The notes under the pieces were generated by a model. That model saw only the letters and a program-made list of their open reading frames with translations, had not been told where the DNA came from and searched no databases. Positions 1 through 38,848 of a stretch of 38,848 nt of DNA are shown here, in pieces. The first letter of the stretch is position 1; each line of letters begins with the position of its first letter. Source of the DNA: Bacteroidales bacterium. GTDB lineage: Bacteria; Bacteroidota; Bacteroidia; Bacteroidales; UBA932. The translations under genes and the position numbers were made by a program. The stretch is from assembly GCA_017477245.1 (NCBI GenBank), contig JAFUWY010000005.1, positions 1-38,848 of the forward strand, written 5' to 3'.

Positions 1-1423
1 CTCTTTGGAGTTTGTTCAGATGGTATTTCACGCCATCGGGCGTCAGATCAAGAATCGGAGCCAGAGCCTGACGAGTCAAATATGGATCCTCTATCAGTAA
101 GTCGAGAATCTTTTGGGCAGTCTCGCCGATGGGTTTTGGGGTAGTGGAAGATTTCTTTTGGGTAGTCTTTTGGGTAGTATCCTCGCTCTTTTGGGTAGTC
201 TTTTGGGTAGTGTTTCCCGTCTTAGGTGTGGATTCTTCGTCAATGATACGCTGGAAATCCGCATCGGTTTTACCGTACAGAACACTATATACCGTGGTGA
301 AGAAGGAAGAAGTATCCGACTCGAAGGAGGGAGCGAGGTCTTTGCTATAGAGGCGCAGCTCAGATGTGTGCGTGGTGATCTTCTGGAAGCCGGAACCGCG
401 TTTTTCCATCAGGTCCAGCTGGGTGAAGACATCGGCAATGATGGGGTTACGGCGCTTGGACGGAACCTTCAGGATATCGCGATCCTGGATTCTGGTGCCG
501 TCGAACATGCCGCCCGGAGAGTAGAATTCGATGCGATTATCGTAGATGTCTACATGGACTTCACTGCCGACCTCGGTCATATCCCGGTGAATGAGGTGGT
601 TTACGCAGCATTCCAGGATGGCGCGGTCGGCGTACTCCGGGAAATTGAGACGATAGTCAGGAAGTTTGAACCAGCGTTTCGCTGTGCTGGACTTGATGAA
701 TCCGGTCATCATTTTGAGCAGGTACAGCAGGTTGCCGCTATACTCAGCATCGTTGATGGCGTCTGTCTTGGTGAGTCCATCCCAGCGGGTGCAGAAGACT
801 CGCGACTGATATACATTGCAGTTGTCCGAGAAAAGTAGGCCGCCGTTGGTTAGGGTGCCATCTTCCATAACAAGGCCCCAGGACTCGGGATACTTGTCGT
901 CCCATTGAAGGCGGGTCCTTTCGTGGTATTCGTTCGCAAGCATCTTGAAGCTGTGCTTGGAGATCTTCTCTTGGGAAGGTAGGGCGTCCCAACTGCGGTT
1001 TGTCCCTTTGAGCACCAGGTTTAGAAGTTGGCGTGACGTGGCCTGTTTGCTTTCGTTTCCGGAGCGGACATAGGCCTGGCGGGAACCATCCAGAAAGAGG
1101 TAATAAGGCGTGAACTGCCCGGGCTTTACCTCCAGTTCCAGAATCTGCTTGCCGTTTTCGTCCTCTGCTGGCGTGAGCGTCCACTCCGGTAGCGGATCCA
1201 AATGGGCATTGATCTTCTCGCTTATGAAGTCGGAATCTGCTTGGATGTCTTTGAGACCGGTGACGGAGCCATCGTTATTCACACCAAAGTATAGGGCCCC
1301 GCCGTCCGTGTTTGCAAAGGCGCTGACACTCTTTAGCCAGTGACGGATCTTCTTGCGCTCCAGTTCCTGTTTGAAGTCGTATTCCGTACATTCGGATATA
1401 AGTTTGTTTCCAAGAATCTTCAT
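1..1423 (-). CDS. AlbA_2 / HATPase_c_4 transcriptional regulator, C-terminus cut by window edge
   Basis: I translated this frame by hand from the ATG at 1423. It stays open for 474 codons to the window edge. The N-terminal ~110 residues fit the Schlafen-type AlbA_2 domain: an acidic start (TEYDFKQEL), then SAFANTDGGALYFGV. The middle fits the HATPase_c_4 half of RecG-like regulators, with NHLIHRDMTEVGSEV, an RIEFYSPGGMFDG segment and a KRGSGFQKI segment. A linker follows that contains four TTQK tetrapeptides (from the 12-nt unit ACTACCCAAAAG) at about 160-215. After the linker comes a winged-helix segment (TRQALAPILDLTPDGVKYHL). Proteins of this family are usually described as ATP-binding DNA-binding regulators. 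It lies at the left of the mobile element and is transcribed towards the unseen part. The family call is firm; the role is inferred. Confidence 0.85.
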   Translation of the reverse strand, partial: MKILGNKLISECTEYDFKQELERKKIRHWLKSVSAFANTDGGALYFGVNNDGSVTGLKDIQADSDFISEKINAHLDPLPEWTLTPAEDENGKQILELEVKPGQFTPYYLFLDGSRQAYVRSGNESKQATSRQLLNLVLKGTNRSWDALPSQEKISKHSFKMLANEYHERTRLQWDDKYPESWGLVMEDGTLTNGGLLFSDNCNVYQSRVFCTRWDGLTKTDAINDAEYSGNLLYLLKMMTGFIKSSTAKRWFKLPDYRLNFPEYADRAILECCVNHLIHRDMTEVGSEVHVDIYDNRIEFYSPGGMFDGTRIQDRDILKVPSKRRNPIIADVFTQLDLMEKRGSGFQKITTHTSELRLYSKDLAPSFESDTSSFFTTVYSVLYGKTDADFQRIIDEESTPKTGNTTQKTTQKSEDTTQKTTQKKSSTTPKPIGETAQKILDLLIEDPYLTRQALAPILDLTPDGVKYHLNKLQR

Positions 1424-1501
1424 AATTCAACGTGTTCCTGATTACAAATGTAATGTTTTATTTCCATTCTCAAGATCGGCACTTGTGGACATTCTCACGT
1501 T

Positions 1502-1796
1502 CCGGGCTTGCCCGGGCATGGGACAATAAAACAGGAAACTGGTAACTTAATACCACCTTGCTCGCGAGCGAGGTGAGGAGTGCCAAAAAAACAGCAAGCT
1601 ATCTTCGGCACGGATGCCATTTGAAGGGATGTTTGCTCAAGTTTTCCTCGCTCCATTTTCTGAAGTCTGACTCCGGCAATTTTCGGTGAGAGCTTTCCCG
1701 TGCTTGCACGGATTCTGCCACTTAAAAACAGGGGTGGGTAACTCAATATGCATATGTATATGCGTTACCCACCCCTGTGCCGGGGTCAAGCAAGCT
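1502..1796. repeat. Duplicated 99-bp non-coding module (1502-1600 and 1698-1796)
   Basis: This is the 413-bp gap between the AlbA_2 gene and the primase-like gene. Two segments of equal length, offset by exactly 196 bp, share several motifs at the same internal positions. These are a small hairpin (CCGGGCTTGCCCGG at 1502, CCGTGCTTGCACGG at 1698), AAAACAGG, GGTAACTTAATA versus GGTAACTCAATA, and AGCAAGCT at 1593 and 1789. The intervening bases differ. Retained hairpins and motifs with divergent filler suggest a functional duplication, such as an iteron-like replication or transfer origin next to the primase genes. That role is inference. Confidence 0.6.
1728..1778 (-). terminator. Long hairpin, probable terminator of the primase operon
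   Basis: A perfect 15-bp inverted repeat (1728-1742 with 1764-1778, arms ACAGGGGTGGGTAAC / GTTACCCACCCCTGT) flanks a 21-nt AT-rich loop. Read on the minus strand, downstream of the gene ending at 1837, it is followed by TTTTTAAG, as in a Rho-independent terminator. Because it lies inside the second copy of the 99-bp module, it could instead be an origin or oriT hairpin. Confidence 0.55.
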
Positions 1797-1836
1797 GTAA
1801 GGTGGCAAAAAACGAAGGGGACACAAAGTGGTTTCT

Positions 1837-2802
1837 TCATCCGGAGCGGAGGAGAAAGTCTGCGAGGTCCAACCCTTGCTGCCGTTCTTCTTTCGTCGCA
1901 TTATCTTCCAACAGACGAGAGACCTTATATCGGAATCCAATCTTGGCCGAGAACTTTTCGGCCAGTACACACCACTTGTCGTAACCCCCGAGATCCGGGT
2001 ATATGATCACATTTCTTCCGGCAAGACACTGACAGGGCTCCAATCGGAAGTTGTTCAAACCTCCGGTCGCTATCCATAAGCAACTCGGTAAACGGAGGGC
2101 GCAGATCAAAGCTGTTTTCTCGGACTCGACCAGACAAACCGGATCGTCCGTTCTTTGCGGAAGCAGGTGCGCTCCAAACAGACATTGGGAGAGCTTCCAG
2201 TCTTTTGGGAGTTCTCCGGCTTTTATGAGTTTCTTGTGCATCCAGGAAACCGGAAGGGTGGTATTCTTGATTCTATGTCCAGTCTGACGGTCATATTGGA
2301 CAATTTTTCCGGCGCGGGGACGACTCTGTTCGTCAATCTGCCAATAGATTGTTCCACCTTCACCGTCTCCTCCAAGGAAGTAGTCCTCGCAGACCTGGAG
2401 AACTTGAGGATGACAATCACGGAAACGGTCAAGAAGGTAATCCTTGAAATTGGAGGTCTGAAGACGGCTGCTCTCAACGTATCTCCAGTCGATAGTGGAT
2501 ATCTCGCTCGTGGTAGGTAATGGCAGGGACGGCCTTTTTACAGCCACGGGAGAGCTTAGATCCTTCCGGACTGCTTCAGGATGGTCCTTGAAATACATGG
2601 CTGGGCTATAGTGATATCCACATTTGTCTTCCCGGTCACATTTCCCAACCAGGTCCCCTAGATAAGATCCCGTTTCACTGTCAACATATCGTACAAATGT
2701 TTTCTTTCCGCAGTTAGGGCAGATGTGTTTGTTTGACGCTCGCCCTCCTAAATGGTGATCTCGCCAGCCCCAGGGCTCCAAGAAGAATCTATACTGTTTC
2801 AT
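1837..2802 (-). CDS. DUF6371-like primase-associated protein (Zn finger plus Toprim-like)
   Basis: The protein has 321 residues from the ATG at 2802. An in-frame ATG at 2832 would add ten residues; I prefer 2802 because it follows AAGGGG at a suitable distance. Near the N-terminus is a four-Cys zinc finger (C28, C31, C55, C61; CPNCG and CDREDKCG). The C-terminal half has a Toprim-like pattern: LVESEKTALI, then an IIYPDLGGYDKW segment. Proteins of this kind accompany P4-type helicases in Bacteroidetes mobile elements and are thought to help start element replication. The start overlaps the end of the helicase-primase gene by 14 bp, so the two are probably translationally coupled. Family assignment is by recognition, without a search. 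Confidence 0.75.
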   Translation of the reverse strand: MKQYRFFLEPWGWRDHHLGGRASNKHICPNCGKKTFVRYVDSETGSYLGDLVGKCDREDKCGYHYSPAMYFKDHPEAVRKDLSSPVAVKRPSLPLPTTSEISTIDWRYVESSRLQTSNFKDYLLDRFRDCHPQVLQVCEDYFLGGDGEGGTIYWQIDEQSRPRAGKIVQYDRQTGHRIKNTTLPVSWMHKKLIKAGELPKDWKLSQCLFGAHLLPQRTDDPVCLVESEKTALICALRLPSCLWIATGGLNNFRLEPCQCLAGRNVIIYPDLGGYDKWCVLAEKFSAKIGFRYKVSRLLEDNATKEERQQGLDLADFLLRSG

Positions 2803-4264
2803 CTGCTGCCCCTTCGGTATTCTCATTTGCAAGTGAAACCAGGCTGTAGTTGAAATAACGGCCTTGCGCTGTCCTTATCTTTTCGAATCCGGCCTTTGTC
2901 ATTTTCTCTGAAAAAGACTTCATGGAAATTGCGGGGAGATTGCAGCTCCTGGCATAGGAAGAAAAGCGTGAGTACAGAGCACTGACTTGAGTGCTGCAGT
3001 CTCTTCCCGCGATGATTCCGGAGTCCTCCAGGAATAGCGCCAGGCTGTCTGACTGCTCCCTAAACGATTTGTTCGCTTCTCGGACCGTTGCGGGCTCTGT
3101 AAAGCGCTTATTGCGGGTCAGACGATCCAATCCCTCAATGACCCAGTTAAAGATGCCAGGAAGCTCGTTTTTGGTGATCTTCTCGGCTAGATCCGGATCC
3201 TGCTCGTCTTCCGGGATTGTTTCCGTAAAAGGGATAATCATAAATCGGCGAAAGAAAGCGTGGGTCATCTCCACGTCGCTGGGTAGGACGTTGCAGTTAA
3301 AGAGCAAGCGAGCGTATTTCCGCAGGATGAAAGCCCGCCCAAAGATGAAGCGGGCTTCCACCGGCTCTCCACTCGCCAACTGCTTGAAAAGAGCAGGATC
3401 TATCCGACCGTTGATCTCGGGAGCGTAGTTGAGTAGTTTGTTCCCAAGCTCTGCCCGCTGGTACCCTTCCCTTGCTGTAAGGTTCTGCAGAGAATAGGAA
3501 CATACGTTGTCTTCCCCCAAGAGAGCCTTGATAATCTGGAACAAGACGCTTTTCCCATTGGCCCCTTCGCCATAAAGAATCAGGACTTTCTCAAGTTTGA
3601 GAAAGGGGGATAAGACATAGGCGATGTATTCGGCAATCAAGTGTTGACTGTCTTTATCTGGAAGGTTTCTGTCAAGGAAGGCGTGGAAAAGGGGACACCT
3701 GGCATCGGGGTCGTAAGAGAACGGAAGCTGATATGTCAGAAAATCCTCTTTTCGGAATTCTCTAAGGCGGTGTTCCGCTGCATTGTTTTCGAAAGTCCCA
3801 TTTTGTAGGTTGATCAGCACTCTTGACGACTGAGTCTCAGGAGTCGGTAAGTCTGCAGCACTGTGGAATTGCTTGTAGAGATCATCCTGGAACAGGAAGT
3901 ACTTTGCATACCTGTCAGGAACTCCCATCCGTTTGGCTGCGTTTTGCAAAAAACGCTTGAAGCCATCCGCCGAGACAATGAGCCATTGTCTCCCGTTGTA
4001 TATGAAGATCCTGGTGTTCTCCGTAGCGAGGTCCCAGTGTTTCTCCCGGGCTATTTCCAGGATCTTTTCAACAACCACGATTGTATAGACTTGTTTCGAC
4101 AGGGATTTGCCTTGATCGATATGCCCCTCCTCGTAAAAGTCGACGGGTTCGAAGATCGTCAGCATTTCATCGAGGATAGCCTTGGCATCCGGACTCCCGG
4201 TTTCGGCGATCTCAGACATATTTGTTTGGATATCCGCACGGATATCGTCGATGTCTATGTTCAT
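2789..4264 (-). CDS. Phage/plasmid primase-helicase, P4 family (D5-type SF3 ATPase)
   Basis: The product is a replicative helicase of the P4/D5 family, expected to unwind the element's origin after excision. The N-terminal ~170 residues resemble a D5_N region. The SF3 ATPase core carries a Walker A motif, GEGANGKS, near residue 235, followed by LGNKLLNYAPEI and a basic segment ending in LLFNCNVLP (sensor-1-like). The C-terminal ~110 residues look like a DNA-binding tail (SALYSRFSSYARSCNLPAISMKSF). The frame also opens with GTG at 4267, but the ATG at 4264 lies 3 bp after the stop of the upstream DUF3853 gene and is preferred. The gene sits in the middle of the probable DUF3853-helicase-DUF6371 operon. 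No separate primase catalytic motif is obvious here, so priming may fall to the neighbour. Confidence 0.88.
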   Translation of the reverse strand: MNIDIDDIRADIQTNMSEIAETGSPDAKAILDEMLTIFEPVDFYEEGHIDQGKSLSKQVYTIVVVEKILEIAREKHWDLATENTRIFIYNGRQWLIVSADGFKRFLQNAAKRMGVPDRYAKYFLFQDDLYKQFHSAADLPTPETQSSRVLINLQNGTFENNAAEHRLREFRKEDFLTYQLPFSYDPDARCPLFHAFLDRNLPDKDSQHLIAEYIAYVLSPFLKLEKVLILYGEGANGKSVLFQIIKALLGEDNVCSYSLQNLTAREGYQRAELGNKLLNYAPEINGRIDPALFKQLASGEPVEARFIFGRAFILRKYARLLFNCNVLPSDVEMTHAFFRRFMIIPFTETIPEDEQDPDLAEKITKNELPGIFNWVIEGLDRLTRNKRFTEPATVREANKSFREQSDSLALFLEDSGIIAGRDCSTQVSALYSRFSSYARSCNLPAISMKSFSEKMTKAGFEKIRTAQGRYFNYSLVSLANENTEGAADETV

Positions 4265-4267
4265 CAC

Positions 4268-4606
4268 CTAAAACCCTTTTGTTCCGTTTCTTTCTTTCAT
4301 CAGTGCAAGCGCTTTCTCGGTGTCAACGATAATTGTGCGTTTGTACTGGGTGATGGCCTCATTGATGATACCGCTCTTCTTGATTCTGCTGGCCGTTGGA
4401 GCGCTGCACCCGAATAGTTCCGCCAGCCCCTTGATCCCATAAACAATTTTGGGAATTGCGGCCTTGTCACTCTCTGTTGACGGTGGCTCAATACTTCGTC
4501 CCGACATCGAACTCAATTCCAAAAACTGCGCACCCGTCATATAAACAAGCGGCATGTCCATAAGATTCTTTGTGTTGTTGGCCTGCGCCTCATTTTTTGT
4601 TTTCAT
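4268..4606 (-). CDS. DUF3853-family DNA-binding protein
   Basis: A 112-residue protein with a helix-turn-helix segment in the second half (YGIKGLAELFGCSAPTASRI followed by KKSGIINEAI), ending in a basic tail. This is the layout of DUF3853, a small MerR/excisionase-like family common on Bacteroides mobile elements. It is the first gene of the probable three-gene operon. A perfect -7 box (TATCTTTG, minus strand 4661-4654) lies about 50 bp upstream. It probably helps excision or controls the element's replication genes; that role rests on context, not on a residue I can point to. Confidence 0.75.
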   Translation of the reverse strand: MKTKNEAQANNTKNLMDMPLVYMTGAQFLELSSMSGRSIEPPSTESDKAAIPKIVYGIKGLAELFGCSAPTASRIKKSGIINEAITQYKRTIIVDTEKALALMKERNGTKGF

Positions 4607-4653
4607 AAGACTTATTGATTGTTAGTTAACGTTATAGCAACTCTGTTTTGCTG

Positions 4654-4661
4654 CAAAGATA
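4654..4661 (-). promoter_or_regulatory. -7 box of the DUF3853-helicase operon
   Basis: TATCTTTG on the minus strand fits the Bacteroidetes -7 consensus TAnnTTTG. A TTTG lies 12 bp further upstream, closer than the usual 19-21 bp, so only the -7 element is well supported. The region 4607-4888 is otherwise AT-rich and gene-free and holds this promoter and the divergent one at 4829. Confidence 0.5.
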
Positions 4662-4828
4662 TAATAAAGGTTTCAAAAAATGAAATCTAAATAACAAGAA
4701 AATGATTATGAAAACCCTACGAAAGACCAAAAGTGCCACGATAATGTATTTAATAATAGCGAATTGCCATATATCTTTTGCCGCCAAAATTTTTTGCAAA
4801 TAATGATGAAATATTAATCAAAATATGC

Positions 4829-4836
4829 TACCTTTG
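4829..4836 (+). promoter_or_regulatory. -7 box of the HTH regulator gene
   Basis: TACCTTTG matches TAnnTTTG exactly and lies 53 bp before the ATG at 4889. No TTTG is found at the right -33 spacing. Transcription would begin near 4843, upstream of the palindrome at 4861. Confidence 0.5.
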
Positions 4837-4860
4837 CACCATCCAATTAGTTTAGTATTG

Positions 4861-4877
4861 CAGTTTAGGTTAAACTG
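4861..4877. promoter_or_regulatory. Candidate operator, perfect 7-3-7 palindrome
   Basis: CAGTTTA-GGT-TAAACTG is a perfect inverted repeat between the -7 box and the ATG at 4889. An extra half-site, AGTTTAG, occurs at 4849-4855, 13 bp before the same string in the palindrome. Position and symmetry suggest binding by the dimeric HTH protein encoded just downstream (autorepression). This is inference. Confidence 0.5.
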
Positions 4878-4888
4878 GACCGGTATTT

Positions 4889-5410
4889 ATGGAAGAGAAA
4901 AGTACACCTATTGTCAGCCCGGCGGAATTCGATTATAATGCCCGGCTGAAATCCAGGGAGGAGATCTGCAGGATTGTCGCTGCAGACTTTAAGCTGAAAG
5001 GGATTACCCATGCCGCCGCCGGAGAGAGGCTTGGGGTAAAGAAGCAGGTGGTAACGAACCAACTGTCCGGCAGGCGTCCTTTTGGGAAAAGGACCGCTCA
5101 TGCTTATGCCTTAGCCTTTGGGTATAATGAAGAGTTCCTTCTACACGGATTCGGTTACCTCTATGCCGATGCTGCAATGAATGACATTATGCTTGCTAAG
5201 GGAAAGAGTGAGGAAGAGAGAAGTGCGGAGCTTCTTGCCCGGGAGTCTGAGCTTGCAGAGAAAGTTAAGCGATTGCAGGATGAACTGGAAAGAGAGAAGG
5301 AAGAGTCAAAGAAAAAAGATGCAGAACTTCTGTCATTGCGGGATGCTTACTCAAAATTGGCTGAAGCTTTCTCAAAGATGTCACCCTCCTTTGCAACCGA
5401 ACGACAATAA
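4889..5410 (+). CDS. HTH transcriptional regulator with C-terminal coiled coil
   Basis: The product has 173 residues. Residues ~20-80 form a Cro/C1-like helix-turn-helix (SREEICRIVAADF, then ITHAAAGERLGVKKQVVTN). This is followed from about residue 105 by a strongly charged heptad-rich stretch (ELAEKVKRLQDELEREKEES), a predicted dimerising coiled coil. The gene is transcribed divergently from the replication operon, the usual arrangement for the regulator of an integrative element. The -7 box at 4829 and palindrome at 4861 suggest autoregulation. I recognise only the domain type, not a named family. Confidence 0.75.
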   Translation: MEEKSTPIVSPAEFDYNARLKSREEICRIVAADFKLKGITHAAAGERLGVKKQVVTNQLSGRRPFGKRTAHAYALAFGYNEEFLLHGFGYLYADAAMNDIMLAKGKSEEERSAELLARESELAEKVKRLQDELEREKEESKKKDAELLSLRDAYSKLAEAFSKMSPSFATERQ

Positions 5411-5522
5411 TCATGTCGATTGTGTCGTTTATGTCGCTGGAAAAAACTCTTTTTTTTCAGCGATTTTTTGTGACAGTACCTCTTAGAATGGCTTAGACAA
5501 TCACTCAGTATCAGGAACGATT

Positions 5523-5567
5523 AAAGCCCCAAAACAGCCATAAAATTGGGGCCATTTTTGGGGCTTT
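5523..5567 (+). terminator. Terminator hairpin after the HTH gene
   Basis: A 12-bp perfect stem (AAAGCCCCAAAA at 5523-5534 with TTTTGGGGCTTT at 5556-5567), with a T-rich 3' side, lies 113 bp after the stop at 5410. It is also symmetric enough to act on the minus strand. The remainder of 5411-5596 shows no gene. Confidence 0.6.
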
Positions 5568-5575
5568 TGTCGTAA

Positions 5576-5594
5576 CTAATTGATAATCAATTAG
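5576..5594. other. 19-bp perfect palindrome beside the tRNA 3' end, possible attachment-site arm
   Basis: CTAATTGATAATCAATTAG is a perfect palindrome with one central base. It ends 2 bp from the encoded CCA of tRNA-Ser, exactly where a tRNA-targeting integrase would bind. The core ATTGATAATCA recurs at 18287-18297. A recombinase-binding role is inferred only from position. Confidence 0.35.
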
Positions 5595-5596
5595 CC

Positions 5597-5686
5597 TGGC
5601 GGAGAGGACGAGATTCGAACTCGTGATACGGTTACCCGTATGCAGGTTTAGCAAACCTGTGGATTCAGCCACTCTCCCACCTCTCC
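5597..5686 (-). tRNA. tRNA-Ser (anticodon GCT)
   Basis: A 90-nt class II tRNA. The acceptor stem pairs GGAGAGG with CCTCTCC. The discriminator is G and CCA is encoded (5597-5600). The anticodon arm is CAGGT-TTGCTAA-ACCTG with anticodon GCT, reading AGC/AGU. A long variable arm (ATACGGGTAACCGTAT) and a T arm with GTTCGAATC follow. The mobile-element genes lie directly beyond its 3' end, so it may serve as the integration target. Confidence 0.96.
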
Positions 5687-5736
5687 AGTCATCCTTCGGT
5701 TGGTTACCAAACTTGTTGGTTCTCCGTTTGGGATGA

Positions 5737-5744
5737 CAAAGTTA
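5737..5744 (-). promoter_or_regulatory. -7 box for tRNA-Ser
   Basis: TAACTTTG on the minus strand matches TAnnTTTG and lies 50 bp before the tRNA 5' end. A weak TTGC sits 18 bp upstream in place of TTTG. Alkaline-phosphatase transcripts ending at 5767 could also run into it. Confidence 0.45.
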
Positions 5745-5766
5745 CAAACTTTTCTTTGTTTTGCAA

Positions 5767-6903
5767 TTATTTTTTAGCGCCGAGGATCGCAAGGATCTTG
5801 TTGGCGACGTCGCTGTTCTCCTGCGTGCCGGTGAATTCGCGGGAGCGGGGGCCGTAGGCGAACAGGGGGACCATCATCGGGGAGTGACCCTTGGAGGCGA
5901 AGATGCCGAGGGCGTAGCCGTTCTCGGGTTCGGCCTTGGAGAGGATCGTGGCGCCGGTCTCGTGGTCGGCGCTGATGACCACGAGGGTGTGGCCGTCGCG
6001 CTCGGCGAAGCGGATGGCGGCCTCGACGGCCTTGTCGAAGTCGAGGGCTTCCTTGACGGTACCCGGGAAGTCGTTGGAGTGCTCGCTCTTGTCGATGCGG
6101 GCGCCTTCGACCATCAGGAAGAATCCCTTCTTGCTGCGGGCGGAGAGGTACTCGATGGCCATCTCCGTGGTGGCGGGCAGGTAGTCACCGCGGTCCAGGG
6201 TCACGGTCTCCGGGAGGTAGAGCAGGCGCTCGGAGCCGGCGACGGCCGGGTCCTTGGGGTCGTAGACCACGGTGTAGCGGCTGCGGATGGCTTCCTGCGT
6301 GGCGAGGGGACGGGTCTCGTAGGCATTCTGCGTGCCGGCCGAGGCGAAGGTCAGCGAGCTGGCCGGGAGGTCGGCCCAGATCTCTTCCTTCATGCCGCGG
6401 GCGGGCTGATGGGCGAAGAAGGCCGCCGGCGTGGCGCCGTTGAGGTCGTCGGTGGAGAGCACGCCGCAGGCGTAGCCCAGCGGGGCGAGGATCTCGGGGA
6501 TGTTGGGGATGCGCTCCTTGGCGGTGTCCATGCCGAGGTAGCCGTTGTTGGTCTTCTGGCCGGTGGCGTAGGCCGTGCCGGAGGCGGCGGAGTCGGTGGT
6601 GAAGTTGTCGGCGGACTGGGTTCGCACGAGGCCGAAGGTGCGCAGGTTGGTCATCGTGAGCTCGCCGCCGTTGGCGTACATGGCGGCGTTGACGGCGCCG
6701 TGGCCCATGCCGTCGCCGATCAGCAGGATGACGTTGCGTACGCGTTTGTTGGTGCCGTCGATCTTGAAGTCAGGGGTGTAGGAGCCCTGTTTCTCGATGT
6801 AGGCGTCGCCGGCCGCGGCCTTGATTTCGCGGTTCTGCGCCTGGGCGGAGAAGGCGATCGACGCGCACAGCGCGACGGGGAGGAGGAGGTTTTTCAATTT
6901 CAT
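5767..6903 (-). CDS. phoA: Alkaline phosphatase, PhoA family, secreted
   Basis: This is a metal-dependent phosphomonoesterase acting outside the inner membrane. It has a signal peptide (residues 1-22, ending SAQAQ). Metal-site residues are seen at D64-G-M. The nucleophile motif is TDSAASGTA with Ser105. The downstream zinc ligands are in HSNDF, SADHETG and KGHSP. At 378 residues it is shorter than E. coli PhoA (about 470) but has the full set of motifs. It is the last gene of the minus-strand run, 24 bp after the LolA-like gene. In this company it probably dephosphorylates glycans or their breakdown products rather than serving only phosphate starvation; that is inference. No Pho-box-like element was recognised. 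Confidence 0.92.
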   Translation of the reverse strand: MKLKNLLLPVALCASIAFSAQAQNREIKAAAGDAYIEKQGSYTPDFKIDGTNKRVRNVILLIGDGMGHGAVNAAMYANGGELTMTNLRTFGLVRTQSADNFTTDSAASGTAYATGQKTNNGYLGMDTAKERIPNIPEILAPLGYACGVLSTDDLNGATPAAFFAHQPARGMKEEIWADLPASSLTFASAGTQNAYETRPLATQEAIRSRYTVVYDPKDPAVAGSERLLYLPETVTLDRGDYLPATTEMAIEYLSARSKKGFFLMVEGARIDKSEHSNDFPGTVKEALDFDKAVEAAIRFAERDGHTLVVISADHETGATILSKAEPENGYALGIFASKGHSPMMVPLFAYGPRSREFTGTQENSDVANKILAILGAKK

Positions 6904-6927
6904 GGATACTGATGGTTTTTATTGGAT

Positions 6928-7554
6928 TTATCGTTTGTCGGTAATCTTGGCGCCGGGGTACTGGGCGGGGTCGAAGGTGATGTCCTTCTCGTCGATGCCG
7001 AGGGTGAAGTCGCGCAGGGTGACGGTCACGCCGTGCATGCTGGCCTTGATGCTGACCGGCAGGTAGGTGGATTTGGAGACCACGAGGTCCATGTTCTTGG
7101 GGTCGTCCTTGTCGGTATTGTCCCGGGACTTGGTGCAGCGGAACTGCCAGACCTCGTCGGTCTGGCCCTTCAGGCGCACGTCGTAGCCTTGCGTGACGCT
7201 GTCGATCATCTTCTTGTTGCTCTCGGCGTCGGAGGTCGTCCCGGCCTTGCGGGGCTCGATCGTGACTTCGTTCTTGGAGGGTTCGTATTGCCAGTCAGTC
7301 ACGCCGTCCGACCAGTTGATGACCGTCTCGTCCTTGACCGTGGTGACCATCTTGTATTTGTCGCCACGGGTGTACACCGTCGTGGCGAAGGCGCCGAGGA
7401 TCGGCAGGCGGATCTCCATCACCATGGAGAACCCCTCTGCGTCGAAGCGGTCCGTCTCACGGTCCATCCGCGCGATGATCTCTTCCGGCGTCTGGGCGGA
7501 AAGGGCGGTGGAGGCCAGCAGGGCCGTGAGCAGCAGGGTGAAGAATCTTTTCAT
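6928..7554 (-). CDS. LolA-like outer-membrane lipoprotein carrier protein
   Basis: A 208-residue periplasmic protein with signal peptide MKRFFTLLLTALLASTALSA. The start, TPEEIIARMDRETDRF, and the strand-rich body (DKYKMVTTVKDETVINWSDG, then VTDWQYEPSKNEVTI) fit the LolA/LolB-like half-barrel fold common in Bacteroidetes. LolA ferries lipoproteins from the inner to the outer membrane. Here the gene is wedged 9 bp after the GH92 gene and 24 bp before the phosphatase, so it may be a specialised paralogue rather than the housekeeping LolA. Confidence 0.75.
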   Translation of the reverse strand: MKRFFTLLLTALLASTALSAQTPEEIIARMDRETDRFDAEGFSMVMEIRLPILGAFATTVYTRGDKYKMVTTVKDETVINWSDGVTDWQYEPSKNEVTIEPRKAGTTSDAESNKKMIDSVTQGYDVRLKGQTDEVWQFRCTKSRDNTDKDDPKNMDLVVSKSTYLPVSIKASMHGVTVTLRDFTLGIDEKDITFDPAQYPGAKITDKR

Positions 7555-7563
7555 GATAAGGTC

Positions 7564-10254
7564 TTATTTGATAATGATTTCGTCGATGAAGATGAAGCCG
7601 GGGCTGCCGGCGCCGGGGTGCCATTCGGGGATGGTGCCGATGTTCTTGGCGAACACCTTGACGTAGCGTGCGCGCACGTCGGCGGGCACCTCGCAGTCCC
7701 AGATGCGCACCTCGTAGTCGCGCTCGTCCATGGTGTTGTCCACGCGCGCGAGCGGCGTGAAATGCTCCCCGTCCTGCGAGACGGAGAACTCCACGTACCG
7801 GGGCATCCAGATCCAGGAGCGGGCGTCCTGGCAGAAGCCCGCGCAGACGGAGCGGATGTCCCGCACGGAGAGCAGGTCCACCACGGCTTCGAAGTCGGTG
7901 TCCTGGTAGCCCTGCCAGCCGCCGGTGCGCCAGTTGAGGCCGCCGCGGAAGCCGTCGATCAGGCCTTCGTCGCCGCCGGCCGTGTACTGGCGGCTGTAGC
8001 GGGAGCGGATGTCGATGGTGCGGTCGCGGGCGATCTGGTGCACGGCGCAGCGGGTGGTGAAGCTGCGGCGGTCGCCCACCTGTGCGTAGGCTTCCATCGT
8101 GCAGGCTTCGCGGACGGTGAAGGGGCCTTCGTAGGGGCGGAACTCGTCCGTGCCGATGCGGTACCAGATCCGGCCTTCGCCGGTGAGGGCCACGCGGGTG
8201 CTGTCGGTGAAGATGTCGTTGTCCAGGACGAAGGCCGGATTGGTGACGATCGTCTTGGGGAGGCGGGTGAGGGCGGGAGATTCGCCGGTCAAGCCGGCGA
8301 ATGACGGAGCGGAGCCGGCGAATGACGGGGTCAAGCCGGCGAATGACGGAGCGGAGCCGGCGAATGACGGGGTCAAGCCGGCGAATGACGGGGCGGAGCC
8401 GGCGAATGAAGCGGTCAAGCCAGGGGTGACGGGGTAGCGGTCGAGGGCGGAGAGGACAAACCAGGCGGACATCTGGCCGCAGTCGTCGTTGCCGCAGAGG
8501 CCGTCGGGAGCGGAGCTGTAGAGGGCCTCGAGGATCTGGTCTACGCGTTTCTGGCGCTTGTCGGGACGGCCGGCGAAGTCGTAGAGATACGCCACGTGGT
8601 GGCTGGGTTCGTTGCCCTGGGCGTACTGGCCGATGGTGCCGGTGATGTCGGCCTGGGTGCGGCCGGTGTTGCCTTCGCGGGCGCCGAACATCGCGTCGAG
8701 GCGCGCCTCGAGGGCCTCCGGCCCGCCGAGCGCCTCGACGAGCCCGGCGATGTCCTGCGGCACGAAGAGGCTGTACTGCCAGGAGTTGGCCTCGGTGTAG
8801 TTGTTGTTGACCTCGAGCGGGTCGAACGGCGTGAACCAGCGGCCGTTGAGGCGGGCGCGCATGAAGCCCGTCTCCGGGTCGAAGACGTTGCGCCAGTACT
8901 GGGCGGAGGTCATGTAGCGCTCGTAGACGTCCATGCGGCCGAGGTATTTCGCGACCTGGGCGGTGCACCAGTCGTCGTAGGCGTATTCGAGGGTCTTGGA
9001 CACGCTCTCGTGCTCGTCGTCGGCGAGCACCAGGCCGTTGGCGCGGAAGCTGTCCAGCCCGAATTCCGGGCGGGTCGAGGAGGCGATCAGGGCCTCCAGG
9101 GTCTTCTCCACGTCGAAGTCGGTGAAGCCGCGGGCGATCGCGTCCGCGATCACGGGCGCGGCGTTGTAGCCGATCATGCAGTTGGTCTCGTAGCCCCAGA
9201 GCTCCCAGACGGGGAGCTTGCCGCACTCGTCGTAGATGGACAGGAAGGTCTTGAGGAAGTCGTAGCTGCGCTCCGGCTCGATCTCCCACAGGAGCGGGTG
9301 CTCGCCGCGGAAGGTGTCCCAGAGCGAGAGGACGGTGTAGCGCTCCCAGCCTTCCGCGCGGTGGACCTGGCGGTCCATGCCGCGGTATTCGCCGTTGGCG
9401 TCGGAGTAGAGCGAGGGGTGGATGCCCGTGTGGTAGAGGGCGGTGTAGAAGCGCCGCAGGTGCTCCTCGTCGTCCCAGGGGCAGTCGAGCTTGGCGAGGT
9501 ACGCCTCCCACGCGGCGGTGGTCTGCGCGCGCAGCGCTTCAAAGCTCGCGGGGTACTCGGACTGCAGGTTGAGGCGGGCGTTCTCCTCGGAGACGGAGCT
9601 GATGCCGACGCGCAGGGTCACGGTCCGCGCGCTGCGCGGGAACGTGAACACGGCGCGCCGCCCCCCGTCCGTCAGCTTGCAGCGGGCGGGCGCGGAGAAT
9701 TCGATCCAGAAGTAGACGTCCTGCCCGCGCGCCCAGCTGCTGGACTGCCGCCAGCCGCTCACGGCCGTGCGGCCCTGCGGCGTGATGCGCCAGCCGTCGA
9801 GCGGGTCGCGGTGGCGCAGGTCCAGTGTGACCTCGGGCCGCGCCCCGGCGGGGAAGGTGTACTCGTGCATGCCGACCCGCCGGCCGGCGGTCAGCCGCAC
9901 CTGCACCCCGGGATCCTCCAGGAAGACCTCGTAGTAGCCCGGGGCGGCCTTTTCCCGCGCATGCGAGAAGGCCGAGGGCTGCGTGCCGGGCAGCAGCAGG
10001 ACGTCGCAGAGGTCGTCGCAGCCGGTGCCGCTGAGGTGCGTGTGGGAGAATCCGTAGATGACCCCGTCGCTGTAGTGGTAGCCGCTGCAGCCGTCCCAGT
10101 CGCCCGCCTTGGGGCGCGTGTCGGGGCTGAGCTGCACCATGCCGAAAGGCGCCACGGCCCCGGGGAAGGTGTGGCCGTGCGCGTCCGTGCCCACGAACGG
10201 GTTGACGTACTGGGTCAGCAGCGCTGCCAGGAGGGAAAGGATCAGATTTGCCAT
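7564..10254 (-). CDS. GH92 family alpha-mannosidase with C-terminal F5/8-like module
   Basis: GH92 enzymes are calcium-dependent inverting exo-alpha-mannosidases that trim N-glycans and yeast mannan. A short hydrophobic signal leads into the family hallmark VNPFVGTDAHGHTFPGA, PFGMVQLSPDT and SHTHLSGTG. Catalytic-region motifs are TLEYAYDDW near residue 420 and GNDDCGQMSAW near residue 588. After the catalytic domain, residues ~608-658 are a low-complexity heptapeptide repeat (SFAGSAP/SFAGLTP) coded by the 21-bp array at 8280-8425. The last ~230 residues resemble an FN3-like segment plus a discoidin/F5/8-type carbohydrate-binding module ending in IFIDEIIIK. It follows the sulfatase gene by 57 bp. 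Activity on alpha-1,2 links is the commonest in the family but linkage cannot be read here. Confidence 0.93.
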   Translation of the reverse strand: MANLILSLLAALLTQYVNPFVGTDAHGHTFPGAVAPFGMVQLSPDTRPKAGDWDGCSGYHYSDGVIYGFSHTHLSGTGCDDLCDVLLLPGTQPSAFSHAREKAAPGYYEVFLEDPGVQVRLTAGRRVGMHEYTFPAGARPEVTLDLRHRDPLDGWRITPQGRTAVSGWRQSSSWARGQDVYFWIEFSAPARCKLTDGGRRAVFTFPRSARTVTLRVGISSVSEENARLNLQSEYPASFEALRAQTTAAWEAYLAKLDCPWDDEEHLRRFYTALYHTGIHPSLYSDANGEYRGMDRQVHRAEGWERYTVLSLWDTFRGEHPLLWEIEPERSYDFLKTFLSIYDECGKLPVWELWGYETNCMIGYNAAPVIADAIARGFTDFDVEKTLEALIASSTRPEFGLDSFRANGLVLADDEHESVSKTLEYAYDDWCTAQVAKYLGRMDVYERYMTSAQYWRNVFDPETGFMRARLNGRWFTPFDPLEVNNNYTEANSWQYSLFVPQDIAGLVEALGGPEALEARLDAMFGAREGNTGRTQADITGTIGQYAQGNEPSHHVAYLYDFAGRPDKRQKRVDQILEALYSSAPDGLCGNDDCGQMSAWFVLSALDRYPVTPGLTASFAGSAPSFAGLTPSFAGSAPSFAGLTPSFAGSAPSFAGLTGESPALTRLPKTIVTNPAFVLDNDIFTDSTRVALTGEGRIWYRIGTDEFRPYEGPFTVREACTMEAYAQVGDRRSFTTRCAVHQIARDRTIDIRSRYSRQYTAGGDEGLIDGFRGGLNWRTGGWQGYQDTDFEAVVDLLSVRDIRSVCAGFCQDARSWIWMPRYVEFSVSQDGEHFTPLARVDNTMDERDYEVRIWDCEVPADVRARYVKVFAKNIGTIPEWHPGAGSPGFIFIDEIIIK
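8280..8425. repeat. Palindrome plus 21-bp in-frame tandem array inside the GH92 gene
   Basis: A perfect palindrome, ATTCGCCGG-TCAAG-CCGGCGAAT, at 8280-8302 starts an array of about six 21-bp units. The units alternate between GCCGGCGAATGACGGAGCGG(A) and GCCGGCGAATGACGGGGTCA(A). Because 21 is a multiple of three, the array stays in frame and encodes SFAGSAP/SFAGLTP repeats in a linker between domains. The CCGGCGAATGACGG core is shared with the array at 16323-16507, which also carries one full palindrome at its end. Confidence 0.85.
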
Positions 10255-10268
10255 CGTGCGTTTTTGTT

Positions 10269-10300
10269 AGTTACTGTGGGTGATTTTACCCACAGTAACT
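10269..10300. other. 13-bp stem hairpin between sulfatase and GH92 genes
   Basis: AGTTACTGTGGGT and ACCCACAGTAACT form a perfect 13-bp stem with a 6-nt loop (GATTTT). On the coding (minus) strand the T-run lies before the stem, not after it, so this is not a standard Rho-independent terminator. It may be a processing or stabilising structure between the two genes. The stem sequence TACTGTGGG is shared with the hairpin at 18907-18940. Confidence 0.6.
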
Positions 10301-10311
10301 GTAAAAAAAAG

Positions 10312-11781
10312 TTATTCGCCGTCGAACAGCGGGAAGAGGTGGTTGGGAACGTGCTCCCGGACGAGGACGGCCTTGAGCTCCTCGACCTTGTCGGGGTGTT
10401 CGGCCACGACGTCGTGCTCCTCGGCGGGGTCTTCGTCGAGGTTGTAGAGCTCATAATGGTCGGCGGGGGTGCCGATCCCGAGTCGGATGAGCTTCCACGG
10501 CCCGATGCGGGCGGCCTGGCTGTTGCGCTCGGCGAACTCGAAGTAGATGCACTCGTGCTCGACCTGGCCGTCCTTGCCTTCCAGCGTGGGCAGCAGGCTG
10601 ATGCCGTCCATGTCGGCCACCCGGGCGTTGTGGTCCAGGATGGTGCGGAAGGTGGGCATCATGTCCCAGAACGAGCAGGCGAAGTCGGACTCGCGGCCCG
10701 GGGCGATGTGGCCCGGCCAGGAGACGATCATCGGCACGCGGACGCCGCCCTCGTAGAGGTCGCGCTTGTAGCCGCGCCAGGGACCGTTGGAGTTGAAGAA
10801 GTCCGGGTCGGCGCCGCCTTCGAGGTGCGGACCGTTGTCGCTGGCGAACAGGATGATGGTGTTGTCGTAGACGCCGAGTTCCTTGAGCTTGGCGACGATC
10901 TCGCCGACGTATTTGTCCAGGCGCGAGACCATCGCGGCGAAGGTGGCGTGGGGCTCCGCCACGGAGCAGTAGCCGCCGATGCGGAAGCGCGGGTGGCCCT
11001 GGTCCTGGCCGGCCCACGGCGTCTCCTCGCCGAACTTGCCGCGGTATTTCTGGATGATCTCATCCTCCGGCACGATCAGCTCGGCGTGGGGGATGGTGGT
11101 GGGGTACCACATGAAGAAGTTCTTGCCGTCGGCGACGGCCTGCTCCATGAATTCCAGGGACTTCTGGTGGATCAGGTCGGCGCTGTAGGTGCCCTGGCCG
11201 TAGGGGATCTCGGGGACGTTGTCCTCGAGCAGGACCTTGGTGTCGTTGTCCCAGAGGTGGTCGGGGTAGTAGCTGTGGGCGAGGGTCTGGCAGTTGTAGC
11301 CGTAGAACTGGTCTACGCCCATCTTGCCGGGGTTGCCCTCCGTGGTGATGAAGCCGAGGCCCCATTTGCCGAAGGCGCCGGTGCGGTAGCCCGCGTCGCG
11401 GAAGTCATGGAAGATGGTGCGGGTGCCGGCGGGCAGCTCCTGCTGGCCCTCGGTGATGCCGGGCTCGCGGCCCTTGACGGGTTTGTTGCCGCGGATGGCG
11501 GTGTGGCCGCTGTGCGTGCCGGTGAGCAGGCACGAGCGGGACGGGGCGCTGACGGCGGTGCCGGAGTAGCACTGCGTGAAACGGATGCCCGTGCCGGCGA
11601 GGGCGTCGATGTTCGGGGTCTCGATGAGCTGCTGGCCATAGCAGCCGAGGTCGCCCCAGCCGAGGTCGTCGGCGAGGATGAAGACGACGTTGGGGCGCTG
11701 CGGCGCCTCTTTCTGCGCGCAGCCCGCGAGGGCGCCACCGGCGGCCACGAGGGCTCCTGCTTTGAGTAGCTTGGTGTTCAT
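10312..11781 (-). CDS. Sulfatase lipoprotein (Ser-type formylglycine site)
   Basis: This enzyme hydrolyses sulfate esters on glycans. A lipoprotein signal ends in LAGC with Cys21. The sulfatase fold starts with RPNVVFILADDLGWGDLGCY (metal Asp38, Asp39). The signature SAPSRSCLLTG has Ser78 as the residue oxidised to formylglycine, so maturation needs an anaerobic radical-SAM maturase, which is not encoded in this window. Downstream metal and substrate residues lie in GKWGLG, FASDNGPH and WRGYKRDLYEGGVRVP. The length (489 residues) is typical of S1 sulfatases. It is 21 bp after the C69 dipeptidase gene and 57 bp before GH92, pointing to joint action on a sulfated glycan. The precise substrate cannot be read from the sequence. 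Confidence 0.93.
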   Translation of the reverse strand: MNTKLLKAGALVAAGGALAGCAQKEAPQRPNVVFILADDLGWGDLGCYGQQLIETPNIDALAGTGIRFTQCYSGTAVSAPSRSCLLTGTHSGHTAIRGNKPVKGREPGITEGQQELPAGTRTIFHDFRDAGYRTGAFGKWGLGFITTEGNPGKMGVDQFYGYNCQTLAHSYYPDHLWDNDTKVLLEDNVPEIPYGQGTYSADLIHQKSLEFMEQAVADGKNFFMWYPTTIPHAELIVPEDEIIQKYRGKFGEETPWAGQDQGHPRFRIGGYCSVAEPHATFAAMVSRLDKYVGEIVAKLKELGVYDNTIILFASDNGPHLEGGADPDFFNSNGPWRGYKRDLYEGGVRVPMIVSWPGHIAPGRESDFACSFWDMMPTFRTILDHNARVADMDGISLLPTLEGKDGQVEHECIYFEFAERNSQAARIGPWKLIRLGIGTPADHYELYNLDEDPAEEHDVVAEHPDKVEELKAVLVREHVPNHLFPLFDGE

Positions 11782-11802
11782 GTAAAGGTTCGGTTATCAG
11801 GG

Positions 11803-13500
11803 TTATTTGGATTCGAGAACAGGGCTGTGGGGGTCGCGGGCCACGGCGGCCTTCCAGATGTCGTTGTAGCCGCCGTATTCGAGCTTGTCGGGGAAGCCGG
11901 GGCCGTATTCGGTGTGGAGGAAGGAGCCGTCGGCGGCCTGGGCCTTGATGTTGCCGTCGATGAACTTGACGAGCAGCAGCTCCTCGAGCTTGGTCCAGGC
12001 GGCGAACTGGGCCTGGGCCGTCTCCACGGTGTATTTCGTCATGAGCTTGCGGGCCTTGCGGATGCGGCCCCGCTCCACGAGCTTCGAGAGCTTGGCGTCC
12101 ATCTCCGGGATGCCGCGCTCGAGCTGGTCGCGCTCGAAGCCTTCGGCTGCGGCGCGTGCGACCGGCGCCATGCGGTCGTACATCTTGTAGCAGGCGTTGG
12201 CCACGCGGTTGCACATCCAGAACTGGGAGGTGGGACTGTAGTGGAGCATGTCGCCGTTGCCCTCGCGCAGGCACTCGGGCACGGCCTTGGTGCTGGCGTA
12301 GACGGGGGTGAGGTAGGAGGTGGCGGCGTCGTCGCAGCCGAACCAGATCAGGGCGCCCACTTCGTCGGGCAGCCAGGCGCGCGCTTGGGCCACGAACCAG
12401 AAGCCCGTCTGCTGGGTGGCGATGGCGCGCTCGTTGGTGTAGCGCTTGCCTTCCCACTCGAAGCTCATCGGACGCCAGCGGTAGGGCAGGCCGTTGCCGC
12501 CCGCGCCGATGTCCTGGGTCATGTCCATGGGGGTGCCCTCGTAGTGGTCGCGCATCACGTAGGCGACGTCGGCCACGCCGACCTTGGCGGCGGGCTTGAT
12601 CCAGAGGGGCATCTCGCCCTGCAGGTCGTAGCCCATGGCGTAGTCGAGCCAGTCGGCGGCGGGGCGGGAGACCTCGCGGCCGTCCTCCTCGTAGGTGAAG
12701 GTGCCCTTGCCGAGGATGTTGAAGGCGCTCCAGGCGCGGGCGTCGCAGGCGCGCGCCCCGCCGAAGTCGAGCGGGTTGTAGACGTCGCGGAAGCTGAAGT
12801 CCTTGTCCTCGCCCTCATACCAGCCCTGCTCGCGGGCGAAGCTGATCACGTCGGGCGCGTAGAGGCAGTTCTCCGGGTCGTCCAGTGGGAAACGGGTGAT
12901 GCGGGCCTGGTTGGCGTGGGCGCAGATGTAGCCGTCGGGGATGCGGCGGGCCACCCACACGATGCCTTTCTGTCCGGCACCCTTGCCCACGAGGTCCATC
13001 ACCCAGGCTTCCTTGGGGTCGGCGATGGAGAAGGTCTCGCCCTCGGAGGGGTAGCCGTAGCGGCCTGCGAGGTCCACGATGGTCTGGATGGCCTCGCGGG
13101 CCGTGGAGGCGCGCTGCAGGGTGATGTAGATCAGGGAGCCGTAGTCCATGATGCCGGCCGGGTCGGCCTGCTCCTCGCGGCCGCCCCAGGTGGTCTCGCC
13201 GATGATGAGCTGGCGCTCGTTGATGTTGCCGACCGTCTGCCAGGTGCGGGCCACCTGGTCGATGCTGCCGAGGGGCCTGCCGGTGTCCCACTCGCGGATG
13301 GCGAGGGCCGTGCCGGCGCGGAATCGGGCCGCCGGGCGGAAGTACAGCTCGCCGAACAGGCCGTGGGAGTCGGCGGCGTAGGAGACCATGCTGGAGCCGT
13401 CGGCGCTGGCGCCGGGGGTCACGATCACGTTGGTACAGGCGTCCGTGCGCCCGGCGGCGAGCAGCGCCAGGGCAAAGAGGGTGCACAGAATTTTTCGCAT
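11803..13500 (-). CDS. pepD: Secreted dipeptidase, peptidase family C69
   Basis: A 565-residue cysteine dipeptidase of the Ntn-hydrolase type. The signal peptide MRKILCTLFALALLAAG ends just before DACTNVIVTPGAS. The Cys in ACTN is the expected N-terminal nucleophile exposed by processing, with GSSMVSYAADSHG following as usual for C69. The frame is open upstream to 13704, but the ATG at 13500 gives the signal peptide and is clearly the start. The family is widespread in gut Bacteroidetes and cleaves short peptides in the periplasm. It heads the minus-strand run of sulfatase, mannosidase, LolA-like protein and phosphatase. Its role there may be glycopeptide breakdown (inference). Confidence 0.9.
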   Translation of the reverse strand: MRKILCTLFALALLAAGRTDACTNVIVTPGASADGSSMVSYAADSHGLFGELYFRPAARFRAGTALAIREWDTGRPLGSIDQVARTWQTVGNINERQLIIGETTWGGREEQADPAGIMDYGSLIYITLQRASTAREAIQTIVDLAGRYGYPSEGETFSIADPKEAWVMDLVGKGAGQKGIVWVARRIPDGYICAHANQARITRFPLDDPENCLYAPDVISFAREQGWYEGEDKDFSFRDVYNPLDFGGARACDARAWSAFNILGKGTFTYEEDGREVSRPAADWLDYAMGYDLQGEMPLWIKPAAKVGVADVAYVMRDHYEGTPMDMTQDIGAGGNGLPYRWRPMSFEWEGKRYTNERAIATQQTGFWFVAQARAWLPDEVGALIWFGCDDAATSYLTPVYASTKAVPECLREGNGDMLHYSPTSQFWMCNRVANACYKMYDRMAPVARAAAEGFERDQLERGIPEMDAKLSKLVERGRIRKARKLMTKYTVETAQAQFAAWTKLEELLLVKFIDGNIKAQAADGSFLHTEYGPGFPDKLEYGGYNDIWKAAVARDPHSPVLESK

Positions 13501-13516
13501 TTTTATCTTTTCTTTA

Positions 13517-13524
13517 TAAATTTG
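13517..13524 (+). promoter_or_regulatory. -7 box for the 13568-pheS operon
   Basis: TAAATTTG matches TAnnTTTG and lies 44 bp before the ATG at 13568. The -33 position carries a T-rich stretch rather than TTTG. The divergent C69 gene begins 17 bp to the left, so both promoters share this short gap. Confidence 0.45.
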
Positions 13525-13567
13525 CAACTTAATGTCGCTTCGGGCCTGTCCCGGAGACTCAGAAAGT

Positions 13568-13981
13568 ATGAAGTACAAAGCTATAAAATTTTTCGGGATT
13601 ACCGCCCTGTTGCTCCTGCCTTTGTGGCTCGGAGCGCAGCAGCCGATGACCGAGGAGGAGGAGATCAAGCAGATGCGCGAGTCCATCGACAAGACGGTGG
13701 ACAACTACACCAACCTGCTCGACCTGGCCGACTGGCAGATCTTCTACCTGGATTCGATCCTGACCCACGACTTCGACGCGATGCGCCTGGAACTCAAGGG
13801 CCTGCGCGATGCCAAGATGAGCAACGCCGACGCCTACGTCCGCACGCAGGACAAGTGGTCGGAGCAGATCTACACTTCGCTGCAGAAGGTTTTCAACGAG
13901 GAGCAGTGGGCCAAGTACCTCAAGTCCGGCGCCGCCCGCGACAAGAAGTCGCGCGACAAGCGCGCCGCCAAACGGAAGTAA
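13568..13981 (+). CDS. Small secreted protein of unknown function, upstream of pheS
   Basis: A 137-residue product with a clear signal peptide (MKYKAIKFFGITALLLLPLW, then LGAQQ). The remainder is mostly charged alpha-helix (EEEEIKQMRESIDKTVDNYT) with a strongly basic end (RDKKSRDKRAAKRK). An ATG at 13532 is in frame, but 13568 gives a proper signal sequence and follows the -7 box at 13517. The stop is 5 bp before pheS, so the two are probably co-transcribed. I recognise no characterised family; similar short proteins next to pheS are known to me only as hypothetical Bacteroidetes proteins. Confidence 0.8.
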   Translation: MKYKAIKFFGITALLLLPLWLGAQQPMTEEEEIKQMRESIDKTVDNYTNLLDLADWQIFYLDSILTHDFDAMRLELKGLRDAKMSNADAYVRTQDKWSEQIYTSLQKVFNEEQWAKYLKSGAARDKKSRDKRAAKRK

Positions 13982-13986
13982 CGCGT

Positions 13987-15024
13987 ATGAAAAGAGAAGA
14001 TATAGACAGGGTCGTTGCGGAGCTGAAGGAGCTCCAGTGCAAGACCCAGAAGGAAGTCGAGGAAGCGCGGGTGCGGTTCCTCGGCAAGAAAGGTGAGATC
14101 ACGGCGCTCTTCGAGGAGTTCCGTACCGTGGACAAGGAGATGAAGCGCGAGTTCGGCCGCACGCTCAACGAGCTCAAGAACGCCGCGCTCGAGACGATCG
14201 AGCGCCTGCGCGACTCGGTCGGCGAGCAGGGCGGCGCCGAGGGTCCCCGGCAGGACCTCACGATGCCCGGCGACCCGCTGGAGCTGGGCTCCCGCCACCC
14301 GGTTTCGATCGTGCGGCAGGAGATCGTGGACATCTTCCGCAAGTTCGGCTACGACGTGGCCGAGGGTCCGGAGATCGAGGACGACTACCACGTCTTCGAG
14401 GCGCTCAACTTCCCGCCGAACCATCCTGCGCGCGACATGCAGGACACCTTCTTCGTGTCCACGGGCCATCCCAACCCGCTGCTGCTGCGCACGCACACGT
14501 CCAGCGTGCAGGTGCGCACCATGGAGCGGATGAAGCCGCCCATCCGCGTGATCTGCCCGGGACGCGTGTTCCGCAACGAAGCCATCAGCGCCCGCGCGCA
14601 CTGCATCTTCCACCAGGTCGAGGGTCTCTACATCGACGAGAACGTGACCTTCGCCGACCTCAAGCAGGCCATCCTCCTGTTCGCCCGCGAGATGTTCGGT
14701 CCCGAGACCGAGATCCGCATGCGGCCTTCGTTCTTCCCGTTCACGGAGCCGTCCGCCGAGGTGGACGTGAGCTGCAACATCTGCCACGGCAAGGGTTGCA
14801 ACATCTGCAAGGGCACGGGTTGGCTGGAGATCCTGGGCTGCGGCATGGTGGATCCGAACGTGCTGGAAGCCAGCGGGATCGACTCCACCAAGTACAGCGG
14901 CTTCGCCTTCGGCATGGGCCTGGAGCGCATCGCGATGCTCAAGTGGCGGGTCAACGACCTGCGCCACTACTTCGAGAACGACATGCGTTTCCTGCAAGAG
15001 TTCAACACGGCTGTAGAAGTTTAA
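13987..15024 (+). CDS. pheS: Phenylalanyl-tRNA synthetase alpha subunit
   Basis: This is the catalytic alpha chain of the alpha2-beta2 synthetase that charges tRNA-Phe. The N-terminal ~90 residues are the tRNA-binding coiled coil (ARVRFLGKKGEITALFEEFR). The class II core has motif 2 in RVFRNEAISARAHCIFHQ with EGLYID after it, and motif 3 in GFAFGMGLERIAMLK. Thirty residues before motif 3 is a Cys-rich insertion (CNICHGKGCNICKGTGW), typical of many bacterial PheS proteins. The length (345 residues) is normal. pheT is not adjacent, a common situation in Bacteroidetes. Confidence 0.97.
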   Translation: MKREDIDRVVAELKELQCKTQKEVEEARVRFLGKKGEITALFEEFRTVDKEMKREFGRTLNELKNAALETIERLRDSVGEQGGAEGPRQDLTMPGDPLELGSRHPVSIVRQEIVDIFRKFGYDVAEGPEIEDDYHVFEALNFPPNHPARDMQDTFFVSTGHPNPLLLRTHTSSVQVRTMERMKPPIRVICPGRVFRNEAISARAHCIFHQVEGLYIDENVTFADLKQAILLFAREMFGPETEIRMRPSFFPFTEPSAEVDVSCNICHGKGCNICKGTGWLEILGCGMVDPNVLEASGIDSTKYSGFAFGMGLERIAMLKWRVNDLRHYFENDMRFLQEFNTAVEV

Positions 15025-15032
15025 TGATAAGA

Positions 15033-15067
15033 GGGATCCGCGCCCGGACTTGACAGGGCGCGGACCC
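15033..15067 (+). terminator. Terminator-like hairpin after pheS
   Basis: TCCGCGCCC (15037-15045) pairs with GGGCGCGGA (15056-15064), extended by GGG/CCC around a bulged A. A T-rich but broken tail (TGTGTTCTT) follows. It probably ends or attenuates transcription before the queuosine genes. Confidence 0.5.
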
Positions 15068-15101
15068 TGTGTTCTTGAAACCACGTTAAAAACAAGAGAA
15101 A

Positions 15102-15800
15102 ATGTCAAAACCCCGTTTTTCCACCAGATTCCTGGTGATGGCAGTCGTACTGGTCGTCTGCCTGATCACATCCAATTTCTTCGTACCGCGCCTGTGGCAG
15201 GTGGCCGGGCTGCCCCTGCAGCTGTCGGGCGCCGTGCTGCTGTTCCCGGTGTCGTACATCCTCAACGACTGCATCACGGAGGTGTACGGTTTCCGCAAGG
15301 CGCGTTTCGTCATCTGGCTGGCGTTCCTGCTCAGCGTGTTCGTGGCGCTGATGGCCCAGATCGTGTGCTGGCTGCCTGCGCCCCTGCAGGAGAGCAGCCT
15401 GCCGGTGGCCGAGAGCTTCAACTCCCTGTTCTCCATGGTCCCCAGGACCACGGCGGCTTCGCTCGTGGCGTTCTTCGTCGGGTCCACCGTCAACGCCTGG
15501 ATCCTGAGCCGGATGAAGGTCTTCTCGCATGGCAAGGCCTTCGGCGTGCGTGCAATCGCCTCGTCGCTGGGCGGCGAGATCGCCGATTCGCTCATCTTCT
15601 TCCCGGTGGCCTTCTCGGGCATCCTGCCGCTGCCGGACGCGCTCAAGCTCGCGGCCACGCAGATCTGCGCCAAGGTGCTCTACGAGATCGTCATCCTGCC
15701 GGTGACCTCCTGGTACGTGCGCTACGTCAAGAAGGCGGAGGGTGTGGACACCTTTGACCAGCATGTTTCTTACAATCCTTTCAGAATCAACGATATCTAA
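15102..15800 (+). CDS. Queuosine precursor transporter (YhhQ/QPTR family)
   Basis: A 232-residue integral membrane protein with about six hydrophobic spans (FLVMAVVLVVCLITSNFF near the N-terminus, WLAFLLSVFVALMAQIVCW near residue 75). Family-typical residues are NDCITEVYG at the end of the second span and a later SLGGEIADSLIFF segment. YhhQ-type proteins import queuosine precursors such as preQ0/preQ1. It is followed 6 bp later by queF, the preQ0 reductase, which supports the assignment. No riboswitch was recognised in the 77-bp leader. Confidence 0.9.
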   Translation: MSKPRFSTRFLVMAVVLVVCLITSNFFVPRLWQVAGLPLQLSGAVLLFPVSYILNDCITEVYGFRKARFVIWLAFLLSVFVALMAQIVCWLPAPLQESSLPVAESFNSLFSMVPRTTAASLVAFFVGSTVNAWILSRMKVFSHGKAFGVRAIASSLGGEIADSLIFFPVAFSGILPLPDALKLAATQICAKVLYEIVILPVTSWYVRYVKKAEGVDTFDQHVSYNPFRINDI

Positions 15801-15806
15801 AAACCT

Positions 15807-16262
15807 ATGGACAGGACTTCCGACGGGCTTCAGGCCCTCGGTCGCAAGACCGCATACAGCCAGGACTATGATCCCGGCGTGCTCGAGACTTTCGCGAACC
15901 AGCATCCCGACAACGATTACTGGGTGCGTTTCAACTGCCCGGAGTTCACGACCCTGTGCCCCATCACGGGCCAGCCGGACTTCGGGGAGATCCGCATCAG
16001 CTATGTCCCCGGCGAGCGGATGGTGGAGAGCAAGAGCCTCAAGCTCTATCTCTTCAGCTTCCGCAACCACGGCGACTTCCACGAGGATGTCGTCAACGTG
16101 ATCATGAAGGACCTCATCCGGCTGATGGATCCCAAGTATATCGAAGTCACGGGGCTGTTCGTCCCCCGCGGCGGCATCTCCATCTACCCCTACGCCAACT
16201 ACGGCCGTCCCGGCACGAAGTACGAGGCCCTCGCCGCCCAGCGCTTCGCCACCCACGAGTAG
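15807..16262 (+). CDS. queF: NADPH-dependent 7-cyano-7-deazaguanine reductase
   Basis: QueF reduces the nitrile of preQ0 to preQ1, the last free-base step of queuosine synthesis. The 151-residue length marks the short, single-domain (YkvM-like) type. The catalytic Cys51 lies in [13 protein letters not shown], with Asp58 in the same motif. [20 protein letters not shown] is the NADPH/substrate-binding segment with its Glu and His. It is downstream of the precursor transporter, forming a two-gene queuosine unit. Confidence 0.95.
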
Positions 16263-16322
16263 GCCGGGTCCGTCCGTTCCGTCCGTTCATTCGCGGGCCT
16301 GTCCGTTCGTTCGTCGGTGCAT

Positions 16323-16507
16323 CCGTCGTTCGCTGACCCCGACCCCTTCCGTCATTCGCCGGCTCTGACCCCTTCCGTCGTTCGCTGACCCCGACCCCTT
16401 CCGTCATTCGCTGACCCTGACCCCTTCCGTCGTTCGCTGACCCCGACCCCTTCCGTCGTTCGCTGACCCCGACCCCTTCCGTCATTCGCCGGCACCGACC
16501 GGCGAAT
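16323..16507. repeat. 26-bp tandem array ending in a full palindrome
   Basis: Seven units of exactly 26 bp, starting at 16323, 16349, 16375, 16401, 16427, 16453 and 16479, follow the pattern CCGTC(G/A)TTCGC-TGACCCCGACCCCTT. The last unit turns into a palindrome, ATTCGCCGG-CACCGA-CCGGCGAAT (16484-16507). The unit shares the core CCGTCATTCGCCGG (reverse strand CCGGCGAATGACGG) with the array in the GH92 gene. It lies between queF and the SDR promoter. The open minus-strand frame across it is a by-product of the repeat. Confidence 0.88.
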
Positions 16508-16510
16508 CTG

Positions 16511-16541
16511 TTTGAAACATCCGGAATTCTTCGTATCTTGC
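16511..16541 (+). promoter_or_regulatory. Promoter of the SDR gene
   Basis: TTTG at 16511-16514, a 19-bp spacer and TATCTTGC at 16534-16541 form a good match to the Bacteroidetes promoter (TTTG, 19-21 bp, TAnnTTTG). It begins four bases after the palindromic array ends, leaving a leader of about 20 nt before the ATG at 16568. Confidence 0.7.
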
Positions 16542-16567
16542 AGGACTAAGCTAATTACCAAGATTCC

Positions 16568-17338
16568 ATGATGAACTATTTTGACCTCAAGGGACGCGTC
16601 GCCGTCGTGACCGGCGCTTCCACCGGCCTGGGCCTGCAGATGGCCAAGGCTTTCGCCAGCCAGGGCGCCAACCTGGTGCTTCTCGCCCGCCGCATGAACC
16701 TCCTCGAAGAGAACGCCAAGGCCATCACGGCCGAGTTCGGCGTCGAGGTGTTGCCGTTCGCCTGCGACATCACCGATGCGGAGAAAGTGAAGGCCGCCGT
16801 GGCCGCCACGATGGAGCGCTTCGGCCGCGTGGACATCCTCATGAACAATGCCGGCACGGGTGCCGTCGGTCCGGCCGAGGAGATCACCGACGAGCAGTTC
16901 AAGCACGAGATGAGCATCGACCTGTTCGGCACGTTCATCTGCGCCCGCGAATTCGCCAAGGAGATGATCAAGGCCGGCTACGGCCGCATCATCAACATCG
17001 CCTCGATGTACGGCCTGGTGGGCAACCTCATCGTGGGTTCCGCTCCCTACCATGCCGCGAAGGGCGGCGTCGTCAACCTGACCCGCGCCCTCGCCGCCGA
17101 ATGGGGCAAGTACGGCATCACGGTCAACAGCATCTGCCCGGGCTACTTCTACACGGACCTGACGACCGCCACCCTGGATTCCGACTACTTCCAGGACATC
17201 GCCAAGCGCAACATCCCGATGGCCCGCTACGGCAAGAGCGGCGAGCTCGACACCTGCGCGCTCTTCCTCGCCTCGCCGTGCTCGACCTACGTCACCGGCC
17301 AGAACATCGCCGTCGACGGCGGCTACACCTGCGTCTAG
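16568..17338 (+). CDS. Short-chain dehydrogenase/reductase (gluconate 5-dehydrogenase-like)
   Basis: A 256-residue classical SDR. The cofactor site is TGASTGLG (residues 15-22), followed by NNAG (~93-96). The catalytic set is Ser146 with Tyr161 and Lys165 (YHAAK). The C-terminal VTGQNIAVDGGYTCV is the usual SDR ending. The overall pattern (YFDLKGRVAVVTGASTGLG) is nearest to gluconate 5-dehydrogenase/ketogluconate reductases, but SDR substrates cannot be assigned by motif. A second ATG at 16571 is an equally good start. It is a single-gene unit with its own promoter and the terminator at 17490. Confidence 0.88.
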   Translation: MMNYFDLKGRVAVVTGASTGLGLQMAKAFASQGANLVLLARRMNLLEENAKAITAEFGVEVLPFACDITDAEKVKAAVAATMERFGRVDILMNNAGTGAVGPAEEITDEQFKHEMSIDLFGTFICAREFAKEMIKAGYGRIINIASMYGLVGNLIVGSAPYHAAKGGVVNLTRALAAEWGKYGITVNSICPGYFYTDLTTATLDSDYFQDIAKRNIPMARYGKSGELDTCALFLASPCSTYVTGQNIAVDGGYTCV

Positions 17339-17489
17339 TCCGCCCCCTCCCCATCCCGGCCCTGGCGATCTCTGACCCGCAGCCACTCCGGCTCCGGCCT
17401 CACGCCAGTCCGGGTCCGGTAACGTCCGGTCCGCAGCCCGCTCCGGCTCCGGCCTCGCGCCATCCCGGAACCCCCAACTTCACCCAAGA

Positions 17490-17533
17490 GCGGTCCATGC
17501 CCCGACACTACGGCATGGACCGCCCATGTTTTT
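17490..17533 (+). terminator. Rho-independent terminator of the SDR gene
   Basis: GCGGTCCATGCC (17490-17501) and GGCATGGACCGC (17512-17523) form a perfect 12-bp stem with a 10-nt loop, followed by CCATGTTTTT. Between the SDR stop (17338) and this hairpin there is only GC-rich sequence with one imperfect ~36-bp direct repeat (17378 and 17432), and no gene. Confidence 0.8.
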
Positions 17534-17581
17534 GCTGCCCATGTCTCTGCTCGCCACGCTTCCTCTATCACCCACCCTCCG

Positions 17582-17841
17582 GCCCGGAAAAGGTCGATAT
17601 CCTGCCCGAACCCCCTCCACCACCCATCCTTCGGCCAGGATAAGGTCGATATCCTGCCCGACCCCCCTCCGTCATCCACCCTTCGGCCTGGATTTGGGCT
17701 CTATCCTGCCCGGACCCCCTCCGCCACCCACCCTTCGGCCCGGATAAGGTCGATATCCTGCCCGAACCCCCTCCGGCAACTACCCTCCGGCCCGGATAGA
17801 GACCTTATCCTGCCCGGACCCGGGCAGGCGGAGGTCCGGAC
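17582..17841. repeat. 52-bp tandem array, five units (first cassette)
   Basis: Units begin at 17582, 17634, 17686, 17738 and 17790, a period of exactly 52 bp. The core is GCCCGGATAAGG, then TATCCTGCCCG(A/G), then ACCCCCTCCGG. GGATA and TATCC within the unit can pair. The units vary at about 10-20% of positions. The same unit, at the same period, is found at 36929-37131. There are no unique spacers between units, so it is not a CRISPR array. Confidence 0.9.
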
Positions 17842-17995
17842 GAGCCCCAAAAGCTCGTCCAGATCCTCCGGCAGCCGCCGCTCTGCGTATTGAGCGGCGG
17901 CGGTGCCCCAACTTCGACCAATCTCTTGTCTCCCGGCTCAGAAACAGGACCCGCAGTGAGCCGCCGCGCCAGGTTATGCGCGGCGGCGAGTCGCC
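17819..17995 (+). repeat. Conserved left block with three hairpins (first cassette)
   Basis: This 177-bp block matches 37114-37292 closely. It carries hairpin 1 (GGACGAGC / GCTCGTCC), hairpin 2 (GCCGCCGCTC / GAGCGGCGGC) and the REP-like hairpin 3 (GCCGCCGCGC-CAGGTTAT-GCGCGGCGGC, 17960-17987). The sequence between hairpins 2 and 3 differs between the two copies while the stems are kept. Confidence 0.85.
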
Positions 17996-18403
17996 CTCTC
18001 GCCGGGAGTGTAACGGCTAAATAGTTGAATATCAGTGTTCGCGCCTCACTCTTTTTGCGCTTTTTGGCGATAGGAGAGAGCATGCTATGCTATGCGGGCG
18101 ACTCACCCTCTTATCGTAGCTCATAGACCAAATACTCATTCAACCATGCACCCAACCATACATCTAACCATACCCCGCCCCCTGACATCTTACACTCCTT
18201 CGTGGGCGTGATGAGCAAACAATTGACAATAAATGTTTTATGAAATCTCTAGTACCTCCCGGAGGGACGAGAGATTTTCGTTTTTATTGATAATCAGCTA
18301 GTTCCTCATCACGCTTTTGGGAAGGAAGCAGATGGGATTTGAAATGGGATGCCAGAGGGCGAATCACAGCCGCGCAATACGCGGCGCGGCTGTTCCCTGC
18401 GGG
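17950..18403. mobile_element. REP-bounded cassette without a transposase gene
   Basis: The segment is bounded by two inward-facing inverted copies of one ~46-bp unit: 17950-17995 and, on the opposite strand, 18403-18358. Both have CCCGCAG(T/G)GA outside, a GC-rich hairpin in the middle and GA(G/T)TCGCC inside. The ~360-bp centre (17996-18357) codes for no recognisable protein. It holds an inverted pair GCGTGATGAG / CTCATCACGC (18206-18215 and 18305-18314), a second pair GAGTCGCC / GGCGACTC (17988 and 18097), and the terminator-like hairpin at 18243. The arrangement mirrors 37247-38558, where the centre is a RAYT transposase gene. Mobility in trans is an inference. Confidence 0.55.
18243..18285 (+). 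terminator. Terminator-like hairpin in the cassette centre
   Basis: AAATCTCT (18243-18250) pairs with AGAGATTT (18270-18277), followed by TCGTTTTT. With no gene nearby on this strand it may end a small RNA made from within the cassette; no promoter was identified with confidence. Confidence 0.45.
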
Positions 18404-18536
18404 GAGACGTTAGGTGTTTCATTCTGGAATGAAGGGTTTCGATGGTGCACCACCGCCGCGCATAACCAAGCGCGGCGGTTAGCGTGGCTCGCCGGGAGTT
18501 TTGGGAACTCCCGGCGGCCCCGCTTGCCCGGAGGCA
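18357..18536 (-). repeat. Conserved right block with three hairpins (first cassette)
   Basis: This 180-bp block has the same length as 38512-38691 and matches it at both ends. It carries REP-like stems CAGCCGCGC / GCGCGGCTG (18367-18392) and CCGCCGCGC / GCGCGGCGG (18453-18478), both oriented opposite to the left-block REP. A third stem, GCCGGGAGTT-TTGGG-AACTCCCGGC, is at 18491-18515. The ~45 bp between the two REPs are divergent between copies. Confidence 0.85.
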
Positions 18537-18659
18537 GTCCACAGGTGGACAAGGTTGGATTTCAAGGGGTGTACCAGGTACGCCACCCCTGCCTCAGAAC
18601 CACTTCCAGGGCACATTGGGTGGACCTGGTACAGGGCTTCAAAGTGGACCAGGTCCACT
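18537..18659. repeat. Cluster of GTGGAC/GTCCAC palindromes
   Basis: GTCCAC-AG-GTGGAC (18537-18550) and AGTGGACC-A-GGTCCACT (18643-18659) are perfect palindromes. Another GTGGAC lies near 18620, and GGACCAGGTCC also occurs before the second cassette at about 36881. The function is unknown; repeated half-sites of this sort may bind a regulator. Confidence 0.5.
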
Positions 18660-18677
18660 GTTTGGACGGGAAATGAA

Positions 18678-18889
18678 GGAGTCGCAGAGGAAGGGTAAAA
18701 GGTGTCGCGGAGTCAGGGCAAAAGGAGCCGCAGAGGGAGGGTAAAAGGAGCCCAGAGTCTGGGGGAAAGGGATCGCGGAGGAAGGGTAAAAAATGAGCCC
18801 AGAGTCTGGGGAAAAGGGATCGCAGAGGGAGAGTAAAAGGAGCCAGAGTTTGGGGAAATGGGATCGCAGAGGAAGGGTAAAAGGAGTCG
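18678..18889. repeat. Degenerate ~23-bp purine-rich tandem array
   Basis: About nine units of 22-25 bp alternate between forms like GGATCGCAGAGGAAGGGTAAAA and GGAGCCCAGAGTCTGGGGAAAA. The plus strand is almost wholly purine. It lies just beyond the terminator of the GH2 gene. Open frames across it are repeat artefacts. Confidence 0.8.
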
Positions 18890-18897
18890 ATGGGCAG

Positions 18898-18940
18898 AAA
18901 AAAGAACCGCTACTGTGGGGTTGATTACCCACAGTAGCGG
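18898..18940 (-). terminator. Rho-independent terminator of the esterase-GH2 operon
   Basis: CCGCTACTGTGGG (18907-18919) and CCCACAGTAGCGG (18928-18940) form a perfect 13-bp stem with an 8-nt loop. On the minus strand it is followed by TTCTTTTTT. It lies 28 bp after the GH2 stop codon. Confidence 0.88.
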
Positions 18941-18967
18941 CATAAAACCAAATGCGACCGGTGGCGG

Positions 18968-21373
18968 TTACTTCGTGGCGAGCGGCAGCTTGGCGGGTTT
19001 CTTGATGCCCGGGGCGCTGACGGTCAGCGTGACGCTGCCCGGCTCGGCGCTGCTGCGCAGGATCGCCAGGGCCGTGCCCTGGAAGAGCTGCACGCTGGAG
19101 TCGGTGTGGATCTCGTCGGAGTAGAGGTTGCCGGAGGAAACACCGACCAGTTTGGCGGCACCGGCCACATCGAAGCTGAGCTTCTCGCCGGCGGTCCAGA
19201 CGCGGCGTCCGCGGCTGTCGACAGCCGTCACGCGGACGAACTGCAGGTCCTTACCGTCCCCCTTCCAGTCGGCGAAGGCCGGCTCGACGCGCAGGGCGAC
19301 GGGCTTGCCGACGGTCTCGAGCTTGTGGCGGGCCACGACGCGGCCGTCCTTGCGGGCCACGGCCTCGACATTACCGTTCTTGTAGGGGACGTTGTCCCAG
19401 CGGATCCGGTTGCGGTTCGACGGGTCGGAGATGTCGTTCTTCTTGACACCCTGGCTCTTGCCGTTCACGAAGAGCTCGACTTCGTCGCCGTTGGTGTAGG
19501 TCCAGAGGTTGACGGTCTCGCCCTGGGTGCGGTTCCAGTTCTCGCTCATGTAGGAGGTGCCGACGGTCATGCCGTTCCACTCGTAATTCTCGGTCGGACG
19601 CTCGATGATGCCGATGTGCACCACGGGCTCGTCGGAGAAGAAGCTCTTGATCAGGTAGGCGATCGGCTTGGGCTCGAAGGAGATGTCGAACTCGCCGTTG
19701 GCGAAGCCCTTGGCCGGCCAGCCGGCGGACTCGCCGAGGTAGTCGATGGCGCCCCAGTAGGCCAGGCCGATGACCTTGTCCAGGTCCATGCCGAACCAGT
19801 TGCCCGGCAGGCCGGTGGTGTTGGCCTCGCTCTGGTAGAACATCATCCAGGGGAAGTTCTTGCTATCGCCCGGGAAATACATGTAGCGGTAGTTGTAGGA
19901 AGCCACGTCGGTCTGGAGGGCGAGGTCGCAAGGGAGGTCGTTGGTCTCCCAGTTGCGGTAGCGCGGGTGCATGGCCACGGTGCAGGGACGGGTGCGGTCG
20001 AACTTGTGCAGGAGGGCGCGCTGGAGGTTGTAGGCCGTCACGCCGTAGTCGCCGAACGGCTCGGCGTTCTGCTGCAGCTCGTTGCCGAAGCTCCACATCA
20101 CGACGCAGGGGTGGTTGCGGTCGCGCTTGACCCACTCCTCGACGTTCTCCTGCCAGAGGGCCTTCCAGTCGCGGCGTCCGCCGGCATACTGCATGTTCCA
20201 CTTGTCATAGAGCTCGTCGACCACCAGGATGCCCAGCTGGTCGCAGAGGCGCAGGAAGGACTCGGAATACGGGTTGTGGGAAGTGCGGATATGGTTGAAT
20301 CCGAACGACTTGAACATGCGCAGGAGGTACTCCTCGCCGCGCGGGAAGGCAGCGGCGCCGAGCGGGCCCAGCGTATGGTGGTTGGCCGCGCCCTTCAGGA
20401 GCACCTTCTCGCCGTTGAGCTTGAGGCCGAAGGTCGGGCCGAACTCGACGGTGCGGATGCCGAAGGGCTCGCACACCTGGTCGCAGACCTTGCCGTCGGC
20501 GTCATAGAGGGAGACTTCGACGGTGTAGAGATACGGGTCCTCGCAGCTCCACAGGTGCGGCGCGGAGACGCGCAGCGGCTCGAGGTCGTACTCGATCCCG
20601 GGCTTCCAGTTCTTGTACTTGGTCTCGGTCACCTGCTCCGCCGCGACCTTGCCGTCGGCATCCAGCAGGCGGACACCGAACTTGACGGTCTTGAGGTCGC
20701 GCGCACCGCGCAGGAAGATCGCGGCCTGCACGTCGATGACGGCCTGGCCGCGGGCGACTTCCGTCGTGCGGACGTAGAGCGGATGGCGGGTGAAATAGCC
20801 GTTGGCGGGCGTGACGACGAGGTTGACGTCGCGGAAGAGGCCGCCGCCGGTGTACCAGCGGGAGTTGAACGGGCCCATCGTGTCGGCGCGGACCATCAGT
20901 TCGTTGGCCTCGCCGTACTTGACCTTGTCAGTGATGTCCACCTCGAAGCCGAGGTAGCCGTAGTCCGTGCCGGCGATGCGCTCGCCGTTGAGATACACGT
21001 CACCGACCAGCATGATGCCCTGGAAGTCCAGCAGGATGCGCTGGCCCTTCATGCTCGCCGGGATGTCGAGGGATTTCTTGTACCAGCCCGTGCCGAGCTG
21101 CTTGAAGGCACGGGCGGAAAGGGTGCTGCGGAAGTTGGCCGCGAGGTCCGTGGTGTTGCCCTTCTCGTCAGCGCCGGGGGCCACCCAGGGCTGGGAGATC
21201 TGGAAATCATGCGGGAGGTCGACGGCCTGCCAGCCGACATGCTCCTCGCCATAGTGGAACTGCCAGCCGGGATTGAGGCTCAGGGTGTCGCGGACGAGCC
21301 CCTCGGGCGCAGCCGCGGCGGTCGCCGACAGGGTCGCCGCGGCCGCCAGGATAAGCAGGAAGTGTCTCTTCAT
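18968..21373 (-). CDS. GH2 family beta-galactosidase-like glycosidase, secreted
   Basis: An 801-residue retaining beta-glycosidase. A signal peptide (residues 1-22) is followed by the jelly-roll sugar-binding domain (NPGWQFHYGEEHVGWQAVDL), with GTGWYKKSLDIP and DVYLNGERI. After an Ig-like domain the (beta/alpha)8 barrel holds the acid/base Glu432 in WSFGNELQQ and a probable nucleophile Glu516 in FYQSEANTTG. The remainder fits the DUF4982 and Ig-like tails of Bacteroidetes GH2 enzymes. GH2 covers galactosidases, glucuronidases and mannosidases, so substrate is uncertain. It is the second gene of the operon, 18 bp after the esterase, and is followed by the terminator at 18898. Confidence 0.92.
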   Translation of the reverse strand: MKRHFLLILAAAATLSATAAAAPEGLVRDTLSLNPGWQFHYGEEHVGWQAVDLPHDFQISQPWVAPGADEKGNTTDLAANFRSTLSARAFKQLGTGWYKKSLDIPASMKGQRILLDFQGIMLVGDVYLNGERIAGTDYGYLGFEVDITDKVKYGEANELMVRADTMGPFNSRWYTGGGLFRDVNLVVTPANGYFTRHPLYVRTTEVARGQAVIDVQAAIFLRGARDLKTVKFGVRLLDADGKVAAEQVTETKYKNWKPGIEYDLEPLRVSAPHLWSCEDPYLYTVEVSLYDADGKVCDQVCEPFGIRTVEFGPTFGLKLNGEKVLLKGAANHHTLGPLGAAAFPRGEEYLLRMFKSFGFNHIRTSHNPYSESFLRLCDQLGILVVDELYDKWNMQYAGGRRDWKALWQENVEEWVKRDRNHPCVVMWSFGNELQQNAEPFGDYGVTAYNLQRALLHKFDRTRPCTVAMHPRYRNWETNDLPCDLALQTDVASYNYRYMYFPGDSKNFPWMMFYQSEANTTGLPGNWFGMDLDKVIGLAYWGAIDYLGESAGWPAKGFANGEFDISFEPKPIAYLIKSFFSDEPVVHIGIIERPTENYEWNGMTVGTSYMSENWNRTQGETVNLWTYTNGDEVELFVNGKSQGVKKNDISDPSNRNRIRWDNVPYKNGNVEAVARKDGRVVARHKLETVGKPVALRVEPAFADWKGDGKDLQFVRVTAVDSRGRRVWTAGEKLSFDVAGAAKLVGVSSGNLYSDEIHTDSSVQLFQGTALAILRSSAEPGSVTLTVSAPGIKKPAKLPLATK

Positions 21374-21391
21374 ATCAACGGGTAAAATGGT

Positions 21392-22237
21392 TTATCGGAT
21401 GAAGGTGGCGAGCCAGCGCTCGAGCTCGCCGGTCCACTCGCGCTTGTAGGCGAAAGTGTCCTGGAAGCCCCAGCCGTGGCCGCCGGAAGGATAGATGTGC
21501 AGCGTGGCGCTCACGCCGTTCTGGCGCAGGGCCTGGAAGTACTCGATGCTGTTGATCGGGGGCACGGAGGTATCGTCCGCCGAGCACATGATGAAGGCGG
21601 GCGGCGTGGAAGCGTTGACCCGCTTGACGGTGGTGTAGCGGTCGATGCGCTCCTGCGAAGGGTTCGGGCCCAGCATCGCGTCCGGCCGGGAGCCGACGCG
21701 CGTGACGGCGTAGAAGAGCACCTGGAAATCCGGCCGGTCGGCGGCCGAGCTGTACTGCGTGGCCACCTGCGTGGCGAGGTTGCCGCCGGCGGAGGCGCCC
21801 ATGATGCCGATCTTGTGGGGGTCGATCCCCCACTCCGCGGCACGCTCGCGCAGGATCTCGACGGCACGCAGGCCGTCGCTGACCGGCACCTCGATCTTGC
21901 CGTTGGGCATGCGGTATTTCAGCACGGCGTAGGTGATACCGAGGTTGTTGAACCAGGGAGCCATGTCATAGCCTTCGTGGTTCATGGCCAGGCGGATATA
22001 GCCGCCGCCCGGACACATGATCACGGCGATGCCGTTGGGTTTGGCAGCCGGGTAGACGGTAAGGGTGGCCTTGGTGATGTTGCCGACGCGGCCGTTGCCG
22101 AGCTCGGTCTCGGGGCCCGTGAGGCCGCTGTCGTTGGGCGCGCCGGCGGGCCAGACGTCGACGACGACCGGTCCCTTTTGGGCCGCGGCGAGCAGGCAGC
22201 AGGAAGCTGCCAGCAAGGAGAGAAGGATGCGTTTCAT
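21392..22237 (-). CDS. Secreted alpha/beta hydrolase (carbohydrate-esterase-like)
   Basis: A 281-residue serine hydrolase with signal peptide MKRILLSLLAASCCLLAAAQ. The oxyanion segment is MCPGGGYIRL, the nucleophile Ser149 is in GIMGASAGG, and the acid and base are in CSADDTSVPP and GGHGWGF. This is the layout of the BD-FAE/acetylxylan-esterase-like enzymes common in glycan loci. The neighbouring GH2 enzyme suggests removal of acyl groups from a glycan before glycosidase action. A -7 box (TATATTTG, minus strand) lies 30 bp upstream. Confidence 0.85.
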   Translation of the reverse strand: MKRILLSLLAASCCLLAAAQKGPVVVDVWPAGAPNDSGLTGPETELGNGRVGNITKATLTVYPAAKPNGIAVIMCPGGGYIRLAMNHEGYDMAPWFNNLGITYAVLKYRMPNGKIEVPVSDGLRAVEILRERAAEWGIDPHKIGIMGASAGGNLATQVATQYSSAADRPDFQVLFYAVTRVGSRPDAMLGPNPSQERIDRYTTVKRVNASTPPAFIMCSADDTSVPPINSIEYFQALRQNGVSATLHIYPSGGHGWGFQDTFAYKREWTGELERWLATFIR

Positions 22238-22266
22238 GGGGTTAATTGGTTTTGTCTTAGTTTATA

Positions 22267-22274
22267 CAAATATA
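22267..22274 (-). promoter_or_regulatory. -7 box of the esterase-GH2 operon
   Basis: TATATTTG on the minus strand matches TAnnTTTG, 30 bp before the start at 22237. No TTTG was found at -33. Confidence 0.5.
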
Positions 22275-22335
22275 AATAAAAAAGAGAAGGAAACCCCCTG
22301 CGAAGGCGGAAAAATGGGATTAAAAGAATAATTGC

Positions 22336-22343
22336 TATATTTG
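22336..22343 (+). promoter_or_regulatory. -7 box of the rlmD operon
   Basis: TATATTTG matches TAnnTTTG and lies 32 bp before the ATG at 22375. The -33 position is not TTTG. Confidence 0.5.
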
Positions 22344-22374
22344 AAAGATATTTTGACTTACCCTGTACTGAACC

Positions 22375-23805
22375 ATGCCCAGACACAGCAAGCTAGACGT
22401 CATCCTCGAGAACCTCACGATCGAATCCGTGGCCGCGGAGGGCAAGGCCATCGCCCACACCCCCGAAGGCCAGGTCGTCTTCGTGGGATTCGCCGTCCCG
22501 GGCGACGTCGTGGACGTCCGCCTGGTGCGCAAGAAGAAAGCCTGGCTCGAGGGCACGATCATCCGCATCGTCAAGCCTTCCGAGCAGCGGCTGGAGCCGT
22601 TCTGCAGCCATTTCGGCGTGTGCGGCGGATGCCGCTGGCAGCCGCTCCCCTACGAGATCCAGCTCGCGGCCAAGCAGCGCCAGGTCTACGACCAGCTCAC
22701 CCGCATCGGCCACCTCCAGGTGCCGCCCTTCTCCCCCATCCTCGGCTCGGACAAGACGACCCGCTACCGCAACAAACTCGAATACTCCGCCTCCGACAAG
22801 CGCTGGCTCACCCGCGAGGAGATCGACAGCGGACTTGCCGGCGAGCCTGGCCTGGGATTCCACGTCGGCAAATTCTTCGACAAGGTCCTCGACATCGACT
22901 GCTGCTACCTGCAGCCCGAGCCCACCAACGGCATCCGCCTGTTCATCAAGCGCTGGTGCCTGGACCACGGCGTGACCTTCTATGACATCCGCGCGAACCA
23001 GGGCCAGCTGCGCAACATGTTCGTGCGCACCACCGACGCCGGCGCCGTGATGCTGATCGTCTGTTTCGGCGAGGACTTCCCGCAGCGCGCGCCCCTGCTG
23101 GACGCGGTCGCGGACGCCTTCCCGCAGATCACCTCGCTCTACTACGTGATCAACGGCAAGAAGAACGACACCATCGGCGACCTCCCCTGCATCCTCTACC
23201 GGGGCGAGGAGGCCATCTACGAGCAGATGGAGGGCCTGCGCTTCAAGATCGGCCCCAAGTCCTTCTACCAGACCAACACGGGCCAGGCCTACAAGCTCTA
23301 CTCCGTGGCCCGCGAATACGCCGGCCTGACCGGGACCGAGACGGTCTACGACCTCTACACGGGCACGGGCACCATCGCCCAGTTCGTCGCCGGCCGCGCT
23401 GCGCGCGTGATCGGCATCGAGTACGTGCCCGAAGCCATCGCCGACGCGCGGATCAACGCCGCCGGCAACGGCATCACCAACTGCGAGTTCTTCGCCGGCG
23501 ACATGAAGGACATCCTCACGGCCGGCTTCATCGCGGAGCACGGACGTCCCGACGTGATCATCGTCGACCCGCCCCGGGCCGGCATGCACCCGGATGTCGT
23601 CAAGACGATCCTCGAAGCCGCTCCGAAGCGGATCGTCTACGTAAGCTGCAACCCGGCCACGCAGGCCCGGGACATGGAGATGATGAGCGGCAGCTACCGG
23701 ATCACGGCCGTCCAGCCGGTCGACATGTTCCCGCACACCTTCCATGTCGAGAACGTCTGCCGCCTGGACCGCATCGACGATCCCCAACCCGAATCTGAAG
23801 AATGA
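22375..23805 (+). CDS. rlmD: 23S rRNA (uracil-5-)-methyltransferase, RlmD/RumA type
   Basis: The enzyme makes 5-methyluridine in 23S rRNA using S-adenosylmethionine. The N-terminal TRAM domain (ESVAAEGKAIAHTPEGQVVF) is followed by a [4Fe-4S] cluster motif C-x5-C-x2-C (CSHFGVCGGC). The Rossmann-type methylase domain has YQTNTGQAYKLY, VYDLYTGTGTIAQF and DPPRAGMHPDV. The nucleophilic Cys is in YVSCNPATQARD. The length, 476 residues, is normal. It is the first gene of a plus-strand run. RlmCD-type paralogues with other target bases are possible, so the exact uridine is not certain. Confidence 0.92.
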   Translation: MPRHSKLDVILENLTIESVAAEGKAIAHTPEGQVVFVGFAVPGDVVDVRLVRKKKAWLEGTIIRIVKPSEQRLEPFCSHFGVCGGCRWQPLPYEIQLAAKQRQVYDQLTRIGHLQVPPFSPILGSDKTTRYRNKLEYSASDKRWLTREEIDSGLAGEPGLGFHVGKFFDKVLDIDCCYLQPEPTNGIRLFIKRWCLDHGVTFYDIRANQGQLRNMFVRTTDAGAVMLIVCFGEDFPQRAPLLDAVADAFPQITSLYYVINGKKNDTIGDLPCILYRGEEAIYEQMEGLRFKIGPKSFYQTNTGQAYKLYSVAREYAGLTGTETVYDLYTGTGTIAQFVAGRAARVIGIEYVPEAIADARINAAGNGITNCEFFAGDMKDILTAGFIAEHGRPDVIIVDPPRAGMHPDVVKTILEAAPKRIVYVSCNPATQARDMEMMSGSYRITAVQPVDMFPHTFHVENVCRLDRIDDPQPESEE

Positions 23806-24743
23806 CCATGGCAATCCAAATCCTCCTCCTGCTGGCCGGGCTGGCGCTGATCGTGTTCGGCGCCGACTGGCTCGTGGACGGCGCCTCCGCCATCGCGCGC
23901 CGTCTCGGTATCAGCGAATTCGTCATCGGCCTGACCATCGTGGGCTTCGGCACCAGCTGCCCGGAGCTCGTGGTCAGCCTGACCGGTGCCTTCCAGGGCA
24001 ACGCCGACATCTCCGTCGGCAACGTGGTGGGCTCCAACATCTTCAACACCCTGCTCATCCTGGGCCTGACCGCCGTGATCGCGCAGGTGGCCGTGACGCG
24101 CTCCAACAGCCGCCGGGACATCCCGATCTGCCTGCTGGTCACGTTCATCTTCGCCTTCCTGGGCATCGCCGGCGGCGGGCTCACCCGCTGGGAAGGCATC
24201 GCCTTCCTGCTGATCTTCGCCGGCTATATGTTTTACTGCTTCAAGACCGACACGGGCTCTTCCGCCGGCGACGAGCCGGCCAAGGAACGCAGCCTCTGGA
24301 TGGCGCTGCTGCTTGTCGCTGCCGGCCTGGGCGGCCTGATCGCCGGCGGCAACCTCTTCGTGGACAACGCCGTGGAGATCGCCCGCGCGCTGGGCGTGTC
24401 CGACAAGTTCATCGCCATCACCCTGCTGGCGGGCGGCACTTCCCTGCCCGAGCTGGCGACCTGCATCGTGGCCGCCGCCAAGAAGAAGGACCAGCTGGCC
24501 CTGGGCAACGTCCTGGGATCCAACGTCTTCAACATCCTGCTGATCCTCGGCACCTCCGCCGTGGTCACGCCGCTCTCCACCCTCGCCATGACCTGGGTCG
24601 ACTTCGGTGTGCTGCTGCTCAGCGCCGTGCTGGTCTGGCTCTGGACCTACACCGGCCGCCGCGACCACATCGACCGCTGGGAGGGAGCCCTGATGCTCCT
24701 CTGCTTCGCCGGCTACTACACCTGGCTTTTCATGAAACTATAA
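23802..24743 (+). CDS. Calcium/sodium antiporter, YrbG/CaCA family
   Basis: A 313-residue inner-membrane antiporter with about ten spans. The two inverted alpha-repeats of the family are plain: GFGTSCPELVVSLTGAFQGN with VGNVVGSNIFN, and AGGTSLPELATCIVAAAKKK with LGNVLGSNVFN. The acidic Glu in each PEL motif is the cation site. The ATG at 23802 overlaps the rlmD stop as ATGA; a second ATG at 23808 would serve too. It probably exports Ca2+ in exchange for Na+ or H+. Confidence 0.93.
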   Translation: MTMAIQILLLLAGLALIVFGADWLVDGASAIARRLGISEFVIGLTIVGFGTSCPELVVSLTGAFQGNADISVGNVVGSNIFNTLLILGLTAVIAQVAVTRSNSRRDIPICLLVTFIFAFLGIAGGGLTRWEGIAFLLIFAGYMFYCFKTDTGSSAGDEPAKERSLWMALLLVAAGLGGLIAGGNLFVDNAVEIARALGVSDKFIAITLLAGGTSLPELATCIVAAAKKKDQLALGNVLGSNVFNILLILGTSAVVTPLSTLAMTWVDFGVLLLSAVLVWLWTYTGRRDHIDRWEGALMLLCFAGYYTWLFMKL

Positions 24744-24755
24744 TCAATCAAGCAT

Positions 24756-26039
24756 ATGCGTTTCAAACCCACTCAGTACCGTCTGATGAACGTGGCGACC
24801 GGCCGCGTCTTCGAGGACCGCGGCTGGGACCTCGCCGACCCGCAGGGCGGCGACCCGTCCCTGGTCCGCGCCATTTATGAGCAGAAGCAGTTCACGCCCC
24901 GCGACGACCTGCGCGGCCTGTACCGCTACGCCGAATGGATGCCCATCCGCCGCACGCTCAGACACTCCGCCGCGCCGGTCACGTACAAGTCCAAGGGCCT
25001 GGCCAAACACCTGGGACTCAACAACCTGTATATCACTTTCTCGGGCTACAACCCGCGGATCGGCGCCAAGATGCAGACCTGCTCCTTCAAGGAGACCGAG
25101 GCCTTCAGCGTCTGCGCGCGCATGGACAAGAAGGAAGAGCGCGTGCTCGTGGTCCAGTCGGCCGGCAACACGGCCCGCGCCTTCGCGCAGGTGTGTTCCG
25201 ACAACGAGATCCCCGTCGTGATCTGCATCCCGGAGGACAACCAGCACGACCTGTGGTTCCACAAGCGGCTCCACCGCTGCGTCAAGCTCGTGGCCGCCCC
25301 GCACGGCTGCGACTACTACGACGCCATCGCCCTGGGCGAGAAACTGGCCCAGGATCCGCACTTCTTCCTCGAGGGCGGCGCCAAGAACGTGGCGCGCCGC
25401 GACGGCATGGGCACGACCCTGCTCAGCTGCGTGGAGAAGACCGGCCGCATCCCCGACGCCTACTTCCAGGCCGTCGGCTCCGGCACGGGCGCCATCGCCG
25501 CCTGGGAGAACGCCGAGCGCCTGGCGGCCGACGGCCGCTTCGGCGAGAACAAGATGCGCGTCTACGTGGCCCAGAACGCCCCGTTCACGCTGATCCACGA
25601 CTCCTGGAAGGCACACAGCCGCGGGCTCGTCGCGCTCGACCCCGTGGAGGGCCGCCGGCAGGCCGAGGTGATCCTCGCCAAGGTGCTCTCCAACCGCAAG
25701 CCGCCCTACGGGCTGGCCGGCGGCATGTTCGACGTGCTCGAGGCGAGCGGCGGAGACACCTTCACCTGCACCAACGACGACATCATGTACTGGCTGCTGC
25801 AGTTCCGCAACCTCGAGGGTTACGACCTGCTGCCGGCGCCGTGCGCGGCCGTGGCCGCCCTGGCGCAGGCCGTCCGCGAAGGCCGTGTCGGCAAGGACGA
25901 GTGCATCATGCTCAACTGTACGGGCGGCGGCACCCTGGCCTCGATGGCCAAGGGCTACGTGCTCAAGGAGCCGGACCTGGTCCTCGACCCTTCCCTGCCT
26001 GCTGAGGAGATCATCGCTGCGGTGCGCAGCCTCTTCTAG
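24756..26039 (+). CDS. Cysteate synthase (PLP-dependent, threonine-synthase-like)
   Basis: The family converts O-phosphoserine and sulfite into L-cysteate. The 427-residue protein has a fold type II PLP core. The cofactor Lys112 is in CSFKETEAF, the AGNTARAFAQ loop follows, and the phosphate-binding glycine loop is QAVGSGTGAIAAWE. The C-terminal CTGGGTLASM is also conserved. It resembles Bacteroidetes proteins annotated as cysteate synthase more than ordinary threonine synthases. Cysteate is the head-group precursor of capnine sulfonolipids, made by several Bacteroidetes. It begins 12 bp after the antiporter gene. The TAG stop overlaps the stop codon of the convergent gene at a CTAG. Confidence 0.82.
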   Translation: MRFKPTQYRLMNVATGRVFEDRGWDLADPQGGDPSLVRAIYEQKQFTPRDDLRGLYRYAEWMPIRRTLRHSAAPVTYKSKGLAKHLGLNNLYITFSGYNPRIGAKMQTCSFKETEAFSVCARMDKKEERVLVVQSAGNTARAFAQVCSDNEIPVVICIPEDNQHDLWFHKRLHRCVKLVAAPHGCDYYDAIALGEKLAQDPHFFLEGGAKNVARRDGMGTTLLSCVEKTGRIPDAYFQAVGSGTGAIAAWENAERLAADGRFGENKMRVYVAQNAPFTLIHDSWKAHSRGLVALDPVEGRRQAEVILAKVLSNRKPPYGLAGGMFDVLEASGGDTFTCTNDDIMYWLLQFRNLEGYDLLPAPCAAVAALAQAVREGRVGKDECIMLNCTGGGTLASMAKGYVLKEPDLVLDPSLPAEEIIAAVRSLF

Positions 26040-26662
26040 AAATTAATCGCAATCGTCAGATCCAGCGCACAATAGTCCGCATCGTTCCTGCGGATGTTGT
26101 GCGCTGGCGTGTATCCGGGCCCGTCCGGATTGGGGATGCGCGGGTGGTCCCGCAGGTACTTCACGCCCACGAGCAGGTCCAGGTTGCAATCCACGCTCAG
26201 CGGCAGGCGGTAGCCCCCGCCGAGCACGGCCAGCCAGCCCAGGTTGTAGCCGCCTGAGAGCGTGTGCCAGGCAGGGCCGCCCTGCGCATAGGCGAACACC
26301 CCCTCCGACGCCGTGGTCTGCGGGAAATAGCTCGCGCGCAGCTGGAGGGGATACAGGCGGTTGTCCTTGCCCGTGCCGATGTAGCCGGCATAGAGGGCGA
26401 GGTTCAGCTTCGGCAGGATGTCGCAGCCGATCTGGGCGTAGACGGAGCCGTTGGCGGCCAGGTGCATCCCGGCATGCTGCTCGTGGATGCGGTAGCCCTC
26501 CTCGCTGAAGATATTGTAGTTGCGGCCCAGGAACAGGCACTGGCTGTAGCCCCACTCCATCCCGATGCGGAAATGCCGGAAGAACCAGTTGTCCGGCATG
26601 GTCGCGTGCGCGCTGAAGGACGCAAGCAATAATAAGAATATCAAAATCTTGCGACGAGCCAT
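26036..26662 (-). CDS. Predicted outer-membrane beta-barrel protein
   Basis: A 208-residue protein with a signal peptide (RRKILIFLLLLASFSAHA). The remainder has the alternating pattern of membrane strands (LNLALYAGYIGTGKDNRLYP, LQLRASYFPQT) and ends in DLTIAINF, with the terminal Phe usual for outer-membrane barrels. Its start overlaps the stop of the upstream gene (26662) by ATGA. It may belong to the DUF3575-like barrels; I cannot assign a function. Confidence 0.75.
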   Translation of the reverse strand: MARRKILIFLLLLASFSAHATMPDNWFFRHFRIGMEWGYSQCLFLGRNYNIFSEEGYRIHEQHAGMHLAANGSVYAQIGCDILPKLNLALYAGYIGTGKDNRLYPLQLRASYFPQTTASEGVFAYAQGGPAWHTLSGGYNLGWLAVLGGGYRLPLSVDCNLDLLVGVKYLRDHPRIPNPDGPGYTPAHNIRRNDADYCALDLTIAINF

Positions 26663-27240
26663 CAGAACCGGTACATGAGGTTAACTTGCGGAAGGTAGGC
26701 GTTGAAGACGCCGTTGCGGTAGAACGAAACCAGCAGGGTCCCCGTGCGCCGGTCGGTGCGCAGGTGCACGCCCGGCGCCACGCTGAAACCGACGTCGAGG
26801 GTGAACCGGCGGCCGAGGTCCACGCACAGGCCCAGGTTGCCCGTCACGGAGGCCATCCCGCCCGGATTGCGCAGCAGCTGCCGGTCGTTGGCGCTGAACA
26901 TGCCCGGCTCGAAATCGTGGACATAGCCGAGCTGTCCGCCGGCGCCCGCGTGGAGGCGGAGCCGGTGGTCCGGTCCGGTATGGGTCCAGAGGATATAGTC
27001 GTGCGTATAGGCCAGGCAGGCGCCCACGTCGCGGGTCCGCCCGGACAGCAGGCCGTAGAAATCGGTACGCAGGGTGAGGATGTCCATCTCGCCGCTCTCC
27101 GGTGCGCAGAACAGCGCCGTGACGCCGACGCCCTTGGGCGAATGGAGCATCCCGAGCCGGAGCTGCTCGCGGGCCTGCAGCGCCGTGCAGGAGAGCAGCA
27201 GCGCAGCGGTCACCAGCAGGGTATGGACGGTCCGGCACAC
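26662..27240 (-). CDS. Predicted outer-membrane or periplasmic protein, unknown function
   Basis: The frame is open back to 27378. I prefer the GTG at 27240, which puts a good signal peptide (CRTVHTLLVTAALLLSCTAL, QA) at the N-terminus and avoids overlap with the divergent promoter. An ATG at 27300 is the main alternative. The mature part has strand-like segments (LRLHAGAGGQLGYVHDF, FTLDVGFSVAPGVHL) and ends in NLMYRF, again with terminal Phe. It is co-transcribed with the barrel protein downstream (ATGA overlap); the two may form one envelope unit. No named family is recognised. Confidence 0.65.
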   Translation of the reverse strand: MCRTVHTLLVTAALLLSCTALQAREQLRLGMLHSPKGVGVTALFCAPESGEMDILTLRTDFYGLLSGRTRDVGACLAYTHDYILWTHTGPDHRLRLHAGAGGQLGYVHDFEPGMFSANDRQLLRNPGGMASVTGNLGLCVDLGRRFTLDVGFSVAPGVHLRTDRRTGTLLVSFYRNGVFNAYLPQVNLMYRF

Positions 27241-27260
27241 GAGACGAAGATACTCATTTC

Positions 27261-27292
27261 TTTGATTTATTCCTACGAAAGTGTTATCTTCG
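27261..27292 (+). promoter_or_regulatory. Promoter of the 27323-rarA operon
   Basis: TTTG at 27261-27264, a 20-bp spacer and TATCTTCG at 27285-27292 fit the Bacteroidetes promoter with one mismatch. The start codon is 30 bp further on. Confidence 0.65.
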
Positions 27293-27322
27293 CATGTCAT
27301 ATTGTAACTAAAACCTACTGAA

Positions 27323-28459
27323 ATGCCAGTCGAGATCAGACCCGTCCGGAACCGCCGCGAACTGCGGCAGTTCGTCAATTTCCCGGAGCGACTCTACAAA
27401 GACAACCCCTACTATGTCCCGAAGCTCGTCTTCGACCAGATGGACACGCTGGACCAGGAGAAGGGAGCAGCGCAGGAGTTCTGCGACTCCGTCCTGTACA
27501 TGGCCTACAAGGACGGCGAACCGGTCGGCCGCGTGGCCGCCATCGTCAACCACAAGGCCAATGAGCAGTGGAACCACAAGGAAGTCCGCTTCGGCTGGTA
27601 CGATTTCGTGGACGACCGGGAGGTCTCCAAGGCCTTGATGGACAAGGTCGAGGAGTTCGGCCGCAAGCACGGCATGGAGTCGGTCGTCGGGCCGCTGGGA
27701 TTCACGGATTTCGATCCGGAAGGCATGCTTGTCGACGGCTACGACCGCCTGAGCACCATGGCCCTGATCTACAATTTCCCCTACTACAACGACCACATGG
27801 ACGCCATGGGCTTCGGCAAGGACGCCGACTGGATCGAGTACAAGGTGCAGGTCCCCACGGTGATGCCCGAGCGCTGGCCGCGCCTCGAGAAGATCATCAT
27901 GGAGCGCGCGGGCGTCCACCTGCGCCCGCTGACCCGCAAGATCATCCGCGAGGAGGATTACGGCCACAAGGTGTTCCGCTGCATCAACGACTGCTACAAG
28001 GACCTCTACAACTTCACGGTCCTGCCGGACCACATGGCCGACAAATACCTCGGATTCTACCTCAGCATCCTGGACCTTCGCTTCCTGTCGATGGTCGAGA
28101 ACGACAAGGGCGACCTCGTGGCCTTCGGCATCTCGATGCCCTCGATCGTCAAGGCGCTGCAGAAGACCCGGGGCAAGCTCTTCCCCTTCGGGTGGTGGCC
28201 CCTGCTCAAGGCCATGTTCGTCAAGCACGACGACATGGCGGAGCTGCTGCTCGTGGGCGTGCATCCGGACTACCAGAACAGCGGCGTGAACTCCCTCGTG
28301 TTCATGGACATGTTCCGCAAGTTCAACGCCATGGGCATCAAAGTGGCCGAAACGAATGCCATCCTGGAGACGAACCTCAAGAATCAGGGGCAGTTCCGCG
28401 ACTTCGAGCACGAATGTAAGAAGCGCCGCCGCTCTTATATCAAGAAGCTTGAATATTAG
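27323..28459 (+). CDS. GNAT-fold N-acetyltransferase-like protein (YghO-like)
   Basis: A 378-residue soluble protein. The N-terminal part (FVNFPERLYKDNPYYVPKL) and the segment VGPLGFTDFDPEGMLVDG are hallmarks of a conserved Bacteroidetes family related to E. coli YghO. The C-terminal ~100 residues have a GNAT-like pattern (LLLVGVHPDYQNSGVNSLVF). The substrate is unknown. It starts 30 bp after a well-matched promoter and ends 14 bp before rarA, so the two are likely one operon. Confidence 0.75.
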   Translation: MPVEIRPVRNRRELRQFVNFPERLYKDNPYYVPKLVFDQMDTLDQEKGAAQEFCDSVLYMAYKDGEPVGRVAAIVNHKANEQWNHKEVRFGWYDFVDDREVSKALMDKVEEFGRKHGMESVVGPLGFTDFDPEGMLVDGYDRLSTMALIYNFPYYNDHMDAMGFGKDADWIEYKVQVPTVMPERWPRLEKIIMERAGVHLRPLTRKIIREEDYGHKVFRCINDCYKDLYNFTVLPDHMADKYLGFYLSILDLRFLSMVENDKGDLVAFGISMPSIVKALQKTRGKLFPFGWWPLLKAMFVKHDDMAELLLVGVHPDYQNSGVNSLVFMDMFRKFNAMGIKVAETNAILETNLKNQGQFRDFEHECKKRRRSYIKKLEY

Positions 28460-28473
28460 GAAGTGAAACAAAT

Positions 28474-29778
28474 ATGTTCGAGTCATTAACAAAAATGTTA
28501 CCGCCGCTTCCGGAGCGCATGCGGCCCCAAAAGCTGTCCGACTACGTCGGTCAGCGGCATCTCGTGGGCCCCGGGTGCATCCTGCGTAACATGATCGACT
28601 CGGGCGTGCTGTCTTCCTTCATCCTGTGGGGCCCGCCGGGCGTCGGCAAGACGACGCTGGCCCGCATCATCGCCGGCACGCTGGACCGCGAGTTCTATAC
28701 CCTCTCCGCGGTCAGTTCCGGCGTCAAGGACGTGCGTGACGTGATCGAGTCCGCCAAGGGCAAGTCGCTCTTCTCCCAGGCCGGGGCGCCGATCCTCTTC
28801 ATCGACGAGATCCATCGCTTCAACAAGGCCCAGCAGGACGCCCTCCTGGGCGCCGTGGAGGCCGGCACCGTGGTCCTGATCGGCGCGACGACGGAGAACC
28901 CGTCGTTTGAGGTGATCACTCCCCTGCTGTCCCGCTGCCAGGTGTTCGTCCTCAAGTCGCTGGAGGTCGCGGACCTGCAGCAGCTGCTGGACCGCGCCCT
29001 GCGCGAAGACGTGGTCCTGAAGGAGCGCAAGATCGAGGTCCGGCAGACCGAGGCGCTCTTCCGCCACAGCGGCGGAGACGCGCGCAAGTTGCTGAATATC
29101 CTGGAGATCGTGGTCGACTCCCAGCTGGGCAAGGCCGACCCGGTCGTGATCGACAACCAGACGGTGACCGCCTGCCTGCAGGAGAACGTGGCCATCTACG
29201 ACAAGGGCGGCGAGATGCACTACGACATCATCTCCGCCTTCATCAAGAGCGTCCGGGGCTCCGACCCCAACGCGGCCGTCTACTGGATGGCGCGGATGCT
29301 GGACGGCGGCGAGGATCCCCTGTTCATCGCCCGCCGGCTCTGCATCCTGGCGGCCGAGGACATCGGCCTCGCCAATCCCAACGCGCTGCTGCTGGCCGAC
29401 GCCACCTTCCGCATCGTCCACTCGATCGGCATGCCCGAGGCGCGCATCCCCCTGAGCGAATGCGCCATCTACCTCGCCAGCAGCCCCAAGAGCAACGCCG
29501 CGTACCTGGCGATCGACGCCGCCATGCAGGCGGCCAAGAGCGACCAGACGGCCGCCGTGCCCCTGTATCTGCGCAATGCGCCCACCAAGCTGATGGAGGA
29601 CCTGGGCTACGCCGACGGCTACAAGTATGCCCACGACTACCCGGGACACTTCACGGACCTGGAGTTCCTGCCCCCGCAGTTCTCCGGCACCGTCTTCTAC
29701 GAGCCGCAGCCCAACCGCCATGAGGACACCCTCAAGGCTTATCTCTCGGCCTGCTGGCCCAAGTATTACAAGAAATAG
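28474..29778 (+). CDS. rarA: Replication-associated recombination protein A (AAA+ ATPase)
   Basis: RarA (MgsA) acts at stalled replication forks. The 434-residue protein starts with RMRPQKLSDYVGQRHLVGPG. It has Walker A GPPGVGKTT, Walker B LFIDEIHRFNKAQQD, sensor 1 GATTENPSFEV and an arginine finger in PLLSRCQVF. The C-terminal MgsA domain carries GSDPNAAVYWMARML and AAEDIGLANPNAL. All expected motifs are intact. The stop lies one base from the stop of the convergent transglycosylase gene. Confidence 0.96.
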   Translation: MFESLTKMLPPLPERMRPQKLSDYVGQRHLVGPGCILRNMIDSGVLSSFILWGPPGVGKTTLARIIAGTLDREFYTLSAVSSGVKDVRDVIESAKGKSLFSQAGAPILFIDEIHRFNKAQQDALLGAVEAGTVVLIGATTENPSFEVITPLLSRCQVFVLKSLEVADLQQLLDRALREDVVLKERKIEVRQTEALFRHSGGDARKLLNILEIVVDSQLGKADPVVIDNQTVTACLQENVAIYDKGGEMHYDIISAFIKSVRGSDPNAAVYWMARMLDGGEDPLFIARRLCILAAEDIGLANPNALLLADATFRIVHSIGMPEARIPLSECAIYLASSPKSNAAYLAIDAAMQAAKSDQTAAVPLYLRNAPTKLMEDLGYADGYKYAHDYPGHFTDLEFLPPQFSGTVFYEPQPNRHEDTLKAYLSACWPKYYKK

Positions 29779-29779
29779 A

Positions 29780-31510
29780 CTACGGGATCGGGATCGTCAG
29801 CTTCTGCCCGGCGCGGATGGCGTCGGACCGGAGGCCGTTGGCCTTCTTGATGTTGTCGGCCGACACGCCCGGATAGAGCTTGGCGATCTTGAAGAGCGAA
29901 TCCCCGCTCTTGACCGTGTAGACGACAGTCTTGGAAGCCTTGACGCCGCTGGAAGCGGTGCTGCCGGAGCCGGATGCCGTCGACGAGGCGGCCGGGCCGC
30001 CGTTCCGGTAGATATACAACGTCTGCCCCGCACGGATGTTGTTGGACCTGAGGTTGTTCCAGCTCTTGAGCTGGCTCACCGTGACGCCGTAGCGCGAAGC
30101 GATGCGGCCCAGGTAGTCGCCGCTGCGGACCTTGTAGGCGATGCGCGTCGAGCCGGAGGCGGACGAGCTGCGCGAGGACGTCGTCCCGACGCGGTTGCCG
30201 CTGCGGTCGCGCAGCACCTTGACGTTCATCAGCGAATCCGCCTTGTAGGCGTAGAGCGAGTCTGCATTGGCCTCCAGGAAGGGACCGGTCCAGTTGTACG
30301 GGAGCTTCAGGACGTAGGTGTGGTCGTTGCCGGGGATGATGTCGTGGATGTACTGCGGATTGAGGTTCTCCAGGTCCTCCATCGGCACGCCCACCAGGGC
30401 GTTGATCTGCGCGAAATGCAGGTTCTTGTTGATGTGGAAGGTGTCCGTCTGGGCGGGCATGCCCACATTCTGCGGCACGATGCCGTACTCGCGGTAATAG
30501 GTCATCGCGTACATGGCCCCGACGAAGGCCGGGACGTAGCCGCGGGTCTCGCGCGGCAGGTACGGGTAGATGCTCCAGAAGTCCCGCCGGCCGTCGGCGC
30601 GGCGGATGGCCTTGGAGACGTTGCCCAGGCCGCAGTTGTAGGAGCTGATGGCCAGCGACCAGTCGCCGAAGATCTTGTAGGCGTCGCGGAGGTAGCGCGC
30701 GGCGGCATCCATGGCCTTCTCCACGTCCAGCCGCTCGTCGACGAACGAATTGATCTCCAGGCCGTAGCTGCGGGCCGTGTTGTAGATGAACTGCCACATG
30801 CCGCGCGCGCCGGCGCGGGACGTGGCCACCGGGTTGAGCATGGACTCGATGATGGCCATGTACTTGAGTTCGTGCGGCAGGTCGTAGCGCGACAGGACCT
30901 CCTCGAAGATCGGGAAATAATACTGGCTCAGACCCATCACCCGGCCCATGCGCGAGGTCATGCGCTCGGAATAGAGGATGATGTAGTTCTTGACGTTGTC
31001 GTTGAACGGCAGCGTGATGAAGGAGTTCATCGCCGCGAGGCGACGCATCATCTCTTCGTCCGAGACGTTGGACGAGAAGCGGACGGAGTCCATGTCGTAT
31101 TCGTTCACGGTATCGAAATCCTGGGCGAACGAGCTCTTGTACCACAGGTGCAGCAGGCTGTCGCTGACCTCGGTGGTGTATTCGATCTGCTCTTCTTCGG
31201 CCTCCTCTTCCTCGCTGTTGCCTTCCAGCACGGCGATGTCGTACTCGTCCAGGTACTTGCGCTCCTGCAGGCTGTCCACGAGCAGCTGCAGGGAGTCGAG
31301 GCTCCCCTTGAGGAGTTCGTTCTCCTCGAGGACCTGCTTCTTCGTGGGGGTACGGCGGCCGAACAGCCCGCCCAGGCGCTCCTGGAAGGTCTTGCGGGGC
31401 GTGGATGTCCGGAGGGTGTCGCCGGGAGTCGCTGCGGTCTGCCAGTTCTGCGCCCCGAGCGGGAGCGCGGTGAGCAGGCAGGCGGTTATGAGGGTGGCTA
31501 TCTTGTTCAT
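29780..31510 (-). CDS. Membrane-bound lytic murein transglycosylase with two LysM domains (MltD-like)
   Basis: It cleaves peptidoglycan glycan strands to 1,6-anhydro products in the periplasm. The signal peptide is MNKIATLITACLLTALPLGA. Residues ~215-330 are the SLT domain, with the catalytic Glu in AIIESMLNP near 222 and the motifs SRAGARGMWQF, AARYLRDAY and SSYNCGLGN. Two LysM repeats follow (YKVRSGDYLGRIASRYGVTV and YTVKSGDSLFKIAKLYPGVS), joined by a Ser/Thr/Gly-rich linker. The length is 576 residues. It is the last gene of the parA-parB-DUF5683 run, an arrangement common in Bacteroidetes. Confidence 0.95.
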   Translation of the reverse strand: MNKIATLITACLLTALPLGAQNWQTAATPGDTLRTSTPRKTFQERLGGLFGRRTPTKKQVLEENELLKGSLDSLQLLVDSLQERKYLDEYDIAVLEGNSEEEEAEEEQIEYTTEVSDSLLHLWYKSSFAQDFDTVNEYDMDSVRFSSNVSDEEMMRRLAAMNSFITLPFNDNVKNYIILYSERMTSRMGRVMGLSQYYFPIFEEVLSRYDLPHELKYMAIIESMLNPVATSRAGARGMWQFIYNTARSYGLEINSFVDERLDVEKAMDAAARYLRDAYKIFGDWSLAISSYNCGLGNVSKAIRRADGRRDFWSIYPYLPRETRGYVPAFVGAMYAMTYYREYGIVPQNVGMPAQTDTFHINKNLHFAQINALVGVPMEDLENLNPQYIHDIIPGNDHTYVLKLPYNWTGPFLEANADSLYAYKADSLMNVKVLRDRSGNRVGTTSSRSSSASGSTRIAYKVRSGDYLGRIASRYGVTVSQLKSWNNLRSNNIRAGQTLYIYRNGGPAASSTASGSGSTASSGVKASKTVVYTVKSGDSLFKIAKLYPGVSADNIKKANGLRSDAIRAGQKLTIPIP

Positions 31511-31512
31511 TC

Positions 31513-32412
31513 TCAGAAATTCAGGCCCAGCTTGAGGCCGAAGGCGGCCTGGCCGGAGACGGGGGTTACGGAGGCGAATTGGTTCTGCGGCAGGATCACG
31601 GTCGGAGCCACCTTGAGCGCCAGGTCGTCGTCCACCTCGAAATTGTGCATGTAGGAGAAGACGTTGGCGTCGATGACCTGCAGCAGGTACAGGGCGGCGA
31701 TGGCCAGGATCGAGTAGTCGCGGTAACGCCGGTAGACGTTGCGGTAGTAGAGCGCCTGGTCGGCCGTGATGGGCCCGGTGTAATCGACATCGGGGTCCGT
31801 GGCCTGCAGGTAGATGGAGCGGAAACGCTGGAAATTCTTGTTGCAGTCCGCGTAGTAGTGGACGGCGAACCCGATGGCGCCCAGGTAGACGGGCAGCTTC
31901 CAGTATTCGCGGTTGTAGATCTGGCCCAGGCCCGGCACGAACAGCGAGTAGAGCGTGGCCGTGCCCGGATGCGGGTAGTCGTTGGGACGGAAATTGATCA
32001 CGCCGTCCATCAGCGTGGCCCAGTAGGCCACGCCGGCGCCGATGAAGCAGTACTTGGCGGCTTCGTGGCGCCCGGAGGTGTTGAGCCAGATACCGGCGCC
32101 CAGCGAGCCGCCGATCGTGCCGTAGACGATGGGAAGCTTCCAGGCCTGGCGGTTGTAGATCTGGGAGCCGCCGAGGATGAGGGCGGAGCCGCCCGTCATC
32201 GTGCCGATCTTGATCTCCTGTTCGTGGCGCAGGCCGGCGAAATACTCCTTGAAGGAGAACAGGACGTCGGTCGAGTCCGCGGAGGCGGCCGGGTCGTCGT
32301 TGTACTGCTGGGAGAAGGCCTGCTCCTTGAACTGGGCGGAAGCGTCCACCGCACAGAAGGCCGCGGCGAACGCCGCTGCCATCAACGTGCAGATGAGCTT
32401 CAGGTGATTCAT
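31513..32412 (-). CDS. DUF5683 family membrane protein
   Basis: A 299-residue protein starting at the ATG at 32412, which overlaps the parB stop (TAATG). The signal sequence is LICTLMAAAFAAAFCAVDASA. Several short hydrophobic segments follow, with two similar motifs, SLFVPGLGQIYNREYWKLP and GGSQIYNRQAWKLP. These are the repeated GLGQ-Y-R-YWK elements of DUF5683. The function of the family is not known; its constant place between parB and a transglycosylase suggests a link between chromosome segregation and envelope growth (inference). Confidence 0.88.
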   Translation of the reverse strand: MNHLKLICTLMAAAFAAAFCAVDASAQFKEQAFSQQYNDDPAASADSTDVLFSFKEYFAGLRHEQEIKIGTMTGGSALILGGSQIYNRQAWKLPIVYGTIGGSLGAGIWLNTSGRHEAAKYCFIGAGVAYWATLMDGVINFRPNDYPHPGTATLYSLFVPGLGQIYNREYWKLPVYLGAIGFAVHYYADCNKNFQRFRSIYLQATDPDVDYTGPITADQALYYRNVYRRYRDYSILAIAALYLLQVIDANVFSYMHNFEVDDDLALKVAPTVILPQNQFASVTPVSGQAAFGLKLGLNF

Positions 32413-33365
32413 TACAGCTGCTTCTCCTCCAGCGCTTTGACGAAAGCTTTCACTTCTTCGTCGGAGTCGAAGCGGATGGTCATGACGCCCTTGCCGGAGG
32501 CCGTACGCTTGAGCGAAATGTCGTTGGAGAAGTATTTCCCGACATGCTCGAGGATGCGGTAGTAGTCCTGGGGCAGCTCGGCGGCGGGCCGGGCGGTGCG
32601 GACCTTGGTCCGCGCAGCGTCCGGGTCGACCTGGAGCTTGCGCACGATGCTCTCGAGCTCGCGGACCGACAGGCCGTCGCGGATCACCAGGTCGCAGAGC
32701 TGCTCCTGGACCTCCGGCGACTCCACGCCGAGGATGGCCTTGGCGTGGCCGGCGCTCAGCAGGCCGACCTTGATGTCGTGCTGCACCTTGGCGGGCAGCT
32801 TGAGCAGGCGCATGGTGTTGGCCACGGTGGCGCGCTTCTTCCCCACCCGGTCGGCCAGGCTGTCCTGGGTGAGCTTGCATTCCTCGATCAGGCGGCGGTA
32901 GCTGAGCGCGAGTTCGATCGGGTCGAGGTCCTCGCGCTGGACGTTCTCGACGATGGCCATCTCGAGCATGCCCTGGTCGTCGGCGTCGCGGATGTAGGCC
33001 GGGATGGTGGTCATGCCCGCCAGGCAGCAGGCCTTGTAGCGGCGCTCGCCGCTGATGATCTGGTAGCGGCGCTCGCCGGTGCGGCGCACCGTGATGGGCT
33101 GGATCAGGCCGAGGGTGCGGATGGACGAAGCCAGCTCCTCCAACGCCGTCTGGTCGAAGGACATACGGGGCTGGAACGGGTTGGGTTCGATCATATCCAC
33201 GGGGATCCGGAGGATGTCCGCCGTGTTCTCGCGACGGCCCACGGGGGCCGTGCCTACGATTTCCTTATTGACATAGCCGACCGGCTTGCGGAGCTGGTCG
33301 GCATTGGGGACCTCGCCGAGCAGGGCGCTGAGGCCCTTGCCGAGGCCGCGGGGTTCTTTGCTCAT
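32412..33365 (-). CDS. parB: Chromosome-partitioning protein ParB
   Basis: A 317-residue CTP-dependent DNA clamp that binds parS and loads ParA-driven segregation. The start, RGLGKGLSALLGE, is typical of chromosomal ParB. The CTPase/parS-binding domain has PNPFQPRMSFDQ, GLIQPITVR and GERRYKACCLAG (the GERR box), then ENVQREDLDPIE. The helix-turn-helix is TQDSLADRVGKKRATVANTM. The C-terminal dimerisation domain ends at residue 317. It overlaps the parA stop by ATGA. No parS site (TGTTTCACGTGAAACA) was seen in the window. Confidence 0.96.
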   Translation of the reverse strand: MSKEPRGLGKGLSALLGEVPNADQLRKPVGYVNKEIVGTAPVGRRENTADILRIPVDMIEPNPFQPRMSFDQTALEELASSIRTLGLIQPITVRRTGERRYQIISGERRYKACCLAGMTTIPAYIRDADDQGMLEMAIVENVQREDLDPIELALSYRRLIEECKLTQDSLADRVGKKRATVANTMRLLKLPAKVQHDIKVGLLSAGHAKAILGVESPEVQEQLCDLVIRDGLSVRELESIVRKLQVDPDAARTKVRTARPAAELPQDYYRILEHVGKYFSNDISLKRTASGKGVMTIRFDSDEEVKAFVKALEEKQL

Positions 33366-34138
33366 AGTTTCTCTCCATTATGCTCCAGCACTTCCCGGGC
33401 AAGGTTGAGATAGTTGGTGGAGCCGTTGCACATGATGTCGTACAGGATGATGGGCTTGCCGTGCGAGGGGGCTTCGCTCAGGCGGATGTTGCGCTGGATC
33501 ACGGTGTCGAACACCAGCTCGCGGAAATGCTCGCGCAGCTCGGCCAGCACCTGCGTGTGCACGCGCGTGCGGCCGTCGAACATCGTGACGACGAATCCCT
33601 CGATGGTCAGTCCCGGATTGACCCCGCCCTGCACGAGGCGGATGGTCTGCAGGAGCTTGCCGAGGCCTTCGAGGGCGAAGAACTCCGGCTGCACGGGGAT
33701 GATCACCGAGTCGGCGGCCGTCAGGGTGTTGACCGTGATCAGGCCCAGGGACGGCGAGCAGTCGATGATGATGTAGTCGTAGTCGCCGCGGATGGGCGCC
33801 AGGGCTTCCTTGAGCAGGGACTCGCGGCCCTCCTCCTCGAGCATCTCGATCTCCGCACCCACGAGGTTGATGTGGGACGGGATCATGTGCAGCCCCGCGA
33901 TCTCCGTCTGGATCAGGGCGTCGGCGATGCCGATCCGCCCGATCATCACCTCGTAGAGGGTCCGCTGCTGGTCATTGTCCGGCGAGAAATTCAGGCCTGA
34001 GGTCGTGTTGGCCTGCGGGTCGGCGTCGATGATCAGCACCTTCTTCTCCAGGACGGCGAGCGAGGCCGCCAGGTTGATGGCGGTCGTGGTCTTGCCGACC
34101 CCTCCCTTCTGATTGGCGATTGCGATGACTTTTCCCAT
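33362..34138 (-). CDS. parA: Chromosome-partitioning ATPase ParA/Soj
   Basis: A 258-residue Walker-type ATPase that binds DNA non-specifically and moves ParB-bound origins. The deviant Walker A, KGGVGKTTTAINLA, is at residues 11-24. IDADPQANTTSG and the Walker B region YIIIDCSPSLGLIT follow. The length and the absence of an N-terminal HTH are typical of chromosomal Soj. A perfect -7 box (TAAATTTG, minus strand) lies 23 bp upstream, making parA the first gene of the parA-parB-DUF5683-transglycosylase operon. Confidence 0.96.
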   Translation of the reverse strand: MGKVIAIANQKGGVGKTTTAINLAASLAVLEKKVLIIDADPQANTTSGLNFSPDNDQQRTLYEVMIGRIGIADALIQTEIAGLHMIPSHINLVGAEIEMLEEEGRESLLKEALAPIRGDYDYIIIDCSPSLGLITVNTLTAADSVIIPVQPEFFALEGLGKLLQTIRLVQGGVNPGLTIEGFVVTMFDGRTRVHTQVLAELREHFRELVFDTVIQRNIRLSEAPSHGKPIILYDIMCNGSTNYLNLAREVLEHNGEKL

Positions 34139-34160
34139 AATCCAATACGTGCTAGAAATG

Positions 34161-34168
34161 CAAATTTA
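34161..34168 (-). promoter_or_regulatory. -7 box of the parAB operon
   Basis: TAAATTTG on the minus strand matches TAnnTTTG, 23 bp before the parA ATG at 34138. The -33 box is not evident and would overlap the divergent gene's start. Confidence 0.5.
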
Positions 34169-34180
34169 GCAATTTATTCC

Positions 34181-34188
34181 TATATTCG
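34181..34188 (+). promoter_or_regulatory. -7 box of the lipid-kinase gene, possibly leaderless
   Basis: TATATTCG resembles TAnnTTTG and ends 4 bp before the ATG at 34193. If it is used, transcription begins at or next to the start codon, giving a leaderless mRNA. Confidence 0.35.
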
Positions 34189-34192
34189 CGGT

Positions 34193-35149
34193 ATGTGTAC
34201 GACAAAAACCGAGTGGTATTTCATCGTCAATCCCCGGGCCGGTTCCGGCAAGACGATGTCTGAATGGGTCCCCGCCGAGCGGATGCTCGGACAGAAAGGA
34301 ATACCCTTCGTCACGGCCATGACCGACCATAGCAAGCACGCCATCGAGCTGGCGCGCGAAGCCGCGGCGGCGGGCTACCGCCGGATCGCCGCGGTGGGCG
34401 GCGACGGCTCGCTCCACGAGGTCCTGGGCGGCATCTGCGGCTGGTGCGCGGCCACGGGCGTGCACACGGAGGAGTTCTACCTCGCCGTCGTACCCATCGG
34501 CTCCGGCAACGACTGGATCAAGTCCTGCGGCGTGCCCGACGATGTGGGCAAGGTGATCGACCTGATCGCCGCCGGGTCGTTCGGACGCATGGACATCGTC
34601 CGGGCGTCGAGCGCCGGCGGCCGCATCTCCTACATGGCCAACGTCGGCGGCATCGGTTTCGACTCCCACGTCTGCGACCGCGTCAACCGCCAGAAAGAGC
34701 GCGGGATGCGCGGGCGGATGATCTATCTGGACGGCCTGCGCCACACGATGTTCCATCTCTCCCCCATCTCCATCGCCGTCCAGGCCGACGGCGAAGAGGT
34801 CTTCAGCGGCGAGGCCTACTCGCTGGCGCTCGGCAACGGCCCCTGGTCCGGCGGCGGCATGCGCCAGGTCCCCCTGGCCGTCAACGACGACGGCGTCCTG
34901 GACTACATGGTCGTGCCCAAGGCCAAACTGTCTTCGCTGGTCAAGGAAGTGCCGCGGCTCTTCTCCGGGAGCGCGCACGAGTCGTCGCTGATCCGCAGCG
35001 GGCGCTGCCGCGCGCTGCGCATCGCGCCGCTCGACGGGCGCTCCGCCGACATCATCGAATTCGACGGGGAGATCGAGGGTCGCCTGCCCCTGCTGGTGGA
35101 GGTTACCGGCCAGCAGATCCAGGTGCTGAAAGGCGCAGCCGGCCGATAA
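34193..35149 (+). CDS. Diacylglycerol/lipid kinase family protein (YegS/DagK-like)
   Basis: A 318-residue protein of the DAGK catalytic family, phosphorylating diacylglycerol or a related lipid with ATP. The nucleotide-binding motifs are NPRAGSGKTM near the N-terminus, AAVGGDGSLHEVLGG near residue 70, and VPIGSGNDWIKS. The C-terminal beta-sandwich has ISYMANVGGIGFDSHV, ALGNGPWSGGGM and EFDGEI. Its 3' end overlaps the 3' end of the convergent PAP2 gene by 47 bp. The kinase and a PAP2 phosphatase side by side suggest opposing steps of lipid phosphate turnover (inference). Confidence 0.9.
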   Translation: MCTTKTEWYFIVNPRAGSGKTMSEWVPAERMLGQKGIPFVTAMTDHSKHAIELAREAAAAGYRRIAAVGGDGSLHEVLGGICGWCAATGVHTEEFYLAVVPIGSGNDWIKSCGVPDDVGKVIDLIAAGSFGRMDIVRASSAGGRISYMANVGGIGFDSHVCDRVNRQKERGMRGRMIYLDGLRHTMFHLSPISIAVQADGEEVFSGEAYSLALGNGPWSGGGMRQVPLAVNDDGVLDYMVVPKAKLSSLVKEVPRLFSGSAHESSLIRSGRCRALRIAPLDGRSADIIEFDGEIEGRLPLLVEVTGQQIQVLKGAAGR

Positions 35150-35732
35150 TCCAGCGGCCCAGCATCGCCAGGGCCCAGCCGGCCAGCAGGCCCACGGCGA
35201 ACCCTACGCACACGTCTCCGAAGAAGTGCTTGCCCACGAACACGCGGCTCATCCCCACGAGGATGGCCCAGATGAAGATGCACCAGCCGTAGATGCGGTA
35301 GGTGTGCGTCTTGTCATTGCGGAAGCAGAAATACGAACACGCCGCGAAGCCCATCGCGTTGGCGGCGTGGGCGGAATAGAAGCCGTAGAGGTTGCCCTTG
35401 CCCTCGAGGATGTGCAGGGCCCCGTCAACCATGTTCTGGTCCCAGCAGGGCCGCAGGCGCTCGAAATAGGCCTTCGTGAAATTGGCCAGCTGGTCGCAGA
35501 ACACGATGGTCAGCACGCACGCGAGCACGGCGATCGTGGCCCGTTTCCACCCCAGGCGGATGTAGAGGAAGACCAGCACGGCCGCATAGAGGACGAACCA
35601 GATCTCCTTGTTGGAGAATACCTGCCAGACGGCGTCGGTCACCGGGCAGTGGAGGGCGTTGATCGCGAGGGTCACGTCCTGGTCGATGTGGTGTGCCTGC
35701 CGCAGCAGGTTCAAGCTTGCAATGCCTTCCAT
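35103..35732 (-). CDS. PAP2-family membrane phosphatase
   Basis: A 209-residue membrane phosphatase with five to six spans, starting at the ATG at 35732, 22 bp inside the end of obgE. The three PAP2 motifs are present: KAYFERLRP, then [11 protein letters not shown], then [12 protein letters not shown]. Motif 2 reads S-A-H instead of the usual P-S-G-H; the catalytic His is kept. Members remove phosphate from undecaprenyl pyrophosphate, phosphatidic acid or PGP; the true substrate is not clear. The frame is open upstream to 35852, but that extension lies inside obgE and lacks membrane character. Confidence 0.88.
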
Positions 35733-36706
35733 AGCGTATCCTTGAGTTGTTGCAGACCTTCTCCCGTGCTCGACGAGATGAACACGCAGGGGATCTTGCG
35801 CGGCAGGTGGGGCTTGATCATCTTCTCGAGCTCCTCGTCGATCAGGTCGCATTTGGTGATGGCCAGCACGCGCTGCTTGGTCAGCAGTTCGGGGTTGTAG
35901 AGTTTCAGCTCCGCGAGCAGGGTCTTGTAGGCCGCGGCGATGTCTTCCTCCTCCACGCTCACCATGAAGAGCAGCACGGAGTTGCGCTCGATGTGGCGCA
36001 GGAAACGGATGCCGATGCCCTTGCCCTCGTGGGCGCCCTCGATGATGCCCGGGATGTCGGCCATCACGAAGGACTTGTCGTCATAATAGCGCACGATGCC
36101 GAGGTTAGGCTCGAGCGTGGTGAAGGCGTAGGACGCGATCTTGGGCTTGGCCGCGGTGATGGTGGCGAGCAGCGTGGACTTCCCGGCGTTCGGGAATCCC
36201 ACCAGGCCCACGTCCGCCAGAAGCTTCAGTTCCAGGATGAAGATACCCTCCTCCCCTTCTTCGCCCGGCTGGGCGAACCGCGGGGTCTGGAGGGTCGCGG
36301 TCTTGAAGTTGTTGTTGCCCAGGCCGCCCTTGCCGCCGCGGCAGAGGATGCGCTCCTCGCCGGCCTCCATCATCTCGAAGAGGACCTCGTCGGTCTCGGC
36401 GTTCTTCGCCACGGTGCCGATCGGGACGTCGAGGTAGATGTCCGTTCCGTTCTTGCCGGTGCGCAGGTCGCTTCCGCCCTTCTCGCCGTCCTCGGCGTGG
36501 ATGTGCTTGCGGTATTTGAGGTGGATCAGGGTCCAGAACTGCGGATTGGCCCGCAGGATGATATGACCGCCCCGGCCGCCGTCGCCGCCGTCCGGTCCCC
36601 CCTTCGGGACATACTTGGCGCGATGCAGGTGCGCCGACCCCGCACCCCCATGCCCGGAGGCGCAATAGATCTTGACGTAATCTATGAAATTGCTCTGTTC
36701 GGCCAT
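35711..36706 (-). CDS. obgE: GTPase Obg/CgtA
   Basis: A ribosome-associated GTPase needed for 50S assembly and stress control. The N-terminal glycine-rich Obg fold ([31 protein letters not shown]) covers residues ~1-158. The G domain has G1 GFPNAGKST, switch I region [10 protein letters not shown]3 DIPGII, G4 TKCDL and G5 SSSTGEG. At 331 residues it lacks the extra C-terminal OCT domain found in some Obg proteins. A perfect -7 box (TATCTTTG) lies 27 bp upstream. Confidence 0.97.
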
Positions 36707-36732
36707 AATGCTCGTCGCTCTACGTTCTCCCG

Positions 36733-36740
36733 CAAAGATA
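36733..36740 (-). promoter_or_regulatory. -7 box of the obgE-PAP2 operon
   Basis: TATCTTTG on the minus strand matches TAnnTTTG, 27 bp before the obgE ATG. A TTTG lies 12 bp further upstream, too close for a canonical -33 box. Confidence 0.5.
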
Positions 36741-36768
36741 AGGAATAAATCCCAAATCTTCCGCTATC

Positions 36769-36836
36769 CTCCATCCATCCTCCCCTTCTCATCCTCCCAT
36801 CCTCCCATCCCCTCTTCCCCTCTTCCCCTCTTCTAT
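36769..36836. repeat. Pyrimidine-rich low-complexity tract
   Basis: Short tandem units (TCCTCCCA and CCTCTTCC types) make an almost pure C/T run on the plus strand. It has no coding content and lies between the obgE promoter and the 52-bp array. Confidence 0.75.
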
Positions 36837-36928
36837 CTCTGTAACCCCAGATTCCGCCAATCATTTCCCCTCGCCCTCAGCGGACCAGGTCCACCACCCA
36901 TCTCCTCCTCCCACCACCATCACCATCG

Positions 36929-37131
36929 GCCCGGATAAGGCCCCTATCCTGCCCGGATCCCCTCCGGTAGCTACCCTTCAGCCCGGATAAAGGCCTTATC
37001 CTGCCCGAACCCCCTCCGGTAACCACCCTTTGGCCCGGATAAGGCCCCTATCCTGCCCGGACCCCCTTCGCCACCCACCCTTTGGCCCGGATAAGGCCCC
37101 TATCCTGCCCGAACCCGGGCAGGCGGGGGTC
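36929..37131. repeat. 52-bp tandem array, four units (second cassette)
   Basis: Units begin at 36929, 36981, 37033 and 37085, the same 52-bp period and sequence as at 17582-17841. Here the central bases read mostly CCCCTATCC rather than TCGATATCC. The last unit runs straight into the conserved left block, as in the first cassette. Confidence 0.9.
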
Positions 37132-37292
37132 CGGACGAGCCATCAAAGCTCGTCCGGATCCTCCGGCAGCCGCCGCTCTCCATATTGAGCGGCGGCGGTG
37201 CCCCAGTACCCATGCGAATATATAGTCAATAATCCCTGCAGTCGAACCCGCAGTGAGCCGCCGCGCCAGGTTATGCGCGGCGGCGAATCGCC
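37114..37292 (+). repeat. Conserved left block with three hairpins (second cassette)
   Basis: This 179-bp block matches 17819-17995. Hairpin 1 is longer here (the GGACGAGC / GCTCGTCC stem extends through CCGG). Hairpin 2 is GCCGCCGCTC / GAGCGGCGGC. Hairpin 3 is the REP-like GCCGCCGCGC-CAGGTTAT-GCGCGGCGGC at 37257-37284. Confidence 0.85.
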
Positions 37293-37410
37293 TGGCCTTC
37301 TTGTATCTCAGGAGTTGTTTTAGAAGAACTCCACTCCCCCTCAACTCTTCCAAGAATGCATGGCGTCAAATCCGAGGGCATCAGGGCTTGCATTACCCTC
37401 GTCGAAGTCT

Positions 37411-38304
37411 TCATTCGAACAACCTTTTGAGATCCTGTTCGGAAATATGGAAAATGCGTCCCAACTGTTTGATATTGACCCCGGAGCGTTTCAATAACAT
37501 GCTGCACAGGACGACTCGCTGATTCATGTCAAGAACTTCGATCTCCGAGACATCATACTGCTCCCGGGCTGCTTCCAGTACCATCCGTATGACATCCTGA
37601 TCCGGTAAGGACAGCGACTTGCGGTTCATTTCCTCGTTGACTTTGGCCTCCATCCGCTGGTTCAGCATAAACATAAAGCATGCGGGCTGCTTGAAAGCAC
37701 GCTCCGCCAACTTGCAATCCGTATAACAGGCCGGCCAGATCATCCCATCGGGAAGTATGATCCAGTCGTCGGGCAGATCGATCTTGGTCTCAAGGAGATT
37801 CCTCAGTTTAAAGCTGGAAAGGCTCCCGACCGTGCTCCCCTCCGGAAAACCTTGATTGGAGAAAACGAGTCCGGCAGAACTCCATCGGTAGTTGGTCGGA
37901 GCATATGCCATTCCGGCGGCCATCGGATTCCTGAACACGTAGGCGATCTTCTCCTGAAGGTCATCGTTGTCGGAGATCTGCCAGGCATCGATCTCCCAAG
38001 ACTCCTGGATGGCAGCCCCCGAACGATGGTTTGCCTGCCAGGTCATTGTCAGCCGGTGGAAAAGCGCCATCCATTTGAGACAGTCGGAGCGGGTGCCATA
38101 CAAGATGAAATGTACATGATTGCCCATCAGGCAGAAAGCGACCACGATGACCGGGAAATCCTTCCTCCCCCTCGCTACGCAGAATGCAATCCGGTTCATG
38201 CCGGCGATAAATTCACGCTCATCGGCGAAAAGGACACTGCTTTTGAAACCCTTGGTTGCGCAGTGATAATAATGCGGTTTGTTCATAGCTTTGTTCTTTG
38301 TCAT
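37411..38304 (-). CDS. REP-associated tyrosine transposase (RAYT, IS200-like Y1/HUH)
   Basis: A single-strand DNA transposase of the Y1 HUH type. The N-terminal part (KPHYYHCATKGFKSSVLFAD) leads to the metal-binding HUH motif in CLMGNHVHFILYG. The catalytic Tyr lies in KIAYVFRNPMAAGMAYAP, followed by YRWSSAGLVF; the NP-x-AG-M and Y-x-WSS pattern marks RAYT proteins. At 297 residues it is nearly twice the usual RAYT length. The C-terminal ~130 residues end in a helix-turn-helix-like segment (GVNIKQLGRIFHISEQDLKR). The ATG at 38286 is an alternative start, six codons in. A near-consensus -7 box (TATCTTTA, minus strand 38322-38315) precedes it. The flanking hairpin repeats make it the likely enzyme acting on them. 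Confidence 0.88.
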   Translation of the reverse strand: MTKNKAMNKPHYYHCATKGFKSSVLFADEREFIAGMNRIAFCVARGRKDFPVIVVAFCLMGNHVHFILYGTRSDCLKWMALFHRLTMTWQANHRSGAAIQESWEIDAWQISDNDDLQEKIAYVFRNPMAAGMAYAPTNYRWSSAGLVFSNQGFPEGSTVGSLSSFKLRNLLETKIDLPDDWIILPDGMIWPACYTDCKLAERAFKQPACFMFMLNQRMEAKVNEEMNRKSLSLPDQDVIRMVLEAAREQYDVSEIEVLDMNQRVVLCSMLLKRSGVNIKQLGRIFHISEQDLKRLFE

Positions 38305-38411
38305 GTTTCGGGGCTAAAGATAATGACCGGTCTGGAACCCGCCAATGGATTTCGTCCCAGAAAAGAAGTCTTCGTCACATTTTGTGATTTTTTAATGGTC
38401 AGATACGATTT

Positions 38412-38429
38412 TTTATATCGAGATATAAA
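38412..38429. promoter_or_regulatory. Perfect 18-bp palindrome upstream of the transposase
   Basis: TTTATATC-GA-GATATAAA lies about 108 bp before the transposase start. It may be an operator or simply AT-rich symmetry. The rest of 38305-38511 is AT-richer than its flanks and shows no convincing gene. Confidence 0.35.
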
Positions 38430-38511
38430 CCTCGGTGGTGGCTGGTTTTTGGGGAGAATACGATTGATAGAGAGATTATTATCTATTTTATGCATGTGTT
38501 ACCGATGGTCC

Positions 38512-38691
38512 GGGCGAATCACAGCCGCGCATAACCGGGCGCGGCTGCTCCCTGCGGGGAGAGGCTTGGTATTTAATGCCTGGACAGCTGGATGTGATGG
38601 TGCACCGCCGCCGCGCATAATCAGGCGCGGCGGTTAGCGCGGCTCGCCGGGAGTTTTGGGAACTCCCGGCGGCCCCGCTTGCCCGAAGGCA
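38512..38691 (-). repeat. Conserved right block with three hairpins (second cassette)
   Basis: This 180-bp block is equal in length to 18357-18536. The REP-like stems are CAGCCGCGC-ATAACCGG-GCGCGGCTG (38522-38547) and CCGCCGCGC-ATAATCAG-GCGCGGCGG (38608-38633). The end stem is GCCGGGAGTT / AACTCCCGGC (38646-38670). Read on the minus strand, the loops are CCGGTTAT and CTGATTAT, close to the CAGGTTAT loop of the left block. Confidence 0.85.
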
Positions 38692-38848
38692 ACCATTATC
38701 AGAAAACTTGTCGTTTCCTGATTTTGGTTGACTCGGGTTATAGATTATTACTGATAAAAGTTGACCATTCGTCGTTATCCCTAAGATGGGTTTACCATCC
38801 GAGTCTTATCACTGTCTGGGGTTGACTGGAGGCTGTAGGCCGGAAGGA
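38692..38848. other. Gene-free end of window
   Basis: After the conserved right block the sequence becomes AT-richer. It contains no recognisable gene, RNA or repeat that I can support. A gene cut by the window edge cannot be excluded. Confidence 0.4.

Follow-up and report, generated by a model that had tools for sequence, protein, structure and literature searches.

Introduction

RAYT proteins (TnpA_REP) bind folded single-stranded DNA palindromes in a strand-specific manner, cut them and rejoin them, activities that have been demonstrated in vitro in other bacteria (PMC8266576), and the REPs of Escherichia coli depend on GTAG and on a bulge in the stem. For a Bacteroidetes class of RAYTs (subclass 2.6, Bertels group 5), 'atypical secondary structures' have been described on the flanks of the gene, copies of which are also present at other places of the genome (PMC6006769).

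The locus analyzed here belongs to a Bacteroidales bacterium whose assembly comprises 2.38 Mb in 48 contigs (the source genome). The stretch of 38,848 nucleotides studied, hereafter the window, is the entire contig C28 of this assembly. Our preferred reading, held with modest confidence, is that of a RAYT-type (TnpA_REP, HUH/Y1) locus, in a Bacteroidales bacterium from the gut or rumen, framed by compound, non-canonical palindromes (END), the RAYT of which would move END cassettes in trans.

Results

Organization of the locus

Rightwards, the locus comprises a 52-bp tandem array, a left three-hairpin block, a gene on the minus strand and a block that is the mirror image of the first. The features are the following (window positions; R1 is the covariance model of END):

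36928..37116, plus strand: tandem array of a 52-bp unit, 3.6 copies, immediately adjoining the left END on its A side (TRF)
37117..37293, plus strand: left END (LH type), GGGC-A-B-linker-C-GCCC (R1 154.8 bits, alignment, folding)
37124..37165, plus strand: hairpin A of the left END (inverted-repeat search, folding)
37169..37196, plus strand: hairpin B of the left END, 8-nt loop TCCATATT (folding)
37257..37284, plus strand: hairpin C of the left END, 8-nt loop CAGGTTAT (folding)
37411..38304, minus strand: RAYT-type HUH/Y1 transposase gene, 297 aa (ORF, motifs, NF047646)
38512..38684, minus strand: right END (RH type), inverted with respect to the left END (R1 178.3 bits)
38522..38547, minus strand: hairpin C of the right END, 8-nt loop CCGGTTAT on the minus strand
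38608..38633, minus strand: hairpin B of the right END, 8-nt loop CTGATTAT on the minus strand
38636..38679, minus strand: hairpin A of the right END

The original prediction had placed a Y1/HUH transposase gene between inverted 46-bp hairpin units, with a 52-bp tandem array and extra hairpins outside them. The gene (an ORF with HVH and a conserved Tyr) and the array were both found there, and the extra hairpins are A and B with their mirror images. The 46-bp unit is inverted and has an 8-nt loop as described, but it represents the inner third of END, which has three hairpins and 173 nt, and is not a whole unit. The inward-facing arms measure 49 nt each (37247-37295 and 38510-38558), are 86% complementary and contain one 8-nt loop each.

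Other repeats were observed in the window. Tandem arrays with periods of 21/42, 26 and 23/47 bp are located at 8287-8435, 16322-16500 and 18668-18889, respectively, and inverted repeats of the TGGACCTGGTCCAC type lie just outside END cassettes, both in the window (18545-18658) and in a relative's locus (L099, 2250-2380 and 2600-2720). The last 135 bp or so of the window (38714-38848) are also found where contig C12 ends, next to a reading frame of integrase-like type; the contig appears to stop inside an insertion sequence, as suggested by a motif.

The RAYT protein

The HUH motif of the window RAYT is GNHVHF and its tyrosine lies within AYVFRNP; H63, H65 and Y122 are invariant across 18 aligned RAYTs. 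The protein matched the NCBIfam family NF047646 with an E-value of 2e-9 and 37.5 bits, the cutoff being 80, and is one of the 13 aligned RAYTs, out of 18, that match this family. The Pfam family Y1_Tnp was found in 10 of the 18 (E≤0.1), and the window RAYT gave no Pfam match up to E 5. The transposase had been predicted to have about 300 residues and an HTH-like tail; its length agrees with this, but the tail is without Pfam support, since no Pfam HTH family was detected in the window RAYT or in the 18 aligned RAYTs (E≤0.1).

In the source genome the window RAYT gene is single copy, its nearest paralogue being 32% identical, and RAYT matches amount to 9 with the window protein and 11 with the alignment. 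An IS200/IS605 insertion sequence, for which several near-identical tnpA copies would be expected, was discarded because the gene is single copy. The best 80 named RAYT relatives are all Bacteroidales, mostly metagenome-assembled genomes from rumen or gut, including Candidatus Cryptobacteroides, Coprenecus and Merdivivens. The protein had no match in phage records.

A RAYT-like protein of genome G037 (locus L170) aligns to the RAYT alignment over 273 columns with a probability of 99.5 and has no HxH at the usual place. At this locus a small HRDC-domain gene lies upstream of the HUH-less gene (L170, 1236-1577 and 1693-2613), both within an END pair. The HRDC gene as a constant partner was dismissed, as it was seen at the G037 locus alone among the loci examined.

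Fold and covariation of the END unit

The 173 nt of END are closed by GGGC at one end and GCCC at the other. Between them, starting from GGGC, come the long hairpin A, hairpin B, a variable linker (about 40 nt) and hairpin C, the loops of B and C having 8 nt each. A MAFFT alignment was made of 22 copies, 20 from the source genome and 2 from genome G065, in which the loops are NNGGTTAT or NNCGTATT with few variants. RNAalifold predicted 40 pairs on this alignment, 14 of them with a two-sided compensatory change. When 65 copies from the source and related genomes were aligned, 95.1% of the cells were paired, 34 of the 40 pairs had a two-sided change and the covariation score was 0.398 versus 0.024-0.064 for slid structures, values to be read with the leaning of this alignment towards the R1 model, to which it was fitted. 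Folding as single-stranded DNA gave z values against dinucleotide shuffles of -6.06 for left A, -4.90 for left B, -4.26 for left C and -3.35 for right C, the four hairpins included in this analysis. The tags GTAG, GTGG and CGTC, taken as the mark of a canonical REP, were absent on either strand within 6 nt of the feet of hairpins A, B or C in all 22 copies, and recognition would therefore rest on the loops and stems.

A transcribed structured RNA that happens to be repeated (a terminator, an attenuator or a sRNA family) would also account for the strong covariation and for the multi-branched fold that GGGC/GCCC closes, although palindromes acting as folded single-stranded DNA are equally expected to covary, and the inverted pairs put END on both strands of one intergenic space. 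That the hairpins might belong to an unrelated transcribed RNA gene, a possibility already raised with the original prediction, was checked with Rfam. In the window tRNA alone reached the gathering score, and the two cassettes gave weak matches, all far below the gathering score (best E 0.083); END as an Rfam RNA family was rejected. A transcribed RNA is in our judgement an improbable explanation, and the folded single strand of the preferred reading is retained below.

Copies of END and their left and right types

The left and right blocks have 29 and 30 matches, respectively, in the source genome, so the END hairpins are not a chance occurrence. A search with R1 revealed 24 END places (25 rows, one of which was dropped as an antisense overlap); 20 places scored at least 144 bits. 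Among 300 genomes of the same genus, source included, 35 contained R1 matches at E≤1e-3 with the best 9 candidates scored per genome; these E-values are rough, and many of the weaker genomes have a single match near E 1e-4. A laxer R1 search matched 34 of the 35 again, the exception being G156. Further copies, whose absence from related genomes would have spoken against the original prediction, thus exist in the genome and its relatives.

Inverted pairs include 15 of the 24 END places, and a further one in C31 has its partner cut by the contig end; the places at C8:54 and C10 sit at contig ends. Eight END pairs are visible in the source genome, with the partner partial in C4 and C31 and the ENDs shortened in C30. 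In a tree of the 22 END copies, shown without support values, five left ENDs cluster together, as do 11 right ENDs, and a third subtype is formed by four copies (C4, C8, C38) that occupy the left side in both pairs with a visible partner. The separate left and right groups are more in keeping with cassettes that spread whole, their ends being defined, than with a random assembly of hairpins. In some relatives (L165, L166, L167, L172, L173, L175) END pairs occur in reverse order, with the A sides inward.

Filling of the cassettes

A second cassette in the window (17569-18529) has no gene inside and carries another palindrome, designated CORE, at the place occupied by the RAYT in the first one:

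17569..17821, plus strand: 52-bp array, 4.9 copies (TRF)
17822..17996, plus strand: left END (LH type)
18206..18314, plus strand: 109-bp palindrome CORE
18357..18529, minus strand: right END (RH type) (R1 192.5 bits)

One of the eight visible END pairs of the source genome encloses a RAYT, and the other seven enclose a non-coding filling with a separate CORE palindrome of 109-110 bp. The units therefore recur with and without the gene, as a count of copies with a transposase had been proposed to establish. The view of array, hairpins and RAYT as one element fails, since they are not obligate together, and that of a RAYT embedded in a REP cassette stands as far as the framing by hairpin units is concerned, the cassette itself not being RAYT-specific.

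CORE folded as single-stranded DNA gave z values of -5.6 and -8.7. In 11 copies (model R2), 91.2% of the cells were paired and nine pairs had two-sided changes, a number reached by 43 of 500 shuffles, so the excess is partial only. The source genome contains at least 25 distinct CORE sites among the matches listed (52 matches counting both strands), and CORE was matched in 25 of the 35 genomes. Sixteen of these 25 listed sites lie within 1 kb of an END, compared with 0.57 expected, all on the C side; the other nine are located away from ENDs, and a CORE confined to cassettes is thereby ruled out. The 21 loci of relatives chosen for END or RAYT contain 14 distinct CORE sites, with the C side of the nearest END facing 10 of them and the A side four, and five of 71 listed CORE sites of relatives are near an END (2 on the C side, 3 on the A side). 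A fixed side for the palindrome thus holds for the matches listed in the source genome and fails in the relatives, and the order of the elements is consequently not fixed. The cassette is therefore mosaic, combining two palindrome families or more.

The cassettes might be passive mosaics, unrelated palindromes piling up in tolerant intergenic spots, with their order a by-product of the duplication of one ancestral mosaic. The CORE sites away from ENDs, the variable side of CORE in relatives and the other repeat families that adjoin the cassettes agree with this explanation. It accounts poorly for the excess of listed CORE sites near ENDs and their common C side in the source genome, and for the array-END-palindrome order kept by G037 with a different END sequence, and we consider it quite improbable.

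Association of END with RAYT genes

The comparison included 91 END rows and 130 RAYT places (135 rows, gene fragments merged) from 19 of the 35 genomes, those with the strongest END matches. An END lies no more than 500 bp from five of the 130 RAYTs, versus 0.57 expected under uniform placement (Poisson 3e-4), and from four when the window, which prompted the search, is left out (Poisson about 0.003); the test assumes uniform placement, and END and RAYT both sit between genes in repeat-rich places. The other 125 RAYTs have no END within 500 bp. The enrichment of END near RAYTs is real but loose. The five cases are the window (END on both sides), G177, G225, contig C7 of the source genome (a partial END) and G037 (a RAYT-like gene between two ENDs). 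The G177 RAYT is 63% identical to that of the window, and its END begins 48 bp upstream of the start of the gene.

The 80 named RAYT loci yielded five R1 matches at E≤0.1. One of them (L274) duplicates G177; in L291 and L318 the END precedes the RAYT match by about 150 and 310 bp, respectively, in L279 it lies 2.4 kb from the RAYT, and the match in L284 is weak (E 0.02). Among the orthologues at least 52% identical (G177, G065, L275, L276, G108 and G200:C8), R1 found an END beside the gene in one of six, G177, and other hairpins are found instead of END beside the RAYT of G065 and G108. The framing of a RAYT by recurring inverted hairpins, as originally proposed, is accordingly true of the window, and the hairpins have copies elsewhere, but it does not extend to most close orthologues.

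The gene obg is present at window 35711-36706, L188 490-1479 and L165 1-564, which makes this a recurrent site. In the window it adjoins the RAYT, as it does in G177, where it is turned round, and in G225 an END pair is located upstream of it.

END pairs could also be non-autonomous, MITE-like elements in which END serves as a long terminal inverted repeat; another enzyme or host recombination would move them, and the RAYT would be a chance occupant. The low share of source-genome pairs with a RAYT, the five close orthologues without END alongside (some with other hairpins there) and the division of left and right ends into separate subfamilies, as in a transposon, are compatible with such elements. 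Chance occupancy is harder to reconcile with the additional RAYT-END neighbourhoods in G177, G225, G037, L291 and L318, and no other transposase was noticed in a non-systematic reading of END pairs. We regard a MITE-like origin as somewhat unlikely, and mobilization by a RAYT in trans remains the explanation preferred here.

Tandem arrays of about 52 bp

TRF was applied around 65 END copies (63 of the 65 R1 rows, two partial ones having been dropped, together with L291 and L318). Fourteen of these copies, from six genomes and including eight of the source genome, have a 51-53-bp array at most 31 bp away on their A side. Arrays of 75 bp occur at three copies, all of G037, and a 52-bp array on the opposite side at one (L291); at the other 47 copies, TRF detected no array of period 50-80 within 31 bp. 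The arrays of different species have unrelated unit sequences.

Eight of the 80 named RAYT loci contain a total of 11 arrays of 52-53 bp, and seven of the 11 end 108-304 bp upstream of the RAYT match. No array of period 30-120 was found in 58 control loci with ordinary genes (195 kb). The difference, 8 of 80 versus 0 of 58 loci, gave a Fisher value of 0.011 with loci unequal in length, the control loci being shorter; the count is restricted to the 80 named loci, without an overlapping set of 29. The eight array-bearing loci may be one clade, because seven of them are consecutive in the identity ranking. Arrays of the 52-bp type are present at two of the nine RAYT loci of the source genome, in one of them on both sides. 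On contig C7 a distant second RAYT has 51-bp arrays on both sides (L007, 716-1435 and 2809-3174) and a partial END.

When nine array stretches delimited by eye were folded as single-stranded DNA, z ranged from +0.42 to -1.98, and the units are therefore not strong hairpins. Inverted arms longer than in at least 96% of their own shuffles are nevertheless present in eight of the 11 unit consensuses from the RAYT loci. In the arrays near the RAYTs of L290-L296 and L318, ACCT or AGGT occurs in the best inverted arms of 10 out of 11; this could possibly be a guide motif. A length of 52 bp would correspond to about five helical turns. The 51-53-bp period is kept beside RAYTs although the unit sequences are unrelated, and may reflect a spacing that is measured.

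Filled and near-empty sites

The original prediction had called for a comparison of empty and filled sites in close strains, and one such locus has been found. In contig C41 of the source genome, 1.82 kb separate an ATPase-type gene (named by eye) from a tRNA-Val gene and contain a whole cassette and other repeats. Six of the seven best-matching relatives are readable in this interval (G058 ends before tRNA-Val); it measures 36-87 bp in G065, G258, G205, G015 and G177, the contig of G258 ending inside the tRNA, and 527 bp in G008. The gene beyond tRNA-Val is the same one in G065, G015 and G008. With 1.82 kb against 36-87 bp in five of six relatives, the C41 block has been gained or lost. Several repeat families make up this block, and neither an exact joint nor a target duplication was established from it.

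A clean empty site was also sought for the second cassette of the window, the 3.3-kb query of which matched 96 of 400 genomes, and was not found in the loci examined. In G258, G205 and G008, the genomes with rows for both neighbours of this cassette, the neighbours are on different contigs. The scan of 23 second-cassette loci with R1 detected no END except a partial match of 29 nt (23.9 bits) at the right neighbour in G177 (L240). The stretch 17822-18545 of the window had no match in plasmid records; a plasmid source for this stretch and a phage source for the RAYT protein are thus not borne out.

Discussion

By analogy with the TnpA_REP proteins of other bacteria, the RAYT could bind the folded single strand of the END hairpins where single-stranded DNA is exposed, for example at replication. 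It would then cut and rejoin END single strands, copying or moving END-bounded cassettes in trans, and new copies would settle beside existing palindromes, giving rise to BIME-like mosaics. Binding and cleavage of END, and mobilization by the window RAYT rather than by another RAYT or by host recombination, are what we infer from this analogy.

A broader proposal, which we put forward tentatively as a possibility, is that Bacteroidales harbour composite single-stranded DNA cassettes with covarying three-hairpin left and right ends and a replaceable cargo, either a RAYT gene or 110-bp palindromes, and that GTAG-independent RAYTs move these cassettes in trans. The cassettes would be tied to arrays in which the unit sequence changes but the 51-53-bp period persists, as though about five helical turns were being measured by a protein complex, and HUH-less RAYTs such as that of G037 may persist as binding or regulatory subunits.

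For a flank known as 'atypical secondary structures' (PMC6006769), the unit is now defined: it covaries, can be searched for with a model, has left and right types and a cargo, and occurs at a site seen both filled and near-empty. With the END unit resolved, binding, cutting and trans-mobilization without a GTAG guide become directly testable.

In the open-access literature, which leaves subscription journals aside, neither a three-hairpin END of left and right types nor its exchangeable filling was found, nor were arrays of 51-53 bp next to RAYTs. Among the closest described systems is RAYT subclass 2.6, which shares with the window a Bacteroidetes host, an HUH/Y1 protein and a gene flanked by structures with genomic copies (PMC6006769). 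Its motifs NH[LIV]H, WQ and YIH[QN]NP (PMC6006769) compare with NHVH, TWQ and YVFRNP in the window RAYT, and the GTAG-contact region of its protein is said not to be conserved (PMC6006769), END being likewise without GTAG. By contrast, the value of 179 given for the subclass 2.6 protein in a table column taken as length (PMC6006769) differs from the 297 aa of the window RAYT, and the available text of that account describes no three-hairpin unit and does not contain the word 'tandem' (PMC6006769). The prediction of a distinct Bacteroidetes RAYT system can be kept as that of an elaborate variant; 'distinct' is too strong, because Bacteroidetes RAYTs with atypical flanks have already been published (PMC6006769).

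TIRYTs resemble the window RAYT in being Y1 proteins longer than the core and located between inverted repeats (PMC6006769). However, their flank consensus GGGG[AT][CG]A[CG] (PMC6006769) has a single match, at 38556, within 36900-38848, with no inverted pair, and Pfam detected no HTH family in the window RAYT that would correspond to their C-terminal HTH-like extension. The BrickBuilt MITE of Porphyromonas gingivalis is also an intergenic Bacteroidales element, with tandem repeats, a leader and a tail with inverted-repeat ends, and 19 copies in one strain (PMC4596501); its 23-nt repeats are inside the element (PMC4596501), whereas the arrays of about 52 bp described here are outside END, with a RAYT nearby.

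With the REPIN/BIME systems of Pseudomonas and E. coli, the locus shares inverted palindrome pairs both around and away from the RAYT (PMC3116915, PMC8266576). RAYTs beside ordered tandem clusters of REPINs, and palindromes nested in or next to others, are likewise described there (PMC3116915), and the 109-110 bp of CORE are near the 110-bp spacing of one REPIN group. The REPs of these systems carry the cleavage-relevant GTAG, whereas END has no such tag and is characterized by 8-nt loops, three hairpins and separate left and right types.
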